NCBI RefSeq assembly: GCF_013294015.1
Contig: NZ_JABSNO010000004.1
Coordinates: forward strand, 109,468 to 173,467
Direction of reading: 5' to 3'
Origin: Frigoriflavimonas asaccharolytica
Lineage (GTDB): Bacteria > Bacteroidota > Bacteroidia > Flavobacteriales > Weeksellaceae
DNA: 64,000 nt
Below the pieces are notes generated by a model. It saw only the letters and a list, made by a program, of their open reading frames with translations. It was not told the origin of the DNA and made no database searches. Both the position numbers and the translations under genes were made by a program. Positions within the stretch are counted from its first letter, which is position 1, and the number at the start of each line of letters is the position of its first letter. This document shows positions 1 through 64,000 of the stretch, piece by piece.

Positions 1-679
1 GTGCTTTGTTCACAAATAAATCTCCAGGATTTCCGTTTTCAAAAGCAAACAATACCAAATCTACAGCATCGTCTAAAGACATAAAAAAGCGGGACATATT
101 GGGATCTGTAATCGTGATTTCTTCCCCTTTTTTAATTTGGTTTAGAAATAATGGAATTACAGAACCTCTAGAAGCCATTACATTACCGTATCTGGTAAGA
201 CAAACGGTGGTTTCTGATAAATTTCTAGATTCTGCAACGGCAACTTTTTCCATCATCGCTTTAGAAATTCCCATTGCGTTGATAGGATATGCTGCTTTGT
301 CTGTGCTGAGGCAAATTACTTTTTGCACTTTATTGTAAGCTGCAGCACGAATTACGTTTTGCGTACCTTCTACATTCGTTTTCACGGCTTGCATTGGGAA
401 AAATTCACAAGAAGGAACTTGTTTCAAAGCAGCGGCATGAAAAACATAATCCACACCTCTAGTTGCAGGTTCTACGCTTGTAAAATCTCGCACATCACCG
501 ATGTAATATTTAATTTTATTGTCTCTATAGAGATTTCGCATATCGTCTTGCTTCTTCTCATCACGAGAAAAAATACGAATTTCTTTAAAATGATCTGTTT
601 TCAGAAATCTGTTTAAAACTGCAGTTCCGAAAGAACCAGTTCCGCCAGTGATTAAAAGTACTTTATCTTTAATTTTCAT
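1..679 (-). CDS. UDP-N-acetylglucosamine 4,6-dehydratase/epimerase-like enzyme (FnlA/CapE type), C-terminus outside window
   Basis: Extended short-chain dehydrogenase that acts on UDP-N-acetyl hexosamines in the cytoplasm. The translation from the ATG at 677-679 begins MKIKDKVLLITGGTGSFG, an N-terminal Rossmann glycine motif, and continues with SRDEKKQDD, a conserved IGDVRD block, HAAALKQVP, and the STDKAAYPINAMG..K segment; the last replaces the usual YxxxK region in the FnlA/CapE/WbjB group. About 226 of some 340 residues are present. It is the last gene visible in the minus-strand polysaccharide operon, 2 bases after the asparagine-synthase-like gene. In L-FucNAc pathways this enzyme is followed by two partners, which would lie beyond the left edge. 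Family assignment is firm; the exact product is inferred. Confidence 0.88.
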   Translation of the reverse strand, partial: MKIKDKVLLITGGTGSFGTAVLNRFLKTDHFKEIRIFSRDEKKQDDMRNLYRDNKIKYYIGDVRDFTSVEPATRGVDYVFHAAALKQVPSCEFFPMQAVKTNVEGTQNVIRAAAYNKVQKVICLSTDKAAYPINAMGISKAMMEKVAVAESRNLSETTVCLTRYGNVMASRGSVIPLFLNQIKKGEEITITDPNMSRFFMSLDDAVDLVLFAFENGNPGDLFVNKA

Positions 680-681
680 AA

Positions 682-2502
682 TTAATTTGTGTCTGTTTTT
701 GAAATTTTCATTTCAAATATTTCTTCCCAGATGGCAATATTATATAATTTCCACTGCATTTCTCTATTTTTAATATTGCTTATTTTTTTTGAAAATAATT
801 CTTGTATGATTTTTGAATCATTGATTTTTTCATATATTTTTTCCGAAATTGGCCACCATTCATCTGTTGGAGCTTCAAATCCAATTTTTCTTTTTCTCCA
901 TGTGATTTCATCTGGAAGTTTACCTACCATGTTTTTACGCAGAATAAATTTAGACCAACCTTCTTTTATTTTAAAATTATTATTAATAGATAAACAGGTT
1001 TCTACAAATTTATAATCTAAAAATGGCAATCTTGTTTCTATACCATAAGCCATGGCATTTTTGTCTTCAAAACGGAGCAATTCTGGTATTTGCGCGCTAA
1101 ATACTTCTAATTTTTGCATTTTGAAAATTTTCGAATAAGAATTTGTCAATTTTTTCATTAAAGAAAAATCGATTAACTTTCTATATTTAGGTTTCAAAAT
1201 TCTTCCTCTAAATTTGATGCGTAATTTTCTTACCAAAAATACACTAAAATATAGATATGTAAGCAGGCCTTCTACAAAAGAAATCCCATAATGGCTCTTA
1301 ATTTTTGATAAAAATTTAATATTTTTAAAAAGAGAATGATTTCTTAAATAAGCTGCAGTATATCTACTATATCCAAGTAATATTTCATCTGCACCTTGAC
1401 CATCTAATAATACTTTTACTCCAGTTTTTTTTGTTTCGCTCATCAAAAAATTCTGCATATATATGGAAAGACCACCAAATGGTTCTTCTTGCGAAATAAT
1501 TACTTTTAAAATATTGTTTTCAAACTCTTCCGTTGTAGGATAAATAATGTGATTGGTTAAATCTAGATGACTGGAAACTAATTTGCAGTAGTAACTTTCA
1601 TCGTTATTTTTATTTTTTGATCCAACTGAAATTACCTCAAATTTACTTTTTTCTTCTTCTCCAAGAATTTCTGAAGCTAGAGTGGCAATATAAGAACTAT
1701 CTAAACCACCGCTTAAAGCAGAACCATTTTTGACGTCAGATCTTAATCGAAGTTCTACAGATCTTTCCATTTCTTTCTGGAATAGAGCGGAAGATTCTTC
1801 AAAATTTAATTTAGAAATAACTGCATTGAATTCTATATCGTAATATCTTACAATTTTGAAGGTGTTATTAGACAGATCATAAATTAAATTATGAGAGCCG
1901 AGAAGTTTTTTTATCCCATCAAAAAAAGTCTCGTCCGTTTGTTCGGTAAGATTTACAGTGATGAATTGAAGTATCACTTGCACATTGAGCTCTGTAACTT
2001 TTTCAATTTCTAATATTGGCTTTATTTCTGACGCGAATACAAATTTTGTAGCATCAGAATAGTAGTAAAAAGGTTTGATCCCGAAGCGATCTCGAGAACA
2101 GAATATACAATTTTTTATCTCATCGTGGATTGCAAAAGCCCACATTCCATTAAATTTCTCAACGCATTTCTCACCCCAATAATCGTAAGCAGCCAATAAA
2201 ACTTCGGTGTCTGAAGTAGTGGTAAATTGATACCCTGCATTTTCTAATTCAAATTTTATTTCTATATAATTATAGATAGCGCCATTAAAAGTGAGTACTT
2301 TATTTCTGTAATGAAAAGGTTGATTGGAAGCATCACTCAAATCTAAAATCGACAATCTCCTATGCCCAAAACCCACATTATCTTTTACGAAAAATCCTTC
2401 TGCATCGGGACCTCTGTGTGACATTTTATCTGTCATTTTTTTCAGAAATTCCTGCTGAACGAGATCGTTATTTTTATAAATAATACCAGCAATTCCACAC
2501 AT
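682..2502 (-). CDS. asnB: Asparagine synthase (glutamine-hydrolysing)-like amidotransferase of the polysaccharide operon
   Basis: Full-length (606 residues) class II glutamine amidotransferase fused to an ATP-pyrophosphatase synthetase domain. MCGIAGI places the nucleophilic Cys at position 2, followed by SHRGPD and RRLSILD motifs. The synthetase half carries the PP-loop SGGLDSS near residue 265 and the late ETRLPFLD segment. Its start lies 3 bases after the hisF-like stop, so the two are co-transcribed. Copies in surface-polysaccharide loci (WbpS type in Pseudomonas) are thought to amidate sugar carboxyl groups rather than make free asparagine. The position directly after a WbpG/HisH/HisF trio supports that here. 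A housekeeping asparagine synthetase role is the alternative. Confidence 0.9.
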   Translation of the reverse strand: MCGIAGIIYKNNDLVQQEFLKKMTDKMSHRGPDAEGFFVKDNVGFGHRRLSILDLSDASNQPFHYRNKVLTFNGAIYNYIEIKFELENAGYQFTTTSDTEVLLAAYDYWGEKCVEKFNGMWAFAIHDEIKNCIFCSRDRFGIKPFYYYSDATKFVFASEIKPILEIEKVTELNVQVILQFITVNLTEQTDETFFDGIKKLLGSHNLIYDLSNNTFKIVRYYDIEFNAVISKLNFEESSALFQKEMERSVELRLRSDVKNGSALSGGLDSSYIATLASEILGEEEKSKFEVISVGSKNKNNDESYYCKLVSSHLDLTNHIIYPTTEEFENNILKVIISQEEPFGGLSIYMQNFLMSETKKTGVKVLLDGQGADEILLGYSRYTAAYLRNHSLFKNIKFLSKIKSHYGISFVEGLLTYLYFSVFLVRKLRIKFRGRILKPKYRKLIDFSLMKKLTNSYSKIFKMQKLEVFSAQIPELLRFEDKNAMAYGIETRLPFLDYKFVETCLSINNNFKIKEGWSKFILRKNMVGKLPDEITWRKRKIGFEAPTDEWWPISEKIYEKINDSKIIQELFSKKISNIKNREMQWKLYNIAIWEEIFEMKISKTDTN

Positions 2503-2505
2503 AGG

Positions 2506-3270
2506 CTACTTTTGTCTCAATTCTTCTTTTTCCGAAAAGCCAGGATAATTAATTAAAACACCCTTTAGTTTCCCTTTATATACGAAAAGACTTCCTGCAG
2601 CTGCTCCGATGATACCAAATTTAGAAATTAGATCTTTTACATCTTGCAAAGTACCTGCTCCTCCACTTGCTGTTAGTGGTAATGTAGTAGAATTTCTAGC
2701 TTTTTCCATCAATGCAAGATCATAACCTTTCATTTCGCCATCTGCATCAATATTGTTGATTACAATTTCGCCTGCTCCTAAATCTTGAAATTGTTTTATC
2801 AGGTCAAAAGGATTTTTACCAGTACTTTTCTTACCATTATGGGTGTAAACTTCATAGCCACCAAATAATTTTTTCTTTACGTCTAATACAATTACAACAC
2901 TTTGACTACCCACCATATCAGAAATTTCTTTCACTACGGATGGATTATTAATCGCTCCAAAACTTAAGGCAATTTTTTCTACACCCAAAGAAAATATTTC
3001 TTGAGCTTGCTTTGCAGTGGTAATTCCACCTCCATAGCAAAGCGGCATTCTGCATTCTTCTGCCCAGTTTTTTATCATTTTAAGATCTGGAACTCTGCCT
3101 TCTGCAGTTGCGTCTATATCCAAAATCATTAATTCGTCTGCTTCTTTCTCGTTAAAAATACGGACCGCATTCATTGGATCGCCAAGATAACGGCTTTCTT
3201 TAAATTTGGTAGTTTTCACCAAACCTTTTCCTCTTACCAACAAACACGGAATTAATCTTGGCCTTAACAT
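2506..3270 (-). CDS. hisF: HisF-like cyclase subunit of a sugar amidotransferase complex (HisF2 type)
   Basis: A 254-residue beta/alpha barrel clearly homologous to imidazole-glycerol-phosphate synthase HisF. The N-terminal strand reads IPCLLVRGKGLVK: the catalytic Asp11 of true HisF (CLDV) is Leu here, while Lys19 and the second catalytic Asp (VIVLDVK, near 130) remain. Loss of Asp11 argues against histidine synthesis. In Pseudomonas O-antigen loci the homologous pair supplies ammonia from glutamine through the barrel to WbpG. It overlaps the hisH-like gene by 7 bases, and no other his gene lies nearby. The role in sugar amidation is inferred from context and this substitution. Confidence 0.9.
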   Translation of the reverse strand: MLRPRLIPCLLVRGKGLVKTTKFKESRYLGDPMNAVRIFNEKEADELMILDIDATAEGRVPDLKMIKNWAEECRMPLCYGGGITTAKQAQEIFSLGVEKIALSFGAINNPSVVKEISDMVGSQSVVIVLDVKKKLFGGYEVYTHNGKKSTGKNPFDLIKQFQDLGAGEIVINNIDADGEMKGYDLALMEKARNSTTLPLTASGGAGTLQDVKDLISKFGIIGAAAGSLFVYKGKLKGVLINYPGFSEKEELRQK

Positions 3271-3881
3271 AATTCTGCGAAATTTTTTAGTAATTGAATT
3301 CCAAAATGGTGGCTTTTTTCTGGATGAAATTGTGCGCCATAAATATTATTTTTATTCACCGCACATGTAAATTCTAAACCATAATCTGCTTTTGCGATGA
3401 TATTTGTTTCATCATGACATTTAAAATAATAACTGTGTAGAAAATAGAAACGTGCTTCGTTGGAAAGATCTTTCAAAAGTGGATTTTCTTTGCTCGTGTA
3501 AACATCATTCCAGCCCATGTGTGGAAGTGGCAATAAGGCAGAACTTTGTTTTTGATCAAATTTTATTACGTCTGCATCAATCCAACCAAGACCTTTTAAT
3601 GAGCCTTCATCGCTTTTGGCAGCCATCATTTGCATTCCAACACAAACTCCTAAAACGGGAATTTTTTCGTTTATTACTAAATTATTTACTGCGTCTCGCA
3701 TTCCAGAATCTGAAAAACGTTGCATTGCATAATCAAAATGACCAACTCCTGGAAGTATCAATTTTTTTGCACCAGCAAGTTCTGCTTCCGTAGTTGCAGT
3801 ATTTGCTTCAATATTTAGTTGATTAAAAATATTGAGAAAAGCGCTGATGTTTCCTACACCATAATCTATAATCGTCACCAT
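3264..3881 (-). CDS. hisH: HisH-like glutamine amidotransferase subunit (HisH2 type)
   Basis: Class I (triad) glutaminase of 205 residues. The nucleophile is Cys80 in LGVCVGMQMM, and the His186/Glu188 pair lies in GAQFHPEKS, so the glutaminase triad is intact. It should release ammonia into the HisF-like barrel encoded next door. Its start codon overlaps the stop of the WbpG-like gene by one base, and its end overlaps the hisF-like start by 7 bases, indicating translational coupling of the three. It is probably devoted to nucleotide-sugar amidation rather than histidine synthesis, as explained for the HisF-like partner. Confidence 0.92.
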   Translation of the reverse strand: MVTIIDYGVGNISAFLNIFNQLNIEANTATTEAELAGAKKLILPGVGHFDYAMQRFSDSGMRDAVNNLVINEKIPVLGVCVGMQMMAAKSDEGSLKGLGWIDADVIKFDQKQSSALLPLPHMGWNDVYTSKENPLLKDLSNEARFYFLHSYYFKCHDETNIIAKADYGLEFTCAVNKNNIYGAQFHPEKSHHFGIQLLKNFAELC

Positions 3882-5029
3882 TATTTAAATGCTCTTTTTT
3901 CCAGTCCTAAAAGTTGCATCACTTTTGTGCCCAATTGGATCAGATTATTATTGTTTTTATAATCGTTGAAAGTTTTATTTTCTCCCTCAAAATATGTTTG
4001 AAGTTCTTCTGGTGTGAAATCTAATTTTTTTGCCACATATACGAATTCTTTTTTCAATTCATCTTCTGGAAGTTCTGGTGTAGAAACTCTTTCCAAAGCA
4101 TCTTCTCTGGTCATTTGTCCGGTAAGAACTAAACTTGAAAGGTGGTTTTTTCTTTTATCAAAACCAAATTTTCTTGGCAACCAATACGCTTCATACCATC
4201 TTGTGAAACGAGATTCATGATGTTTGTGCTTGTATCTTTGCCATCCATAGGTATTTTCTAAAATCTGTTGAGATTCTTCTTTCAAAAATTTTACGTGATC
4301 TAATGGTTTTACCACACGAACACCATTTAATAATCTGTATTGAATTTTATACTTGAAGATATCACAAGTTGGAAAAGTTTTTAGCTTGATTTCTCCAAAT
4401 TTTTTGTGAATATCGTTTACATATTTCATATCGGTTTGATAATATGCTCCCCAATGTAGTGGTTCTCTTACACATTCTGTGGAAAAATTGCCACCTGTAA
4501 GGATGTACTTTATTTTATTTCTCGCGCAATAATTATACAGTGAAGAGAAGAAAACTAAATCTTGTGGTGTATCTATATCTGGAACTTGAGATTTGATAAA
4601 AGATCTTTGCAGATCTTTCATTTCTTCCCAATTGATGACGTCTGTATAAAGATCAAGATCTAAACCATCTACCAAAGACATGATGTTGCTGGTAGAAACA
4701 TCTGAATTCCAACCTGCATCTACATGGTACAAAAGTGGACGTAAACCCCATTTGGTAACGGCAAGATGCACGAGATAAGAACTATCTAAACCACCGGAAA
4801 TACCAATTATACAATCATGATCTTTGCCTTTACCTTCGGCTTTTATCTTGTCTATTGTTTTCTGCATTTCTTTTTCGCCTTCTTCATTTGGATGCCAATT
4901 TGGCAATATATTATCATAGTAATTTGCACAGTAATCACAAACACCATTTTCGTCGAATACGATGGTTTTATCTGTAGAATCCATGATGCAGTTTTTGCAA
5001 ACTTGCACAGGATTGGTTGCATTTGTCAT
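3881..5029 (-). CDS. wbpG: N-acetyl sugar amidotransferase (WbpG family)
   Basis: 382-residue ATP-pyrophosphatase (adenine nucleotide alpha hydrolase fold). It has an N-terminal zinc-type motif with Cys11/Cys14 and Cys31/Cys34 (CKNC, CDYC) and a PP-loop ISGGLDSSYL at residues 77-86. Members of this family (WbpG, PseA/LegG-like) use ammonia delivered by HisH/HisF homologues to convert an N-acetyl group of a nucleotide sugar to an acetamidino group. In Pseudomonas aeruginosa O5 the target is the 3-acetamido group of UDP-ManNAc3NAcA. Here it heads a coupled trio with hisH and hisF homologues. Family and complex are well supported; the actual sugar is inferred. Confidence 0.92.
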   Translation of the reverse strand: MTNATNPVQVCKNCIMDSTDKTIVFDENGVCDYCANYYDNILPNWHPNEEGEKEMQKTIDKIKAEGKGKDHDCIIGISGGLDSSYLVHLAVTKWGLRPLLYHVDAGWNSDVSTSNIMSLVDGLDLDLYTDVINWEEMKDLQRSFIKSQVPDIDTPQDLVFFSSLYNYCARNKIKYILTGGNFSTECVREPLHWGAYYQTDMKYVNDIHKKFGEIKLKTFPTCDIFKYKIQYRLLNGVRVVKPLDHVKFLKEESQQILENTYGWQRYKHKHHESRFTRWYEAYWLPRKFGFDKRKNHLSSLVLTGQMTREDALERVSTPELPEDELKKEFVYVAKKLDFTPEELQTYFEGENKTFNDYKNNNNLIQLGTKVMQLLGLEKRAFK

Positions 5030-5112
5030 TTATATAAATTTTTGCAAAGGTATTAATTTATAAAGAAAAATGAGTAGTAAAATATTAACAGTTTCAGCTT
5101 TTAAAAATGATT

Positions 5113-6555
5113 TTATCTTAAAGTTCTATTGGATTTAACTTTTAAATTTCTTCCCAAACCACCTCGAAAATTGACTAATTCTTGTATAGGTTTTGTATTA
5201 CCAGAAACCTCATTGTTTGTAAAGGTTATATTTTTCATTATGTTTCCTTTGTAGTTTTTAGACTTGTCTGGTGAAGTGCTATTAAAATACAAGATTTCTT
5301 GATTTGAATTTATTTTGTTGTTTGTAATGCTGATGTTATTTCCTGTGTCTATGTTTTTGTATTTCTCATCTCTCAATTGTTCTTTAATGTAAGCTAAAGA
5401 AGAATTTTCAAAATATCCTCGGAAAACAACGCCACCAATATTAGAAAAAGTATTATTATATACTTCTACATCATTTACATTTATTAAATATAAACCTGAT
5501 CTTCTAGTATTAAAGATTTCATTATTATAAAATTTTGAGCCAAAACTATAATCGCTTACAATACCATACATGTAGGAACCATTGATTACATTGTCATAAA
5601 CTTTTGCTCCGGGAGATAAACTGAGTGAAATCGCACCTGCTCCTAGAGTTTCAGATTCATTGTTATTCCTTAATACATTTGAAACTTTATTTCCACTTAC
5701 TTGTGCGTTTGTAGCCGTCATCAGATAAATTCCCATGCCACGAACCGTTTTAATCGCATTTATCTCGCCTACGTTTTTGATTGTATTATCTATTACTTTT
5801 AAGCTATCTAGTGTATTTCCCACCACTTTGCTTTCATAAGCCAAAATACCGTAAGACAAAACATTAGAAATAGTGTTATTCCGAATAATATTATGATTAC
5901 CATGACCTAAAATAGCGATACCAATATTCAATTGATTGTTTCCGTCAATGATATTATTTTCTATAATATTATTATCATGGCTATAATTTTCTCCAGAATA
6001 GCCCAACATAATGGCAGACTGATCTCCTCCTAATGTATTTGGAGAAGCAGGTTTTGAGAAATTGTTATTTGAAATCAAATTGTTACTGCTAGATTTTCCA
6101 TTTGAAGTTGGATAAAGTAGAATATTGTTGCCGCCTAATTCTTGAAAAGTATTATTAATTATTTTAGCATAACTCGCACCATTTAGTAATATTCCATATC
6201 CGTTGTAGAAATCTGCAGAAGGTTTACCATTTCCTTTTATGGTTGCGTTTTTTATAGTAAAATAATCATGTGCTACAATAATACCAGATTTTCCATTATC
6301 TGTAAAGTTGAGAACTGCTCCTTTTTCAAAGTTTAAAAATGTATTATTTCTGCTCGTAAATAGTCTTTCGTTCAATAAATAATTGCCTTTATTTACAGTT
6401 ATTTTTAAAACACTGCCTTTTTTTTCATTTAATGCTTGTTGAAAAATCTGTAGAAAATTTGCGTTGGATTTTGGAAAAATATTGACTCTTATTGTGTCTT
6501 GTGCGTTTGAAAAATTAGATAATATTACGAATAATAAAAGATAAAAGTATTTCAT
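5113..6555 (-). CDS. Secreted right-handed beta-helix protein, possible polysaccharide lyase or epimerase
   Basis: 480 residues beginning with a signal peptide (MKYFYLLLFVILSNFSNAQ, probable cut after NAQ). The rest is a parallel beta-helix: repeated asparagine ladders such as NNIIENNIIDGNN and NNTISNVLSYG at roughly 22-26 residue spacing, as in NosD-, pectate-lyase- and alginate-epimerase-like proteins. No catalytic signature of a named lyase family is obvious, and no T9SS C-terminal domain is seen, so it may act in the periplasm. It sits inside the glycan operon between a glycosyltransferase and the amidotransferase genes, which suggests a role in trimming or modifying the polymer, as AlgG/AlgL do for alginate. 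Substrate unknown. Confidence 0.75.
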   Translation of the reverse strand: MKYFYLLLFVILSNFSNAQDTIRVNIFPKSNANFLQIFQQALNEKKGSVLKITVNKGNYLLNERLFTSRNNTFLNFEKGAVLNFTDNGKSGIIVAHDYFTIKNATIKGNGKPSADFYNGYGILLNGASYAKIINNTFQELGGNNILLYPTSNGKSSSNNLISNNNFSKPASPNTLGGDQSAIMLGYSGENYSHDNNIIENNIIDGNNQLNIGIAILGHGNHNIIRNNTISNVLSYGILAYESKVVGNTLDSLKVIDNTIKNVGEINAIKTVRGMGIYLMTATNAQVSGNKVSNVLRNNNESETLGAGAISLSLSPGAKVYDNVINGSYMYGIVSDYSFGSKFYNNEIFNTRRSGLYLINVNDVEVYNNTFSNIGGVVFRGYFENSSLAYIKEQLRDEKYKNIDTGNNISITNNKINSNQEILYFNSTSPDKSKNYKGNIMKNITFTNNEVSGNTKPIQELVNFRGGLGRNLKVKSNRTLR

Positions 6556-6600
6556 AAATTTTTGCTTTGTTTACTGATAAAAACAAAAGTTGTTCCATTA

Positions 6601-7812
6601 CTATTTTTTTAAAATGGTTTCGTAAAGTTTTATATATTCTTTAAACTTCAGCTTTTTATCAAAATATTTTTCTGCTCTATTTCTGCAGTTTTTGGTGTAA
6701 GATTCTTTCGTATTATGATTTATTATCATAACGCTTTCAATTATACCATCTAAACTTCCTTTTTCTACTACACAACCTGTGCTTTCATTTATAGCTTCTG
6801 GAGAACCTCCAGTTCTAAATGTAATAACAGGAGTTCCGCAAGCCAGAGCTTCAAGATTTGTAGTTGGAAATGTATCTTCTAATGTAGGATTTAAGAAAAC
6901 ATCTGCTGCTGAATATAATTCCGCCAATTCTTGCACATTGGAAGTTCTTTCTAAACCTATAATATTTTTTGGTAATTTAATAATTTGATCTTTATCTAAA
7001 CCTACCAATAAAATTTGATAATCATCAGAAATTTTTTCAGATAAATCTATAAAATAGTTTAATCCCTTTCTTTTGTCCCATGGATTTGCAACTCCTAAAA
7101 TAACAAATTTATTCTGTAAATTATACTTTTCTTTTGTAGAAGTAGTATTTTGAATGCTAAATTGCTCAATATCAATTCCGTTTTGTATAACTTCTATTTT
7201 ATTATTTTTAAGAAAAGATTTCTCTACTTCACATCCAAGCCATTTAGAAACGGGAACAATTGTCAAATTTTCTACAGAATTAAATAGTCTTTTTTTATCA
7301 TTAAAATTTTTAAAGGAATTGTCTTTTCCAAAACTTTTTGGATATTCATTTATTTGTGGACATTTTTCACATTGAGTTTGCCATTTTTGGCAATCTACCA
7401 AATCGTAATAGGCACAATGTCCTGTAAAAGACCAGCAATCATGAAAAGTCCAGACTACTGGAATTTTTGATTTTGATAAATACTTAAAAAGAATTTCTAT
7501 ATTAATATAGTATCCATGCAAATGCTGTAATTGAATAATATCTGGCTTAATTTCTTTTATTTTTTCTACCAATTTTGCTGTTGCATTTTTGGACGCAAAA
7601 CCATGACGATCTGCAAATCTTGAATATAAAACATGCTTAATCAATTCAAACTTATTACTTATTTGAATTGTTTTAGATTTACTTGGCAAATTTTCTCTAC
7701 CAAATGCAATATAACTTTCCCAACCTCTCTCGATTATCTGTTCGCCAATTTGTTCTGCAATTCTACCAACTGAACCAATATTGACCTCACTACTAATTTG
7801 AAAAATTTTCAT
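6601..7812 (-). CDS. Glycosyltransferase family 4
   Basis: GT-B fold glycosyltransferase of 403 residues from the ATG at 7810-7812; an in-frame TTG at 7827 lengthens it by five residues, but the ATG gives the usual MKIFQIS start. Features are the N-terminal SVGRIAEQIGEQI glycine-loop region, the Cys-rich acceptor segment CWSFTGHCAYY followed by C..CP near residue 150 (as in WcaC-like enzymes), and the C-terminal EDTFPTTNLEALACG nucleotide-sugar binding motif with the retaining-enzyme Glu pair. It transfers one sugar during repeat-unit assembly on the cytoplasmic face of the inner membrane. Donor and acceptor are unknown. Confidence 0.88.
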   Translation of the reverse strand: MKIFQISSEVNIGSVGRIAEQIGEQIIERGWESYIAFGRENLPSKSKTIQISNKFELIKHVLYSRFADRHGFASKNATAKLVEKIKEIKPDIIQLQHLHGYYINIEILFKYLSKSKIPVVWTFHDCWSFTGHCAYYDLVDCQKWQTQCEKCPQINEYPKSFGKDNSFKNFNDKKRLFNSVENLTIVPVSKWLGCEVEKSFLKNNKIEVIQNGIDIEQFSIQNTTSTKEKYNLQNKFVILGVANPWDKRKGLNYFIDLSEKISDDYQILLVGLDKDQIIKLPKNIIGLERTSNVQELAELYSAADVFLNPTLEDTFPTTNLEALACGTPVITFRTGGSPEAINESTGCVVEKGSLDGIIESVMIINHNTKESYTKNCRNRAEKYFDKKLKFKEYIKLYETILKK

Positions 7813-7857
7813 TAATTTTTTTTTCAATTCATTTATTAGATTTATCTATCAACAAAT

Positions 7858-8568
7858 TTATTTTTTTATATCAATCTTTATAAAAGACAATTCCTCATAA
7901 CTTTTTGAGATTGCAAATAACTCATATCCATATTTTTTTAATTTTAATATCAGATCCTCTGTTTTCTTTTTGCCATCCTCAAAAAATCTTTCGTGAATTT
8001 CTACACAGATCTGATGTATGTTCACCGGTGCATTCAGAATGCTATCCAAAATAGAATATTCTGAACCTTCTATATCCATTTTCAAAATTTCAATTTTTTT
8101 ATGTCCTAATTCTGTAGCAATATCTGCTAAAGTTTTCATATTAACTTCTACTGTTTTCTGCTCATCTACATTCATTTGATTGATGGCGCTTCCCGAAACA
8201 TAAGCATCATTTTTTGGTAGTAGAAAATTTACTTTTCCTGTAACTTTATCAATTCCGAAAGGTGCAAATTTGAATTCTTCGGGATTCGTTCTACCATTAA
8301 CCCATTTTATTGATTTTGGAGTGGGATCAAAAGCGAAAACTTGGCAGCCAAATTCTGAAATGAGACCCTCGTCGAAAGTGATGTCTTCACCAACTCCAAA
8401 AGAATAGATGATAGAATCTTTATTTACAAATTCATGTGCAACAAAGAAACCACCATATTCGTTACCCAACCACTTATGGTTTTGCTTTTTATTAATTTTT
8501 AATTTATATATTTTACCGAAAAATATGTTATACTTTATTTTTAAATTTTGAATCAATTTTCTTACCAT
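7858..8568 (-). CDS. FkbM family methyltransferase
   Basis: 236-residue SAM-dependent methyltransferase of the FkbM type: IIYSFGVGEDITFDEGL forms the SAM-binding loop, VFAFDPTP carries the acidic residue after strand beta-2, and LKMDIEGSEYSILD is the family hallmark near residue 160. FkbM members usually O-methylate sugars or polyketides. The gene lies between two GT4 glycosyltransferase genes, so O-methylation of a sugar or of the growing glycan is the likely job. It is cytoplasmic, without signal peptide or membrane segment. Confidence 0.87.
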   Translation of the reverse strand: MVRKLIQNLKIKYNIFFGKIYKLKINKKQNHKWLGNEYGGFFVAHEFVNKDSIIYSFGVGEDITFDEGLISEFGCQVFAFDPTPKSIKWVNGRTNPEEFKFAPFGIDKVTGKVNFLLPKNDAYVSGSAINQMNVDEQKTVEVNMKTLADIATELGHKKIEILKMDIEGSEYSILDSILNAPVNIHQICVEIHERFFEDGKKKTEDLILKLKKYGYELFAISKSYEELSFIKIDIKK

Positions 8569-8595
8569 TTAGTTTTTCTATTTTAATGTAAATTT

Positions 8596-9789
8596 TCAAA
8601 TATCATTTGACAAAACTTGTAGTGTTCTTTCACAAATTATTTTGTAATCTAAATGTTTTGCAGCACTATTTTTTGCACCTTCTTTCATCTTTGATAATAA
8701 TACAGGGTCATTTTTCAAAGTTAAAATATGCTTTCCAAAGTTTTCTTCCAAAATATCTTCGGTTTTAATAGTGATCATATTTTCATAAAAATTTAAATAT
8801 TCTGGTTGTTGACCACCTAAATCGCCAACTATTAGCGGTAAATGCATTCCAATCGCTTGTTGCCATAGAACAGATTGGCTTGCAGGAAATATCGCAACAT
8901 CTGCAATGGTCATGTATTCCAATGCACGATCATTATCAATCCATCCAAGAAAATGAACATTGGATTTTTTTACAATATTAAAAAGTTCTTCTTCATAATC
9001 TTTAAATTGCTCAGCTGCTTTACCAAATACGATCAAATGTATATTTGTATCATTTATTTTTTCTACAGCCTTTATTAAAATTTCCGTTTTTTTAATCGGA
9101 TCAAATTTTCCTCCAGTAATAATTACAAAATCGTTTTCATGAATTTTTAGGGAATTTTTAAGAGCTTCTGTATCTGTATTTTTTTGAATTTCAAGACATT
9201 TTTCGTAGTCACAACCAAGTGGAAGCATTTTCATTTTAGATAATGGCACATTATATACCTCATGCAAAAAAACTGTACTTGCAGGAACTACAGGAAATAT
9301 CTCAGAAATGTATTTTTTATACCAATTAAAAAATGGCTTTCTAATAAGTTTATGCAAAATATTTAAAGAAATCCAATTTTTTGCAGAATTTGTGTAGTCT
9401 GCATGGTAATCCATTATTATCTTGCAGTTTCTATTTATTTTTACATATTGAACTGCTTCTTTTAAATTTAAATGGATATCATGAATATATATTAAATCTG
9501 GTCTTTCTTTTTCTAAAATTTCAAAAACTCCTGCATGTTTTTTTAATTTATGCAAAATATTTATGCTATAAGGTAACTTATAAATTTTTGCACCAAATTC
9601 ATATACTACAGATTTTAATTTTTTTGAATCATTATTATCTTGTACATAATCAAAAACAGAGTCGTATGTAGAGGCAATCACAATTACTTTGTGCCCTAAT
9701 TTTCTATAATATTTTGTAAGAAGATTCTCTTGATAGGTTTCATCTAACCCATAAAAATCTTGTAACATTATTATTTTTTTACTTCCCAT
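8596..9789 (-). CDS. Glycosyltransferase family 4 (second copy in operon)
   Basis: 397-residue GT-B enzyme. The N-terminus (MLQDFYGLDETYQENLLTKY) resembles glycosyltransferases that act on lipid-linked acceptors. The C-terminal half has the donor-binding Rossmann domain starting at FVIITGGKFDPIKK, then VHFLGWIDN, and the DVAIFPASQSVLWQQAIG region. There the usual E-x7-E motif is replaced by a Gln-rich variant, which is unusual for GT4 and leaves the second Glu in doubt. It is the first glycosyltransferase gene after the polymerase in transcription order, separated by a 133-base AT-rich gap. Sugar specificity is unknown. Confidence 0.84.
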   Translation of the reverse strand: MGSKKIIMLQDFYGLDETYQENLLTKYYRKLGHKVIVIASTYDSVFDYVQDNNDSKKLKSVVYEFGAKIYKLPYSINILHKLKKHAGVFEILEKERPDLIYIHDIHLNLKEAVQYVKINRNCKIIMDYHADYTNSAKNWISLNILHKLIRKPFFNWYKKYISEIFPVVPASTVFLHEVYNVPLSKMKMLPLGCDYEKCLEIQKNTDTEALKNSLKIHENDFVIITGGKFDPIKKTEILIKAVEKINDTNIHLIVFGKAAEQFKDYEEELFNIVKKSNVHFLGWIDNDRALEYMTIADVAIFPASQSVLWQQAIGMHLPLIVGDLGGQQPEYLNFYENMITIKTEDILEENFGKHILTLKNDPVLLSKMKEGAKNSAAKHLDYKIICERTLQVLSNDI

Positions 9790-9922
9790 TTAAAATATAA
9801 TTTATTTAAAAAAACAAATGATATTAAGCCTCAAAATTGAATTTAATATTACTATTTTGAATTTTATCTGTTTTTATTGTATAATTAACTATGAAAAAAA
9901 ATTAATTAAATACTAAATTTTC

Positions 9923-11236
9923 TCACAAATTATCTGTATTATTCTCATTAATCATAATATATTTATTATTTTGTGTTGAATTTAACATTAAAAAACCGAA
10001 AACTAAAAAACCACCTCCTGTAACAAGTGAAGAAAATAGGGAAGCATTAAGCAAAGCTAAACTGTACGGAATTAATATTAATATTAAAAATAATTTATTG
10101 TAATTAACTGTAATTGTATTAAAAATTACAAATAAGAAAAATAATAAAACTGAAGAAAATAATATTCCAAAATCTCCTAAAGCGGCAATTCCGTCCGTTG
10201 CCCAAAAATTAGCATTGGTATTTGCATCATTCCAGTAAAAATTTCCCACGACCTCTCCTAAAGTTTTATCATACGGATATCCATTAGTGATAGCGTTTAC
10301 AACATTAATATGAGTATAATAAGTTATGGGATTTGTTTCGAAAAAGTCATGATAAAATTTTGTAAGATAGCCCCCATTTCCTACAGTTCGCATCCAGAGC
10401 AACGATGTAAATTCACTAAAACCAGTAAATAAGGTCGTCACTAAAACTACACTTAACACAATGCCAATGCTTAAAAATGCATAATTAAGTGACCGTTTTT
10501 TTAAAAACCAAAAAATTGCTAAAAATATAAGTGGAAATAATAAAACACTTTTCGCCGCGGTTGCCATATAAATTATAATAGCAGAAATTGTAGCAACAAT
10601 AAAATATAATTTCTTTTTAGCAAATAAAGAATAACTCAAACAAATTGGTATTAATACATTGTGAAGCCAAACCGACAAATACCCTGTAAATACATCTGCA
10701 CCTAATTGTTCATTAGAAGATCGGTGCTCATAAACATGATCAAACCCAACAAATTCTAAATTATCTCTGTAAACAAATGCTACATAAAGTGTTAAAAAAC
10801 CACAAGCAAAAAGTACAAATTTAAAAACATCAAAGTCTCCTGGTAATCTGAATTTAATTTTAAGAACAAATTTATCTGCTTTGAAAAGTATAATCATACT
10901 TAATACAAACAAAAATTGTAGATAAGATACATATAAAGCAGAACCTTCTAGATTGAAAAAGAATGTAAGTATAATGGGAACATAAAGCAGATAGTATATA
11001 AAAATACTTAAAAAAGACGATATTCTATTGAAACCATTGTAAAATAACAAGGGTAATATGCAAAAGAAAAAAGACAATATAAAAAATGGCAAGTTTTCTC
11101 TTCTTCCTTCAATAATAAGGAAACCTGCATAATCAAACCATCCATTTAAAAATTCTATATATCCGTTATAAAAAACCGCAGAATAGACTAATCCGATTAG
11201 TAAAAAAAGAATTTTATGTTTGTACTTTCTATACAT
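9923..11236 (-). CDS. wzy: O-antigen/oligosaccharide repeat-unit polymerase (Wzy-like)
   Basis: 437-residue integral membrane protein with about ten to twelve hydrophobic helices and one longer periplasmic loop around residues 270-340, the arrangement of Wzy polymerases. Sequence identity in this family is too low for motif-based assignment, so the call rests on topology and position: it overlaps the flippase gene by 8 bases and is surrounded by glycosyltransferases. It would join undecaprenyl-linked repeats on the periplasmic face. Codon use is very AT-rich, normal for wzx/wzy genes. An EpsG-like or O-antigen ligase function cannot be excluded. Confidence 0.78.
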   Translation of the reverse strand: MYRKYKHKILFLLIGLVYSAVFYNGYIEFLNGWFDYAGFLIIEGRRENLPFFILSFFFCILPLLFYNGFNRISSFLSIFIYYLLYVPIILTFFFNLEGSALYVSYLQFLFVLSMIILFKADKFVLKIKFRLPGDFDVFKFVLFACGFLTLYVAFVYRDNLEFVGFDHVYEHRSSNEQLGADVFTGYLSVWLHNVLIPICLSYSLFAKKKLYFIVATISAIIIYMATAAKSVLLFPLIFLAIFWFLKKRSLNYAFLSIGIVLSVVLVTTLFTGFSEFTSLLWMRTVGNGGYLTKFYHDFFETNPITYYTHINVVNAITNGYPYDKTLGEVVGNFYWNDANTNANFWATDGIAALGDFGILFSSVLLFFLFVIFNTITVNYNKLFLILILIPYSLALLNASLFSSLVTGGGFLVFGFLMLNSTQNNKYIMINENNTDNL

Positions 11237-12494
11237 GTTCGGAATATTTAAAAGAAAAATACAAAAATATTAAATTGAAAATAATAGAAAATCCTGTGAA
11301 AAACATTAGTGATACAATCGCGCTATTCCAAAAATAAAAACCGCAATACAAACCTAGTGCCCCAAATATAGCATTTAAAAATTGAAGTCTCGCAAATTGT
11401 TTTTTCTTCTCTCGTATATAAAATACAGAATTTAAGGGAGATGCCACAAATTCAAAAAATAATAGAATAGATAGTATTCTTGCATATACTCCTGCTGTAA
11501 ACCATTCTTCGCCAAAGAAAAATGAAAAAAGCATGGGCGAAAGTAAAAAAACAAGCAAATAAATAGGAAAAGACATCAAAATCAACTTTTTAAAAGTAGA
11601 TTTATATAAATCTTTGCAATTTCCTTTACTTCTAATTTCATCAATTGCGTCATTTCTAAAAACATTACCAATAGCATTAGTTATAACAATATTGGGAATT
11701 CTTATCATTCTACTTGCCATAGAATAAAACCCTAAAACGGTTGTACTAAAAAAATGTTCAAAAGATATTGGGATTATTTGTTGACTCGCTGTTAAGGATA
11801 AATCTGAAACCGTCATGTATTTAGGAAAGGAAATAAATTCTCTCCCAATTTCCTTAACTTGTTGTAAAGAAAAAATTTGGTTTTCTTTTACGTACTCCTT
11901 TAAAAAATAGAAAATAGAAAATAAAATACCTAAAATTAAAGATAAAATTAAACCTGATTCTATTTTTAAAAAACCAAAAACGATACTGCAAACTGCTGTA
12001 ATGATCACTTGAAAAGCATTAACAAGTGTTATCTTCTTATAATTTTTCTTCCTTTGATACCAATATCCAAGTCCGGAATAGAGTGCTATAAAAAATATGT
12101 AAAGTGGCGCAAGATAAATCCACCAATGATTGAGCAATTCAAAATGGGTTTGAAGTTGCAGAATTTCTTTAGAAATGAAAATTAAAATAAAATAAGCAAT
12201 TGCAGAAATAAAACCGATGCCAAATATAAGTTGAATGATTTTTCTTCCATCTACATCTTTTGTTGGTAATGGTACTGCAAGTTCATATCTTCCAGTAGAA
12301 ATAACGGCAAATATAACTACATAACTTGTGAATAAAGATAACAAACCAAAAGATTCTACAGTATAAAGTCTAGTTAGCAAAGGAGAGGATGCTATTACAA
12401 CCAATTGACTTATAATAGTTCCACTTGCCAAAGTAGCTACATTTTTAAAAAAAACATTGGTTTTGGCTCTCTCAAAAATATTAAATAAAGACAA
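11229..12494 (-). CDS. wzx: Polysaccharide flippase (Wzx/RfbX-like), TTG start
   Basis: 421-residue MATE/MOP-type membrane protein with about twelve transmembrane helices. The N-terminal segment FKNVATLASGTIISQLV with downstream SSPLLTRLYT is typical of O-antigen flippases. It flips undecaprenyl-pyrophosphate-linked repeat units across the inner membrane. The start is unusual: the codon before the TTG at 12492-12494 is the stop of the upstream acyltransferase gene, and no in-frame ATG occurs before the first helix. Translation therefore probably starts at TTG with the two genes abutting. It overlaps the polymerase gene at its 3' end. Confidence 0.88.
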   Translation of the reverse strand: MSLFNIFERAKTNVFFKNVATLASGTIISQLVVIASSPLLTRLYTVESFGLLSLFTSYVVIFAVISTGRYELAVPLPTKDVDGRKIIQLIFGIGFISAIAYFILIFISKEILQLQTHFELLNHWWIYLAPLYIFFIALYSGLGYWYQRKKNYKKITLVNAFQVIITAVCSIVFGFLKIESGLILSLILGILFSIFYFLKEYVKENQIFSLQQVKEIGREFISFPKYMTVSDLSLTASQQIIPISFEHFFSTTVLGFYSMASRMIRIPNIVITNAIGNVFRNDAIDEIRSKGNCKDLYKSTFKKLILMSFPIYLLVFLLSPMLFSFFFGEEWFTAGVYARILSILLFFEFVASPLNSVFYIREKKKQFARLQFLNAIFGALGLYCGFYFWNSAIVSLMFFTGFSIIFNLIFLYFSFKYSEHV

Positions 12495-13427
12495 TTACTT
12501 AAACAATTTTTCGTTCATTATTTTCTTTTTGCCCAATGCAATAGAAATTTCTTCTGCTGGACTTCCTATTACGGTTTCGCCATCGTTAACATCTTTTACA
12601 ACTACTGCTGATAATCCAATGGTAACATTATTTCCAATCTTTTTTTGATTAAGGATGGAAGCAGAAGGTGCAACCCAAGTATTTTCGCCAATTTTTACAC
12701 TACCTGCAACCATTGCATTGGCAATGATCAAACTATTTTTGCCAATTTCTACACCATGTGCAATGTGCACCAGATTATCTATTTTGGCGTTTTCTTTGAT
12801 GATGGTATTTCCCATCACAGCTCTATCAATGCAGGTATTGTTGCCAATTTCTACAAAATCTTCTATAATGATGTTGCCAATATGTGGAATAAAAACGAAT
12901 TGTCCTGTTTCGTCTTTTTCATATCCAAAACCTACTCCTCCAATGGTACAATTGCAACCAATGCTTACATTTTTTCCAATTTTAATATGAGCTTTGATTA
13001 TTGTATTGTGATCTATTACGGTATCGTCTCCAATTGTGCAGTTTTCTTCTATCACTACATTATTCCCAATAAAAACATTGTTCCCAATAGAGCAATTTTT
13101 TTCAATAATAGCACTTGCAGAAATTCCAGTTTTTCTTTTTGGCATAAAAAACTCGGTAAGAATTTTCTGAAATGCCAAACGTGGTTGAGAAGTGATTAAA
13201 TAGGTACAATTTTCATTAATTAAATTTTCTTCTATAGCTTCGCAAACAATGACGCCATGCTGTACATCTTTCAGTTTTTCTTTGTATTTGGCGGAAACCC
13301 ACATCAATACATCATCTCTTTCATTTTCAGTAGAAAGCTGAATAGCATTGATTATTTGTCGGTTTTTATTGCCGATAATTTCATCAATTTCTAAAAATTT
13401 AATTATGTTTTGTACCTCTATCATCAT
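12495..13427 (-). CDS. LpxD-like N-acyltransferase with left-handed beta-helix
   Basis: About 310 residues: an N-terminal domain of about 100 residues, then hexapeptide repeats ([20 protein letters not shown] and onward) forming a left-handed beta-helix. LpxD landmarks are present: [13 protein letters not shown] and the [11 protein letters not shown] segment with the His that acts as general base in LpxD. It is shorter than typical LpxD (about 340), and its place in a glycan operon next to a PIG-L deacetylase argues for a dedicated N-acyltransferase on a surface sugar rather than lipid A synthesis. The first codon of the frame (13430) is TTG; ATGs at 13427 or 13424 are more likely starts. Confidence 0.82.
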
Positions 13428-13430
13428 CAA

Positions 13431-14066
13431 TTATTTTATTGCATATCGCACAACTTCAAAAGTTTCTGCGTATTTTACTCCAAATTGAACTCCTCTTGCA
13501 ATTGCTAATGATTTGATAAATTCTGCACTTAAATAATCTCTGAAACCTTGCGATTTATACTCTTTTAAAGCATCAATTTTTTTGTTGATGTGTTTTTCTT
13601 CCAAAGAAATATAAGCTTGAGTATCAAAAGAGAGATTGTTCCAAATCAATTCATAACTTAAGATAGATTTCGTTTTGAAAGCACGAACTCCTTCCATTGC
13701 AATGGTAGAATGATCTTGATGAATGTCTTTTAAACTTGGAATTAAAACCAAATCTATATCATTATTTAATCTTTTAAAACGGATTAATTCTTCTAATATT
13801 TCTTGTCTTACATAATTCAATTTTCTTACTTGATAATTGAAAATAAGCACATTTTCTTCTTTTACTCCTAATACTTTTGTAGCAGCTACAACTTCCGTTT
13901 TCAAAATATCTTTCGGAAATCCTTCTGGTACAGATTCTTCTGCAGTAGAAAATGCCATGTAAAATACTTCTGCTCCTTCTTCAATCAATTTTGAAATGAA
14001 ACCTCCTGCTCCCAATTCGCCATCATCTGTATGTGGTGCAAGTACTAAAACTTTTTTATAAGTCAT
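13431..14066 (-). CDS. PIG-L (LmbE-like) N-deacetylase
   Basis: 211-residue zinc-dependent deacetylase. The metal-site motif APHTDDGELGAGG (residues 10-22; usual form HPDDE) holds His12 and Asp15, and IHQDHSTIAMEG supplies the late His. PIG-L enzymes remove N-acetyl groups from sugars such as GlcNAc derivatives. The gene overlaps the oxidoreductase gene by 11 bases and is followed at once by an LpxD-like acyltransferase, so deacetylation followed by re-acylation of the same amine is a reasonable inference. No signal peptide is seen, so it should act on a cytoplasmic nucleotide sugar or lipid-linked intermediate. Confidence 0.88.
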   Translation of the reverse strand: MTYKKVLVLAPHTDDGELGAGGFISKLIEEGAEVFYMAFSTAEESVPEGFPKDILKTEVVAATKVLGVKEENVLIFNYQVRKLNYVRQEILEELIRFKRLNNDIDLVLIPSLKDIHQDHSTIAMEGVRAFKTKSILSYELIWNNLSFDTQAYISLEEKHINKKIDALKEYKSQGFRDYLSAEFIKSLAIARGVQFGVKYAETFEVVRYAIK

Positions 14067-15084
14067 TTTGTTTTATTTTCAATTCATAAATCCTCTCAAT
14101 AATATCCACAACTTTCAAACCTTCTAAAGCGTTTGTGGTGATGGAATCTCGTCCTTTTATTACATCTACCACATTTTCTATGATGTAATGATGATTGGCT
14201 GCGGAACCTTTGTAAGCTCCATAATCGTTTCCAGGATTTGTTTCTGCTAATTCTGGCATTTCGTAGTCTTTGATGTGGCAATACTCTACCTCATTCATAT
14301 ATTGTCCACCAACTTTTACCGAACCATTTTCTGCAATTACGGTGATGCTGCTTTCTAAATTTTTGTCCCAAACGGAGGTAGAATAGTTTAAACTTCCCAT
14401 TCCGCCATTCACAAAATCAAAACTTACGAAACCTGAATCTTCAAAATCTGTAAGTTCCGCATGATTGAAATCTGCAAATTTTGCTTGTATATTTTTTACA
14501 TCGCCAAAATACCAATACATCAAATCTAAAAAATGAGAGAACTGCGTAAACAATGTTCCTCCATCTAAATCTGATTTTCCATGCCAAGATTCTGGCTTGT
14601 AGTAGCGGTTGTCTCTATTCCAATAGCAATTAATTTGCACCATGAAAATTTTGCCCAAAGTTCCTTTGTCCAAAAGATCCTTTAACCAAACACTTGGTGG
14701 CGAATATCTATTTTGCATCACACAAAAAACTTGTTTGTGCTTTTGCAATCCTTTAAAAATTAATTTTTCGGAGTCCGTTTTGGTAAGAGACATTGGTTTT
14801 TCTATTACCAAATGTCTACCAGATTCCAAAATTTGCATTCCTTGGTCTGCATGAAAACCATTGGGAGAAGCTACATTAATCACATCAATTTCCAAATCTG
14901 ATTGCAATAATTCTTCCAAAGTATTAAAAACTGGCACCGCAAAATGATCGATGTTTAAAGTAGATGCATCTTTCACATCTACCAAAGCTACCAGTTCGCA
15001 CTCTTCGTTTCTAGCGATCATTTCGGCGTGTCTTTTCCCGATATGACCACAACCAACTACAGCAAATTTTATTTTTTTCTCCAT
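14056..15084 (-). CDS. Gfo/Idh/MocA family oxidoreductase (WbpB/WlbA-like role proposed)
   Basis: 342 residues. The N-terminal NAD-binding Rossmann motif VGCGHIG (Gly11, Gly13, Gly16) is followed by the EKPMSLT catalytic signature with Lys96, and the C-terminal half is the substrate-binding alpha/beta domain (WHGKSDLDGGTLFTQ). Such enzymes oxidise C3 of UDP-GlcNAc-uronic acid in the WbpB/WlbA step that precedes transamination and N-acetylation. The gene abuts the WbpD-like acetyltransferase (start and stop share one base), consistent with that pathway. No WbpE-type aminotransferase or WbpA dehydrogenase is in view, so they would have to lie elsewhere. Confidence 0.88.
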   Translation of the reverse strand: MEKKIKFAVVGCGHIGKRHAEMIARNEECELVALVDVKDASTLNIDHFAVPVFNTLEELLQSDLEIDVINVASPNGFHADQGMQILESGRHLVIEKPMSLTKTDSEKLIFKGLQKHKQVFCVMQNRYSPPSVWLKDLLDKGTLGKIFMVQINCYWNRDNRYYKPESWHGKSDLDGGTLFTQFSHFLDLMYWYFGDVKNIQAKFADFNHAELTDFEDSGFVSFDFVNGGMGSLNYSTSVWDKNLESSITVIAENGSVKVGGQYMNEVEYCHIKDYEMPELAETNPGNDYGAYKGSAANHHYIIENVVDVIKGRDSITTNALEGLKVVDIIERIYELKIKQNDL

Positions 15085-15659
15085 TAAATAAGTTTTGTAA
15101 CTTTATTATTTTCTAATTTGTATTTTTCTTTACTTTCTTCACAAGTTGCATATCCTTCTGCATCAAAATTTAATCGCTGTCCAAATTCGCTCATCCAACC
15201 AATTTGTTTTGCAGGATTTCCCACTACCAAAGCAAAATCCAAAACCTCTTTCGTGATTACTGCTCCTGCTCCAATGAAGGCATATTCGCCAATATCATGT
15301 CCACAAACAATAGTTGCGTTTGCACCAATTGTTGCGCCTTTTTTTACAATGGTCTCTAAATATTCATTTTTTCTATTGACTGCACTTCTGGGATTTATCA
15401 CATTCGTAAAAACCATTGATGGTCCTAAGAAAACATCATCTTCACAAGTAACTCCTTCATATATGGATACATTATTCTGAACTTTTACATTATTTCCTAA
15501 AATTACATTTGGAGAAATAACCACGTTTTGCCCAATATTACAATTTTTACCCAATTTGCAATTTTGCATGAGGTGTGAGAAATGCCAAATTTTTGTACCC
15601 TCTCCTATTTCACAAGGCGAATCTACGATGGCAGTTTCATGTGCGAAAAATTTATCCAT
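15084..15659 (-). CDS. wbpD: WbpD/WlbB-like sugar N-acetyltransferase
   Basis: 191-residue left-handed beta-helix acyltransferase. The N-terminus MDKFFAHETAIVDSPCEIG then GTKIWHFSHLM is characteristic of WbpD/WlbB, which acetylates the 3-amine of UDP-GlcNAc3NA. Later hexapeptides (CKLGKNCNIGQNVVISPN) and CGHDIGEYAFIGAGAV support the fold. An in-frame ATG at 15668 adds three residues, but a TAAATTTG promoter element at 15680-15687 would leave almost no leader, so the ATG at 15657-15659 is preferred. It is the first gene of the polysaccharide operon. Its pairing with the Gfo/Idh enzyme predicts a 2,3-diamino-uronic acid product. Confidence 0.88.
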   Translation of the reverse strand: MDKFFAHETAIVDSPCEIGEGTKIWHFSHLMQNCKLGKNCNIGQNVVISPNVILGNNVKVQNNVSIYEGVTCEDDVFLGPSMVFTNVINPRSAVNRKNEYLETIVKKGATIGANATIVCGHDIGEYAFIGAGAVITKEVLDFALVVGNPAKQIGWMSEFGQRLNFDAEGYATCEESKEKYKLENNKVTKLI

Positions 15660-15679
15660 ATTTTGCATTTTTGAAAGTG

Positions 15680-15687
15680 CAAATTTA
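15680..15687 (-). promoter_or_regulatory. -7 promoter element of the polysaccharide operon
   Basis: Read on the minus strand this is TAAATTTG, matching the Bacteroidetes TAnnTTTG -7 consensus, followed by CAC. It lies 20 bases upstream of the chosen wbpD-like start. A convincing -33 TTTG was not found. Confidence 0.5.
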
Positions 15688-15794
15688 CGAAAATTTATGA
15701 CTTATGGACTTTTAAAATAAAATGATTATCATCTTAAATTTTAAAATTATTGATGTTGATTAAAAGGAAAACTAAACCTCAAAATTTCTCTTAT

Positions 15795-16727
15795 TTACGA
15801 TTCTAAAAATTCTATATTTCTTTTCAAACCAGAAAATTTCGCTCTTTTTATCGGCGATTTTTGAAAAATTTCTGAAAATAAATCTTGAGATAATTCCTGC
15901 CAATCATTTTTTTTAAAATTTTGTAAAGATAAATTTGGATTGAATTTTGGCTGATTGTGCGGCTTAGAAAAGCGATTCCATGGACAAACATCTTGGCAAA
16001 TATCACAGCCGAACATCCAATCTTCCATTTTATTCTTGAAGCTTTCGGGAATTTCATTTTTTAATTCTATAGTCGCATAAGAAATGCATTTGCTGCCATC
16101 AATTATTTTATCATTTACGATCGCATCCGTCGGACAAGCATCTATGCATTTGGTGCAAGTTCCGCAATGATCGCTTGTTGCAAAGTCTGTTTCAAGTTCA
16201 AAATCGCAAATAATTTCTGCTAAAAAATAGAAAGAACCGCTTTGTTTGGTGATTAGATTCGCGTTTTTGCCAACCCAACCAATTCCAGATTTTCTTGCCC
16301 AACTTCTTTCTAAGACTGGTGCAGAATCTACAAAGATTCTGAAACTAAAATCACCAATTTCCTCTTGAAGTTCCCGAACCATATCTTTCAAAATATCTTT
16401 GATCACTTCATGATAATCTTTTCCATAAGCATATTTCGAGATTTTATAATTATCTAAACTTGAAATTTCTTGTTCTGGAAAATAATTATAGGCAAGAGAA
16501 ATCACAGATTTTGCACCTTCAACCAATAATCTTGGATCCAATCTTTTATCAAAATAATTTTCCATGTATTGCATTTCGCCGTGGTAATTATTTTTGAGCC
16601 AATTTTCTAATGGCAATGCATCTTCTTCCAAAAAATCTGCTTTAGAAATACCACAAGATTGAAAGCCAAATTTTTTGGCTTTCTGCTTGATGAGTAGCGC
16701 ATTTTTTTCTAATTTCAAACGAGACAT
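15795..16727 (-). CDS. queG: Epoxyqueuosine reductase QueG
   Basis: 310 residues, full length. It catalyses the last step of queuosine tRNA modification, reducing epoxyqueuosine with a cobalamin cofactor and two 4Fe-4S clusters in the cytoplasm. The C-terminal half shows the clusters: [13 protein letters not shown] and [11 protein letters not shown]. The N-terminal region ([13 protein letters not shown], and the AYNYF and KYAYGKDYH blocks) is the corrinoid-binding part. A 125-base gap separates it from the polysaccharide operon's first gene, so it is probably a separate transcription unit divergent from the rhodanese gene. Confidence 0.95.
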
Positions 16728-16783
16728 TTCAAGACAAAAATAAATTTAATTAATAGATTTTTAGATAGAAGACAAGCTAATAA

Positions 16784-16806
16784 ACCACAAAAGTAACAAA
16801 AGTGAC
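16784..16806. repeat. ACCACAAAAG-type short repeat, copy 1
   Basis: ACCACAAAAGTAACAAAAG followed by TGAC; a close variant occurs at 19334-19360. It also forms the outer left arm of the inverted repeat at 16787-16910. Confidence 0.55.
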
Positions 16807-16910
16807 AATAGATTAAGTTTTTTAAAAGGTAAAAAAAGCAATACTTGAAATGCATGCTTATTTTACCTTTTGCTAATCTGATTTTTTCCATTATCTTTTG
16901 TTACTTTTGT
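16787..16910. repeat. Composite inverted repeat upstream of the rhodanese gene
   Basis: The outer arms ACAAAAGTAACAAAAG (16787-16802) and CTTTTGTTACTTTTGT (16895-16910) are perfect reverse complements over 16 bases. The inner arms at 16824-16840 and 16855-16871 match at 16 of 17 positions with a 14-base loop. The whole unit of about 124 bases looks like a small MITE-like or REP-like palindrome. It fills the gap between queG and the rhodanese gene, and its right arm carries the rhodanese promoter element. Confidence 0.75.
16902..16909 (+). promoter_or_regulatory. -7 promoter element for the rhodanese gene
   Basis: TACTTTTG matches the TAnnTTTG consensus and lies 19 bases before the ATG at 16929. 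It sits inside the right arm of the inverted repeat. Confidence 0.5.
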
Positions 16911-16928
16911 AGTAGAAAAATAAATATT

Positions 16929-17222
16929 ATGAATTTAGTAGACATCTTAAAAGAGAAAAAATACCATTTGATAGACGTTCGCGAAGAAATGGAATTAGAA
17001 ATCGATGGCAGCATTCCAGAAGCAGCTCATATTCCTTTGGGAGAAATTGAGGATAGAAAACAAGAAATCGTGAACCTTGCAGGACCAAAAATTTTCTTTT
17101 GCAGAAGCGGAAACAGAAGTGGAAAAGCGATGGAATATTTCAAAGCTGAAGGTTTGACAGAGGTTTATAATGGCGGAGCTTATGCAGATTTACAAGCCAC
17201 TTTGGATGAAATAAATTCCTAA
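16929..17222 (+). CDS. Rhodanese-like domain protein
   Basis: 97-residue single rhodanese domain from the ATG at 16929 (MNLVDILKEKKYHLIDVREE). The active-site loop CRSGNRSG near residue 60 contains the catalytic Cys that carries persulfide sulfur. The sequence before the ATG is repeat DNA, so the longer reading frame starting at 16845 is not credible. Likely a cytoplasmic sulfurtransferase similar to GlpE/PspE-type single-domain enzymes, without a signal peptide. It is followed after one base by the methyltransferase-like membrane gene, suggesting a two-gene unit. Confidence 0.9.
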   Translation: MNLVDILKEKKYHLIDVREEMELEIDGSIPEAAHIPLGEIEDRKQEIVNLAGPKIFFCRSGNRSGKAMEYFKAEGLTEVYNGGAYADLQATLDEINS

Positions 17223-17223
17223 A

Positions 17224-17739
17224 ATGCCTTCCCTATTTATTTGGATTTGCGGTATTTGGTTTATTAGTGAGATTGCTTTGAATAGATTGATGCAATCTAA
17301 AAATTCTGGCACCGAAAAGAAAGATAAAAACTCTTTACTCTACATTTGGATTGCAATATTTGCTGGAATATTTACGGCAATAGTAATTTCGGCAAATACT
17401 TCTACCCTGATTTGGAAAGATGCGATGGTGATCAATGTTGGTTTATTATTAATTGTTTTCGGAATAGTATTGAGGGCAATTATAATCTATACTTTGGGCG
17501 CATTTTTCACGGTTGATGTGAATATTAGTGAGAAACATGAATTAAAAACAGATGGATTCTACAGTTTTGTACGGCATCCTTCTTATTCTGCTTCATTGAT
17601 CTCTTTTATAGGATTAAGTTTGGCTTTAAATAATTGGCTTTCATTAGTTTGCATTTTGCTTTTTGTAGGTGGATCTTTTTTATACAGAATTTCTGTAGAA
17701 GAAAAGGCTTTGGAAGGTTTTTTTGGAGAGCATATTTGA
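17224..17739 (+). CDS. Isoprenylcysteine carboxyl methyltransferase-like membrane protein
   Basis: 171 residues with about four to five hydrophobic helices. The C-terminal signature ELKTDGFYSFVRHPSYS, with RHPxY, is typical of the ICMT/phospholipid methyltransferase (PEMT-like) family that binds SAM at the membrane surface. The start ATG at 17224 follows the rhodanese stop by one base. Bacterial members have poorly defined substrates (lipids, small thiols or isoprenoids), so none is assigned. The rhodanese neighbour is its probable operon partner. Confidence 0.85.
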   Translation: MPSLFIWICGIWFISEIALNRLMQSKNSGTEKKDKNSLLYIWIAIFAGIFTAIVISANTSTLIWKDAMVINVGLLLIVFGIVLRAIIIYTLGAFFTVDVNISEKHELKTDGFYSFVRHPSYSASLISFIGLSLALNNWLSLVCILLFVGGSFLYRISVEEKALEGFFGEHI

Positions 17740-17784
17740 AATATAAAAGCAGGACTAGGAAGTTGGTGCCGTTTGTTTATTAAA

Positions 17785-17838
17785 TTTTCAATATTTTATT
17801 CAAGTAAATATTCACTCGAAAAATCACAATATTGAAAA
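17785..17838. repeat. Inverted repeat before the orphan gene
   Basis: TTTTCAATATT (17785-17795) and AATATTGAAAA (17828-17838) are exact reverse complements, 11 bases each, with a 32-base interval, ending 10 bases before the next ATG. It could be a hairpin or a regulator site. Confidence 0.5.
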
Positions 17839-17847
17839 AAATATATC

Positions 17848-18483
17848 ATGATTTTAAATAAAAAAAACATTAAAATTCTTGAAAATATAGGTCTTGAAAT
17901 ATCTGCTGAATCTTCATGTATATATATTTGGCAAAAGGAATTAGATAAAATAGATGGTAATTACGAAAAAAATTGGATGGAATATCCACGATTGGATTTG
18001 AAAAGAGATGGAGAAAACTATCTTCTAAAAAAATGGGATTTCACACCTGGACCAGGACCGGGTGATTTTAATTTAACTTTTAAAAATGAAGTTGAAGTTG
18101 TAGATTTTATTAAAAGTTACTTTTTGGGAAGCAATCCTTATCGTGAGAAATTAAAAATGTACATTGATTCAAAAAGAAAATCCTATTCAATAGATGATTT
18201 AGAAAGTGTTTTTAAAAACGTTATTGATTCAGCATTCAAAAAATTTGCCGAAAAAGAAATACCAATTTTTGATCGTGGAACTTACAATAAAATACCTATT
18301 GAAAAATGGAGTATTGTGCACCAAGAACCAGAAAATCCAACTATAAGTACAAATTGGGGATATTTAAATTATGAGTTGAGTGATTTGCGTATGAAAATTA
18401 ATAATTATGAAGAGTTTAATTCTGAAGATTTACAGAAAGTTGCAAGCCTAATTATGGATTTAAGTATAAATCTAAAGAACTAA
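17848..18483 (+). CDS. Hypothetical protein, 211 residues, no recognised family
   Basis: No family recognised. The protein is acidic-to-neutral and soluble: no signal peptide or transmembrane segment, rich in Lys, Asn, Asp and Ile. Visible marks are an aromatic patch (YIWQKELDK), a Gly/Pro run TPGPGPGDFNL near residue 70, and a helical C-terminal half ending in DLSINLKN. The single-gene setting, very AT-rich composition and inverted repeat just upstream suggest accessory status; an immunity-type or phage-defence accessory role is possible but unproven. The reading frame is complete with a clear ATG. Confidence 0.7.
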   Translation: MILNKKNIKILENIGLEISAESSCIYIWQKELDKIDGNYEKNWMEYPRLDLKRDGENYLLKKWDFTPGPGPGDFNLTFKNEVEVVDFIKSYFLGSNPYREKLKMYIDSKRKSYSIDDLESVFKNVIDSAFKKFAEKEIPIFDRGTYNKIPIEKWSIVHQEPENPTISTNWGYLNYELSDLRMKINNYEEFNSEDLQKVASLIMDLSINLKN

Positions 18484-18532
18484 ATCTAGTATTTATTTCC
18501 CTTCTAAATTTATATTTTTAAAATTTTAAACA

Positions 18533-19321
18533 ATGAAAAAACCCCTACAAATAGCCAACGGAATTGCTTTCGTTTCTACCATTATCATCAATTATCTTTC
18601 TAATTCTGGGAAAATAAACGGCGTAACTATTGGTGAAAGATCAAACGGAATTGCTTCGCTTTTTACGCCAGCTGGTTATGCTTTTTCTATTTGGGGACTC
18701 ATTTACTTGATGCTTTTTATCTTTGTAATTTTTCAAGGGAGAAGTCTTTTTAATAAAGAAAGACAAGACGATTTTGTAGAGAAAGTGGGGATTTGGTTTG
18801 TAATTTCTTGCGTCGGAAATTCTGTATGGGTAATTCTTTGGTCGTATAGTTTGACGGGACCTTCTTGCATTGCCATGGCTGTGATTTTATTTTCTTTAAT
18901 AAAAATAATCCTAAACAACAGAATGGAAATCTGGGATGCTCCTGCAAAAATAATCGCTTTTCTTTGGTGGCCTTTTGTTCTTTATTTAGGTTGGATTTCT
19001 GTAGCATCTATCGCAAATGTTGCTACTTTTTTGATTGAAATAAACTGGGGAAGATTTGGTTTGACCGCAGAAACTTGGACCTTTATTATGATCTTTGTTG
19101 CCACAATTCTGAATGCTTTCGTCATTTTTAACAGAGCGATGCGAGAATTTGCTTTGGTAGGAATTTGGGCATTGATTGCGATTGCGGTAAGAAATTGGGG
19201 TGTAGAAAATTTAATTTCTTATGTCGCAGTTTTTTGTGCAGCGAATCTTTTTGTGCTAGTTTCTTATCATGGTTTTAAAAATATGAAAACCAATCCTTTT
19301 TATTTAATGATGAAGAAGTGA
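18533..19321 (+). CDS. TspO/MBR-like tryptophan-rich membrane protein
   Basis: 262 residues with about seven hydrophobic helices. The FTPAGYAFSIWGLIYL segment near residue 45 is the hallmark of the TspO-related tryptophan-rich family, and Trp-rich loops (GNSVWVILWSY, FLWWPFVLYLGW) follow. It is longer than the five-helix TspO of about 160 residues; this long form is common in Bacteroidetes and its ligand is not established. It is a single gene with a short upstream gap and no evident partner, located in the inner membrane. Confidence 0.82.
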   Translation: MKKPLQIANGIAFVSTIIINYLSNSGKINGVTIGERSNGIASLFTPAGYAFSIWGLIYLMLFIFVIFQGRSLFNKERQDDFVEKVGIWFVISCVGNSVWVILWSYSLTGPSCIAMAVILFSLIKIILNNRMEIWDAPAKIIAFLWWPFVLYLGWISVASIANVATFLIEINWGRFGLTAETWTFIMIFVATILNAFVIFNRAMREFALVGIWALIAIAVRNWGVENLISYVAVFCAANLFVLVSYHGFKNMKTNPFYLMMKK

Positions 19322-19333
19322 TAAATTCTTTTT

Positions 19334-19360
19334 ACCACAAAGTGACAAAAGTGACAAAAG
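19334..19360. repeat. ACCACAAAG-type short repeat, copy 2
   Basis: ACCACAAAGTGACAAAAG followed by a further GTGAC-type unit. It resembles 16784-16806, differing by a few bases, and includes an internal tandem GTGACAAAA. Confidence 0.55.
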
Positions 19361-19573
19361 ATTTCGTTGGCATAAGTAGTACAAAAGTTTGAAAAAGCGT
19401 TCCTCACAATGAAAATATTGAATTTATTGCATAAATTTTGTCAAGTTGAGTATATCTAAACTTTTTGCGCAATTTACGTCCAACATTGCTGGTTGAGATT
19501 TCTTCATTTTGTTTGTAATATAAACGTCATGATCTGAAATGTAATCAAAATCTTTATTTCAAAGCGAAACTTT

Positions 19574-19699
19574 GCAGCCCGACTTGAGTGGAAATCCTTT
19601 TTTTGCAAAAAAAAGATTGATTCAAATCTTTTATTATTTTTATTTGAATCATCGAAACTCGTTCCTCGTTTTGGGAACGGAAGGCGGATTATGCTGCCC
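19574..19699 (+). repeat. Structured intergenic repeat element, copy 1
   Basis: It begins GCAGCCCGACTTGAGTGG, then AAATCC, a poly-T/TTTGCAAAAAAAA stem and an inverted AGATTGATTCAAATC / GATTTGAATC-like core, and ends GGCGGATTATGCTGCCC. The GCAGC and GCTGC ends pair. The CCCG..GAGTGGAAATCC block is shared with the element at 30581-30640 read on the other strand. I recall such elements as abundant in flavobacterial genomes; no function is known to me. Confidence 0.6.
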
Positions 19700-19749
19700 A
19701 AAAAGATTGCTACTCATGATAATTATCGGGATCGCAATGACACTTCGTA

Positions 19750-20736
19750 TTAAAAACTTCTCGTGATTTCTGCAGCTTCGTATTCTTTCAGCAAATTTTC
19801 AAAAACTTTTTCTACGGAAAGAATTTCATTGATCAAGGCAGAAACTTGCCCTATTTCTAGCTCGCCTTCTTCTAAATCTCCTTCAAACATACCCAATTTT
19901 GCTCTAGCTCTTCCCAATTTTGCAGCAAGAACTGTGGCATCTTTCGTGGTTTTATAAATTTCTTCTAGCTCGCCGAAAAATTTATTTTTCACCATTCTCA
20001 CAGGTGCGAGTTCTTTTAATGTTAATTGTGTATCGCCTTCTTTTAGATCTGTAATATTTTTTTTCCAATTTTCGTGGGAGCTCGCTTCCGTGGTTGCGGC
20101 AAATCTGGAGCCTATTTGCACTCCATCTGCACCTAAAATCATGGCAGCTTTCATTTGAGAACCAAGCGCAATTCCGCCAGCTGCAATCAATGGTTTGGAA
20201 ATGTAATTTTTTACATTTGGAATAAGGCAAAACGTGGTGGTTTCGTCTCTACCGTTATGTCCGCCCGCTTCAAAACCTTCGGCAACTATTGCATCTACTC
20301 CTGCATCTTCACATTTTACTGCAAATTTTGTAGAAGAAACTACGTGCGCAACTTTGATGCCTTCTTTCTGCAATAGCTCGGTATAGGTTTTTGGATTTCC
20401 AGCAGAAGTAAAAACAATCTTAATTTTTTCTTCCAAAATAATTTGAATAATTTCTTCTAAATTTGGATACAACATCGGGATATTTACGCCGAATGGTTTG
20501 TCTGTTGCAGCTTTGCATTTTTGTATATTTTCTCGCAAAATATCTGGGTACATACTTCCGGCACCAATTAATCCTAAACCACCAGAGTTTGATACTGCGG
20601 AAGCCAATTTCCAACCAGAATGCCAAATCATACCACCTTGAATGATGGGATATTTAATCTGAAAAAGTTGGGTAATTCTGTTTTTAGTTTCGTTATGAAA
20701 TCTTTTTGCTACGCCAAAATCTATAAAGTTGCTCAT
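19750..20736 (-). CDS. NAD(P)H-dependent flavin oxidoreductase (nitronate monooxygenase family)
   Basis: 328-residue FMN-binding TIM barrel of the 2-nitropropane dioxygenase / enoyl-ACP reductase II superfamily. Motifs: YPIIQGGMIWHSG (start of barrel), SGGLGLIGAGSM, VEGFEAGGHNG as VAEGFEAGGHNG with the catalytic His in the AGGH block, and AAGGIALGSQM plus ADGVQIGSRFAAT for phosphate binding. It oxidises alkyl nitronates or reduces unsaturated substrates; the physiological substrate is unknown. It lies upstream of a strong terminator and is apparently a single gene. Confidence 0.87.
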   Translation of the reverse strand: MSNFIDFGVAKRFHNETKNRITQLFQIKYPIIQGGMIWHSGWKLASAVSNSGGLGLIGAGSMYPDILRENIQKCKAATDKPFGVNIPMLYPNLEEIIQIILEEKIKIVFTSAGNPKTYTELLQKEGIKVAHVVSSTKFAVKCEDAGVDAIVAEGFEAGGHNGRDETTTFCLIPNVKNYISKPLIAAGGIALGSQMKAAMILGADGVQIGSRFAATTEASSHENWKKNITDLKEGDTQLTLKELAPVRMVKNKFFGELEEIYKTTKDATVLAAKLGRARAKLGMFEGDLEEGELEIGQVSALINEILSVEKVFENLLKEYEAAEITRSF

Positions 20737-20781
20737 TTGGTAAAATTATTTTAAAGTTTTGAAAATTCAAAATTATTATAT

Positions 20782-20813
20782 AAAAAAATCCTCCGAAAGT
20801 TTTCAGAGGATTA
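20782..20813 (-). terminator. Rho-independent terminator of surA
   Basis: The minus strand reads TCCTCTGAAAACTTTCGGAGGA followed by TTTTTTT: a stem of about ten pairs and a U tract, 25 bases past the surA stop. Confidence 0.85.
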
Positions 20814-20837
20814 CAATTTAGTTCAATATTACAAAAT

Positions 20838-22184
20838 TTATTTTGCAAATTTAGATTTCAAGTTGCAATTATCATAGCGATTGTCAATTGAAATAAAAAT
20901 TTCTGGCAATTTTTCTTTTACGAATTTATCCAGCATTTCATTTTTCTTTTTGTTCAAAGCCATTTGCTTTACTTTGTCATAGTCAGATTCTAGAGAAAGC
21001 GTGTGTCTTGGAAATTCACCTTCGACTTTAATTATTTTCACGGCTTTTCTTCTATTCAACTCATCTTCAAATGCTTCTGTAATATCGCCTTTGTTTACAC
21101 CTGCAATTTGATAGGCAGCATTTGCTTCCAATGTTTCTTTTTCTATTCTACTAGATCCATCTTGCGCTTGGATGATTCCTGCGTTGAATTTCGTTGCTTT
21201 ATCATCAGAAAATTTGAAAGCTGCATCTTTAAAAGTAAATTTACCAGTTTCTATCAAACCTTTTATGCTATCTAGTTTTGCTTTTGCCGTAGAAATTTCT
21301 GCTTCTGTAGGTACCGCCATTATTAATATATGACTTGCATCGTAAATTTTACCAGCTTTTCTATCTAATTTTATCAAGTGATATCCGAATTCAGATTCTA
21401 CGGGATCAGATATTTCTCCTTCTTGCAAATTTAAAGCAGAAGCTTCAAAAGGTTTTACCATTTGCCCTTTTGTTATATTTTTCATGGCACCACCTTTCGC
21501 AGCAGAACCAGGATCTTCACTATAAATTCTTGCTTGACTTTCAAAACTTTCGCCTGCGATAATATCTGCTTTTATTTTCAACAATCTATCGATAATTTCC
21601 TTTTTGTGAGCATCTGTAAGCACTGGATATTGTACGATCTGTGCAAGAGTAAGTTCATCTTTAACTTCCGGAAACTTCAATTCGTTTTCTTTGTAAAAAT
21701 CTGTAACCATATTTGGAGTTACATCTGCTTTGTCCGTAATTCTTTGAAATTTTTGTTGAGAATAGTATTGATCAATATCTGCCTTTTCTATTACATTTTG
21801 CATTTCATATTTTGTACGAAAACTGTATTGCTTTAGCATAGTTTTTTCATCCGGAAAATTACTAAGCAATTGATTGTATTTTTGGGCAGAATTTTCTTTG
21901 ATGGCAGCTGTTCTATTTTCTATCAACGTATCTTTTTTTGCTTCATAAATAAGCAATTTATTACTTAAGATACCTTCTAAAAATTCGCACTTATTGCCAA
22001 CTTCTCCTCCTTGCTCTTTTGCGTATGCCATTTGTTCTGAAATATCAGAATCTAGAATGATCTCGTTTCCCACCACAACAGCGATACCGTCTATCATTTG
22101 TCCTTTTGAAATTTGTGCAAAAGAAAAGATAGAACTGAATGAGAAAATTAAAATAAGAAATGAATGGATATATATTCTTTTCAT
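20838..22184 (-). CDS. surA: Periplasmic peptidyl-prolyl isomerase SurA-like chaperone
   Basis: 448 residues with a signal peptide (FSFSSIFSFAQ, cut after FAQ near residue 24). The N-terminal chaperone region (GIAVVVGNEIILDSDI) is followed by a parvulin domain around 170-280 (SEDPGSAAKGGAM, FGYHLIKLD), then a second, more divergent parvulin-like domain beginning ASHILIM. Its role is folding and escort of outer-membrane beta-barrel proteins in the periplasm. It carries its own terminator and a probable promoter at 22214-22221, so it is a single-gene unit. Confidence 0.9.
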   Translation of the reverse strand: MKRIYIHSFLILIFSFSSIFSFAQISKGQMIDGIAVVVGNEIILDSDISEQMAYAKEQGGEVGNKCEFLEGILSNKLLIYEAKKDTLIENRTAAIKENSAQKYNQLLSNFPDEKTMLKQYSFRTKYEMQNVIEKADIDQYYSQQKFQRITDKADVTPNMVTDFYKENELKFPEVKDELTLAQIVQYPVLTDAHKKEIIDRLLKIKADIIAGESFESQARIYSEDPGSAAKGGAMKNITKGQMVKPFEASALNLQEGEISDPVESEFGYHLIKLDRKAGKIYDASHILIMAVPTEAEISTAKAKLDSIKGLIETGKFTFKDAAFKFSDDKATKFNAGIIQAQDGSSRIEKETLEANAAYQIAGVNKGDITEAFEDELNRRKAVKIIKVEGEFPRHTLSLESDYDKVKQMALNKKKNEMLDKFVKEKLPEIFISIDNRYDNCNLKSKFAK

Positions 22185-22213
22185 AATGATTTTTACCGAT
22201 TTTGTATAATATG

Positions 22214-22221
22214 CAAATTTA
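22214..22221 (-). promoter_or_regulatory. -7 promoter element of surA
   Basis: The minus strand reads TAAATTTG then CAT, matching TAnnTTTG, 29 bases before the surA ATG. The -33 box is not convincing. Confidence 0.5.
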
Positions 22222-22276
22222 TGATTCTAAATGAATCTTACTTCACAATTTTTATTAAATATTTCTTAAAAAAAGT

Positions 22277-23197
22277 TTAAACTTCTACTTGAAAAGTAGT
22301 TAAAGTTTTGAATTCTTCAATTCTTTTTTTCAAATCTGCTTCAGAAACTTCGCTCAATCTTTCTATACCGAATTTTTCTACGGTGAAAGAAGCCAATGCA
22401 GAACCTACGATTAATGCAGACTTCATGGTTTCAAAATCAAATTTTCCTTGCTTTACTAAATAAGATGCGAAACCTCCGGCAAAAGTATCTCCTGCTCCAG
22501 TAGGATCAAAAACATCTTCCAAGGGCATTGCTGGTATAGCAAAAATTCTATCGTCGTGGAAAAGCAATGCTCCGTGCTCACCTTTTTTGATAATAACATA
22601 AGCTGGTCCCATTTTGTGGATCGCTTTTGCTGCTTTCACTAGAGAATATTCGCCAGAAAGTTGTCTTGCTTCTTCATCATTAATGGTAATTACGTCTGTT
22701 TTTGCGATCATTTCTTTTAAGATATCCAATGCAGAATCCATCCAAAAATTCATCGTATCTAAAATAACCAATTTTGGTTTATTTTTCATTTTATCTAGTA
22801 CAGAAAGTTGTACACCAGGATGAAGATTCCCAAGCATCAAAACTTCCGCATCTTCCATAGAAGTAGGGATTTGAGGATCAAAATCGCCAAGCACATTTAT
22901 TTCTGTAATCAATGTATCTCTAGAATTCAAATCATTATGATATTTTCCACTCCAGAAGAAAGTCTTACCATCTTTCACGATTTCTATACCATCAATATTG
23001 ATTTTTCTAGAAGTCATCATATCCAAATATTCTTGTGGAAAATCGCCACCAACCACGGAAACAATTCCAGATTGCACATCCATAATAGATGCTGCCAAAC
23101 CAATATATGTAGCCGCACCACCTAAAATTTTATCTGTTTTCCCGAATGGAGTTTCTATCGCATCAAATGCTACACTTCCTACTACTAATAATTTCAT
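22277..23197 (-). CDS. PfkB family sugar/nucleoside kinase
   Basis: 306-residue ribokinase-fold kinase. It shows the N-terminal GGAATYIGLAASIM substrate and lid region, and the C-terminal DPTGAGDTFAGGF signature with the catalytic Asp near residue 250. It is the type annotated as PfkB carbohydrate kinase in Bacteroidetes, where it often neighbours gldD or an amidophosphoribosyltransferase; the substrate is not defined by motif alone. The gldD stop lies 24 bases before its start, consistent with read-through from gldD. Confidence 0.87.
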   Translation of the reverse strand: MKLLVVGSVAFDAIETPFGKTDKILGGAATYIGLAASIMDVQSGIVSVVGGDFPQEYLDMMTSRKINIDGIEIVKDGKTFFWSGKYHNDLNSRDTLITEINVLGDFDPQIPTSMEDAEVLMLGNLHPGVQLSVLDKMKNKPKLVILDTMNFWMDSALDILKEMIAKTDVITINDEEARQLSGEYSLVKAAKAIHKMGPAYVIIKKGEHGALLFHDDRIFAIPAMPLEDVFDPTGAGDTFAGGFASYLVKQGKFDFETMKSALIVGSALASFTVEKFGIERLSEVSEADLKKRIEEFKTLTTFQVEV

Positions 23198-23221
23198 ATT
23201 TATCTATTTACTTTTAACTTT

Positions 23222-23794
23222 TTATTTATTTTTTCCATTCTTCCACTGGAAAGTATCTATCATATGCATCAAATCCTTTTTCACATAATCTATAGATGGC
23301 GCCAAAGAATCTGGCATTGGTCTAGAATTATAATTGAGATTTCCCGTCACAAAATGTCTTGTACTATCCGTTACAAAAAACTGAATATTAGAAGCAGTTT
23401 GGCCTTTTAATTCATAAAACATTCCATAAACTTTTTTCTCTGGATATTCGAAGAATTTTGCATCTATAGAACTCGCTCTGATAGTATGTTTGTACACCAT
23501 TTTTTCTGCCTCCGTCACTTGCGCCCGAAAATCATTGTTGATAGGGAAATAGGTCAAAATCACCTTGGCTTTCATTTTAGGGTAAGTAAGATAAAACCAA
23601 CACGGTTTGTTTCCAGCAGCAACGAGATTTGCAAATTTTGAGTACTCAAAACTGTAGTTACAGTCTGAATTCCATTGCTGATAAGCAGCTTTCGGATACT
23701 CTAAACGAAGTTCACCAGTTGGTTTTGGCAAAGGATCTTTACCACAAGAAACTAGAAATAGAACCAAAAAAATGTAGAATGCGTTTTTTAACAT
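23222..23794 (-). CDS. gldD: Gliding motility lipoprotein GldD
   Basis: 190-residue lipoprotein. The short signal ends in LFLVSC, with the lipid-bearing Cys17. The mature region begins GKDPLPKPTGELRLEYPK, a stretch characteristic of GldD. GldD is required for gliding and type IX secretion in Flavobacterium, probably at the cell envelope. The gene lies next to mutY as in other flavobacteria, but the ssb and gldE genes often found between them are absent here. A TATTTTTG element at 23799-23806 sits only 4 bases before the ATG. Confidence 0.9.
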   Translation of the reverse strand: MLKNAFYIFLVLFLVSCGKDPLPKPTGELRLEYPKAAYQQWNSDCNYSFEYSKFANLVAAGNKPCWFYLTYPKMKAKVILTYFPINNDFRAQVTEAEKMVYKHTIRASSIDAKFFEYPEKKVYGMFYELKGQTASNIQFFVTDSTRHFVTGNLNYNSRPMPDSLAPSIDYVKKDLMHMIDTFQWKNGKNK

Positions 23795-23840
23795 CGTGCA
23801 AAAATACTTATTTTTAATGAAAATATACGATTTGTATCAT

Positions 23841-24869
23841 TTACAAACCATCAATATAATTTTCTAGCGGTTTTGGAAAAGATTTTTGCTGAGAATTATC
23901 TTTATTAATAATGCTAAATCCATTATCAAAAGCAAATTTATCCAACTGAGATTTAGAACTGAGCACCACTCTATTTATATTAATTACTAAATTTTTGTGG
24001 GTTAGTTTATGTTTAACTATTTTTTCATTAATACTAAATTCTCTAAAGTCGTCCGGAATATCGGTAGGAAATTCGAATAATTTCTTCCAAATAAAATCAT
24101 CTCCTCTCTGTTTAATCAAAAATTCTTCTTGGAAACCAACGAAATAATATTGCAATTCTAGACTTTCGACTTTCACTTTTTTAGTTTTTACAGGAAATTC
24201 CGATATTTTACCCGTTTGAAAAGCAATACAATTTTCTTGAACTGGACACTCTGAACATAAAGGATTTCTTGGTTTGCAAACCTCCGATCCAAGATCCATC
24301 ATTGCCTGATTAAAATCTCCCGCAGCATTGCTCGGAATCATTTCTAGAGCAAGATTTTCGTAATATTTATAAGCTTGTGAACTAGAAATATCGAAATCAT
24401 CAGCATAAATTCTGCTTAAAACTCTATAAAAATTACCATCAATAGCAGGAATTTGCTTTCCAAAACAAATACTTGAAACTGCGGCGGCTGTATATTTCCC
24501 AATACCTTTTAGATATAGAATATCTTCATACTTTTCTGGAAATACACCTCCAAAATCGTTCATTATTTGATGCGAAGCTTTGTGAATATTCAAAGCTCTA
24601 GAATAATATCCAAGACCTTTCCAATAGAGCAAAACCTCGTCTGAATGAGCGTTTGCAAGGGTTTTCACATCTGGAAAACGCGCTACAAAATTTTCATAAT
24701 GTTGCATGCCTTGTGCAATTCTGGTTTGCTGAAATATTATTTCGCAGATCCAAATATTATAGGGGTTTTTGGTATTTCGAAAGGGTAACTCTCTGGCATT
24801 TTGGCCATACCATTTGAGTATTTGATTTCCTATCAGAATAAAGTGCGGGTTTTGTTTGTGATTTTTCAA
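23841..24869 (-). CDS. mutY: A/G-specific adenine DNA glycosylase MutY, apparent TTG start
   Basis: 342 residues. It removes adenine mispaired with 8-oxoguanine. The catalytic Glu is in the ICEIIFQQT segment, the helix-hairpin-helix is LKGIGKYTAAAV, the catalytic Asp lies in IDGNFYRVL, and the 4Fe-4S cluster is C-x6-C-x2-C-x5-C (CKPRNPLCSECP..). The C-terminal Nudix-like 8-oxoG recognition domain is present. The first codon (24867-24869) is TTG; a stop codon lies four codons upstream and no in-frame ATG or GTG occurs before the glycosylase core, so TTG is the likely start. It is divergent from HU across a 46-base gap. Confidence 0.93.
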   Translation of the reverse strand: MKNHKQNPHFILIGNQILKWYGQNARELPFRNTKNPYNIWICEIIFQQTRIAQGMQHYENFVARFPDVKTLANAHSDEVLLYWKGLGYYSRALNIHKASHQIMNDFGGVFPEKYEDILYLKGIGKYTAAAVSSICFGKQIPAIDGNFYRVLSRIYADDFDISSSQAYKYYENLALEMIPSNAAGDFNQAMMDLGSEVCKPRNPLCSECPVQENCIAFQTGKISEFPVKTKKVKVESLELQYYFVGFQEEFLIKQRGDDFIWKKLFEFPTDIPDDFREFSINEKIVKHKLTHKNLVININRVVLSSKSQLDKFAFDNGFSIINKDNSQQKSFPKPLENYIDGL

Positions 24870-24887
24870 AAAATAGTTTTATATTTG
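24855..24887 (+). promoter_or_regulatory. HU gene promoter (-33/-7)
   Basis: TTTG at 24855-24858 and TATATTTG at 24880-24887, 21 bases apart, then GCAC; the HU ATG begins at 24916. It fits the Bacteroidetes promoter consensus and overlaps the first codons of mutY on the other strand. Confidence 0.7.
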
Positions 24888-24915
24888 CACACCAAAAATA
24901 AAAATAAAATTAGGA

Positions 24916-25203
24916 ATGACAAAGGCAGAATTGGTAAATACCATCTCGGATAAATTGGGAACAGAAAAAGGTGAGACTCAAAAGGTTGTAGAAGCATTTA
25001 TGCATGAGATTAGAAGTTCATTATATCAAGGAGATAATGTTTACTTAAGAGGTTTTGGATCTTTCATCGTGAAGACCAGAGCAGCTAAAACAGGAAGAAA
25101 TATTTCTAAAAACATTGCAATAGAGATTCCAGCACACAACATTCCTGCATTCAAACCTGCAAAATCTTTTGTAGAAAAAGTGAAAACTAAAATAACAGTA
25201 TAA
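24916..25203 (+). CDS. HU-family DNA-binding protein
   Basis: 95 residues. Typical HU/IHF chain: MTKAELVNTISDKLG helix pair, the LRGFGSFIVKTR beta-arm base, GRNISKNIAIEIPAHNIPAF as the DNA-binding arm, and FKPAKSFVEKV at the C-terminus. It bends and compacts nucleoid DNA. A good promoter precedes it, a 29-codon basic ORF follows 38 bases downstream, and a hairpin lies before RNase G; HU and the small gene probably share a transcript. Confidence 0.95.
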   Translation: MTKAELVNTISDKLGTEKGETQKVVEAFMHEIRSSLYQGDNVYLRGFGSFIVKTRAAKTGRNISKNIAIEIPAHNIPAFKPAKSFVEKVKTKITV

Positions 25204-25241
25204 TATAAGAATAACATTAACTAGAATTAAAATTTAAAAAT

Positions 25242-25331
25242 ATGCCAAGCGGAAAGAAAAGAAAAAGACATAAGGTAGCTACACACAAAAGAAAAAAAAG
25301 AAGAAGAGCTAACAGACATAAGAAGAAATAA
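25242..25331 (+). CDS. 29-residue highly basic conserved-type small protein
   Basis: A short frame missed by length cut-offs: ATG at 25242, TAA at 25329-25331. The product starts MPSGKKRKRHKVATHKR, and about two thirds of it is Lys, Arg or His. I recall near-identical 29-residue ORFs between HU and RNase G genes across Flavobacteriia, a position that suggests ribosome, RNA or DNA association. It resembles small ribosomal proteins in composition but is not bTHX; whether it is the bL38 protein described in the Flavobacterium ribosome cannot be judged here. It sits 38 bases after HU and is followed by a hairpin. Confidence 0.8.
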   Translation: MPSGKKRKRHKVATHKRKKRRRANRHKKK

Positions 25332-25355
25332 TCTTCTCTTCCTTTAAATATATAA

Positions 25356-25402
25356 ATATAGTTGGTGTTTTTATTTTTAATAATACACATCAACTATATT
25401 TT
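25356..25402 (+). terminator. Hairpin terminator after HU and the 29-residue gene
   Basis: ATATAGTTGGTGT pairs with ACACATCAACTATAT (one bulge, one mismatch) around a T-rich loop, followed by TTTTCTTTT. It lies 20-odd bases before the RNase G ATG. Confidence 0.7.
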
Positions 25403-25423
25403 CTTTTATAAAAACTACAAGCT

Positions 25424-26980
25424 ATGAAGAAAGAATTAATCGTTTCGCATGAAGATGAGCTTACCAAAATTGCACTATTGGAAGATGGTCGCCTCTTTGA
25501 ACTTCATGAAGAAGAAGATAAAACAGATTTTGTAGTTGGAGATTTATTTGTAGGAAAAGTACGCAAACTTGCCCCAAACTTGAATGCAGCTTTCGTGAAT
25601 ATTGGTTACGATAAAGATGCATTTCTTCATTATCAAGATCTAGGACCAGAATATCTCACCTACAAAAAATTTTTGACGGAAGTAAATTCTAAAAAGCATG
25701 AATCTTCTAGCTTAAAGAATTTTGAAATTCAAACAGAACTCAACAAAAACGGACTGATAGATAAAGTATTATCTAAAGATGATCTCGTTTTATTACAAAT
25801 TACCAAAGAACCAATATCTACTAAAGGACCAAGAGTTTCTACTCAAATTTCTTTAACAGGAAGATTTTTGGTCTTAATTCCTTTTGATAATAAAGTCTCT
25901 GCCAGTAAAAAAATTATAGATTATCCTGAAAAAACCCGCCTAAAAACATTGATAGAAAGCATAAAACCAGAAGGTTTTGGCGTTATCATTAGAACTGTAG
26001 CCGAAGGAAAAAAAGTAGCAGAACTTCATAATGATATGAATGAGCTTATTAAAAAGTGGGATGCACTCTTTAATAATATAAAAAATCTAAAAGGCACAGG
26101 GAAAGTTTTAAGCGAAGATGATAAAGCATCTTCTATCATAAGAGATAATTTTAATGCAGATTTTGTAAGCATTATTTGTGATGATGCGCAAATGGTAGCA
26201 GATATGCAGAATTATCTAGAAGTAATAGCGCCCGAAAGAAAAAACATAGTTCAGTATTTTGATAATCATATTCCGCTGATGGAGTATTATAATGTTGAAA
26301 AACAACTGAAACAAAGTTTTGGAAAACATGTAAATATTGCGGGATCCAAAGGAGCCTATCTCGTGATTGAACATACGGAAGCTTTGCACGTGATAGACGT
26401 AAATTCTGGACCAAACATCTCTTCAAATTCTACAAACAGAACCCATGCTTTGACCGTAAATAAAGCTGCTGCAACAGAAATTGCACGCCAATTACGTTTG
26501 CGAGATATGGGAGGTATTATTGTGGTAGATTTTATAGATATGGGTGATGCAAAACACCGCCAAGAATTGTTTGATCACATGAAAGAAGAAATGAGCCGAG
26601 ATAAATCTCGTCATAAAATTTTGCCGCCAAGTAAATTTGGGCTAGTGCAAATTACAAGACAAAGAATACGCGGTGAAAAACAAATAAAAACACAAGAAGA
26701 CAACCCAAATACTGGCGGAGAAATTCTTGCACCAATCGTGGTGGTAGAAAGGATGGGAGAAGCAATAAGAACCATAATCTCTACAGAAAAAGGTAAGGTC
26801 TATTTGCATGTACATCCTTTCGTAGAAGCATTTCTGACCAAAGGATTGAGCAGTATACAAATAAAATGGTTCTTGAAATACAAAAAATGGGTAACCATTA
26901 TTCCAAGAGATTCGTTTAAATATTTAGAATTTAGATTATACAATTCTAACAAAGAGGAACTGATGTCTTATTCCAACTAA
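25424..26980 (+). CDS. rng: Ribonuclease G/E family endoribonuclease
   Basis: 518 residues, the length of RNase G rather than RNase E. An N-terminal S1 RNA-binding domain runs from about residue 38 (VGDLFVGKVRKL) to 110. The DNase I-like catalytic domain carries VIDVNSG and VVDFIDMGD, whose Asp residues bind the catalytic Mg. LVQITRQRIR marks the domain end. It processes 5'-monophosphorylated RNA including rRNA precursors. A perfect-palindrome terminator follows the stop. HU and a small basic ORF lie upstream in a conserved flavobacterial order. Confidence 0.93.
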   Translation: MKKELIVSHEDELTKIALLEDGRLFELHEEEDKTDFVVGDLFVGKVRKLAPNLNAAFVNIGYDKDAFLHYQDLGPEYLTYKKFLTEVNSKKHESSSLKNFEIQTELNKNGLIDKVLSKDDLVLLQITKEPISTKGPRVSTQISLTGRFLVLIPFDNKVSASKKIIDYPEKTRLKTLIESIKPEGFGVIIRTVAEGKKVAELHNDMNELIKKWDALFNNIKNLKGTGKVLSEDDKASSIIRDNFNADFVSIICDDAQMVADMQNYLEVIAPERKNIVQYFDNHIPLMEYYNVEKQLKQSFGKHVNIAGSKGAYLVIEHTEALHVIDVNSGPNISSNSTNRTHALTVNKAAATEIARQLRLRDMGGIIVVDFIDMGDAKHRQELFDHMKEEMSRDKSRHKILPPSKFGLVQITRQRIRGEKQIKTQEDNPNTGGEILAPIVVVERMGEAIRTIISTEKGKVYLHVHPFVEAFLTKGLSSIQIKWFLKYKKWVTIIPRDSFKYLEFRLYNSNKEELMSYSN

Positions 26981-26987
26981 AAAATTT

Positions 26988-27014
26988 AAACCGCAAATAT
27001 TTGCGGTTTTTTTT
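26988..27014 (+). terminator. Rho-independent terminator of rng
   Basis: ACCGCAAATATTTGCGGT, a self-complementary stem, followed by an eight-T run immediately after the rng stop. Confidence 0.92.
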
Positions 27015-27144
27015 ATGAAAAAATCTTTACTAATCCTTAGTCCAATCGATCGATTTTCAAATTGTAAAAGTTATCTAGAAAAAATTTAAAATTTCTTAGT
27101 GGCTTAATTGTAAAAAAGTTCATTCATTTTTGTAATTTTACATT

Positions 27145-27774
27145 ATGAAAATCATTGGTAGAGATCTTTTAGATAAAATAAAAAAAGCAGATTTAGACGG
27201 TGAAAAAGCGCATTCCATCTATTCGCCGCCATATAGAGACTTATTCACTTACGAGCAGATTTTAGAAAAAAATCCGAGATTTGCCGCTACAAATATTGTA
27301 TTTTATTTAAAAAATAATGAATGGCATTTCCCATTAATAGTAAGAACAACAAATAAAAAAGACAAACATAGCGGACAAATTTCTTTTCCGGGTGGAAGCA
27401 GAGATGAAAGTGACCTCAACTTTGCAAATACGGCCATCCGAGAAACGTCTGAAGAAATAGGAATTCCAGAATATTACATCAAAATCATACGTGCATTAAC
27501 GCCTATTTATATACCGCCGAGCAATTTTTATGTGCATCCTTTTATTTCTTATACCAAAAGAAATCCAGATTTTATTTTAGAAAAAAACGAAGTGGTAGAA
27601 ATAATAGAATTCCCTATCACATCTCTGCTAAACCTTGATAATCAGCCACAATTCAAAACTTTGGAAAGCAGTAGAGGAAAAGAAGTTCCTGTTATAGATT
27701 TTCAAGGCTATCATATTTGGGGTGCAACCTCAATGATTCTTTCAGAATTGAGCCAGTTGCTGAAAAAAATGTAA
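27145..27774 (+). CDS. Nudix hydrolase, CoA pyrophosphatase (NudL-like)
   Basis: 209 residues. The Nudix region is PGGSRDESDLNFANTAIRE with TSEEIG following, the slightly shifted box typical of CoA diphosphatases (YeaB/NudL), preceded by the UPF0035-like segment SGQISFPGG. It hydrolyses CoA or acyl-CoA to 3',5'-ADP and phosphopantetheine. It is followed 26 bases later by an acyltransferase gene, so both may handle acyl-CoA metabolism. ATG at 27145 gives the expected N-terminus. Confidence 0.88.
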   Translation: MKIIGRDLLDKIKKADLDGEKAHSIYSPPYRDLFTYEQILEKNPRFAATNIVFYLKNNEWHFPLIVRTTNKKDKHSGQISFPGGSRDESDLNFANTAIRETSEEIGIPEYYIKIIRALTPIYIPPSNFYVHPFISYTKRNPDFILEKNEVVEIIEFPITSLLNLDNQPQFKTLESSRGKEVPVIDFQGYHIWGATSMILSELSQLLKKM

Positions 27775-27800
27775 ATTTGCAAACTATGTTTTTATAAAAA

Positions 27801-28601
27801 ATGGCGAAGAAAAATATTTTTGTTGATGCTTTTGGCACCCCTTATTTTTTGAAGAGAGCAATCATATTTACTCTTGGAATGATATCTTACAGAAGATTCA
27901 ATGGTTTTAATAAACTTAAAATCACTGGTACAGAGAATCTTTTGGATTTACCAGATTCCAATGTCTTATTTGTTTCCAATCATCAGACCTACTTCGCAGA
28001 TGTTGCAGCAATGTACCATGTAAGTTGCGCTGTAAATAATGGCTATCTAAATACCATAAAAAATCCAATTTATTTACTAAATCCTAAAGTAGATTTCTAT
28101 TATGTAGCTGCAGAAGAAACCATGAATAAGGGAATTCTCGCAAGAATTTTCAAAATTGCAGGTGCAGTTACCGTAAAACGAACTTGGCGAGCAAAGGGTG
28201 AAAATGTACAAAGAAATGTAGATTTAAAAGAAGTAGATAATATTTTGAAAGCTTTGGACAATGGTTGGGTAATTACCTTTCCACAAGGGACAACCACAGC
28301 ATTTGCACAAGGCAGAAAAGGAACAGCAACTTTGGTGAAAAATCAGAAACCTATTGTAATTCCTATTAAAATAAATGGATTTCGAAGAGCTTTTGATAAG
28401 AAAGGACTATTGATAAAAAAAACTGGTGTTGAGCCAAGCATGGAATTTAAAAAACCATTAGACATCAACTACGAAACCGAATCTTCCCAACAAATTTTGA
28501 CAAAAATAATGAATGCGATTGAGCAATCGCAAGAATTTAATGTTTTGTATGATTATGATGAAGAACAAAAAATCATCAAAGAAGAGAAAAAGAAAATCTA
28601 A
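27801..28601 (+). CDS. 1-acyl-sn-glycerol-3-phosphate acyltransferase (PlsC-like)
   Basis: 266 residues, membrane-associated. Acyltransferase block I SNHQTYFAD gives the catalytic His-x4-Asp; block III appears as FPQGTTTAFAQG, a variant of the FPEGTRS motif. It acylates lysophosphatidate in phospholipid synthesis, or possibly another lipid acceptor, as many Bacteroidetes have several such enzymes. It lies 26 bases after the CoA-pyrophosphatase gene and 12 bases before a small orphan gene, so the three are probably one transcript. Confidence 0.88.
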   Translation: MAKKNIFVDAFGTPYFLKRAIIFTLGMISYRRFNGFNKLKITGTENLLDLPDSNVLFVSNHQTYFADVAAMYHVSCAVNNGYLNTIKNPIYLLNPKVDFYYVAAEETMNKGILARIFKIAGAVTVKRTWRAKGENVQRNVDLKEVDNILKALDNGWVITFPQGTTTAFAQGRKGTATLVKNQKPIVIPIKINGFRRAFDKKGLLIKKTGVEPSMEFKKPLDINYETESSQQILTKIMNAIEQSQEFNVLYDYDEEQKIIKEEKKKI

Positions 28602-28613
28602 AAAGTAAATTTC

Positions 28614-29153
28614 ATGAATTTTCAAGAAGCAGTTTCAAATGCAAAAAATTCCACTAGAATCGCAGTTTTCGCTCCCAAAATTTTCGCAGATTGTTTGCAA
28701 CATTGCTTAAATTTTCATCAGGTAACTTTCAGTTTTTTTAGCGATGAAAATCAAAACGTCTTTGCTACAGATTTTCAGATTTTCCATACAGAAAATCCCG
28801 AAGAATTTAATTTAATAAAGCCAAATATTGCCTTAATCATTCCACAATCTGAAGCTGAATTTGCAAAATTAAATTTGGGCGAAATCATCAATGGTGGAGT
28901 TTTAATTTATAATGAAGATCTTGAACATCAGATTTCTGAAACGCCAGGCTTTTTCCGCAAATTATCTTTTCAAATAGCAGAAACAACCACAGATAATTTT
29001 CAAAATTTTCTAGAAACAGATTTTAGCCAAATTCCATTGCAAATTTCTGATAGAACTTTAATAGAAAACATTTTTGGTCTAAAAATTCTTTGCCAGCAAA
29101 CGCAAATCATGGAAGAAGATTTTTATGAGGCCTTGATGGAGTTTCGAGCATAA
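28614..29153 (+). CDS. Hypothetical protein, 179 residues
   Basis: No family recognised. Soluble and acidic, Phe/Asn/Gln-rich, without signal peptide. The first half reads like a small alpha/beta fold (TRIAVFAPKIFADCLQ, then NIALIIPQSEAEFAKL); the second is helical with a C-terminal IMEEDFYEALMEF. Only 12 bases separate it from the acyltransferase gene, so it is likely co-transcribed with plsC and the Nudix gene. Confidence 0.7.
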   Translation: MNFQEAVSNAKNSTRIAVFAPKIFADCLQHCLNFHQVTFSFFSDENQNVFATDFQIFHTENPEEFNLIKPNIALIIPQSEAEFAKLNLGEIINGGVLIYNEDLEHQISETPGFFRKLSFQIAETTTDNFQNFLETDFSQIPLQISDRTLIENIFGLKILCQQTQIMEEDFYEALMEFRA

Positions 29154-29345
29154 TTAAATCTGAAAGGTGCAAATTTGAAATGAAAGTCCATTACCTTATT
29201 TTAACTTTAATCAGGATTAATTAAACTTCTACTTTTTTAAGTTTTGTTCCTATAGTTCCTTTTGTGGTTTAAAAATTATAATGTCAGATTATCTTTTACT
29301 TTAAATTATTTTTTCACTAATTTTACCTAAAAGCATTTTGAAGTT

Positions 29346-30533
29346 ATGAGATATCAAAAATCTGGAAAAATTCCACCAAAAAGACACACCGTATTTAAAT
29401 CTGAAGAAGGAAAATTCTACTACGAACAACTTTTCGGGACAGAAGGATTTCATGGCATCGCTTCTTTATTATATCATGTTCATCGTCCAACGCAAATTAT
29501 AAAAATTGGCGAACCAAAAGATGTAACCCCAAAAATTGCCGTTGCAAAAAATGTAACACCAAGAATGTTCAAAGGGATGAATGTTACGCCAGAAGACGAT
29601 TTTTTGGAAAGTAGAAAAGTTCTTTTGATCAACAACGACCTAAAAATGGGTCTTGCAAAACCTAGAAAATCGACAGAATATTTCTACAAAAATGCCGAAT
29701 GTGATGAAATGCTTTATATCCATAATGGAAGCGGAACTTTAAAAACTTTCGTTGGAAATTTAGAATTTTCTTTTGGAGATTATCTCATTATTCCACGCGG
29801 AACTATTTATCAGATCCATTTTGATACCGAAGAAACCGTTATTTTATTCATAGAAAGCCACTCACCTATTTACACGCCAAAACGATACAGAAATGAATTT
29901 GGCCAATTATTAGAGCATTCTCCGTTTTGCGAACGAGATATAGAAACGCCAGTTTTTCAAAAACCAATCGATGAAAAAGGTGAATTCATCATCAAAGTAA
30001 AAAAAGAAAATCAGATTACAGATTTCGTTTACGCCACGCATCCTTTTGATTTAGTAGGTTGGGACGGCTATTTCTATCCTTTTAAATTCAATATCAAAAA
30101 TTTTGAGCCAATTACCGGTAGAATTCATCAACCACCGCCAGTTCATCAAACTTTTGAAGGGCACAATTTTGTAATTTGTTCGTTCTGCGCTAGAATGTTT
30201 GATTATCATCCAGACGCAATTCCCGCACCATACAATCATTCCAACATAGATTCCGACGAGGTATTATTCTACACAGAAGGAGATTTTATGAGTAGAAATC
30301 ACATAGATTTGATGGATTTCACGCTTCATCCTGGTGGAATTGTTCACGGTCCACATCCAGGAGCGATGGAACGCAGCATTGGCAAAAAATTCACAGAAGA
30401 ATATGCGGTGATGGTAGATCCTTTTCGTCCGTTTCAAATTACGGAGGAGGCCATGAAAGTAGAAGACGATTCCTACAAAACCTCGTGGTTAGAAAACGAA
30501 GATCATACTATTAAAGATCGATTGCAAGAATAA
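29346..30533 (+). CDS. hmgA: Homogentisate 1,2-dioxygenase
   Basis: 395 residues. It opens the ring of homogentisate to maleylacetoacetate using Fe(II) and O2, the third step of tyrosine breakdown. The cupin core is visible: ECDEMLYIHNGSGTLKT in the first barrel, and in the second FTLHPGGIVHGPHPGAMER, with the ring-cleavage His and Glu ligands, then EEYAVMVDPF. Its length is a little under the usual 430-440, as in bacterial short forms. hppD and fahA lie a few kilobases downstream on the same strand, not directly adjacent. Confidence 0.95.
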   Translation: MRYQKSGKIPPKRHTVFKSEEGKFYYEQLFGTEGFHGIASLLYHVHRPTQIIKIGEPKDVTPKIAVAKNVTPRMFKGMNVTPEDDFLESRKVLLINNDLKMGLAKPRKSTEYFYKNAECDEMLYIHNGSGTLKTFVGNLEFSFGDYLIIPRGTIYQIHFDTEETVILFIESHSPIYTPKRYRNEFGQLLEHSPFCERDIETPVFQKPIDEKGEFIIKVKKENQITDFVYATHPFDLVGWDGYFYPFKFNIKNFEPITGRIHQPPPVHQTFEGHNFVICSFCARMFDYHPDAIPAPYNHSNIDSDEVLFYTEGDFMSRNHIDLMDFTLHPGGIVHGPHPGAMERSIGKKFTEEYAVMVDPFRPFQITEEAMKVEDDSYKTSWLENEDHTIKDRLQE

Positions 30534-30580
30534 TTTTAAAATTTTTAGAAGCAGAAAGATTTTTGCTTTTTCGAAAAACA

Positions 30581-30640
30581 GTGCCGGCTATCCGTTATAT
30601 CTTTTGCTTCGCAAAAGGATGCCACTTCTATCCGGGCTAA
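30581..30640 (-). repeat. Structured intergenic repeat element, copy 2
   Basis: On the minus strand it runs TAGCCCGGATAGAAGTGG, CATCC, a TTTTGCGAAGCAAAA stem, then GATATAACGGATAGCCGGCAC. The first block matches copy 1 at 19574-19699 in layout (AGCCCG-n-AGTGG-n-TCC), with a similar central hairpin. Confidence 0.65.
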
Positions 30641-30760
30641 AAGAAAGATTTTCGCTTTTTTCAAACGATTCATTTTGGGGTTAAATTGATTTTTAAAAAT
30701 CGAATTTTTAGTTTTATAAAATGTTTTTGAATTTTGGTTTTAAATAAGTAGAACATATTT

Positions 30761-31345
30761 ATGAATAATGATATTGAAGATATTTTTTCGTTTTTGAAAA
30801 TAAATCATGGCTTCAAAACTGAAGATGAAGTACTGTTCAAAAAGTATTTTCAGCAAGAAGTATTTGAAAAAAACGATTTTGTATTAAGAGCAGGAGAAGT
30901 TTGCCACAAATTATATTTTGTAAAAAAAGGACTTTTAAGAACATTTCATACCAACCAAAATGGCATAGAATTTACCAGATTATTTGCAAGTGAAAATGAA
31001 TTTTGCACCATTCTTTTAAGTTTTTCGGCAGCAATAAAAAGTGTTGCAAACATACAAGCATTAGAAAAAACAGAACTTTACAGCATTACTTTTGCACATT
31101 TCAAAGAATTTTTAGACCAATCTGAAAAAGCAAAAAATATTTACACCATTATTTTAGAGAATTTTCAAAATTTCCAGATCAAACGCTTAGAATTTTTAAC
31201 CTCTTACTCATCATTAGAGAAAGTGGAATTATTTTTAAATGAAAATAAAGATTTAGAACAAAGAATTTCAGATAGAGTTATATCTACCTATCTACAAATA
31301 ACCCCAGAAACTTATTCCCGTTGCAAAAAATTATTGATTTCTTGA
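30761..31345 (+). CDS. Crp/Fnr-family transcriptional regulator
   Basis: 194 residues. An N-terminal cyclic-nucleotide-binding-like beta barrel (VLRAGEVCHKLYFVKKGLLRT, residues about 40-115) is joined by a long helix to a C-terminal helix-turn-helix (ISTYLQITPETYSR). The typical cAMP-contact residues are not evident, so ligand dependence is uncertain; many Bacteroidetes members of this small type have unknown signals. Its last 21 codons are duplicated 846 bases downstream. It lies between the hmgA gene and an exported-protein pair, so it may regulate either. Confidence 0.85.
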   Translation: MNNDIEDIFSFLKINHGFKTEDEVLFKKYFQQEVFEKNDFVLRAGEVCHKLYFVKKGLLRTFHTNQNGIEFTRLFASENEFCTILLSFSAAIKSVANIQALEKTELYSITFAHFKEFLDQSEKAKNIYTIILENFQNFQIKRLEFLTSYSSLEKVELFLNENKDLEQRISDRVISTYLQITPETYSRCKKLLIS

Positions 31346-31406
31346 TTTGAATCAATGTTTTTTAAAATTTTTGATTTTAATTTTACAGAAATTTAAAATT
31401 ATGAAA
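31281..31406 (+). repeat. Direct repeat copy 1 (crp tail plus upstream region of next gene)
   Basis: Spans the last 20-odd codons of the Crp/Fnr gene, its TGA and the 55-base leader of the lipoprotein gene up to ATGAAAA. It matches 32127-32252 at roughly 85-90 percent by eye. The stop-to-ATG distance is identical in both copies. Confidence 0.85.
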
Positions 31407-32090
31407 AAAATTTTTCCTATCCTTTTGTCATTATTTTTATTTACAAATATTACATGTTCGAGAGTAGTGGACGAACCTTTGGGCATTAAAAGCACTTTGA
31501 GTGGAAATGTTATAAATGAAATTACAAGTAAACCCGTAGAAGGTTATAAAATAAAGTTTGTAAAATCAAAATCTGGTTGTATAAATTGGGGATGCGGAAT
31601 TTCTACTATAGAAGAAAAAATTGCTTACACTGATGAAAATGGTAATTATTCGATTGACTTTATGTACTATTTAGAATCCGATGAAACTTATGGTTTGGAA
31701 AATGATTATGATTTTCAATACGTATCTGTTTATCAACAATCGAATGGAATTAAACCAGGTAACTCAAAGATTAATATTATTGTTTGGCAACCCATAAAAT
31801 TAATTATAAACACAACTGTAAAAAACAACAATTTACCTCCCGTTACATTAGGAAATAAGTTGAATGGCACTAATGATTCCTATTTTTTTGGCACTGAAAA
31901 TTTCTATGAAAATAATATCACAAAAACTGTGACTTTATATACTAAACCGAATAATACTATTGATTTGGACTATTGGTACTACGAGAATTATAATTCGGGA
32001 AATCCGATAAGGCATTTAAAATCACAAACTTTAACTACAGGAATTTCTGATATAAATCTTAATCTTGAAATTGATTGTGCTACTTTTTAA
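31401..32090 (+). CDS. Putative exported lipoprotein, 229 residues
   Basis: The ATG at 31401 gives MKKIFPILLSLFLFTNITCS, a signal with lipobox LFTNITC and Cys19; the upstream in-frame ATG at 31347 lies in the crp trailer and is rejected. The mature part begins with a carboxypeptidase-regulatory-like segment (STLSGNVINEITSKPVEGYK, GNYSIDF), an Ig-like fold often found in Bacteroidetes surface proteins. It contains Asn/Tyr-rich stretches and two Cys (SGCINWGCG). Function unknown. It is the first gene after the Crp/Fnr regulator. Confidence 0.75.
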   Translation: MKKIFPILLSLFLFTNITCSRVVDEPLGIKSTLSGNVINEITSKPVEGYKIKFVKSKSGCINWGCGISTIEEKIAYTDENGNYSIDFMYYLESDETYGLENDYDFQYVSVYQQSNGIKPGNSKINIIVWQPIKLIINTTVKNNNLPPVTLGNKLNGTNDSYFFGTENFYENNITKTVTLYTKPNNTIDLDYWYYENYNSGNPIRHLKSQTLTTGISDINLNLEIDCATF

Positions 32091-32107
32091 AGTTCTAAAA
32101 TTCTAAA

Positions 32108-32191
32108 ACAGTTTCCAGCAAAATAATATCAACCTATCTTCAAATAACCATAGAAACTTATTCCCGTTGCAAAAAATTATTGATTTCTTGA
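32108..32191 (+). pseudogene. Remnant of the Crp/Fnr gene C-terminus
   Basis: In-frame translation gives ISTYLQITIETYSRCKKLL plus IS-stop, identical to the C-terminus of the upstream Crp/Fnr protein except Pro to Ile; further upstream codons have diverged. No start codon or body remains, so it is a decayed duplicate left by a tandem duplication. Confidence 0.85.
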
Positions 32192-32252
32192 TTTGAATCA
32201 ATGTTTTTAAAAATATTAGAATTTAATTTTACAGAAATTAAAAATTATGAAA
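32127..32252 (+). repeat. Direct repeat copy 2
   Basis: Second copy of the 31281-31406 unit, displaced by exactly 846 bases at the conserved stop and start codons. It supplies the leader of the next small exported-protein gene. Confidence 0.85.
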
Positions 32253-32648
32253 ACTTTAATATTCATTGTGATATTATTATTGCCAACCTTTATTTTCTCA
32301 CAACAAAATAATAATTCAGAAGCAGAAAATTATTTAAAAAAATCCAACTCGAAAAGAAAAACAGCAAATATCTTAGCAATATCTGGAGGCGGATTGTTAT
32401 TGACAGGAATTGTAGTATCCGCATCTAATCAACATAATCAGGAATTTCTACCAACAAATTTAGTTGTCGGTGGTTCTTTGATTACGTTGGGAGTGCTATC
32501 TGCACTTACTTCTATCCCATTTTACATTTCTTCAAATCACAACACAAAAAAGTATTTAAAAATTGTTCCATCAGCGAAATTAATCCCAAAAAATGAATTA
32601 AATCATAATACAAATTATGCAGTAATTGGTATAAATCTAAATTTTTGA
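32247..32648 (+). CDS. Small exported/membrane protein, 133 residues
   Basis: A signal peptide (MKTLIFIVILLLPTFIFSQQ) is followed by a short basic linker and two hydrophobic segments (ILAISGGGLLLTGIVVSASN, then VVGGSLITLGVLSALTS) with a C-terminal KIVPSAKLIP region. No family recognised; it resembles small envelope proteins common in flavobacteria. Its leader is a duplicate of the one before the lipoprotein at 31401, so both may be expressed alike. Confidence 0.72.
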   Translation: MKTLIFIVILLLPTFIFSQQNNNSEAENYLKKSNSKRKTANILAISGGGLLLTGIVVSASNQHNQEFLPTNLVVGGSLITLGVLSALTSIPFYISSNHNTKKYLKIVPSAKLIPKNELNHNTNYAVIGINLNF

Positions 32649-32758
32649 TTAAAGTTGACAGTTTATCCTGCTTATCGAAATTGACTTTTATCATCAATGA
32701 AAATTGGCTTTCAAAATCCTGATTTTGTACTTTTACGATCGTTTAAAAATCAAGGTAA

Positions 32759-34039
32759 ATGATTAATTATATAAGTGCAGAAGAAGCCATTTCATTAGTA
32801 AAAAGTGGCGATAGAATTTTTTCACACGGAAGTGCATGCACACCCAATTTTTTGATAGACGAATTGGCAAGACAATCTTCTCGCTTGAAAGATGTAGAAT
32901 TTGTATCCATCACGCAACAAGGCAATGTAGAAGTAGCAAAACCGCAATACAAAGATTCATTTTTCATCAATTCACTCTTCGTTTCTACACCAGTTCGTGA
33001 TGCTGTTGATAGCGAACGTGGCGATTTTGTTCCCGTATTTTTAAGCGAAATCCCTATTCTTTTTAAAAATGGAATTTTAAAAATAGATGTTGCACTTATT
33101 ACGGTTTCTCCACCCGATGTCCACGGATATTGCACATTAGGAACATCCGTAGATGTTGCAAGGTCTGCAGTTGATACTGCAAAAATTGTGATAGCACAAG
33201 TAAATCCCAAAATGCCAAGAACGCACGGAAATGGCATGATACATATTGATCGCATTACAAAATTGGTATTTCATGAGGAAGAACTATTGACAATTGATTA
33301 TGGTGCAAAAGTTACCGATTGCGAGATGACAATTGGTAAAAATATCGCAGAATTAATTGATGATAGAAGTACGCTTCAAATGGGAATTGGCACAATTCCA
33401 GATGCAGTTTTGAGATGTTTAAACAATCATAAAGATTTAGGAATACACACCGAAATGATCAGCGATGGTATTATTGATTTAGTTGCGAATGATATTATTA
33501 ATAATAGATACAAAGGAACACACCTAAACAGAACAATTACTTCTTTTGCCTTTGGTACTAAAAAATTGTATAATTATATAGACGACAATCCAAGTTTTGC
33601 TTTTATGGATGTACAACATGTGAACTACCCTATCAATATTATGAAAAATAAAAAGATGGTTGCCATCAATTCTGCTATTGAAATAGATTTAACAGGACAA
33701 GTTTGTGCAGATTCTATTGGCACATATCAATTTAGTGGTATTGGCGGACAAATGGATTTCATGCGTGGTGCAGCACTTTCCGAAGGTGGCAAACCCATCA
33801 TCGCTATTTCATCCAGAACAAAAAAAGGAGTACCGAGAATTGTGCCATTTCTAAAACAAGGTGCAGGAGTTGTAACAACTCGCGGTCACATACATTACGT
33901 AGTTACAGAATTTGGTGTGGCTTATCTCTACGGAAAAAATTTGCTGCAAAGAGCAAAAGCTTTGATAGAAATTTCCCATCCAGATGATAGAGAAATGCTG
34001 GAAAAAGCGACTTTTGAGCGTTTCCGATTAGGAATGTAA
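32759..34039 (+). CDS. Acetyl-CoA hydrolase/CoA-transferase family protein
   Basis: 426 residues, family I-like CoA-transferase (Cat1 / 4-hydroxybutyrate CoA-transferase type). Motifs: FSHGSACTPNFLID in the N-terminal domain, GIHTEMISDG with the probable catalytic Glu, and the CoA-binding GIGGQMDFMRGA near residue 330. It moves CoA between short-chain acids and acyl-CoA. Located among tyrosine catabolism genes, it could activate the acetoacetate released by fumarylacetoacetase, but this is inference. Terminator-like structures and a convergent gene follow. Confidence 0.88.
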   Translation: MINYISAEEAISLVKSGDRIFSHGSACTPNFLIDELARQSSRLKDVEFVSITQQGNVEVAKPQYKDSFFINSLFVSTPVRDAVDSERGDFVPVFLSEIPILFKNGILKIDVALITVSPPDVHGYCTLGTSVDVARSAVDTAKIVIAQVNPKMPRTHGNGMIHIDRITKLVFHEEELLTIDYGAKVTDCEMTIGKNIAELIDDRSTLQMGIGTIPDAVLRCLNNHKDLGIHTEMISDGIIDLVANDIINNRYKGTHLNRTITSFAFGTKKLYNYIDDNPSFAFMDVQHVNYPINIMKNKKMVAINSAIEIDLTGQVCADSIGTYQFSGIGGQMDFMRGAALSEGGKPIIAISSRTKKGVPRIVPFLKQGAGVVTTRGHIHYVVTEFGVAYLYGKNLLQRAKALIEISHPDDREMLEKATFERFRLGM

Positions 34040-34358
34040 GAAGCAATTTTATTTCATCAGTGTTACTCTTAAATTTACAATTCTTAAAGATTTTGATAAA
34101 TTAAAAAGTTGATAAATTTGTTACGTTTCTTTACAATTTAATCTCGATTACCAGGTTTAAATTTGGTAAAATATTCAAAAATCGCAATCTAATATGAGAT
34201 AGAAAAACTTTAGTTTAAAAATGAAATTACGATTTTAACCTCTGTAAAAAGTCTCTTTTGATATTTCCCAGTTGATAGTTTGAATCTACACTATGAATTT
34301 ATAAAAAAAATCCGTTGCAAGACTGCAACGGATTTAATTTTTAAATCTTGAAAATTAT
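34040..34358. other. Intergenic gap between convergent genes
   Basis: 319 AT-rich bases between the CoA-transferase and DUF4920 genes. Apart from the hairpin terminator at 34302-34335 nothing credible is seen. Confidence 0.7.
34302..34335 (-). terminator. Terminator of the DUF4920 gene, possibly bidirectional
   Basis: Stem TCCGTTGCA / TGCAACGGA with loop AGAC, flanked by eight A on the left and a TTTAATTTTT run on the right, so it can serve both convergent genes. Confidence 0.85.
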
Positions 34359-34856
34359 TTATTTAATAACTTTAATTCCAGTTGCCGTAAAAGATAATTC
34401 TTTTTTTGGTTCAGTGATCATTGCAATCTCATCTTTAGATTTCTTTGCATCTTCAGCAAAATGTTTTAAATCTTCTACGGAAGTCATTTTCATTTCTGCA
34501 TCTCCTTCCAAAACAACATTTTTACCTCTTAAAGCAACAGGCACGAAGAAAGAATAATCTTTCATCTTTACCATGAAGTTTTCTTTACTATTTGTTTTTA
34601 CCGTCAACCAACATCCTTTTTTCTCGCAAACTTCTGTAACCGTACCCAAAACGGCAACGTTTTCGATCTTATTGGTTTTCTTCAATTTTTTCTCTAATTG
34701 TTTTGCCGTAAAAGCAGTTTTTAGAACTTCTGGAGAGACTTCTCCACCGTAAAATTCTCCTACTTTTGCTTCACCTTCTGGCGGTCCAGATTTTTGTGCG
34801 TTCACAAAACTTAATGTACTAATAGAAAGTACCAATGCAAATATTATTTTTTTCAT
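34359..34856 (-). CDS. DUF4920-type secreted protein
   Basis: 165 residues with signal peptide MKKIIFALVLSISTLSFVNA. The mature part has VAVLGTVTEVCEKKGCWLTV, the Cys-containing core of the DUF4920 family, then an OB-like segment (FFVPVALRGKNVVLEGDAEM). The two Cys are spaced as in putative copper-handling or redox small proteins, but no function is established. Single gene with a bidirectional terminator, divergent from hppD. Confidence 0.85.
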   Translation of the reverse strand: MKKIIFALVLSISTLSFVNAQKSGPPEGEAKVGEFYGGEVSPEVLKTAFTAKQLEKKLKKTNKIENVAVLGTVTEVCEKKGCWLTVKTNSKENFMVKMKDYSFFVPVALRGKNVVLEGDAEMKMTSVEDLKHFAEDAKKSKDEIAMITEPKKELSFTATGIKVIK

Positions 34857-34979
34857 TTTATTTTTTTGTAAAAATAGGTATTTTTTTTAAAATGAAATTT
34901 CCATAATTAAAAGTTAGCATTTTATATTTCATCACTCATTCAAATTTTTGTAAATTGGCGTTATTAAAAATAAACAATA

Positions 34980-36110
34980 ATGTCTACACAAACATTCGCA
35001 GAAAAAATAGCGCAAGCAGAGAATTTTTTACCTATAAATGGTACAGATTATCTAGAATTTTATGTCGGAAATGCAAAGCAAGCAGCCCATTTTTACAAAA
35101 CCGCTTTTGGTTTTCAATCTTTGGCTTATGCAGGTCCGGAAACTGGCGTGAGAGATCGTGCTTCTTACGTTTTGCAACAAGGCAAAATAAGATTGGTACT
35201 TACTTCTGGTTTAAATTCTGATTCGCCAATTTGCGAGCATCAAAAAAAACATGGAGACGGTGTGAAAATTCTTGCACTTTGGGTAGATGATGCCTATTCT
35301 GCGTTCGAAGAAACTACAAAACGCGGTGGAAAACCTTATCTGGAACCAATGACTATTACCGATGAACATGGTGAAGTGAGAATGTCTGGAATTTATACAT
35401 ATGGCGAAACCGTTCACATGTTTATCGAAAGAAAAAATTACACCGGAGCATTTATGCCAGGCTACGAAAAATGGGAAAGCGTATATAATCCTGAAGAAGT
35501 TGGTTTGCTTTATGTAGATCACTGCGTAGGAAATGTAGGTTGGGATAGAATGCTACCAACTGTAGAATGGTATGAAAAAGTGATGGGATTTGTAAATATT
35601 TTAAGTTTTGATGACAAGCAAATCAACACAGAATATTCTGCTTTGATGAGCAAAGTAATGAGCAATGGAAATGGTTTTGCAAAATTCCCAATCAACGAAC
35701 CTGCAGAAGGAGCAAAAAAATCTCAAATTGAGGAATATTTAGATTTTTATGAGGGAGAAGGTGTTCAGCATATTGCAGTTGCAACAAAAGATATTATTCA
35801 TACTGTAAAAACTTTAAAAGCAAGAGGGATAGAATTTTTGAGCGCACCACCAGAAGCGTACTACGAAATGATCCCGGAAAGAGTGGGAACTATTGGCGAA
35901 GACATCAAACAATTGATGGAATTGGGAATATTAGTAGATCATGATGAAGAAGGGTATTTATTGCAAATCTTCACAAAACCGATTGAAGATAGACCTACTC
36001 TATTCTTTGAAATAATAGAAAGACATGGCGCGCAAAGTTTTGGCGCTGGAAATTTCAAAGCGTTATTTGAAGCCTTGGAAAGAGAGCAAGAGAAACGTGG
36101 AAACTTGTAG
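34980..36110 (+). CDS. hppD: 4-hydroxyphenylpyruvate dioxygenase
   Basis: 376 residues, full length. It converts 4-hydroxyphenylpyruvate to homogentisate with Fe(II). Two VOC domains: the first from DYLEFYVGNAKQAAHFY, the second carrying the Fe ligands, His in YVDHCVGNV, His in GVQHIAVAT and Glu in TLFFEIIERHG, with the closing GNFKALFEALE helix. Part of the tyrosine route with hmgA upstream and fahA downstream. Its own strong hairpin terminator follows. Confidence 0.95.
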   Translation: MSTQTFAEKIAQAENFLPINGTDYLEFYVGNAKQAAHFYKTAFGFQSLAYAGPETGVRDRASYVLQQGKIRLVLTSGLNSDSPICEHQKKHGDGVKILALWVDDAYSAFEETTKRGGKPYLEPMTITDEHGEVRMSGIYTYGETVHMFIERKNYTGAFMPGYEKWESVYNPEEVGLLYVDHCVGNVGWDRMLPTVEWYEKVMGFVNILSFDDKQINTEYSALMSKVMSNGNGFAKFPINEPAEGAKKSQIEEYLDFYEGEGVQHIAVATKDIIHTVKTLKARGIEFLSAPPEAYYEMIPERVGTIGEDIKQLMELGILVDHDEEGYLLQIFTKPIEDRPTLFFEIIERHGAQSFGAGNFKALFEALEREQEKRGNL

Positions 36111-36139
36111 TTTTCTCTTTATCATTAAATTTTTTGAAG

Positions 36140-36161
36140 AATTAAGGTCATTATGACTTAA
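36140..36161. promoter_or_regulatory. Near-palindrome after hppD
   Basis: ATTAAGGTCATTATGACTTAAT: arms ATTAAG(G)TCAT and ATGACTTAAT. It could be a regulator site, or part of the transcript end; weak. Confidence 0.35.
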
Positions 36162-36172
36162 TGACAAAATAT

Positions 36173-36207
36173 AACCTAAATAAACAAAGTTTATTTAGGT
36201 TAATAAA
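36173..36207 (+). terminator. hppD terminator
   Basis: Perfect 13-pair stem AACCTAAATAAAC / GTTTATTTAGGTT with a three-A loop, then AATAAAATT. The A/T-rich tail is not a clean U run. Confidence 0.75.
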
Positions 36208-36255
36208 ATTTAGGCTAAAGAAGTTTGGCATGATTAGAATTAAATAATACACATA

Positions 36256-36735
36256 ATGAAAAAAATAATTTTAAGTTTCGTATTGATTTCATTTTCAATT
36301 TTAATGAATGCACAATATGGAAGTTTAGATGCAATTTTGACGAAATTGGAACAGCGGAAAGGAATTAATCAGCCGCTTGTGAAACAAGATATTTCTCGCA
36401 AAAAATTTATTTTAATAGAAGAATTTCCAGATCATACGGAAAGAAGTTTTGTAATCATCAATGGAAAAAATTTGACTTATGTAGAAATTTTTGATGATAA
36501 AAAAGATGGAACAAGTGTTTCCAATGTATTTTCTGGAGATGTACTTCAGACTAGAAAGAATATAGTTTCCATCCGCGCCAATCTTTTGGAAGGCAAAAAA
36601 ATTGCAATCCCAATTACAAAAACTTTTTTTGCGACCAACCAAGACGAAATTATCTATTTGGTAGATATCAACACGAAAAAAAGGTGGATAGATGAGGCTT
36701 TCATCAATCAAACCATGAAGAAAAAAAAGAAATAG
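36256..36735 (+). CDS. Small secreted protein, 159 residues, hypothetical
   Basis: A signal peptide (ISFSILMNAQ, cut after NAQ) is followed by a basic mature chain with a Lys-rich C-terminus (MKKKKK). No family recognised. It lies between hppD and fahA and is transcribed in the same direction, so it may be carried along with the tyrosine genes, although hairpins and repeat DNA surround it. Confidence 0.7.
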   Translation: MKKIILSFVLISFSILMNAQYGSLDAILTKLEQRKGINQPLVKQDISRKKFILIEEFPDHTERSFVIINGKNLTYVEIFDDKKDGTSVSNVFSGDVLQTRKNIVSIRANLLEGKKIAIPITKTFFATNQDEIIYLVDINTKKRWIDEAFINQTMKKKKK

Positions 36736-36790
36736 GCGACTTTTAAAACTTTTAAAACTTTTAAATAAATCTTATTTTATTACAAATCTT

Positions 36791-36882
36791 GCTCTCGTCC
36801 TAAAAAAAGCGATGAGTGGATTCCGATGTAAAAGCGGAAGGAACAAAAGGTATCGTCTTGAAGACGAGACTGCCCAAAAAAT
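36791..36882 (+). repeat. Possible diverged copy of the structured intergenic repeat
   Basis: GCGATGAGTGGATTCC followed later by a CGTCTTGAAGACG hairpin and GACTGCCCAAAAA, echoing the AGTGG..TCC and GCTGCCCAAAAA ends of copy 1. CTCGTC and GACGAG flank the core. It is weaker than the other two copies. Confidence 0.4.
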
Positions 36883-36918
36883 TAGTATCAATTTTCTCAA
36901 ATACTTTAAATATTTAAT

Positions 36919-38169
36919 ATGAAATCATTTGTAAATTATACGGAAGAATCTGACTTTTCTATACACAACGTTCCATTCGGAGTTGCAGTTTTTAATCAAG
37001 AATATATTGCTTGTGCCACGAGAATTGGCGATATGGTTTTGGATCTTGCCACATTATACGATTACGGATTTTTAGAAAACATTGATGGTTTGAATGAAAA
37101 TGTGTTTGAAGCCTACACTTTAAATGAATTCATAGAACTCGGAAAACCTGTAACGAATGCTGTTCGCGAGAAAATTCAGCAATTATTACTAGAAGGTTCT
37201 TTGCTTTCTAAAGATGAAAAAAGCATAGAAGATTGCTTCTTTGATTTGGATCAGGTGAAAATGATGATGCCCGTTCATGTTCCCAATTATACAGATTTCT
37301 ATAGCAGTATAGAACATGCAACCAACGTGGGATCTATGTTTCGCGATCCTGCAAATGCACTTTTACCAAACTGGAAACACATTCCGGTTGGATATCATGG
37401 CAGAGCTTCTTCCATCGTTATTTCTGGGACAGATTTGCATAGACCAAAAGGACAAACGAAACCAGCAGACATGGATAAACCAATTTTTGGACCCTCTAAA
37501 CAACTAGATTTCGAATTGGAAATGGGCTTCATCATCAATCAAAATACCGAAATGGGAACTTCTATTTCTGTAGGAGATGCAGAAGATTCTATTTTTGGAA
37601 TGGTTTTGTTTAATGATTGGTCTGCAAGAGATATACAAGCTTGGGAATACGTTCCACTTGGACCATTTTTAGCAAAAAATTTCGGGTCTACAGTTTCACC
37701 TTGGGTGGTGACTTTAGAAGCATTAGCACCATTTAGAGCTTCTTCACCGAAACAAGATCCTGAAGTTTTGGATTATCTAAAATTTGAGGGAAACAAAAAT
37801 TTTGACATCAATCTTGAAGTATTTTTACAACCAGAAAACGGTGAAGAAAACCTCATCGCACAAAGCAATTTCAAATACATGTATTGGAATATGGCGCAAC
37901 AATTAGCACATCACACCATAAATGGTTGCAACGTGGAAGTTGGAGATTTGTATGCATCGGGAACCATTTCTGGTAAAGAAAAAGATTCTTACGGATCTAT
38001 GCTAGAATTAACGTGGAGAGGTACAAATCCTATTCAATTAAAAGATGGAAGCGAGAGAAAATTTATTGATGATAACGATACGATTATCATGAGAGGTTTC
38101 GCGGAAAAAGATGGATTGAGAGTTGGTTTTGGGGAAGTTTCTGGGAAGATATTGGCTGCTAAACCATAG
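36919..38169 (+). CDS. fahA: Fumarylacetoacetase
   Basis: 416 residues. It splits fumarylacetoacetate to fumarate and acetoacetate, the last step of tyrosine breakdown. An N-terminal SH3-like domain is followed by the catalytic FAH fold: metal ligands lie in DFYSSIEHA, the QLDFELEMGFI strand (Glu pair) and NDWSARDIQAWEY. YHGRASSIV and the C-terminal GTISGKEKDSYGSMLELTW complete the site. In frame with hppD and hmgA as a pathway set. No maleylacetoacetate isomerase gene is seen in the window. Confidence 0.95.
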   Translation: MKSFVNYTEESDFSIHNVPFGVAVFNQEYIACATRIGDMVLDLATLYDYGFLENIDGLNENVFEAYTLNEFIELGKPVTNAVREKIQQLLLEGSLLSKDEKSIEDCFFDLDQVKMMMPVHVPNYTDFYSSIEHATNVGSMFRDPANALLPNWKHIPVGYHGRASSIVISGTDLHRPKGQTKPADMDKPIFGPSKQLDFELEMGFIINQNTEMGTSISVGDAEDSIFGMVLFNDWSARDIQAWEYVPLGPFLAKNFGSTVSPWVVTLEALAPFRASSPKQDPEVLDYLKFEGNKNFDINLEVFLQPENGEENLIAQSNFKYMYWNMAQQLAHHTINGCNVEVGDLYASGTISGKEKDSYGSMLELTWRGTNPIQLKDGSERKFIDDNDTIIMRGFAEKDGLRVGFGEVSGKILAAKP

Positions 38170-38203
38170 TTTATTTTTACCACATTCTTTAACTGTACTT
38201 TTT

Positions 38204-38284
38204 TAACCACATTAGTTTCTTTTTTTTTAGCGTTTTATTTTAGTTAGCATTAGTTCACATAAGTTTTAAAATCAGAGATTTTTA
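38204..38284. repeat. Left inverted repeat flanking the GxxExxY gene
   Basis: Contains CCACATTAGTTTC, then CATTAGTTCACATAAGTTTT (38248-38267) and AAAATCAGAGATTTTTA (38268-38284). The latter two are the near-exact reverse complement of 38801-38820 and 38743-38759 respectively. Confidence 0.75.
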
Positions 38285-38295
38285 TATATGAAATT

Positions 38296-38733
38296 ATGGA
38301 AATTACACAGAAATTTATTAACGAACTAACATATAAAATAACGGGAGCATGTATTGAAGTTCATAAAATACTTGGTCCCGGTCTTTTAGAGAATGTCTAT
38401 CATCAGTGTTTGAAGAAGGAATTCTCACTTCTAAATTTAAGAACTAAATCCGAATTAGAAATACCATTAGATTACAAAGGTGAAATTGTAGATTACAAAG
38501 GTGAAATTGTAGATTGCAAAGTAAAATGCGATTTCTTAATTGAAGATTTGATTATTCTCGAATTAAAATCTGTTGTAGAATTTCACGATATTCATCGAGC
38601 GCAAACTTTGAATTACATGAATTTACTAAAAGTACCTAAAGGAATTCTTATAAACTTCAATGTCAACAATCTATATCACGAGGGACATGAAACTTTTGTT
38701 AATAAATACTTTTCTAATTTGCCTAAAAATTGA
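38296..38733 (+). CDS. GxxExxY protein, PD-(D/E)xK nuclease-like
   Basis: 145 residues. The eponymous motif is Gly29-LL-Glu32-NV-Tyr35, and the nuclease-type signature follows: Asp79, then Glu89-L-Lys91 (ILELKSV). This family belongs to the PD-(D/E)xK nuclease superfamily, function unknown; it is often dispersed in Bacteroidetes genomes. Here it sits in the tyrosine catabolism region between imperfect inverted repeats, suggesting an inserted mobile unit. A seven-residue segment (DYKGEIV) is present twice in tandem, next to the likely active-site region. Confidence 0.87.
   Translation: MEITQKFINELTYKITGACIEVHKILGPGLLENVYHQCLKKEFSLLNLRTKSELEIPLDYKGEIVDYKGEIVDCKVKCDFLIEDLIILELKSVVEFHDIHRAQTLNYMNLLKVPKGILINFNVNNLYHEGHETFVNKYFSNLPKN
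38470..38511 (+). repeat. In-frame 21-base tandem duplication within the GxxExxY gene
   Basis: Two exact 21-base copies (38470-38490 and 38491-38511), each encoding DYKGEIV, followed by a third partial copy encoding D-C-K. It lengthens a loop before the catalytic Asp79. Confidence 0.9.
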
Positions 38734-38741
38734 AATCTAAA

Positions 38742-38820
38742 TTAAAAATCTTTGATTTTGAAAACTAATGTGAAACTAAATATCCTCAAGATAAATAACT
38801 AAAAACTTATGTGACTAATG
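38742..38820. repeat. Right inverted repeat flanking the GxxExxY gene
   Basis: TAAAAATCTTTGATTTT and AAAACTTATGTGACTAATG reverse-complement the left copy, with an extra stretch of about 40 bases between them. Its last three bases form the ATG at 38818, arguing that the next gene starts instead at 38839. Confidence 0.75.
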
Positions 38821-38838
38821 CTTCAAAAAAATTCCAAT

Positions 38839-39666
38839 ATGAAATCCATCAATATAAAAGACCTTAATAATTTTGAATTGCAAACACTTTTGCAGACAGC
38901 TGTTGCACCACGTCCGATTGCTCTTGCATCTACCATTGATAAAGATGGAAATGTAAATCTATCGCCGTTTAGTTTTTTTAATCTTTTTAGCAGTAATCCT
39001 CCGGTTTTGATATTTTCTCCAGCAAGAAGAGTCCGAGATAATACCACCAAACACACGTTAGAGAATGTGTTGGAAGTTCCAGAAGTCGTTATTGGTAACG
39101 TGAACTTTGAAATGGTGCAGCAAGTTTCTCTGTCTTCTACGGAATATGAAGATGGCGTGAATGAATTTGTGAAAACAGGACTAACCATGAAACCTGCAGA
39201 TTTGATAAAACCACCTTTAATTGTAGAAAGTCCAGTAAACATGGAATGCAAAGTTCTGGAAGTGAAATCTTTAGGACCTAATGGTGGTGCTGGAAATTTG
39301 GTAATTTGTGAAGTTGTAAAAATTCATGTGCGAGAAGAATTTTTAAATGAAAATGGAAATTTAGATCAAACAAAACTGAATTTAGTTTCTAGATTGGGTA
39401 GTAGTTGGTATGGAAAAACCTCGGTAGACACACTATTTGAAGTCCCAAAACCATTGCAAAAGAAAGGAATTGGCTATGATCAACTACCGCAATCGATAAA
39501 AAATTCTAAAGTTTTTACCGGTAATGATTTGGGAATGCTCGCCAATGTGGAGGAATTGCTGAAAGGCAACTTTTCTGCTGATGAGAAAATCCATTTTGAA
39601 GCCCAAAAACTTTTACTAGAAAGTAAAACTGCCGAAGCTTGGAAAATTTTGAATTCGAATAATTAA
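38839..39666 (+). CDS. Flavin reductase family protein (FMN-binding split barrel)
   Basis: 275 residues from the ATG at 38839 (MKSINIKDLNNFELQ); the in-frame ATG at 38818 lies in the inverted repeat and is rejected. The split-barrel FMN region reads RPIALASTIDKDGNVNLSPF with the SFFNLFSSNPP loop. Such reductases supply FMNH2 or act as oxygenase partners; members are commonly linked to aromatic or tyrosine degradation clusters. The ATG of the next gene overlaps its stop by one base. Confidence 0.87.
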   Translation: MKSINIKDLNNFELQTLLQTAVAPRPIALASTIDKDGNVNLSPFSFFNLFSSNPPVLIFSPARRVRDNTTKHTLENVLEVPEVVIGNVNFEMVQQVSLSSTEYEDGVNEFVKTGLTMKPADLIKPPLIVESPVNMECKVLEVKSLGPNGGAGNLVICEVVKIHVREEFLNENGNLDQTKLNLVSRLGSSWYGKTSVDTLFEVPKPLQKKGIGYDQLPQSIKNSKVFTGNDLGMLANVEELLKGNFSADEKIHFEAQKLLLESKTAEAWKILNSNN

Positions 39667-40319
39667 TGAATAGAAAATTCCATTTTTTATTAATACTTGT
39701 CATTTTTCAAAGCTGTTTTGTTCCTGTACGGCGAGATTATCTTGGTTTTAGTCCGGCACTGGCATTTAATAATGAAAAAAAATGGTTGATCAATGATCTT
39801 TTTTCAGATCTTACATCTGTGCAAAGAGAACATTTAGATCGTAAAATTTTGGCAGAATTTAATTATTTAAGCGGCGGAAAGGCTTTTTCTGTGGCTGAGG
39901 CAAAAAGTAAAAATTTATTGCCTTCTAACATATCTTATACACCAAATGAGACGGAATTAGAAAATTTAAGAACCAATACTGATTTTGATTTTTTGGTAAA
40001 TGTAAGAACCGTACAATTAAGAGATGAAGTATCTACTTTTGAGCTAAATAAACCACTTCAGTACAGTAAAAATTCTGCTTTTGCCTTGCTAGAAGTTTAC
40101 GATTTAAAAACTGGCAAAAAGATATATTATCAAAAAGCATTTTCTGAAATGGACTTAGATCGGCAGCAAAACTATCCTGAAATATCTACAGAAAACGCGA
40201 ACCGGAACCTACAAGAAAATAGAAATAAAGGTCCGTTTTTCACGTATTCTGCTTCGTCTTTATCAATTAAAAATTTAAAGAAAATTTTGAAAGATATTGA
40301 TAAAAAAGCCGTTAAATAA
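39666..40319 (+). CDS. Putative lipoprotein, 217 residues
   Basis: Short signal ending FQSCFVP, with a plausible lipobox Cys near residue 18. The mature part holds conserved-looking segments (DFDFLVNVRTVQLRD, ALLEVYDLKTGKKIYYQKA) typical of small Bacteroidetes outer-membrane lipoproteins of unknown role. Its ATG overlaps the stop of the flavin reductase gene by one base, so they are translationally linked. Convergent with an alpha/beta hydrolase gene. Confidence 0.7.
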   Translation: MNRKFHFLLILVIFQSCFVPVRRDYLGFSPALAFNNEKKWLINDLFSDLTSVQREHLDRKILAEFNYLSGGKAFSVAEAKSKNLLPSNISYTPNETELENLRTNTDFDFLVNVRTVQLRDEVSTFELNKPLQYSKNSAFALLEVYDLKTGKKIYYQKAFSEMDLDRQQNYPEISTENANRNLQENRNKGPFFTYSASSLSIKNLKKILKDIDKKAVK

Positions 40320-40383
40320 AATCAATTTTTCAAAGAAATAAAAATTTTACAAAGCATTGTTAGAACTTTAAGCTCTAGCTACG

Positions 40384-41220
40384 CTATTTTTTATCAAAAA
40401 AATCTATTGCAGATTTTACAGCCAAATTCATAGCAACAGGAAGTTTAAAATCCTTCCAAGGTTCCTTAGAATTGAAGGTGTGTCCAGTATTTTCTATCAG
40501 TAATAATTTAGAATTTGCAATCCATTTTGATAGATTTTCCGCAGCAGAAACATCTACACTTTCATCTTGGCTTCCATGAATGATCAATGTAGGAATTTTT
40601 ATATTTTTTGCAGCCTTTTGAATATTGAACCTTTCTTTATTTTCTAAATAATCATTTAAAAATTGAATTTTGTGCGGCATTTGTTGCTTCGTTCGGCTGT
40701 TGTAGGTTTCATAAACGCCTGTAGCTTTCCAATCTTCTAGCTTCTCACCAGTCACAAATCTATCCATAGAATCTACACTTCCCATCGTAATTAATGAAGA
40801 TATTCTGGAATCTTCACCCGCTTTTAAAATACAAATTCCTCCGCCTCGACTATGTCCGATTAAAGAAATTTTATCTTGATTTACATTTTCAAATTTTGAA
40901 AAATAATCAATCACCACTTCCAAATCTTCTAATTCTTGGCTATAATTATTCTCCGAAAAAGCTTCAATATCAGTAAATTCGGATGTATTTTCTGTGCCAA
41001 TTCCGTTCATAGAAAAATTGAAATTAACGAACAGAAAACCTGCTTTTGCAAATTTTTCTGCCATTAAATTCCATGCTCCCCAATCTTTGAAACCTTTGTA
41101 GCCATGAGCAAAAATGACTAAAGGTAATTTTCCATCTATTTCTGGAATATAGAAATCTGCAAGAAATTTTCTGCCTTGTTTATTTTCTAAAATGATGTTT
41201 TTTTCTGTTTTAAATTTCAT
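40384..41220 (-). CDS. Alpha/beta hydrolase (dienelactone/S9-like)
   Basis: 278 residues. The nucleophile elbow GHSRGG near residue 125 holds the catalytic Ser; Asp follows in HGSQDESVD, and His in ENTGHTFNSK. FAHGYKGFKDWG is the oxyanion-hole region. No signal peptide. Substrate unknown; the layout resembles acyl-peptide hydrolase or carboxylesterase-type enzymes. It lies downstream of an M13 peptidase gene on the same strand, but that gene's terminator intervenes. Confidence 0.85.
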   Translation of the reverse strand: MKFKTEKNIILENKQGRKFLADFYIPEIDGKLPLVIFAHGYKGFKDWGAWNLMAEKFAKAGFLFVNFNFSMNGIGTENTSEFTDIEAFSENNYSQELEDLEVVIDYFSKFENVNQDKISLIGHSRGGGICILKAGEDSRISSLITMGSVDSMDRFVTGEKLEDWKATGVYETYNSRTKQQMPHKIQFLNDYLENKERFNIQKAAKNIKIPTLIIHGSQDESVDVSAAENLSKWIANSKLLLIENTGHTFNSKEPWKDFKLPVAMNLAVKSAIDFFDKK

Positions 41221-41288
41221 CTGAATTTATTTTCAAGTTTAAATTTACGCAATAATATATAAGTTTGAAACTAATCGATATAAATCAT

Positions 41289-41319
41289 AAAAAAACCCTT
41301 TCAAAAGTTGAAAGGGTTT
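41289..41319 (-). terminator. Rho-independent terminator of the M13 peptidase gene
   Basis: Stem AAACCCTTTCAA / TTGAAAGGGTTT with a run of A on the left (U tract on the minus strand), 20 bases past the M13 stop. Confidence 0.88.
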
Positions 41320-41338
41320 GTTTGTATTGAAAAAGTAA

Positions 41339-43441
41339 TTACCAGATTTTCACTCTATCTTCTGGTTTTTTGTACAATTTATCACCTGGTTTTACACCAA
41401 AAGCTTCATAAAAAGCATCGGCATTTACCAATGGACCAAAACTTCTGAAATATCCTGGAGAATGCGGATCTGTTTTCACTTGGTTTAGTTTGTTTTGCTC
41501 AGTTGCCAAAGTTCTCCAAACCGTACCCCAACTCAAAAAGAATCTTTGATTTTGTGTATAACCACTTATTTCACCTGGATTTCCGTGATCTTTCAAATAC
41601 ATTTGCAAAGCATCATAAGCGATATTTACACCACCCAAATCTGCAATATTTTCACCATTCGTGAAAGTTCCATTGATGAAAGTTCCTTTCACAGGTTCGT
41701 AAGTATCGTATTGAGAAGCTAAAGCTGTAGTTACTTTTGTGAAATTTGTATTATCTTCTGGTGTCCACCAATCTTTTAGGTTTCCATCTCCGTCAAATTG
41801 TGCACCAGAATCATCAAAACCATGGGTAATTTCATGACCGATAACCGCGCCAATTCCGCCAAAATTTACAGCAGCATCTGCTTCAAAATTAAAAAATGGT
41901 GGCTGCAAAATAGCTGCAGGAAATACAATTTCGTTGTTTACGGGATTGTAGTATGCATTCACAGTTTGTGGCGTCATTCCCCATTCTGCTTTATCTACTG
42001 GCTTCCCTATTTTATCTAATTGCCTTTGATATTGCCATTCTCCCACATTTTGAAGATTTTTATAAAGCGTACCACCTTCGTTTGTACCTGCAATATTTAA
42101 TTTAGAATAATCTTTCCAAGTATCTGGATATGCTACTTTTACGGTGAATTTATTCAACTTATCCAAAGCTTTTACTTTGGTTGTAGAAGACATCCATTGA
42201 AGATTGTTGATGTGGCTTGCGAAACTTTTCTTTAAATATCCTATTAATTCTACCATTTCGGTTTTTGCTGCTGCAGGAAAATATTTATCTACATACAATT
42301 TCCCAAATGCTTCTCCCAAAACGCCACCAATCATTTGGTAACCTCTCTTGTTCATAGCTCTTTGCTCTTTTTGACCGTTCAAATATTTGCTATAGAAATC
42401 AAATTCAATATCATCTAATTTCTGAGAAAGCACGCTTGCTCCTCCAGAAATCTTCTTATATTTCATGAAATCTTTTAGCAATGGTAAATTTTTAGCATTT
42501 AAAAATTTATCAAGATTTTGATAATATTTTAATTCGCCAATGATGGCAATATCTGTATTTACTCCCGCATCTTTCAAATATTTTGGTAGGTCAATATTCT
42601 TCACCAATTTTGTAAGCTCTGCGTTGCTTTTCGGGTTATATTGCAAAGTATTATCTCTAGCTTCTTCATTTGTCAATAAAGATTGCGCTGTCAATTTTTC
42701 AAAATCTACAATACTTTTTGCCGTTGCAGAAGAATTTTTGTAACCCAATTGATCCAACATTGTTGCAACATATTTGGTATATTCTCCAATTACTTCTGTA
42801 TTTTTTTCGTTGGTTTTTTGGTAATAATCTCTTCCTAAGCCTAAAGAAATATCTCCAAGATAAACAGCATTCATCGTAGAATTCTTCAAATCTGCATAAA
42901 CTCCCCAACTATAAAAAGGATTGTCTCCTTCTTTTGTAGCTTCTACCAAATAATTTTGAAAATCCGTCATGTTTTTAATGGCGTCTATTTTCGCAAGATC
43001 TGCTTTTAATGGTGCAATCCCATCAGCATTTCTTTTATTCATATCCATATAAGTGGCATACAAATCTTGAATTTTCTTGCCTTCACTTCCGGCTGCAAAT
43101 TTATCACTCAAAAGTGAGTTCAAAATTGTCATAGAATTATTATCCGTATCTTCTCTCAATTTATTGAAAGATCCCCAACTGCTTTTATCAGAAGGAATTA
43201 CGGCAGTTTTCATCCAATTCCCATTCACAAAATCGTAAAAATTATCTTGTGGGCGAACAGAAGTATCAAAATCTTTGAGCATTAAACCTTTTTCTTGCGT
43301 TGCCATTTTTTCTTGCATTGGTGGCGACATTTCCATAGAAGATTCTTTGGTTGGCTCTGGTGTTACAGCCATTTTAGTTTTGCAAGATTCTACAGCAAGC
43401 AAGCCTGCTACAGCAATAATTGCCAATATTGATTTTTTCAT
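41339..43441 (-). CDS. M13 family zinc metallopeptidase lipoprotein
   Basis: 700 residues, neprilysin-like endopeptidase exported as a lipoprotein: the signal ends in LAVESC with Cys20, followed by a Lys/Thr/Pro/Met-rich linker. The zinc site is HEITH (His536/His540) with Glu597 in ENIADLGG. The N-terminal helical lobe (PQDNFYDFVNGNW) and the C-terminal substrate-binding residues (QRFFLSWGTVWR) are intact. Probably degrades peptides in the periplasm or at the cell surface. A strong terminator follows. Confidence 0.94.
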   Translation of the reverse strand: MKKSILAIIAVAGLLAVESCKTKMAVTPEPTKESSMEMSPPMQEKMATQEKGLMLKDFDTSVRPQDNFYDFVNGNWMKTAVIPSDKSSWGSFNKLREDTDNNSMTILNSLLSDKFAAGSEGKKIQDLYATYMDMNKRNADGIAPLKADLAKIDAIKNMTDFQNYLVEATKEGDNPFYSWGVYADLKNSTMNAVYLGDISLGLGRDYYQKTNEKNTEVIGEYTKYVATMLDQLGYKNSSATAKSIVDFEKLTAQSLLTNEEARDNTLQYNPKSNAELTKLVKNIDLPKYLKDAGVNTDIAIIGELKYYQNLDKFLNAKNLPLLKDFMKYKKISGGASVLSQKLDDIEFDFYSKYLNGQKEQRAMNKRGYQMIGGVLGEAFGKLYVDKYFPAAAKTEMVELIGYLKKSFASHINNLQWMSSTTKVKALDKLNKFTVKVAYPDTWKDYSKLNIAGTNEGGTLYKNLQNVGEWQYQRQLDKIGKPVDKAEWGMTPQTVNAYYNPVNNEIVFPAAILQPPFFNFEADAAVNFGGIGAVIGHEITHGFDDSGAQFDGDGNLKDWWTPEDNTNFTKVTTALASQYDTYEPVKGTFINGTFTNGENIADLGGVNIAYDALQMYLKDHGNPGEISGYTQNQRFFLSWGTVWRTLATEQNKLNQVKTDPHSPGYFRSFGPLVNADAFYEAFGVKPGDKLYKKPEDRVKIW

Positions 43442-43500
43442 AAAATATCGATTATTAATAAATTAAAATTATAAAATATAAGTAGTAAAAATACGGAAAT

Positions 43501-43517
43501 AGTTACCGATTGTAACT
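43501..43517. repeat. Small palindrome upstream of the M13 gene
   Basis: AGTTACCGATTGTAACT: six-base arms, 60 bases upstream of the M13 ATG. Possible operator; the T run on one side does not follow a gene. Confidence 0.4.
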
Positions 43518-43573
43518 TTTTTTTAAGAAAATTTACCGCTTTTAATATTTTATAAAGTAGATTATTTTGTAAA

Positions 43574-43606
43574 GAATGCTTCTATTTACAAATTGTAAAA
43601 CATTCT
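43574..43606 (-). terminator. Hairpin at the end of cinA
   Basis: AGAATG / CATTCT outer arms around the exact palindrome TTTACAAATTGTAAA, overlapping the cinA stop. No U tract, so termination is uncertain. Confidence 0.4.
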
Positions 43607-44855
43607 AAGCAGTTTTAACTAAAATTGCAATCAAATCTTGCAAAACTTTTTGTGACACAAAACTCATAAAATCTTTTCGTTCTAAATGTGGCAAAAATAA
43701 TCTGAAGGTTTGCTCAAAATCTTTTACTCTAATGGAATAAAAAACAGTTCCAATTTCACTATTAAATTCATCAGAATTTGGACCGGCAACTCCAGTGGTA
43801 GAAAGTGCGATATCAGTTTGAAATAAATTCATCAAACCGAAACTCATTTCTTGTGCTACTTCTTCAGAAACAACGGTTTTAGATTTTATCGTTTCTGCCA
43901 AAACGCCCAGAATCTTAATTTTTTGTTGATAATCGTAAGGAATAATACTTGCCACGAAATATTGCGAAGCACCAGAAACAGAAGATATTAATTGAGATAA
44001 TGCGCCTCCTGTACAAGATTCTGCCACAGAAAGGCTGAGATTTTTTTCTATTAATAAATCATGCAATATATCTTCTATGCCTTCATAATTGGTAGCAATT
44101 ACTTTTCCTTTGATGATGGGTAAAACTTTATCAACTTCAATTTGTAGTTCATTTTTAATTTTAGCTAAATCAAAACCTACGTTTGTTAATTTCAATTTTA
44201 CTCTGTTTGCTATCGGCAAGTAAGAAAGCGTAATTGGTTTTGGCAATTGATCTTCCCAAGATGAAATATCTTTAGCCAACAAACTTTCCGGATATTCTAC
44301 TACAGAAATAATGCGTGTCTCTATAAATGGTAAATCAAATTTCTCCTGCAGAAAAGGAATTATTTGATTTTTCATGAAGGGCTTTACTTCAAATGGAACG
44401 CCAGGTAGACAAATCGCTATTTTACCATTCTCCTCCACCATTTGGCAAGGCGCGGTGCCATTAAAATTTTGAAGAATGGTCGCTTTAGATAAAACTACAG
44501 CTTGGTCTTTATTTAAATCTACTAATGATTCCCGGTTTCTTTTGGTTAAAAGTTGCTTCAAATGCTCAAAAGTTACCTCATCTAAAACCAGTTCATCATT
44601 AAAAAATTCCTTAAAAGCGATTTTTGTTTTATCATCTCTTGTTGGTCCAAGTCCGCCAGTTGTAATTACTAGATCTGCAACTTCAAAAGCAGATTTCATG
44701 GTCTTTTTTATAGTTTCGATCTCGTCAGAAATTGTAAAAATCTGCACGGTTTTAATTCCAATATTCTTTAGTTTTTCTGCGATGTAGGTAGAATTGGTAT
44801 CTACTGTATTTCCGGAAAGGATTTCGTCTCCGATGGTGATTAGCGCTGCTTGCAT
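43605..44855 (-). CDS. cinA: CinA family nicotinamide-nucleotide amidohydrolase
   Basis: 416 residues. The N-terminal MoCF-like domain (IGDEILSGNTVDTNS, TTGGLGPTRDD) resembles molybdopterin-binding proteins and has ADP-ribose/NMN-related pyrophosphatase activity in some homologues. The C-terminal CinA domain (SVAESCTGGALSQLISS, STTGVAGPN) is the NMN deamidase of NAD recycling. Single gene; its start (44855) is divergent from the small gene at 45003. Confidence 0.93.
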   Translation of the reverse strand: MQAALITIGDEILSGNTVDTNSTYIAEKLKNIGIKTVQIFTISDEIETIKKTMKSAFEVADLVITTGGLGPTRDDKTKIAFKEFFNDELVLDEVTFEHLKQLLTKRNRESLVDLNKDQAVVLSKATILQNFNGTAPCQMVEENGKIAICLPGVPFEVKPFMKNQIIPFLQEKFDLPFIETRIISVVEYPESLLAKDISSWEDQLPKPITLSYLPIANRVKLKLTNVGFDLAKIKNELQIEVDKVLPIIKGKVIATNYEGIEDILHDLLIEKNLSLSVAESCTGGALSQLISSVSGASQYFVASIIPYDYQQKIKILGVLAETIKSKTVVSEEVAQEMSFGLMNLFQTDIALSTTGVAGPNSDEFNSEIGTVFYSIRVKDFEQTFRLFLPHLERKDFMSFVSQKVLQDLIAILVKTA

Positions 44856-45002
44856 TTAAGTAAAATATTTTGGCAAAGGTATTTAGAATATTATCATTAA
44901 AAAATCTGCTTTAGAAAAAGTTATCAATTAAGTATGAATAAATTTTTCTGTTTAAAATTATCGTATATTTACTTTCATTCGAATTTAAAAAATAATATTA
45001 TT

Positions 45003-45224
45003 ATGAAGTTTGAAATTAATCAAGAGGTAATGGAATTAAAGTCTGGTAAAAGATGTATTATTCTCGCAACCAAAGATCAAAAAGGAAAGAAAAATAGAGA
45101 AGCTTTGGACAATAGCGAAGTTTTTCCGGACGATCATAAAGATTATATGATTGCTATCAAGGTTTCTGAAAAAGAACTCGGCCAAGAAATGCATGTGGAT
45201 GAGCACCAATTGTTTGCATTGTAA
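45003..45224 (+). CDS. Small hypothetical protein, 73 residues
   Basis: The ATG at 45003 gives MKFEINQEVMELKSGKRCI, a compact beta-rich domain, then KDYMIAIKVSEKELGQEMH; the longer frame from 44934 lies in the promoter region of the gene and is not supported. No family recognised; composition suggests a small OB- or SH3-like fold. Followed by a strong terminator. Single gene. Confidence 0.68.
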   Translation: MKFEINQEVMELKSGKRCIILATKDQKGKKNREALDNSEVFPDDHKDYMIAIKVSEKELGQEMHVDEHQLFAL

Positions 45225-45245
45225 AGAGATTTGAAATCATTATAA

Positions 45246-45285
45246 AACAGAGCTCGTAATATTATATTGTGAGCTCTGTTATTTT
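45246..45285 (+). terminator. Terminator of the 73-residue gene
   Basis: Stem AACAGAGCTC / GAGCTCTGTT, fully paired over ten bases, then ATTTTAAA. It lies just before the convergent lipocalin gene and may serve both. Confidence 0.85.
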
Positions 45286-45298
45286 AAAAAGGATATAT

Positions 45299-45838
45299 TT
45301 ACTTCTGCTCCACCCAAATTAAATTCTCAATCTCAAAACCCAAAGATTTCGCTTTCGATAGGAATCTTTGTTTATAACTTTCGGGTAAAGTTTTTTCTCG
45401 AGATAAAATCCACATATAATCTTTGTTGTTTCCTACTACCAAAGCATATTTATAATCTTCATCGATATCAATTACGTTGTACGATGCCCAAATTGGTTTA
45501 AAGAAAGAAACTTTTAATTCTGCAATATTTGGATTTTTTACAAATTTTGCTTCACCAATAGATTCTTTCCATTCATTCTTTACATAATCGTAACCTCGGT
45601 TTTCAACTTTTATATTTCCATTTTCTTTTTTAGAATAAGTTGCAGTGACTTGATTCAGATTCTTTTCAAAACGGAAATCGAAGCGGGCAATTTCATACCA
45701 TTTGCCTAGATATTTGTTCGAGTCAAAATTTGAAACAGCTGTTGCACCTTTTGGAAGACCTGTAGCGCAGGAATTTAAAATTAATAAGAAGGAAACGCTT
45801 AATCCTAATGCTAAAGATATTTTATTTAAATTTTTCAT
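45299..45838 (-). CDS. Bacterial lipocalin (Blc-like) lipoprotein
   Basis: 179 residues from ATG 45838; an in-frame TTG at 45883 is not credible. Lipobox LILNSC gives Cys24. The lipocalin GxW motif appears as LGKWYEIARF near residue 42, then NLNQVTATYS and a closing VVGNNKDYMWILSR. It binds hydrophobic ligands or membrane-repair lysophospholipids at the outer membrane, by analogy to Blc. Ten bases after pdeM, so perhaps part of that transcript. Confidence 0.9.
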   Translation of the reverse strand: MKNLNKISLALGLSVSFLLILNSCATGLPKGATAVSNFDSNKYLGKWYEIARFDFRFEKNLNQVTATYSKKENGNIKVENRGYDYVKNEWKESIGEAKFVKNPNIAELKVSFFKPIWASYNVIDIDEDYKYALVVGNNKDYMWILSREKTLPESYKQRFLSKAKSLGFEIENLIWVEQK

Positions 45839-45848
45839 ATCATCTCTT

Positions 45849-46490
45849 TTAAATTTCAAAAATATGTTGCTTTGTGAAAGCAATTGATTTATAATTTTTT
45901 TGTAAAGTTTTGGTATCTAAACCTGTAAATTCACTAAATGCAGGTAATATTAACTGATTTTTAGAATAAGCAAAACATGGCAATTTCAATTTTTCTTTAT
46001 GCGTTCCAAAAACCACACCTGGATGAATATGTCCTGAAATAGAATAATAATTTTGATCTACATTTGGCTCGTGGATAAATACAAATGAACCCATCACTAA
46101 TTCTTTTTCTACCAAATCTATACAGTGTTCTTCGTAAAAAGCTTTCTTAATTCTATCGTGATTTCCTTTAATTAATGTTAATTTTAAATCACAAAATTTC
46201 TTTCGCCACTCACAAAATATATCTAAATCGCCGTTTTTTCCGGCATGAAACAAATCGCCAACTATCAATAGGTGCTGAACATCAAAATGTGCTATTAATT
46301 TTTCTAAATTTTTTAAATCTTTTTCTAAAATTCCACCCGGAATTGCAATTCCATTTTTTCTAAAATGTGCAGATTTTCCAACATGTAAATCACTAAAAAT
46401 TAAAGTTTGTTCTTTCTCCCAATAAATGGCGCGCAAATTTGTGAATATTAGCTTTTCACCGTGAATTTCTTTTTCTAAAACCTGAATCAT
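45849..46490 (-). CDS. pdeM: Ligase-associated DNA damage response endonuclease PdeM
   Basis: 213-residue calcineurin-like phosphoesterase. Metal motifs in order: DLHVGKSAHFRK, GDLFHAGKNGD, KGNHDR and GHIHPGV. Part of the conserved bacterial cassette with an Lhr-like helicase, ATP-dependent ligase and MBL-type exonuclease. Overlaps the helicase gene by four bases. Likely cleaves DNA ends or loops during repair; the exact substrate is unknown. Confidence 0.93.
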   Translation of the reverse strand: MIQVLEKEIHGEKLIFTNLRAIYWEKEQTLIFSDLHVGKSAHFRKNGIAIPGGILEKDLKNLEKLIAHFDVQHLLIVGDLFHAGKNGDLDIFCEWRKKFCDLKLTLIKGNHDRIKKAFYEEHCIDLVEKELVMGSFVFIHEPNVDQNYYSISGHIHPGVVFGTHKEKLKLPCFAYSKNQLILPAFSEFTGLDTKTLQKNYKSIAFTKQHIFEI

Positions 46491-48949
46491 TTATTATTTT
46501 TCTTAAACTTCTTCTTCATACTCGCTTCTTGTAATCTTCTTATTCTATCTCCCAAGTCTTCATTACTCATAGATTGTCGTAAACTATCTACTTTGATGGG
46601 AAAACTTAAAGGCGTGAATGCGTTTGCAAATTTGAGGATTAATTTTGACTTTTCTATCCTGGAAAATGCTTCCCACAATCTCGCCTCATCTATCTGCTGA
46701 TTAAACACCTCAGAATAAGCTTGTTTAAATAATAAATTTTCCGAATCATATTCTTCTAAAACATTAAATATTAAAGCTGCAGACGATTGCAAACTGCGAT
46801 TGCTTTTCTGTTTGCCTGGATAACTTTGGATCACCATACCAGAAATTACAGCAATATCCCGAAATTTTCGGCGCGCCATTTCTGTAGCATTTATGGAACT
46901 TTCTATATCTCGCAATAAATTATCTTTACTTAATATATCTGCTAAAATACCATCATCAATAGGAATTTGCGTAGCGCTGAATAATTCAAAACCATAATCA
47001 TTCATCGCCATAGAAAAAGATAACTGCTCGTATTTACTTAACCGGAAAGCCATCAATGCAGCCATCACTTCATGCACCAATCTGCCTTCAAATGGATAGA
47101 AAAATAAATGGTAACCCTCTCGCGTGTGAATTAGTTCCACCAAAAATTCATCTTCTTTCGGAATAACAGATCGCTCTTCTTGATTAGCTAATAAAGGATG
47201 AAGAAATGTCAATTCCTTTTCTGAAGTTTTAGCTTGAAGTGCATCAGAAAGTTTCATTCTCAAAAATCTGCCAAGATGGGAACTCATTGGTAATCTGCCA
47301 CCTACATAACTTGGAACTCGTGCTTTTCCTTTTCCGCCACGCACAAAGACTGTCATTTCTTTTATGTGAACTACGTCTAAAACGCGACCAGCCAAAATAA
47401 ATTTATCGTCTTTATTCAATTTTGTAATGAAATATTCTTCCACCATTCCGATATAACCTCCACTTATAAATTTCACTTTTAGCATGGCATCGCTCACAAT
47501 TACACCAATATTCATCCTATGGTGCATCGCAATTCTGCGGTTAGTCACTTTATAAATTCCGTCTTCAATAATAACTTTATGAAACTCTTCATAATTTTTG
47601 AAAGCGCCACCACCAATCGTTATAAATTGCAAAATTGAAGTCCATTCTGCTTCTGTAATTAAACTAAAAGCAAAGGTTTTTTTTATTTGAGGAAAAGTTT
47701 CAATCGGATCAAAACCTTCGCCAATTGCTAATGTAACCAGATATTGAACCAAAACATCAAACGTCATCACCATCGGAACTCTCGGTTCTATCACATTTTG
47801 TTTTACGGCTTCTTTTAAAGCGGCAACTTCTATTAATTCTAAAGAATGCGTGGGAACAAAATAGATTTTCGAGGTTTCAAAAGGTGAATGTCCACTTCTT
47901 CCTGCCCGTTGTAAAAACCTAGCAACACCTTTGCTAGAGCCAATTTGAATAACTGTATCCACAGGTTTGAAATCTACACCCAAATCTAAAGACGAAGTAG
48001 AAACAACAGCTTTTAAATAACCAGAACTTAAATTTTCTTCGATCCAAATTCGTAAATCTTTATCAATAGAACTATGGTGAATGGCAATTTGTCCGGCGAA
48101 ATCTGGATGATGGCTCAACAATAATTGATACCACATTTCTGCCTGACTTCTGGTATTGGTAAATACAATGGTCGTTTTACTTTCGAGAATTATCGGTGTT
48201 ACTTTATCTACCAATTTTCCACCCAAATGTCCTGCCCAAGGTAAAATTTCTACCTCATCTGGAAAAACAGATTGTATTTCTATTTTCTTTTTTTCTTTGG
48301 CGACAACTTTTGTTTTCTTTAAATCATATGGAATTAAAACTTCCAAGGCTTCATCTAAATTACCGATGGTCGCCGTAATTCCCCAGATTTTTAATTTCTT
48401 TTGATAACTTAATAATCTGCTTAAACTTAACTCTACTAAAACCCCACGTTTACTTCCTAAAAGTTCGTGCCATTCATCTATGGCAACACATTTTAAATTT
48501 TTGAAAAATCGTTGGTGATTTTTTTGCCCTAAAAGTAAATGCACTGTTTCTGGCGTTACCAAAAGTATGTCTGGCATTTTTCTCAATTGTTTTGCCTTTT
48601 CGGAAACGGGTGTATCGCCATTTCGTACACCAACCGTCCAATCAAGACCAATTTCTGCGATGGCTTCTGCCATAGCTTTGGCAATATCTTTAGCTAAAGC
48701 ACGAAGCGGCGTAATCCACAATAATTTTAAGCCGTCTTTGTATTGTGTGGGATTATTTAAAAAATCTGCAATTACTGCAATAAAAACTGAATACGTTTTT
48801 CCAAAACCTGTTGGTGCAATCACCATTCCGCTGTAACCACGGCTGTACTTTTCCCAAGTTTTCAATTGAAATTCAAATGGCGAGAACGTTTTTTCCGCCA
48901 ACCAATTGTGGATGATTTTGTAACCCTCGGAATTTTGAAAATCTGCCAT
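46487..48949 (-). CDS. Ligase-associated DNA damage response DEXH helicase (Lhr-like)
   Basis: 820 residues, superfamily 2 helicase. Motif I APTGFGKT, motif II as DEWHELLG, and motif VI QRAGRSGHSP, with the Lhr-type helical C-terminal extension. Functions with the ligase, exonuclease and PdeM in DNA repair, apparently of crosslinks or alkylated DNA. It directly abuts the ligase gene and overlaps pdeM, so translation of the set is coupled. Confidence 0.93.
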   Translation of the reverse strand: MADFQNSEGYKIIHNWLAEKTFSPFEFQLKTWEKYSRGYSGMVIAPTGFGKTYSVFIAVIADFLNNPTQYKDGLKLLWITPLRALAKDIAKAMAEAIAEIGLDWTVGVRNGDTPVSEKAKQLRKMPDILLVTPETVHLLLGQKNHQRFFKNLKCVAIDEWHELLGSKRGVLVELSLSRLLSYQKKLKIWGITATIGNLDEALEVLIPYDLKKTKVVAKEKKKIEIQSVFPDEVEILPWAGHLGGKLVDKVTPIILESKTTIVFTNTRSQAEMWYQLLLSHHPDFAGQIAIHHSSIDKDLRIWIEENLSSGYLKAVVSTSSLDLGVDFKPVDTVIQIGSSKGVARFLQRAGRSGHSPFETSKIYFVPTHSLELIEVAALKEAVKQNVIEPRVPMVMTFDVLVQYLVTLAIGEGFDPIETFPQIKKTFAFSLITEAEWTSILQFITIGGGAFKNYEEFHKVIIEDGIYKVTNRRIAMHHRMNIGVIVSDAMLKVKFISGGYIGMVEEYFITKLNKDDKFILAGRVLDVVHIKEMTVFVRGGKGKARVPSYVGGRLPMSSHLGRFLRMKLSDALQAKTSEKELTFLHPLLANQEERSVIPKEDEFLVELIHTREGYHLFFYPFEGRLVHEVMAALMAFRLSKYEQLSFSMAMNDYGFELFSATQIPIDDGILADILSKDNLLRDIESSINATEMARRKFRDIAVISGMVIQSYPGKQKSNRSLQSSAALIFNVLEEYDSENLLFKQAYSEVFNQQIDEARLWEAFSRIEKSKLILKFANAFTPLSFPIKVDSLRQSMSNEDLGDRIRRLQEASMKKKFKKNNK

Positions 48950-50530
48950 TTAAGTAATTAATTTTTTTACTTCTTCAATATCGTCTATTTCGTCCACTTT
49001 TTTATCTCGTCGCCATCTTTTTATTCTTGGAAAACGCAAGGCTACTCCACTTTTGTGACGTTTGCTAAATCCTATTCCTTCAAAGGCAATTTCGAAAACC
49101 AATTCGGCTTTTACAGTTCGTACCGGTCCAAATTTTTCTAAAGAATTTTTGGTTACAAATCGGCTAACTTCCATTATTTCCTTATCCGTTAATCCAGAAT
49201 AAGCCTTTGCAATGGTTACCAATTTATCTTCTTGTTTCACGGCAAAAGTGTAATCTGTGTAAAATCCGCTTCTTCTACCACTACCTTTTTGGGCATAAAT
49301 TAAAACTGCGTCAATCGTTAATGGATCCACTTTCCATTTCCACCAATCGCCTTTTTTTCTGCCAGAATGGTATTTAGAAGTTTTTTGTTTTAGCATTAAA
49401 CCTTCGGAATTATTATCTCTTGATGATTCTCTAGCTTCGGCTAATTCTTCCCAATTTTTTGCGATAACTATTGGCGGAATTTTAATATTATCAACCGGAT
49501 TTTTCTCTATTAAATTTTCCAAATGAAGTCTTCTTTCTTCTAAATCTGCTTCCCGCAAATCCTTCCCATCCAATTCTAAAATATCATACACAAAAGTTTG
49601 AATAGGAATTTCCTGCATCATTTTTTTTGTAATGGTTTTCCTGTTTAAACGCTGCTGCAAAACACTAAAATTTAAAACTTGATCATCCAAAACTGCTAAA
49701 ATTTCGCCGTCTAAAACAAAATCTCCTGGCATTTTTCCGAAAGCTTCAACTAATTCTGGAAATTGCGCATTCACTAATTCTTCTCCGCGAGACCAAATAA
49801 AAACCTCATCATTTCTTTTAATAAATTGTCCGCGAATTCCGTCCCATTTGTATTCCGCTTGCCAATCTTGAACATCGCCTAATTCTTCTGGCGTTTTTTC
49901 TAAAGGATAAGCGAGGCAAAACGGATAGGGTTTAGAATTGTCTGCATTGATGTTTTCACCCGAAATTAATTCCGAAAAATTTGTTTCAGAAACTTCCCAT
50001 TTTCCCATTATACTGTGCATCAATGCACTAGATTCTTGTCCAGAATATTTTGCAATAGCATTTATAAGTATTTTTTTAGAAACTCCAATACGAAAACTTC
50101 CGCCAATTAATTTATTAAAAATAAAGCGTTCTGTGTTTTCTAATCCGTTCCAACTTTCTAAAACGTATCCTTTTTTTTCTCCTTCAGAAGCATTTTTTAA
50201 TGCCAATAATTCATCCAACCACTGATTGAGAGATTTTTCAATTTTATGTTCTGGTACAGGTAAAATTAAAGATAAAGTTTCGCCTAAATCTCCAACTGCA
50301 GAATAACTTTCTAAGAAAAGCCATTCTGGTAAACCTGTGATTTCATATGCCCAATCTTTTAATAAATTAGAATTTACGGGTCTTTTCGGACGTTTTCCGG
50401 TGAATAAAGCAAGAAACCACAATTTATCTTTATCGTCTGCAATCTCTAAATAATGTACGATTGCATCTATTTTTGCAGTCGTTTTGTTGCTACTTTCTAC
50501 AGCGGAAATGAGCTCGGCAAAGTGTTTCAT
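48950..50530 (-). CDS. ATP-dependent DNA ligase (ligase-associated repair cassette)
   Basis: 526 residues. The N-terminal DNA-binding region (residues about 1-210) is followed by the adenylation domain with catalytic Lys228 in EYKWDGIRG, then DGEILAVLD and the GLMLKQ motif, and an OB-fold domain ending in RFPRIKRWRRDK. It seals nicks using ATP, acting with the helicase and nucleases of the cassette. Overlaps the exonuclease gene by four bases and abuts the helicase gene. Confidence 0.94.
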   Translation of the reverse strand: MKHFAELISAVESSNKTTAKIDAIVHYLEIADDKDKLWFLALFTGKRPKRPVNSNLLKDWAYEITGLPEWLFLESYSAVGDLGETLSLILPVPEHKIEKSLNQWLDELLALKNASEGEKKGYVLESWNGLENTERFIFNKLIGGSFRIGVSKKILINAIAKYSGQESSALMHSIMGKWEVSETNFSELISGENINADNSKPYPFCLAYPLEKTPEELGDVQDWQAEYKWDGIRGQFIKRNDEVFIWSRGEELVNAQFPELVEAFGKMPGDFVLDGEILAVLDDQVLNFSVLQQRLNRKTITKKMMQEIPIQTFVYDILELDGKDLREADLEERRLHLENLIEKNPVDNIKIPPIVIAKNWEELAEARESSRDNNSEGLMLKQKTSKYHSGRKKGDWWKWKVDPLTIDAVLIYAQKGSGRRSGFYTDYTFAVKQEDKLVTIAKAYSGLTDKEIMEVSRFVTKNSLEKFGPVRTVKAELVFEIAFEGIGFSKRHKSGVALRFPRIKRWRRDKKVDEIDDIEEVKKLIT

Positions 50531-51546
50531 AGCTCTTCAGTTTTTTCAGTTTCTTTAGAAGCTTCTTCTTCATCACCAAATTTGGTATTCACCTCGAAAG
50601 CATTGATGCCAATTTCATTCAAATATTTTGTAAAAACCGCAATTTGTCCGTGCGTTACATGTACTTTTTCTGCGCCCGTTGCTTTTATGGTATCCAAAAG
50701 TCCGTTCCAATCTGCATGATCAGAAATGGCAAAACCTGCATCGGCAGATTTCCAACGGCGAGAACCGCGAATTTGCATCCAGCCAGAACAAAAAGCTGTA
50801 GCGCGATTTGGAATTTTTCGTATCATATTTGAATCTGACAAAGCTGGCGGAACGATTACAATTTCTCCTTTTACTTTTTTCACATCTTCGTGAAAGTCTA
50901 AGACCTCATAATCTGGCAAATCTATTCCCACACTTTCTATAGCTTCGTTTAACCTACCGATTGAAGAATGTACATACACTTTCCCTGCACCTTCTACAGA
51001 TTTTAAAATCCGCTGTGCTTTTCCTAAAGAGTAGCCAATGAAAACCGAAGTTTTGTCTTGACTTTTATTTAAAGCAATCCAGTTTTGCATCTGTTCAGAA
51101 TATTGTTGCGGTGTCAACCAATTATAAATGGGCAAACCGAAAGTAGATTCAGTGATAAATTCATGGCATTTTACCAATTCAAAAGGGGTAGAAATTCCAT
51201 CGTCTTGAACTTTATAATCGCCCGTAAAAACGGTGACATAACCTTTGTATTCCATTCGGATTTGAGAAGAACCCACGATATGACCCGCAGGATGAAAACT
51301 GACTTTTACACCATTAATCATCAGAGGTTCGTTGTATCCCACACTTTGACACTCAATATCTTCACCAATTCTAATCTTTAAAATCGGTTTTGTAAAATGA
51401 TGGCAAAGGTATTTTTTCATGCCCCATTTCGCATGATCTCCGTGACCATGAGTAATTACAGCTAAATCTACTGGTCTCCACGGATCTAAATAAAATTTTC
51501 CCGGGATGCAATAGATGCCTTTAGTTGTGAATTTAATTAAATTCAT
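50527..51546 (-). CDS. Ligase-associated DNA damage response exonuclease (MBL fold)
   Basis: 339-residue metallo-beta-lactamase/beta-CASP type nuclease. HGHGDHAKWG carries the metal-binding His residues; FTGDYKV gives the Asp, and ISDHADWNGL the late Asp/His; the C-terminal THGQIAVF segment completes the site. SNM1/Pso2-like 5'-exonuclease of the same repair cassette. Lies three bases after the FAD oxidoreductase gene's stop and overlaps the ligase gene by four bases. Confidence 0.93.
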   Translation of the reverse strand: MNLIKFTTKGIYCIPGKFYLDPWRPVDLAVITHGHGDHAKWGMKKYLCHHFTKPILKIRIGEDIECQSVGYNEPLMINGVKVSFHPAGHIVGSSQIRMEYKGYVTVFTGDYKVQDDGISTPFELVKCHEFITESTFGLPIYNWLTPQQYSEQMQNWIALNKSQDKTSVFIGYSLGKAQRILKSVEGAGKVYVHSSIGRLNEAIESVGIDLPDYEVLDFHEDVKKVKGEIVIVPPALSDSNMIRKIPNRATAFCSGWMQIRGSRRWKSADAGFAISDHADWNGLLDTIKATGAEKVHVTHGQIAVFTKYLNEIGINAFEVNTKFGDEEEASKETEKTEEL

Positions 51547-51549
51547 AAT

Positions 51550-52755
51550 TTATCTTCCAAATTTGAAATATTCTGTGAGTGCATGTTTTTTATTTTTTAA
51601 AAATGCGGATGCCATATCCATTCCAGTTACAGAAAATGTGATTCCATTTCCACCAAAACCTAGAACAAAATAGGAATTAGGATATTTTTCATGAGTTCCT
51701 ATATAGGGCAAACCATCTTTAGTTTCGCCAAATGTTCCTGCCCACGTAAAGTCTGTGTAAAATTTAAAATCAGGCTGCAATTTTTTTAAAATCTTTAAAA
51801 TTTCCTTCTCTTTTTTTTCTAACAATCGATCTCTTTTGGCAGGATCTCTAAAATCTTCGTCTCCACCGCCAATTAAAAGCCTGTTATCATCGGTAGTTCT
51901 CATATAAATATACGGACTATCTGTATTCCAGAAAAGTGTATTTTCAAAATGATGCAATTTTTCTGGATTCACTTCACTGCTTATTGCAAAAGTGCTCATC
52001 AGATTTACGAATTTTTCTTTAATCAAATTCGTGCTTTCATAACCTACACAATAGATAATTTTCTTTGCTTTGATTTTATAATTTTCTGTAGTCGTAAGAA
52101 TATTGAAACCTTTTTTATGTTGAACAGATTTCATTTCTGTTTTATCATAAATTTTCAAGCCTTTCTTCTGGCTAAATTCTAAAAGTTCATGCGCCAATTT
52201 AAAAGCATCAACACTCGCTCCTTGCTTTGAAAGAATGCCCCCAAAAGTATTTTTTAAATTATATTTTTTAAGAATTTGGTCTGCTTCTAGCCATTTCACG
52301 GCAAAACCTGCATTTTTGCGAGCTTCAAATTCTGTTTTCAGCCAAGAAACATCTTCCTTTTTTGAGGCAAAAAATAGCGACTCTTTTCTGGTAAAACCAG
52401 CTTCGGATTTTAGATTTTTACAAATTTTTTCTAGTTCATCTATAGAATCGGAACAAGCTTTGTAGGCCAAAACTGCGCCTTCTTTTCCAATTTGCTCTTC
52501 TAGTTCATACAATGGAACATCAATTTCATATTGCAGCATAGAAGTAGTTGCGGAAGTGCTTCCGTTGCAAATTTCTCTTTTATCTATCAAAATTGTTTTA
52601 TGACCTTCATTTATCATTTGATATGCCAACAAACTACCCGTAATTCCACCACCAACGATAAGAATTTCGCATTCTGCATCTTCTTTTAATGATGGATAAG
52701 AATTGATAATTCCATTTTTTACCAGCCAAAAAGGTTCGTTTGATTTTAAATCCAT
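51550..52755 (-). CDS. FAD-dependent oxidoreductase (DadA/glycine oxidase-like)
   Basis: 401 residues. The N-terminal dinucleotide motif ILIVGGGITGSLLAYQ is followed by ILIDKREICNGSTSATT, the GSTSA block typical of DAO-type oxidases; the C-terminal GGGDEDFRDP and LGFGGNGITFS complete the FAD site. Substrate (an amine or amino acid) is unknown. It is the first gene of the operon that contains the ligase-associated repair genes, an association I do not know from canonical versions of the cassette. Confidence 0.88.
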   Translation of the reverse strand: MDLKSNEPFWLVKNGIINSYPSLKEDAECEILIVGGGITGSLLAYQMINEGHKTILIDKREICNGSTSATTSMLQYEIDVPLYELEEQIGKEGAVLAYKACSDSIDELEKICKNLKSEAGFTRKESLFFASKKEDVSWLKTEFEARKNAGFAVKWLEADQILKKYNLKNTFGGILSKQGASVDAFKLAHELLEFSQKKGLKIYDKTEMKSVQHKKGFNILTTTENYKIKAKKIIYCVGYESTNLIKEKFVNLMSTFAISSEVNPEKLHHFENTLFWNTDSPYIYMRTTDDNRLLIGGGDEDFRDPAKRDRLLEKKEKEILKILKKLQPDFKFYTDFTWAGTFGETKDGLPYIGTHEKYPNSYFVLGFGGNGITFSVTGMDMASAFLKNKKHALTEYFKFGR

Positions 52756-52864
52756 TTTTTAAAATTTTTAACGAATTTAGATAAATAATTAATCCAAAAA
52801 TTAAAATTAATAAATTTTATAAAAATCAAAATTAATGTTGTAAACAGAGAAAATTTATAACTAC

Positions 52865-52872
52865 TACTTTTG
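52865..52872 (+). promoter_or_regulatory. -7 promoter element of the stress operon
   Basis: TACTTTTG, 50 bases before the flavoprotein ATG. A TTG occurs at 52838-52840, but the spacing is long, so the -33 box is uncertain. Confidence 0.45.
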
Positions 52873-52922
52873 TTAGTGTAAGATAATCACCCAATTATTA
52901 ATTAAATTTTTAAACAAAAGAT

Positions 52923-53432
52923 ATGTCCAAAGAAAATTTAGATAAAGAAAAAGCGATAGCAAAACTGAAAGAACTATCTGAAAAAGCAAAAATTTGTATG
53001 TTTTGTAGTGAACTGAATCAGATTCCACAGAATTCTAGACCAATGAGCATCCAGGAATGTGATGAACAAGGAAATCTTTGGTTTTTGAGCAATTCTACAA
53101 GCAACAAAAATTTCGAAATTCAAGAAGATAATCGTGTTCAATTATACTTTATGAGTAATGACGATTACGAATATCTTTCCATTTTCGGAAAAGCATACAT
53201 ATATAAGGATAAGGAAACTATCGAAGAGCAATGGTCACAAATGGCTAATGCTTGGTTTGATGGAAAAGATGATCCAGAAGTTTCTGTAATCCGTGTAACT
53301 CCAGAAGAAAACTATTATTGGGATACCAAAGCGGGCAAATTTGTAAGCATGCTTCACTTTATCTCAACTGCAATTTCTGGTGGTAAATCAGACGGAGACG
53401 ACGGTGTAGAAGGAAATTTAACTGTTAAATAA
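52923..53432 (+). CDS. Pyridoxamine 5'-phosphate oxidase-like stress protein
   Basis: 169-residue FMN-binding split barrel of the general stress protein 26 family: KICMFCSELNQIPQN, GNLWFLSNSTSN, and IQEDNRVQLYFMSN. It probably binds FMN or a similar cofactor; substrate unknown. Followed 22 bases later by a Dps gene, consistent with a stress-induced pair. Confidence 0.87.
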   Translation: MSKENLDKEKAIAKLKELSEKAKICMFCSELNQIPQNSRPMSIQECDEQGNLWFLSNSTSNKNFEIQEDNRVQLYFMSNDDYEYLSIFGKAYIYKDKETIEEQWSQMANAWFDGKDDPEVSVIRVTPEENYYWDTKAGKFVSMLHFISTAISGGKSDGDDGVEGNLTVK

Positions 53433-53454
53433 TTATTAATTAAAAATAAAAAAT

Positions 53455-53952
53455 ATGAAACCTGATTTAGGAATAAGCGTGAAGAATTTGAAATCTGTAA
53501 ACGAAATTTTAAATAACGTATTGGCAGATGGAAACATTTTGTACATTAAATTGAGAAAATTTCATTGGAATCTTTCCGGTGACAACTTTATGGAATTGCA
53601 TGAATTGTTTGAAGCACAATATGATGCTGTTGCAGAAGCAGTAGACTTGGTGGCAGAGAGAATAAGTACACTTGGTGGAGAAGCTATTGGAACTGCTGTA
53701 GAATTTGCAAAATACTCGCAGCTAAAAGAAACTCCAGGAAAAGTACCAAATAACCAAGGAATGTTGAAAGAATTGGTAGGTGATCATGAAACTATCGTGA
53801 AAACTTTGAGAGAAAAACTAGATGAATGCGAAGAGAAATATGGCGATGCAGGAACCGCAGATTTCTTAAATGGATTGATGCAAGAGCATGAAAAAATGGC
53901 TTGGAAATTGAGAAAATTCTTCAAAGAAGAAACTGCAACGAAGTCTAAGTAA
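53455..53952 (+). CDS. dps: Dps family DNA-protecting ferritin
   Basis: 165 residues. The ferroxidase centre lies at dimer interfaces: KFHWNLSGDNFMELH with His and Asp, then LFEAQYDAVAEAVDLVAERI with the Glu/Asp ligands. Forms a 12-mer cage that oxidises and stores iron and protects DNA in stationary phase or oxidative stress. Second gene of a likely operon with the flavoprotein; a strong terminator follows. Confidence 0.93.
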   Translation: MKPDLGISVKNLKSVNEILNNVLADGNILYIKLRKFHWNLSGDNFMELHELFEAQYDAVAEAVDLVAERISTLGGEAIGTAVEFAKYSQLKETPGKVPNNQGMLKELVGDHETIVKTLREKLDECEEKYGDAGTADFLNGLMQEHEKMAWKLRKFFKEETATKSK

Positions 53953-53962
53953 AATTTAAATT

Positions 53963-54005
53963 TCACAAAAAAATCGCTTTCAGCAATGAGAGCGATTTTT
54001 TTGTG
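53963..54005 (+). terminator. Terminator after dps
   Basis: CACAAAAAAATCGCTTTC pairs with GAGCGATTTTTTTGTG-type right arm; loop AGCAATGA. The stem sequence recurs at 56993-57028. Confidence 0.88.
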
Positions 54006-54086
54006 GTTTTTTTTTAAAGTATTGGTATTTTTAAATTATAAATACTGTATGTAACCTTTGTTACAATTTTTGATTATAAATATAGC

Positions 54087-54094
54087 TATTTTTG
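54087..54094 (+). promoter_or_regulatory. -7 promoter element of the M28 peptidase gene
   Basis: TATTTTTG, 17 bases before the ATG at 54111; matches TAnnTTTG. No confident -33. Confidence 0.4.
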
Positions 54095-54110
54095 AAGTAC
54101 AATACTTAAA

Positions 54111-55346
54111 ATGAAGCTTTCTATAAAAATAATCGCTCTACTATTCTTTTCATTACAATGGATTTCTATTTCTGCGCAAGTTGATACTTCTCAGATTAAA
54201 AAACACATTGAAGTTTTATCTTCAGATTCTATGGAAGGCAGACTTGTAGGTTCTACTGGTGAAAAATTAGCCTCAGAATATATTTCAAATTACTTTCAAG
54301 AATTAAATCTTACTCCTTTTACGAATAATGATTTTATCAATTATTTTTCATTTAATTATAATTCAAACCCTCATGGAAATGGCACAAATTCCAACACCAT
54401 AACGGGAAGAAATGTTGTGGCATTTTTGGATAATGAAGCAAAATATACTTTTGTAATTGGAGCGCATTATGATCATTTAGGTTTAAATGAATATAATTTA
54501 TCTACCGACTCGAAAGGAAAAGGGCAAATTCATAATGGTGCAGATGATAATGCTTCTGGAGTTTCTGCCGTTTTAGAATTGGCTAATATGTATAGCAAAA
54601 ACAATATAAAAGAACACGTCAACTTTATTTTTGTATGCTTTTCTGGAGAAGAATTGGGATTGATGGGATCTAAATCTATCGCAGAAATAATTAAAAAAGA
54701 ATATCCCAACAGTTCATTGATGCTCAACTTTGATATGATTGGAAGAATGGATTCTACAAATTCTCTAAATATTGGAGGAATTGGAACTTCTCCAAATTTC
54801 ACGATAACAATTAACGAAAATAAACCCGATAATTTTCAACTTACGCTAGATGAAAGTGGAACAGGACCTTCAGATCACACCTCTTTTTACACCAATGGAA
54901 TTCCGGTTTTATTTTTACACACAGGTTTACATCTTGATTATCATAAACCTACAGATGATGCCGATAAAATAAATTTCAAAAAAACAGCTGAAATAGTAGA
55001 TTTTGCAAAATCTGTAATAGATGATTTAGCACTAAATCCTGAATTGCCATTTCTACAAACCAAATTAAAATCTACAGAAAATATTTCTTCATTTAAAGTT
55101 ACTCTCGGAATTTTTCCCGATTACACAGATTATGGAGATGGATTGCACATACAAGAAGTGATAGAAAATAGAACAGCAGAAAAATACGGTTTGCAAAAAG
55201 GAGACATCATTACAAAAATTCATAAAACAGACATTACAGATGTTTATACTTATATGAAAGCATTATCTACTTTGAAAAAAGATCAATTTTACAAATTAAA
55301 ATTCATTAGAAATAAGAAAAACCAAACCATCAATATAAAATTTTAA
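54111..55346 (+). CDS. Secreted M28 family aminopeptidase with C-terminal PDZ domain
   Basis: 411 residues with signal peptide ending SISAQ. Di-zinc site: GAHYDHLG, HNGADDNASG, FSGEELGLMGS (catalytic Glu and ligand), NFDMIGR, and late His in LHTGLHLDYHK. A PDZ-like domain follows (IQEVIENRTAEKYGLQKGD near residue 350). No T9SS sorting domain is seen, so periplasmic or outer-membrane retained. Only 3 bases separate it from the Kelch-like T9SS gene, so they are co-transcribed. Confidence 0.93.
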   Translation: MKLSIKIIALLFFSLQWISISAQVDTSQIKKHIEVLSSDSMEGRLVGSTGEKLASEYISNYFQELNLTPFTNNDFINYFSFNYNSNPHGNGTNSNTITGRNVVAFLDNEAKYTFVIGAHYDHLGLNEYNLSTDSKGKGQIHNGADDNASGVSAVLELANMYSKNNIKEHVNFIFVCFSGEELGLMGSKSIAEIIKKEYPNSSLMLNFDMIGRMDSTNSLNIGGIGTSPNFTITINENKPDNFQLTLDESGTGPSDHTSFYTNGIPVLFLHTGLHLDYHKPTDDADKINFKKTAEIVDFAKSVIDDLALNPELPFLQTKLKSTENISSFKVTLGIFPDYTDYGDGLHIQEVIENRTAEKYGLQKGDIITKIHKTDITDVYTYMKALSTLKKDQFYKLKFIRNKKNQTINIKF

Positions 55347-55349
55347 ACC

Positions 55350-56975
55350 ATGAATAAATTTCTATTCCCTTTTCTATTTGCAATAGGAATCTTTACTATA
55401 AATGCTCAAACAGCACCATTTGAAATTTCATTAGAGCCAATAAGCATTACCAATTTGGGAGGAATACAATCTTTTTCTTTCGGACAAGCCAATGGAAAAT
55501 GGCTTTTGGTTGGTGGTAGATTAGACGGACTTCACATAAGACAACCTTTTGCAGCTTTTGATATTGCCGGACATAATAATCAGCTTATAGTAGTAGATCC
55601 TGTTTCTCAACAAAAATGGTCTGCACCTTTAACTTCTTTATCCACCGCAATTCAAGAGCAATTAAGCTCCACAAATATGCAATTTTTTCAAGATGGAGAT
55701 TATCTATATTGCGTTGGTGGATATGGTTATAGTGCAACTCTTGGAAATCATACCACTTTTGATAGATTAACCGTAATAAAAGTTGCAGACGTTATCAATG
55801 CCATTATAAACAACACCAGTTTTTCAACATCTATTAGACAAATTACTGATTCTCAATTTCAAGTAACTGGAGGAAGGTTAAAGAAAATTGGAAGTATTTA
55901 TCATCTTTTAGGTGGTCAAAAATTTATTGGAAGATACAATCCAATGGGACCAAATAATGGACCTGGTTTTATTCAAGAATACACCAATAACATTAGAAAA
56001 TTCACCATTACAGACAATGGAACCAATATTACCATCAATCATCTTACCGCTTATACAGACGCAGTAAATTTGCATAGAAGAGATTATAATGCAGAACCGC
56101 AAATTTTGCCAAATGGAAATGAAGGAATAACTATGTTTTCAGGAGTTTTTCAAACTACAGCAGATTTGCCTTTTCTAAATTCTGTAACGGTAGATTCTAA
56201 CGGTTATGCTGTTAATAATACTTTCCAGCAATATTACAACCATTACCACTGCCCAGTTTTACCAATCTATTCTGAATTAAATAATGAAATGCACACCGTT
56301 TTTTTTGGTGGAATTGCGCAATTTTATGATAATGCCGGAACTCTGGTTCAAGACAATAATGTTCCATTTGTAAATACAATTGCAAGAGTAACTACAGATA
56401 GCAGTGGAAATATGGCAGAATATAAATTGCCAATTGTGATGCCTTCACTTTTAGGATCTGGAGCAGAATTTATTCCGAATTTAAATTTACCTCATTTCAA
56501 TAATGAAGTTTTCAAATTGGATAATGTACCTACAACAAATACTTTGATAGGTTATATTTTTGGTGGAATAAGCAGTACACCTCCAAATATATTTTTTGTA
56601 AATGATGGCACACAAAGTACTTCAAACAATCAAATTTTCAAGGTTTTTATTAAAAAATCTTCTCCATTATCTGTAGATGAATTGAATCAATCTAGTACCA
56701 ACAATCTAAATTTAATGATTTACCCAAATCCAAATGATGGTATTCTCAACATTACATTCAACTTAATTAAAAATGAAAATGTTACGTTAACAATTCATGA
56801 TATAAAAGGTTCTCTTGTTGATAAAATAGAGCTAAAAAATTGGAAAATTGGAAAAAATAATTTTCAAAAAGAAATAGATAATCTTAAAGGTGGAAATGTA
56901 TATCTCATTTCACTTGAAACACCAACTGAAAAAATTACTCATAAATTAATAGTAGGAAATAGAATGCACAAATAG
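55350..56975 (+). CDS. T9SS-exported Kelch-like beta-propeller protein
   Basis: 541 residues. A signal peptide (FTINAQ) leads into repeats of Kelch/galactose-oxidase type (GKWLLVGGRLDGL, DGDYLYCVGGYGYSA, GSIYHLLGGQKF, HTVFFGGIAQF), probably a six-bladed propeller. The C-terminus is a type A T9SS sorting domain: LMIYPNPNDGILNI, LTIHDIKGSLVDK, and the terminal KITHKLIVG. Exported to the surface by the type IX system; ligand unknown. Partner gene is the M28 peptidase. Confidence 0.9.
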   Translation: MNKFLFPFLFAIGIFTINAQTAPFEISLEPISITNLGGIQSFSFGQANGKWLLVGGRLDGLHIRQPFAAFDIAGHNNQLIVVDPVSQQKWSAPLTSLSTAIQEQLSSTNMQFFQDGDYLYCVGGYGYSATLGNHTTFDRLTVIKVADVINAIINNTSFSTSIRQITDSQFQVTGGRLKKIGSIYHLLGGQKFIGRYNPMGPNNGPGFIQEYTNNIRKFTITDNGTNITINHLTAYTDAVNLHRRDYNAEPQILPNGNEGITMFSGVFQTTADLPFLNSVTVDSNGYAVNNTFQQYYNHYHCPVLPIYSELNNEMHTVFFGGIAQFYDNAGTLVQDNNVPFVNTIARVTTDSSGNMAEYKLPIVMPSLLGSGAEFIPNLNLPHFNNEVFKLDNVPTTNTLIGYIFGGISSTPPNIFFVNDGTQSTSNNQIFKVFIKKSSPLSVDELNQSSTNNLNLMIYPNPNDGILNITFNLIKNENVTLTIHDIKGSLVDKIELKNWKIGKNNFQKEIDNLKGGNVYLISLETPTEKITHKLIVGNRMHK

Positions 56976-56992
56976 CAGAATTTCTTTTAAAT

Positions 56993-57028
56993 AAAAAATC
57001 GCTTTCAATTACGAGAGCGATTTTTTTT
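56993..57028 (+). terminator. Terminator after the T9SS gene, possibly bidirectional
   Basis: AAAAAATCGCTTTC / GAGAGCGATTTTTTTT around AATTAC; A-run on the left also suits the convergent MBL gene. The arms are nearly identical to those at 53963-54005. Confidence 0.9.
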
Positions 57029-57042
57029 GATTTAAAAATCCA

Positions 57043-57954
57043 TTACATTTTTGCTGTTAATTCTTGGTAAGCTGCACTGATGCTTCTTTCTATCCCATCT
57101 CCTTGCCAATCTGGAGCACCAGGAATTGTGGTGGTAGATTTTAGAATATCTTCTTTAGATTTTCCTTTTGCGATTTCAGATTTTGTATACGTGAGCAATT
57201 TTTCTAAATAATTTTGAAAAGCCAAAATATCATTTTTATTGCCAGTAATTTTCCCTTCTTCTCTGCTGTGTCCGAAAATAAACAGCGTATCATTATCATA
57301 ATATTTTCTGACATTTTCTAAAACGGAAATCCAACTTTCGATGTTTGCGCCATTATCCTTATCAATGTAGGGAAACCTTTTATTAAAAACTAAATCTCCA
57401 ACATGAGCTACATTGGCATTTTGGAAATGAAAAACACAGTCTCCGTTTGTATGAGCTGCACCAAAATATTTTCCAACAATTTTTTCTTTACCCAATTTTG
57501 CCTTCCATTTTTTTTCAAAAGTAATATTTGGTAACAATTGCTCATCCATTTTTCCTGCTTTCTCTGCAGCTTTGGTTTGATTGATAAGTGAATTTGTATG
57601 CGCTACAACATTTTCTGCAAGACCTTTGAAAGAAATATTTCCACCGGTATGGTCTCCATGATGATGTGTATTTATTAAAAATTTAAAAGGATTGTCCTTC
57701 AATTTTTTAAGTTCAGCAATTACATGTTCAGCATTTTTTGGAAATTGAGTATCTACGACTGCGAAACCATCTGGAGAATTGAGCCACGCAATAGTTCCAC
57801 CAGATTCTGTGAAAATACCTACATCATTTCTCAATAATTTAAATTGAAACTGATTTTTCAAGATTGAAAGATCTTTTGCGAATAGCGAACTTTGATCAAA
57901 TGCCAAAAGTGCCATTGCTAGACTGCTATTTCTAAGGAAGGTTTTTCTATCCAT
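57043..57954 (-). CDS. MBL-fold metallo-hydrolase, exported
   Basis: 303 residues. The N-terminus MDRKTFLRNSSLAMALLAF resembles a Tat-type leader (one Arg, RK) and cuts near SLFAK. Zinc ligands: HHHGDHTGG (residues about 97-105), AHTNGDCVFHF, and late FGHSREEG. Typical of beta-lactamase-fold enzymes such as glyoxalases and quinone-related hydrolases; the substrate is unknown. Convergent with the T9SS gene and 15 bases downstream of the lipA stop. Confidence 0.87.
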   Translation of the reverse strand: MDRKTFLRNSSLAMALLAFDQSSLFAKDLSILKNQFQFKLLRNDVGIFTESGGTIAWLNSPDGFAVVDTQFPKNAEHVIAELKKLKDNPFKFLINTHHHGDHTGGNISFKGLAENVVAHTNSLINQTKAAEKAGKMDEQLLPNITFEKKWKAKLGKEKIVGKYFGAAHTNGDCVFHFQNANVAHVGDLVFNKRFPYIDKDNGANIESWISVLENVRKYYDNDTLFIFGHSREEGKITGNKNDILAFQNYLEKLLTYTKSEIAKGKSKEDILKSTTTIPGAPDWQGDGIERSISAAYQELTAKM

Positions 57955-57969
57955 TTCTAAGTATTAAAA

Positions 57970-58836
57970 TTAATGAATATGCTTTTCTGCGTGATAGGAA
58001 GACCTTACCAAAGGAGAACTTTCTATATGACGAAAGCCTAAATCTGTTGCAAATGCTTTATATTCCTCAAATTCTTCTAAAGGAATAAATCTTTTTACGG
58101 GTAAGTGATTTTTTGAAGGTTGCAAATATTGCCCAATCGTGATTACATCTACATTTGCATTTCTGATGTCTTCTATCGTTTGCAAAACTTCAGATTTTTC
58201 TTCACCCAATCCTAGCATCAAACCTGTTTTTGTACGTTTTTGTCCGGCAGATTTAAGATAATTAAGAACTTCCAAACTGCGTTCATATTTCGCTTGAATT
58301 CTTACTTCTCTTGTCAATCTTTTTACAGTTTCCATATTGTGAGAAATTACTTCTGGAGCTACTTCTATCAAACGATCTATATGTTTGGTAATTCCTTGAA
58401 AATCTGGAATTAACGTTTCCATCGTGGTTCCGGGCGAAATTCTACGAACTGCATTTACGGTTTCTGCCCACAGAATGGAACCCATATCTTTGATATCGTC
58501 TCTATCTACGGAAGTTAAAACAGCATGCTTTATCTTCATTAATTTTATAGAGCGAGCAACTTTTTCTGGTTCATCCCAATTTACATCTTCAGGCTTACCA
58601 GTTTTTACACCACAAAATCCGCAACTTCTAGTACAGACGTTACCTAATATCATAAATGTGGCCGTTCCAGCTCCCCAACATTCACCCATATTTGGGCAAG
58701 ATCCACTTTGGCAAATGGTGTTGAGTTTATATTTATCTACCAAAGAACGCAATTCGCGGTAATTCTTTCCTGTCGGAAGTTTTACACGAATCCATTTTGG
58801 TTTTTGTAAAGTATTTGGTGTAAGGGTTTCTATCAT
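57970..58836 (-). CDS. lipA: Lipoyl synthase LipA
   Basis: 288 residues from the ATG at 58836; the longer frame begins at a TTG (58884) lying on the promoter. Auxiliary 4Fe-4S cluster Cys42, Cys47, Cys53 ([12 protein letters not shown]) and radical-SAM cluster Cys68, Cys72, Cys75 (CTRSCGFC). The conserved C-terminal RSSYHAEK motif supplies the Ser ligand. It inserts two sulfur atoms into the octanoyl chain of lipoate-dependent proteins. Confidence 0.95.
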
Positions 58837-58881
58837 TAAATGAAAATAATTGTAAAATAAATTTCTTTTTGAGAACGTAAA

Positions 58882-58889
58882 CAAAAATA
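58882..58889 (-). promoter_or_regulatory. -7 promoter element of lipA
   Basis: Reads TATTTTTG on the minus strand; 45 bases upstream of the lipA ATG. It overlaps the alternative TTG, supporting the shorter protein. Confidence 0.55.
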
Positions 58890-58930
58890 CGAATAAAGTT
58901 TTAAAGTAACTTCTAATTAAATACTAAAAC

Positions 58931-59494
58931 CTAAAAGTCGTGATAGTTGTTATCTTTCAAAAGTTGGGCAAGAACTTTCTTTGCGCGCATAATTCTCACT
59001 TTTGTATTAGAAATAGAAATACCCAATTCTTCAGAAATTTCTTTAATGCTTTTTTCTTCGTAAAACCTTAATTTAATTATTGATTGATAGTTCGAATCCA
59101 AAGATTCTACAATTTTTAAAAACTTCCGATGGTCTTCATCAGAAATCAACAATTCTTCTGGCGACTGTGCAAAAGTATTTTCTACATCTTCTAGATGGTC
59201 TGTAGATGTTTCGTTGGAGCGAGCGTTTTTTCGCCAAAAATCTATGATTGTATTTTGAGCAATGGTTAAAATCCAAGTTTTAAACTCGAAATTGGGATCA
59301 TATAGATCTATTTTACTTAAAACTTTGGCAAAAACTGAAACCGTGATTTCATCTGCAAGATTTTTATCTCGCACTTTTTTTAAGGTAAAAGAAAACACAT
59401 CAATCCAATAGATATTGATTAATTTTGTTTGCGCTTTTTGATTTTTTTCTTTCGCAAGTTGTACCAGAGCAAGCAATTCTTTTTTTTGCATCAT
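58931..59494 (-). CDS. Sigma-70 family (ECF-like) RNA polymerase sigma factor
   Basis: 187 residues. Region 2 around residues 30-95 (VSVFAKVLSKIDLYDP, FKTWILTIAQNTIIDFWRK) binds the -10 element; region 4 near 130-180 is a helix-turn-helix (SIKEISEELGISISNTKVR). Lacks regions 1.1 and 3, so ECF-type. No anti-sigma gene is adjacent, unusual for ECF factors. It starts 12 bases after the TetR gene, likely in one transcript. Confidence 0.88.
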   Translation of the reverse strand: MMQKKELLALVQLAKEKNQKAQTKLINIYWIDVFSFTLKKVRDKNLADEITVSVFAKVLSKIDLYDPNFEFKTWILTIAQNTIIDFWRKNARSNETSTDHLEDVENTFAQSPEELLISDEDHRKFLKIVESLDSNYQSIIKLRFYEEKSIKEISEELGISISNTKVRIMRAKKVLAQLLKDNNYHDF

Positions 59495-59506
59495 TAAATT
59501 TACAAA

Positions 59507-60178
59507 TTAATTAATTGCCTTGAAAACAAAATCTTCTAAAAACTGCGAAGTAAAATCTTGGGTTTCCCCTCTCTCAAAATCTGTGAGTTTCGGTAGATTG
59601 TGACAAAAATATTCTTGATGATGAGCAGTTTCTATCATTGTGCTGCTCAAAGATTTTGGATATTTATATTGCGGATTGTACTCTAAAATAATGCTAGCAA
59701 TATTTTTGCACAAATCTTTGTATGGCTTGAAAACCTCATCCTTGTTGATTTCTACAACGTTTTTTACGAGATATACTTTACTACTTTCTGAAATTACGAT
59801 CTGATGCAAAAGCCGTTTGTCGTAATCTAAAACACCATCGCTTTCCGGCAATTTGTGTGTGAGAATTTGTATTATTTTTTGAATTTTGAGTTTCGGATCG
59901 TTTAAGTTTTGGGTTTGATAATCCAAATAAAAATCTATAAAAAACCAATAATAAGTAATAATGAAGAGTAGAAGTTTATTTTTATTTTCAAAATATCTAT
60001 ATACAGTTGCTTCTGTAGTTCCTACTTCTTGAGCTAATTTTTTAAAATTAAAAGATTCTAAACCAATATCCGCAATTAACTCTATACTTTTTTTAATGAT
60101 GCGTTTGCCCAGATCGCTATTTTCTGGATTTTTTAAATATATAGATGTATTGATATTAAAAGAAAGTTTGAAATCCAT
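59507..60178 (-). CDS. TetR/AcrR family transcriptional regulator
   Basis: 223 residues. An N-terminal helix-turn-helix at residues about 40-65 (NFKKLAQEVGTTEATVYRYF) and a divergent ligand-binding C-terminal domain. The start is divergent from the exporter operon at 60318, the usual arrangement for a local repressor. A 23-base imperfect palindrome lies between them. Downstream is the sigma factor gene. Confidence 0.9.
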   Translation of the reverse strand: MDFKLSFNINTSIYLKNPENSDLGKRIIKKSIELIADIGLESFNFKKLAQEVGTTEATVYRYFENKNKLLLFIITYYWFFIDFYLDYQTQNLNDPKLKIQKIIQILTHKLPESDGVLDYDKRLLHQIVISESSKVYLVKNVVEINKDEVFKPYKDLCKNIASIILEYNPQYKYPKSLSSTMIETAHHQEYFCHNLPKLTDFERGETQDFTSQFLEDFVFKAIN

Positions 60179-60194
60179 TGATTTTAATTTACTG

Positions 60195-60202
60195 CAAAGT
60201 TA
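60195..60202 (-). promoter_or_regulatory. -7 promoter element of the TetR gene
   Basis: Minus strand TAACTTTG, matching TAnnTTTG, 16 bases before the ATG. No clear -33. Confidence 0.4.
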
Positions 60203-60257
60203 AAATTTTTAAAGCAAATATGAGTAAATATATTATAAAATTAATTAAAACAACTAC

Positions 60258-60280
60258 TAACAATAGCAATACTATTATTA
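60258..60280. promoter_or_regulatory. Candidate TetR operator
   Basis: TAACAATAG (60258-60266), five bases, then CTATTATTA (60272-60280): arms match at 8 of 9 positions. It lies just upstream of the exporter -7 box, so binding would block that promoter. Confidence 0.6.
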
Positions 60281-60293
60281 ATAAATTAATTAC

Positions 60294-60301
60294 TATATTT
60301 G
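60294..60301 (+). promoter_or_regulatory. -7 promoter element of the exporter operon
   Basis: TATATTTG followed by CAC; 16 bases upstream of the ATG at 60318. No -33 TTTG found in the operator region. Confidence 0.55.
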
Positions 60302-60317
60302 CACAAATAAATAATTA

Positions 60318-61958
60318 ATGATACTAAATAAAAGATTCTGGAAATTGGTGAATTTGGATAAATCTGACATCGGATCTATTTATTTTTACGCTATCATCAA
60401 TGGGCTTCTTCAATTGAGTGTTCCTCTTGGCATACAAGCTATTATTGGCTTTGTACTCGGTGCTAGAATGGTGGTTTCTATTTATATATTAATCGCTTTG
60501 GTTTGTTTAGGTGTTTTTTTAGCAGGTGTAATGCAGATTAATCAACTTAAAATAATAGAAAGCATCAAGCAGAAAATTTTTACCAGATATGCTTTTGAAT
60601 TTGTAGATAAAATCCCAAAGTTTGATCTTTACAAAACTGATCAATACTATCTACCAGAGCAAGTAAACCGCTTTTTTGATACCATTAATCTTCAAAAAGG
60701 TTTTGCAAAATTACTACTTGATATTCCAACAGCACTTACCCAAATTTTGTTTGGCTTTATTTTGCTTTCCTTCTACAATCCCTTATTTCTTACCTCAGGT
60801 TTAGTTTTATTAATCATAATCTCTTTTACAATTTACTTTTCTAGCAAAACAGGTTTAGAAACTAGCTTGCAAGAAAGCAGCTCAAAATACGCCGTAGTTT
60901 CTTGGCTAGAATCTGTTGCGAAATCTATTATTACCTTCAAATTTTCCAATAAAAACCAACTAGAAGTTCAGAAGACGGATACCTTGGTTGTAGATTATTT
61001 GAATAAAAAAACAAGCCATTTCAAAGTTTTATTATTTCAGTACAAAACCATGGTTGGTTTCCAAGTAATCATTACAGCTTCTTTACTTACAATTGGAGTT
61101 TACTTATTAATTGATCAACAGATAAATATTGGCGAATTTATAGCGGCAGAGATTGTAATTTTGAGCATCATAGCTTCTGTAAAAAAAATAATTATTAATC
61201 TTGATTCCGTTTACGATGTACAAACTGCCTTGGAAAAACTTGCTTATGTAACAGAAAAACCGACAGAAATTGCTGGTAAGATAGAATTTAATAGCGATGA
61301 AATGGAAATCCAAATGACGGATTTTGGATTTGCTCACCCAGACTCACGTGCTTTATTTAAAGATATAGAATTGCACATTCCAGCGAAATCTTTGGTATGT
61401 GTAGTAGGAAACGAAAACTCTGGAAAATCTACATTTTTAAAACTCTTAAGTGCTTGTTATACAGAATTTTCTGGCAATATTTTGTACAATCACATACCAA
61501 TTAATAATTATAATTTATCATCATTACGAGATAATATCCAATATTATCAAGATACTGGAGAGATATTTTCAGGAACTATTTTTGAAAACATATCAATGGG
61601 GAAAGAATATATCAGCGAAACGGATATCATTAAAAAAGCAGAATTGATAGGGTTTTCTAAATTCTTAAAAGATTTTGGAGCTGGATTTCAAACCAGAACA
61701 GAATCAGAAGGAAAAAGATTTTCAAACAATGCTGCACAGAAAATTTTATTACTAAGAGCCATCACCCCAAATTCTAGTTTATTAATAATGGAAGAACCAT
61801 GGGGAAAACTAGACCCAAAGTACAAAAATTCTATAATTGAATTTTTATTACAGGAAAAAAAGCACAAAACAATCATCATTGCTACTGACGACAAAGAATT
61901 TGCAGCAAAATGTGACTATAGAATCGAGGTGAAAGACGGAAATTTACAATTGAATTAA
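60318..61958 (+). CDS. ABC exporter-like protein with degenerate ATPase domain
   Basis: 546 residues: an N-terminal transmembrane domain of about six helices (residues 15-310), then a nucleotide-binding-like domain. Walker A is GNENSGKSTF, essentially intact. The LSGGQ signature is replaced by RFSNNAAQK, Walker B reads SLLIMEEPWGK with Glu for the Asp, and the H-loop region IIIATDDKEF lacks His. Hydrolysis may be weak or lost. It resembles the half-exporter of type I secretion sets (PrtD/HlyB-like, without C39 peptidase domain). Followed after 2 bases by the adaptor gene. Confidence 0.87.
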   Translation: MILNKRFWKLVNLDKSDIGSIYFYAIINGLLQLSVPLGIQAIIGFVLGARMVVSIYILIALVCLGVFLAGVMQINQLKIIESIKQKIFTRYAFEFVDKIPKFDLYKTDQYYLPEQVNRFFDTINLQKGFAKLLLDIPTALTQILFGFILLSFYNPLFLTSGLVLLIIISFTIYFSSKTGLETSLQESSSKYAVVSWLESVAKSIITFKFSNKNQLEVQKTDTLVVDYLNKKTSHFKVLLFQYKTMVGFQVIITASLLTIGVYLLIDQQINIGEFIAAEIVILSIIASVKKIIINLDSVYDVQTALEKLAYVTEKPTEIAGKIEFNSDEMEIQMTDFGFAHPDSRALFKDIELHIPAKSLVCVVGNENSGKSTFLKLLSACYTEFSGNILYNHIPINNYNLSSLRDNIQYYQDTGEIFSGTIFENISMGKEYISETDIIKKAELIGFSKFLKDFGAGFQTRTESEGKRFSNNAAQKILLLRAITPNSSLLIMEEPWGKLDPKYKNSIIEFLLQEKKHKTIIIATDDKEFAAKCDYRIEVKDGNLQLN

Positions 61959-61960
61959 TT

Positions 61961-63271
61961 ATGCAAGATTTAAAATCTTTTCCTACTATATATAGATACA
62001 ACTACAAAAGCAAAGTAAGATTTTGGTTTTGGGGTATTCTACTATTTTTAGGATTACTAATGTTTTTGCCATGGACGCAAAATATAAAAGCTGAAGGAAA
62101 AATAACCACACCTTCTCAAGATCAAAGACCACAGGAAATTAACTCTCCAATTCCGGGGAAAATTGTAAAATGGTACGTAAATGAAGGAGATTTTGTGAAA
62201 AAAGGAGATACAATTTTAAAGATTTCTGAAGTAAAAGAAGAGTATCTGGATCCCAATTTGGTGAATAGAACACAGCAACAAGTTGATGCAAAAAAAGGTG
62301 CAATCAACTATTATCAGGGGAAAATATCTACATCTGGCTCCCAAATCTCTGCATTAAATGAAGGTAGAGCTTTAAAAATTTCTCAAATTGATAACAAAAT
62401 AAATCAATTAGAAAATAAATTGAAAGCAGAAAAAGCGGAATTAAGTGCAATAAAAAATGAGCTAGAGTTAGCTGAAGATCAATACAACAGACAACAGAAA
62501 ATGTTTGCCGAAGGTCTAGTTTCTCAAACGCAATTGCAAGAGCGAAATTTAAAATACCAAAATGTATTGTCTAAAAAAATAATGATGGACAATAAATTGG
62601 CGCAAACCAACCAAGAATTTACCAATTTACGGCTAGAGCAAAATTCTGTTTCCCAAGATTATTCGGAAAAGATAAGCAAAGCGCAGGGAGATCAATATGA
62701 AAGTTATACACAAATAGAATCTGGAAAAGGTGAGGTTGCAAAATTGGAAAACAAAGTAAGTAACTACACCATTAGAAATGGGCTCTACATCATTACAGCT
62801 CCACAAGATGGACAAATAGTACAAGCCAAAAAATCTGGAATTGGGGAAATTTTAAAAGAAGGAGAACAACTAATGGTCATCGTTCCTACAATTAAAGATT
62901 ACGCGGTAGAAATGTACATAGACCCGCTGGATTTACCTCTGATAGAAGTTGGACAAAAAGTAAGATTTGTGTTCGATGGTTTTCCTGCGCTTGTTTTTAG
63001 TGGTTGGCCAGATGGCAGTTACGGTACTTTTGGTGGTACAATAATCGCGTATGAAAATACCATCAGCCCAAATGGAAAATTTCGAACTTTGGTGGTGCCA
63101 GATAAAGAAGATCAAAAATGGCCAAACCAACTAAGAATTGGCGGAGGAGCTAGTGGAATTGCTCTACTGAAAAATGTACCGATTTGGTATGAAATATGGC
63201 GAAACATCAATGGTTTTCCACCAGATTATTACAAAACCTACACGAAAGAAACTGCAATTAAAGAAAAATAA
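61961..63271 (+). CDS. HlyD-like membrane fusion protein (periplasmic adaptor)
   Basis: 436 residues. One N-terminal transmembrane helix (WGILLFLGLLMFLPWTQNI), a biotinyl-lipoyl-like segment split around a long coiled coil (residues about 100-250), and a C-terminal beta-barrel domain (IDPLDLPLIEVGQ). Joins the ABC protein to the TolC-like outer-membrane channel across the periplasm. Its ATG follows the ABC gene by 2 bases, and the TolC gene starts one base after its stop. Confidence 0.92.
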   Translation: MQDLKSFPTIYRYNYKSKVRFWFWGILLFLGLLMFLPWTQNIKAEGKITTPSQDQRPQEINSPIPGKIVKWYVNEGDFVKKGDTILKISEVKEEYLDPNLVNRTQQQVDAKKGAINYYQGKISTSGSQISALNEGRALKISQIDNKINQLENKLKAEKAELSAIKNELELAEDQYNRQQKMFAEGLVSQTQLQERNLKYQNVLSKKIMMDNKLAQTNQEFTNLRLEQNSVSQDYSEKISKAQGDQYESYTQIESGKGEVAKLENKVSNYTIRNGLYIITAPQDGQIVQAKKSGIGEILKEGEQLMVIVPTIKDYAVEMYIDPLDLPLIEVGQKVRFVFDGFPALVFSGWPDGSYGTFGGTIIAYENTISPNGKFRTLVVPDKEDQKWPNQLRIGGGASGIALLKNVPIWYEIWRNINGFPPDYYKTYTKETAIKEK

Positions 63272-63272
63272 T

Positions 63273-64000
63273 ATGATAAAAAAACTTATTTATTTCTTTT
63301 TTGTTTGGATAAATATTTTGTGCTTTTCACAAAAAAATCTGAGTACGTTGAGTACAGAAGAATTTCTGAATATTGTGAAAACCTATCATCCTGTAGTTTT
63401 GCAAGCCAACATCAATGTAGAAAAATCTGATGCAGAAATAATGGCTGCAAAAGGAAATTTTGATCCAAAATTTAATCTCTACAAAGCGGAAAAAAGATTT
63501 AACAACACCAATTATTACAATGAATTTTCTTCTGAAATTTCTATACCAACTTGGTTTGGAGTAGATGTATATGCTGGAGCTCAAAACCTTACAGGAGAAA
63601 AATTGAACAATAGCGAAACTGAAGATAAAAGTACCTATTTGGGTATCAATATTCCACTTGCGAAAAATTTATTGATGGATAAAAGACGCGCATACCTAAA
63701 ACAAGCGAAACTATTTCGGCAAATGAGCGAGATTGAACAAAATGCAATCATTAATGATATTTTGTATGAGGGAGTTTCCGCATATTATGACTGGAGCAGT
63801 GCTTACCAAAATTATTTAATTGCAGAAGAAATTTTGAAAAATGCCCAATTGCGTATAAATTTCATTCAAAAATCTTATAATTTGGGCGAAAAACCGGCAA
63901 TTGATATTGTTGAAGCAAACACACAATTGCAAAGTTTTCAAATTTTGAGAAATGAAAAATTATTAAAATTCCAAAACGCGGGATTAGAATTGACCAATTT
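63273..64000 (+). CDS. TolC family outer-membrane channel protein, 3' end outside window
   Basis: The ATG at 63273 gives a signal peptide (MIKKLIYFFFVWINILCFSQ), then LSTEEFLNIVKTYHPVVLQ, the first TolC helix repeat, followed by strand and helix blocks (DVYAGAQNLTGE) and the helical stretch YDWSSAYQNYLIAEEILKN. About 242 residues are present of a usual 420-480. Completes the type I secretion-like operon. The C-terminal half lies past the window. Confidence 0.9.
   Translation, partial: MIKKLIYFFFVWINILCFSQKNLSTLSTEEFLNIVKTYHPVVLQANINVEKSDAEIMAAKGNFDPKFNLYKAEKRFNNTNYYNEFSSEISIPTWFGVDVYAGAQNLTGEKLNNSETEDKSTYLGINIPLAKNLLMDKRRAYLKQAKLFRQMSEIEQNAIINDILYEGVSAYYDWSSAYQNYLIAEEILKNAQLRINFIQKSYNLGEKPAIDIVEANTQLQSFQILRNEKLLKFQNAGLELTN

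Follow-up and report, generated by a model that had tools for sequence, protein, structure and literature searches.

The question raised by the locus at about 38.2 kb in the window, the 64,000-nucleotide stretch of the 3.43 Mb genome of Frigoriflavimonas asaccharolytica analysed here, is whether a small gene lying between two inverted repeats forms one system with them and, if so, what that system does. The earlier note, made from the letters alone, had described the locus as a self-spreading unit that carries a nuclease rather than a transposase. The gene (38296-38733, plus strand) encodes a protein of 145 aa with a PD-(D/E)xK nuclease fold and the catalytic-type residues E32, D79, E89, K91, Q103 and Y107. 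This protein scores well above the curated cut-offs of both TIGR04256 GxxExxY (122.2 bits; cut-off 35) and PF13366 PDDEXK_3 (118 bits; cut-off 22) and contains the G-x-x-E-x-x-Y motif as well as the D...ExK residues, which places it in the family. Across 81 aligned GxxExxY sequences, Glu32, Tyr35, Asp79, Glu89, Lys91, Tyr107, Asn120 and Phe121 are invariant and Q103 is nearly so; Asp79 and Glu89-x-Lys91, which the earlier note had named, are therefore confirmed as family-wide features. At E 0.001, PDDEXK_3 is the only Pfam family matched by the protein, Transposase_17 is not matched, and the search of Pfam and NCBIfam returned no transposase family. No function has been assigned to GxxExxY genes in the literature searched, and it is the active-site residues that point to a putative nuclease activity.

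The structure predicted from the 81-sequence alignment reached a pLDDT of 93.5 and was used in place of a discarded single-sequence prediction (pLDDT 32). In a Foldseek search with this model, no solved structure reached E 0.001; the best match was SSO0001 (4ic1; E 0.026), a Cas4 protein. The same chain was the sole one at Z ≥ 8 in a structural aligner (Z 9.7, rmsd 3.0 over 101 residues), while Wolbachia CinA-CinB matches (Z 7.8) lie inside the range that the tool rates as common. At the sequence level, the match to SSO0001 is weak (E 0.22), and the PADLOC Cas4 model gives E 0.0098 for the window protein and 8e-5 for a second family member (L225). The order E32, D79, E89, K91, Q103, Y107 is that of the RecB/Cas4 motifs. 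QxxxY is a motif of Cas4/RecB-type nucleases, and Q103 and Y107 stand in that spacing, so that the protein resembles this group in both fold and active-site order. Cas4 proteins have four conserved cysteines that bind an iron-sulphur cluster; in contrast, no cysteine is found among the invariant or nearly invariant columns of the 81-sequence alignment, and the GxxExxY protein, lacking conserved cysteines for such a cluster, is also smaller. Within the window gene, an exact 21-nt tandem duplication (38468-38488 and 38489-38509) adds seven residues, DYKGEIV, without counterpart in the other 14 rows of a smaller protein alignment (A1), and is probably recent. In three genomes of one genus, the GxxExxY match lies within an open frame of 883 aa (G110:C9:91044, G122:C22:338277, G138:C1:72354), possibly a fusion.

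The gene is enclosed by two imperfect inverted arms. The left arm (38205-38284, plus strand) reads inward as AACCACATTAG, GCATTAGTTCACATAAGTTTT and the small palindrome AAAATCAGAGATTTT (38268-38282), and includes the words CACATTAG (38208-38215), CATTAG (38248-38253) and CACATAAG (38256-38263). Similar words stand on the opposite strand in the right arm (38743-38829, minus strand), where the small palindrome TAAAAATCTTTGATTTT (38743-38759) is followed by the minus-strand words CACATTAG (38772-38765) and GCATTAGTCACATAAG (38821-38806). A repeat search returned the inverted matches 38264-38284/38743-38763 (21 nt, 90%) and 38255-38267/38802-38814 (13 nt, 100%), and the gapped alignment of 38224-38284 with 38743-38805 scores 24.5, above the maximum of 17.0 among 5,000 shuffles, which bears out the inverted repeats that had been proposed. 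The right repeat had also been described as overlapping the start of the neighbouring gene; this holds only for the mechanical open-reading-frame start at 38818, whereas the likelier start of the flavin-reductase-like gene (38839-39666, plus strand) is the ATG at 38839, beyond the arm.

Two further places in the window had been thought to carry similar words. The first is a gene-less inverted-repeat element with the word ACAAAAG (16784-16913; halves 16784-16840 and 16855-16913), whose score of 22.0 exceeds the maximum of 14.5 among 2,000 shuffles; the second is a single arm, ACCACAAAGTGACAAAAGTGACAAAAG (19334-19360, plus strand), with no partner seen in the stretch read. The layout is the same as at 38.2 kb, but the words differ: alignment scores against the 38.2-kb arms are only 7 to 13.5, and shared words were accordingly rejected. 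The ACAAAAG word resembles the arms of two other units (L018 and L038) and, as judged by eye, is clearly present in none of the seven GxxExxY units of this genome; the 16.8-kb element may be an orphan or may mark a unit that has since been lost. A mixture of both word types was observed elsewhere (G073, L211, about 1430-1600), in a gene-less element with outer words ACAAAAG and the inner word CACATAAG.

Regarding the age of the unit, its site lies between fumarylacetoacetase (TIGR01266; 36919-38169, plus strand) and the flavin-reductase-like gene, here called the fah locus. In a fumarylacetoacetase tree of 18 rows, the nearest row to that of the window is Halpernia frigidisoli, at 77% identity. 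Of the 17 closest named loci (L076-L092), 16 have the GxxExxY gene between the two neighbours, which indicates that it is largely inherited with the host there. Among 29 fumarylacetoacetase loci of relatives, the flavin reductase is also present in 19, and the gene lies between them in three of these (one broken) and is missing from 16. Taken together, these counts suggest that the unit is old at this site, where the GxxExxY gene is retained across several genera, and that it has been gained or lost rarely. At the same time, relatives with this pair of neighbours differ in whether they have the gene, so gene and flanks are not equally conserved at this locus. Two relatives with no GxxExxY match between fumarylacetoacetase and flavin reductase (L061 and L055) have gaps of about 490 and 660 nt there, while the other gene-less relatives have gaps below 200 nt. 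An apparently inverted gene orientation in one genome (G035) was dropped, as all four units there share one orientation. Concerted evolution of the two arms was not found beyond the word itself among 14 fah-locus units: mean similarity is 24.5 within and 18.6 between units, and the unit's own partner is the best match in 2 of 14.

Inverted arms are a general property of GxxExxY genes, and not a peculiarity of the fah locus. The two 250-nt flanks of each gene were compared for their best inverted match, and a locus was counted as arm-flanked when the score of this match exceeded those of all 200 shuffles. Arm-flanked loci make up 22 of 35 in the window's own genome and its relatives (set 1: L009-L045, 37 loci without the duplicates L013 and L015), 36 of 41 named loci of Kaistella, Chryseobacterium, Flavobacterium and kin (set 2: 42 loci, one of them, L115, with too short a flank), and 14 of 28 in a phylum-wide draw (set 3: L225-L253, 29 loci without L245, a duplicate of L029), the latter being the best-scoring loci and not a random draw. 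Control genes passed far less often: 1/172 distant ORFs, 2/77 adjacent ORFs, 2/58 window ORFs and 2/45 in a further control set. The three sets overlap in some genomes (L017 and L077 being the same locus) and in many orthologous sites, and the genomes are related, so that the counts are not independent. In the window's own genome, five of the seven GxxExxY genes are arm-flanked, L014 narrowly, while L010 and L012 fail. A lack of repeats next to other copies of the gene, which the earlier note had named as refuting its reading, is thus not what was observed.

Other phyla were sampled by single plasmid loci, five of the seven plasmid matches being read (Persicobacter and Prevotella were left out). 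Arms above the shuffle maximum were found for Gemmatirosa (57.5 vs 14.0), Bernardetia (18.0 vs 14.5) and Bacteroides (22.5 vs 13.5), and scores below it for Sphingomonas (8.5 vs 13.0) and Treponema (11.0 vs 13.5). The reading frame of the Gemmatirosa gene (L118, about 1750-2600) is shifted, which makes the gene end used for its flank approximate; its long arms consist of CGCAGAG words with inner hairpins, and the unit may be broken or decayed. As a separate observation, GxxExxY units recur between what we take, from the flank letters, to be the C-terminus of a miaB-like gene and the start of a sigma-54-regulator-like gene (L110, L111, L113, L042), a gap that is possibly an insertion hot spot for such units.

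The arms mostly follow a common plan, in which a short T/A run precedes two or more copies of a word, often at intervals of 8 to 11 nt. The plan is shared by the Gemmatirosa, Bernardetia and Bacteroides units. The words vary across units and include CACATTAG/CACATAAG, CACTTWAG, CATATAAG, CACAAAAG, CACAGAG, CGCAAAG, CACGAATT, CACAGATT and CATTAAG; even the units of the window's own genome carry different words when compared by eye, L012 showing none clearly. When tandem words beginning with C, then A or G, then C were counted, they were found in either flank of 26/28 units of set 3 (7/178 control genes) and in both flanks of 15/28 (1/178). The corresponding numbers for sets 1 and 2 are lower (14/35 and 22/42 for either flank, six and six for both), partly because CATATAAG and CATTAAG fall outside this definition. 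Reverse-oriented tandem words in either flank were counted in 7/35, 6/42 and 13/28 units of sets 1, 2 and 3, respectively, and in 6/178 controls, so that words facing outward are likewise commoner near units than near control genes.

The same kind of repeat occurs without the gene. The left arm of the window's unit has matches of 76-87% identity elsewhere in the same genome, two small tandem arrays among them, and tandem arrays of repeat copies also appeared in the word-pattern searches. A Chryseobacterium gene-less copy consists of two arms placed back to back around a small palindrome (about 145 nt), and a Flavobacterium copy measures about 85 nt. When a gene-less copy was folded as DNA, only 1 of 200 shuffles equalled or surpassed it (z -3.45). 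For 72 dispersed places, which include some units' own arms and overlapping loci, the midpoint fell within a long open frame in five, compared with 2,657 of 3,600 positions drawn at random from these loci. The dispersed component is mainly the gene-less repeat, not the gene. In one metagenome-assembled genome (L089, 3500-4900), a relative of the window's unit lies within a formate-dehydrogenase-like cluster, the neighbours being presumably formate-dehydrogenase subunits as named from their translations, with tandem arm arrays on both sides.

If the gene and the dispersed repeats are connected, the word of the repeats should follow that of the resident unit. The word patterns were sought in one panel of 47 genomes. 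A fah-locus unit is present in 16 of these; another 14, from Flavobacterium or its near kin, had been reached by way of their GxxExxY loci; the last 17 are relatives belonging to the window's family, 14 with no GxxExxY match and three with other GxxExxY genes. A reversed-pattern control gave at most four matches per genome across the CACATWAG, CACTTWAG and CATATAAG searches. Pairs of CACATWAG, some of them the units' own arms (as also for the generic pattern below), were matched in 11 of the 47 genomes. Each of these 11 has a fah-locus unit with the same word, and the 31 genomes outside the fah-unit group gave no match. The four genomes whose unit bears CACTTWAG in both arms (L082, L084, L085, L091) contain 11, 7, 11 and 6 CACTTWAG pairs, of which two per genome belong to the unit itself, and CACATWAG pairs are missing from all four; K. 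solincola is the fifth of the 16 fah-unit genomes without a CACATWAG pair. Between one and three CACTTWAG pairs each were also found in seven genomes outside this group (in G027 the reversed control was equal). The CATATAAG pattern is confined to 12 of the 47 genomes, all Flavobacterium or a Flavobacteria MAG; it is absent from 2 of the 13 genomes with a Flavobacterium-type unit, and F. filum, whose fetched unit has CACGAATT arms, has two copies. The dispersed copies thus largely carry the word of the resident unit, and the three words are mostly separate over the 47 genomes; the match is strong, not absolute. Because the four CACTTWAG genomes form one clade, they represent a single word switch, which affected both arms and dispersed copies alike; independent switches were considered and rejected.

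A broader comparison points in the same direction. In the phylum draw, a GxxExxY gene was found in 59 of 118 genomes, often several per genome. The generic pattern AACCRCARAG-(1 to 3)-CRCARAG was present in 31 of the 59 positive genomes and in 1 of the 59 negative ones (G141, two copies), the reversed control giving 0. The negatives are the 118 genomes minus the 59 positives (39 are not listed by name), and the gene and pattern draws were judged from the genome labels to cover the same 118. With kinship ignored, the Fisher p value is 9e-11, or 9e-8 without one negative-rich family. The 28 positive genomes in which the pattern is missing may use differing words. Furthermore, arm similarity and protein similarity are correlated over 4,031 pairs of units at different loci (r = 0.34; none of 1,000 permutations as high). 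This comparison covered 93 units, after removal of L017, L039, L086, L114, L116 and L245 and of units with stops, with fewer than 105 aa or with flanks below 250 nt. Collectively, GxxExxY genes are associated both with arms and with dispersed repeats.

Evidence for gain or loss of the gene-less elements was obtained at individual sites. C. tagetis, C. mucoviscidosis and Chryseobacterium sp. ZHDP1 lack the element found at the L134 site of C. gambrini; in Chryseobacterium sp. BGARF1, a related element with the outer word ACAAAAG is present there, placed out of register in the multiple alignment. At one Flavobacterium site, two species have two elements each and a third has a single, shorter one. 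No target-site duplication was read at the L134, L147 and L181 sites, where the alignment is fuzzy or the breakpoints lie inside repeats, so that unequal recombination could explain part of the differences; alignments of seven close locus pairs contained no arm-bearing indel. The search for empty sites with target-site duplications, proposed as a check in the earlier note, has consequently returned differences in presence or size, but no clean junction. Beside the element at L147, a further stretch of about 115 nt (1216-1334) was observed, which recurs in dozens of places in Chryseobacterium genomes. As for the self-spreading unit proposed at the outset, a nuclease-like gene in place of a transposase, inverted arms, and like arms elsewhere and at other GxxExxY genes all speak for it, but the gene does not look recently mobile here; the proposal is only partly supported, since the unit is old at the fah locus and no target-site duplication was resolved.

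Arms at the gene and gene-less arms scattered between genes of the same bacterium make the nuclease and the repeats look like the two halves of one system. Such a system has a precedent: a RAYT gene is placed between two inverted REP copies, with gene-less REP pairs or clusters dispersed in the genome, a genome can hold several distinct single-copy RAYT genes, each with its own repeat flavour, and repeat and protein diversity co-vary (PMC2817692, PMC3116915). By analogy, the GxxExxY gene with its arms would be the master unit of a short dispersed repeat family, as RAYT is for REP/REPIN, a reading to which we assign a probability of roughly 0.6. The likeness extends to the gene between two inverted repeats, which controls rarely show, and to a repeat that is dispersed without the gene and largely matches the resident one. 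The unit beside tandem arm arrays in L089 recalls the REPIN clusters that adjoin RAYT genes (PMC3116915). There are also differences: GxxExxY belongs to the PD-(D/E)xK nucleases, whereas RAYT is a tyrosine transposase of the IS200/IS605 kind; the repeat consists of words in tandem with a palindrome on the inner side, a gene-less pair measuring about 85-145 nt; and the arms, inspected by eye, lack a GT(A/G)G head and have a T/A run and C-words instead.

Two other classes of element share part of this architecture. Insertion sequences and MITEs likewise carry inverted ends on both sides of a gene and have versions with similar ends but no gene. The GxxExxY unit, in contrast, matches no transposase of a known class; at the sites of the gene-less elements no clean junction was obtained and no target-site duplication could be read. 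Homing endonucleases are free-standing nuclease genes, present or absent at a fixed site. Those of the PD-(D/E)xK type, e.g. I-Bth0305I, resemble GxxExxY in these respects and I-Bth0305I gave a weak Foldseek match to the model (E 1.6), whereas the GxxExxY unit is intergenic, with inverted arms and dispersed gene-less copies. In the literature searched, mostly outside subscription journals and preprints, no link between GxxExxY and a repeat was found, and prior work may exist.

The association could also arise if another enzyme moved the repeats and GxxExxY genes merely inserted into them or rode on them as passengers. The lack of a transposase match for the window protein fits such a role, and no PD-(D/E)xK nuclease is known to move DNA alone. 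This view is difficult to reconcile with the near absence of the generic repeat from GxxExxY-negative genomes (1/59), with the tracking of protein similarity by arm similarity at different loci, and with the rarity of such arms around other ORFs (1/172), and we consider it unlikely. A nuclease domesticated by the host would account for the RecB/Cas4-type fold: the words would serve it as marks, for a Chi-like stop or start of end processing, for fork repair or for nucleoid order, and selection would keep the repeats. Consistent with this, searches with one query found the family in only 7 of 72,556 plasmid records and in none of 50,697 phage records, and the gene is retained at the fah locus across several genera. 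Its patchy presence in half of the drawn genomes (59/118), together with broken copies (L053 and matches with stops), up to 12 matches in one genome and the tandem arrays of copies, is hardly what such a function would predict, and domestication is in our judgement quite improbable.

An explanation at the RNA level deserves the least credence. According to it, the arms would form a long transcript hairpin that guards or processes the GxxExxY mRNA, much as rRNA intervening sequences have stems, and the dispersed copies would be unrelated terminators. The inverted arrangement and the better-than-shuffled folding of the gene-less copy agree with it, but the same words recur in gene-less copies elsewhere, no Rfam family is found within 38100-38900, and words recur in direct tandem within an arm; this explanation is accordingly very improbable.

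Returning to the master-unit reading, a possible course of events can be outlined. The GxxExxY protein would bind the tandem words of the arm, perhaps as an oligomer, and its Cas4/RecB-like active site would nick or trim the arm DNA near the inner palindrome, probably in hairpin or cruciform form. Replication and repair by the host could then copy the freed or broken end to another place or join it there. Since no transposase or recombinase family is matched by the single protein that the unit encodes, strand transfer would have to be supplied by the host or by end-driven copying. In its strong form, namely that a stand-alone Cas4-like nuclease, and not a transposase, spreads a class of bacterial dispersed repeats by cutting or trimming arms of its own word, which the host then copies, the proposal is tentative, its chances falling somewhat below even.

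Short intergenic repeats are common and mostly unexplained. The tie between gene and repeat gives the GxxExxY family a testable role and the repeats a candidate source, and it suggests that repeats may spread by nuclease rather than transposase chemistry. The match between word and protein lineage constitutes natural variation from which the DNA specificity of these proteins may be mapped. If the proposal is true, it would provide a source for the CACAAAG/CACAGAG/CGCAAAG-type tandem repeats of the phylum and, judging by single loci, of others.
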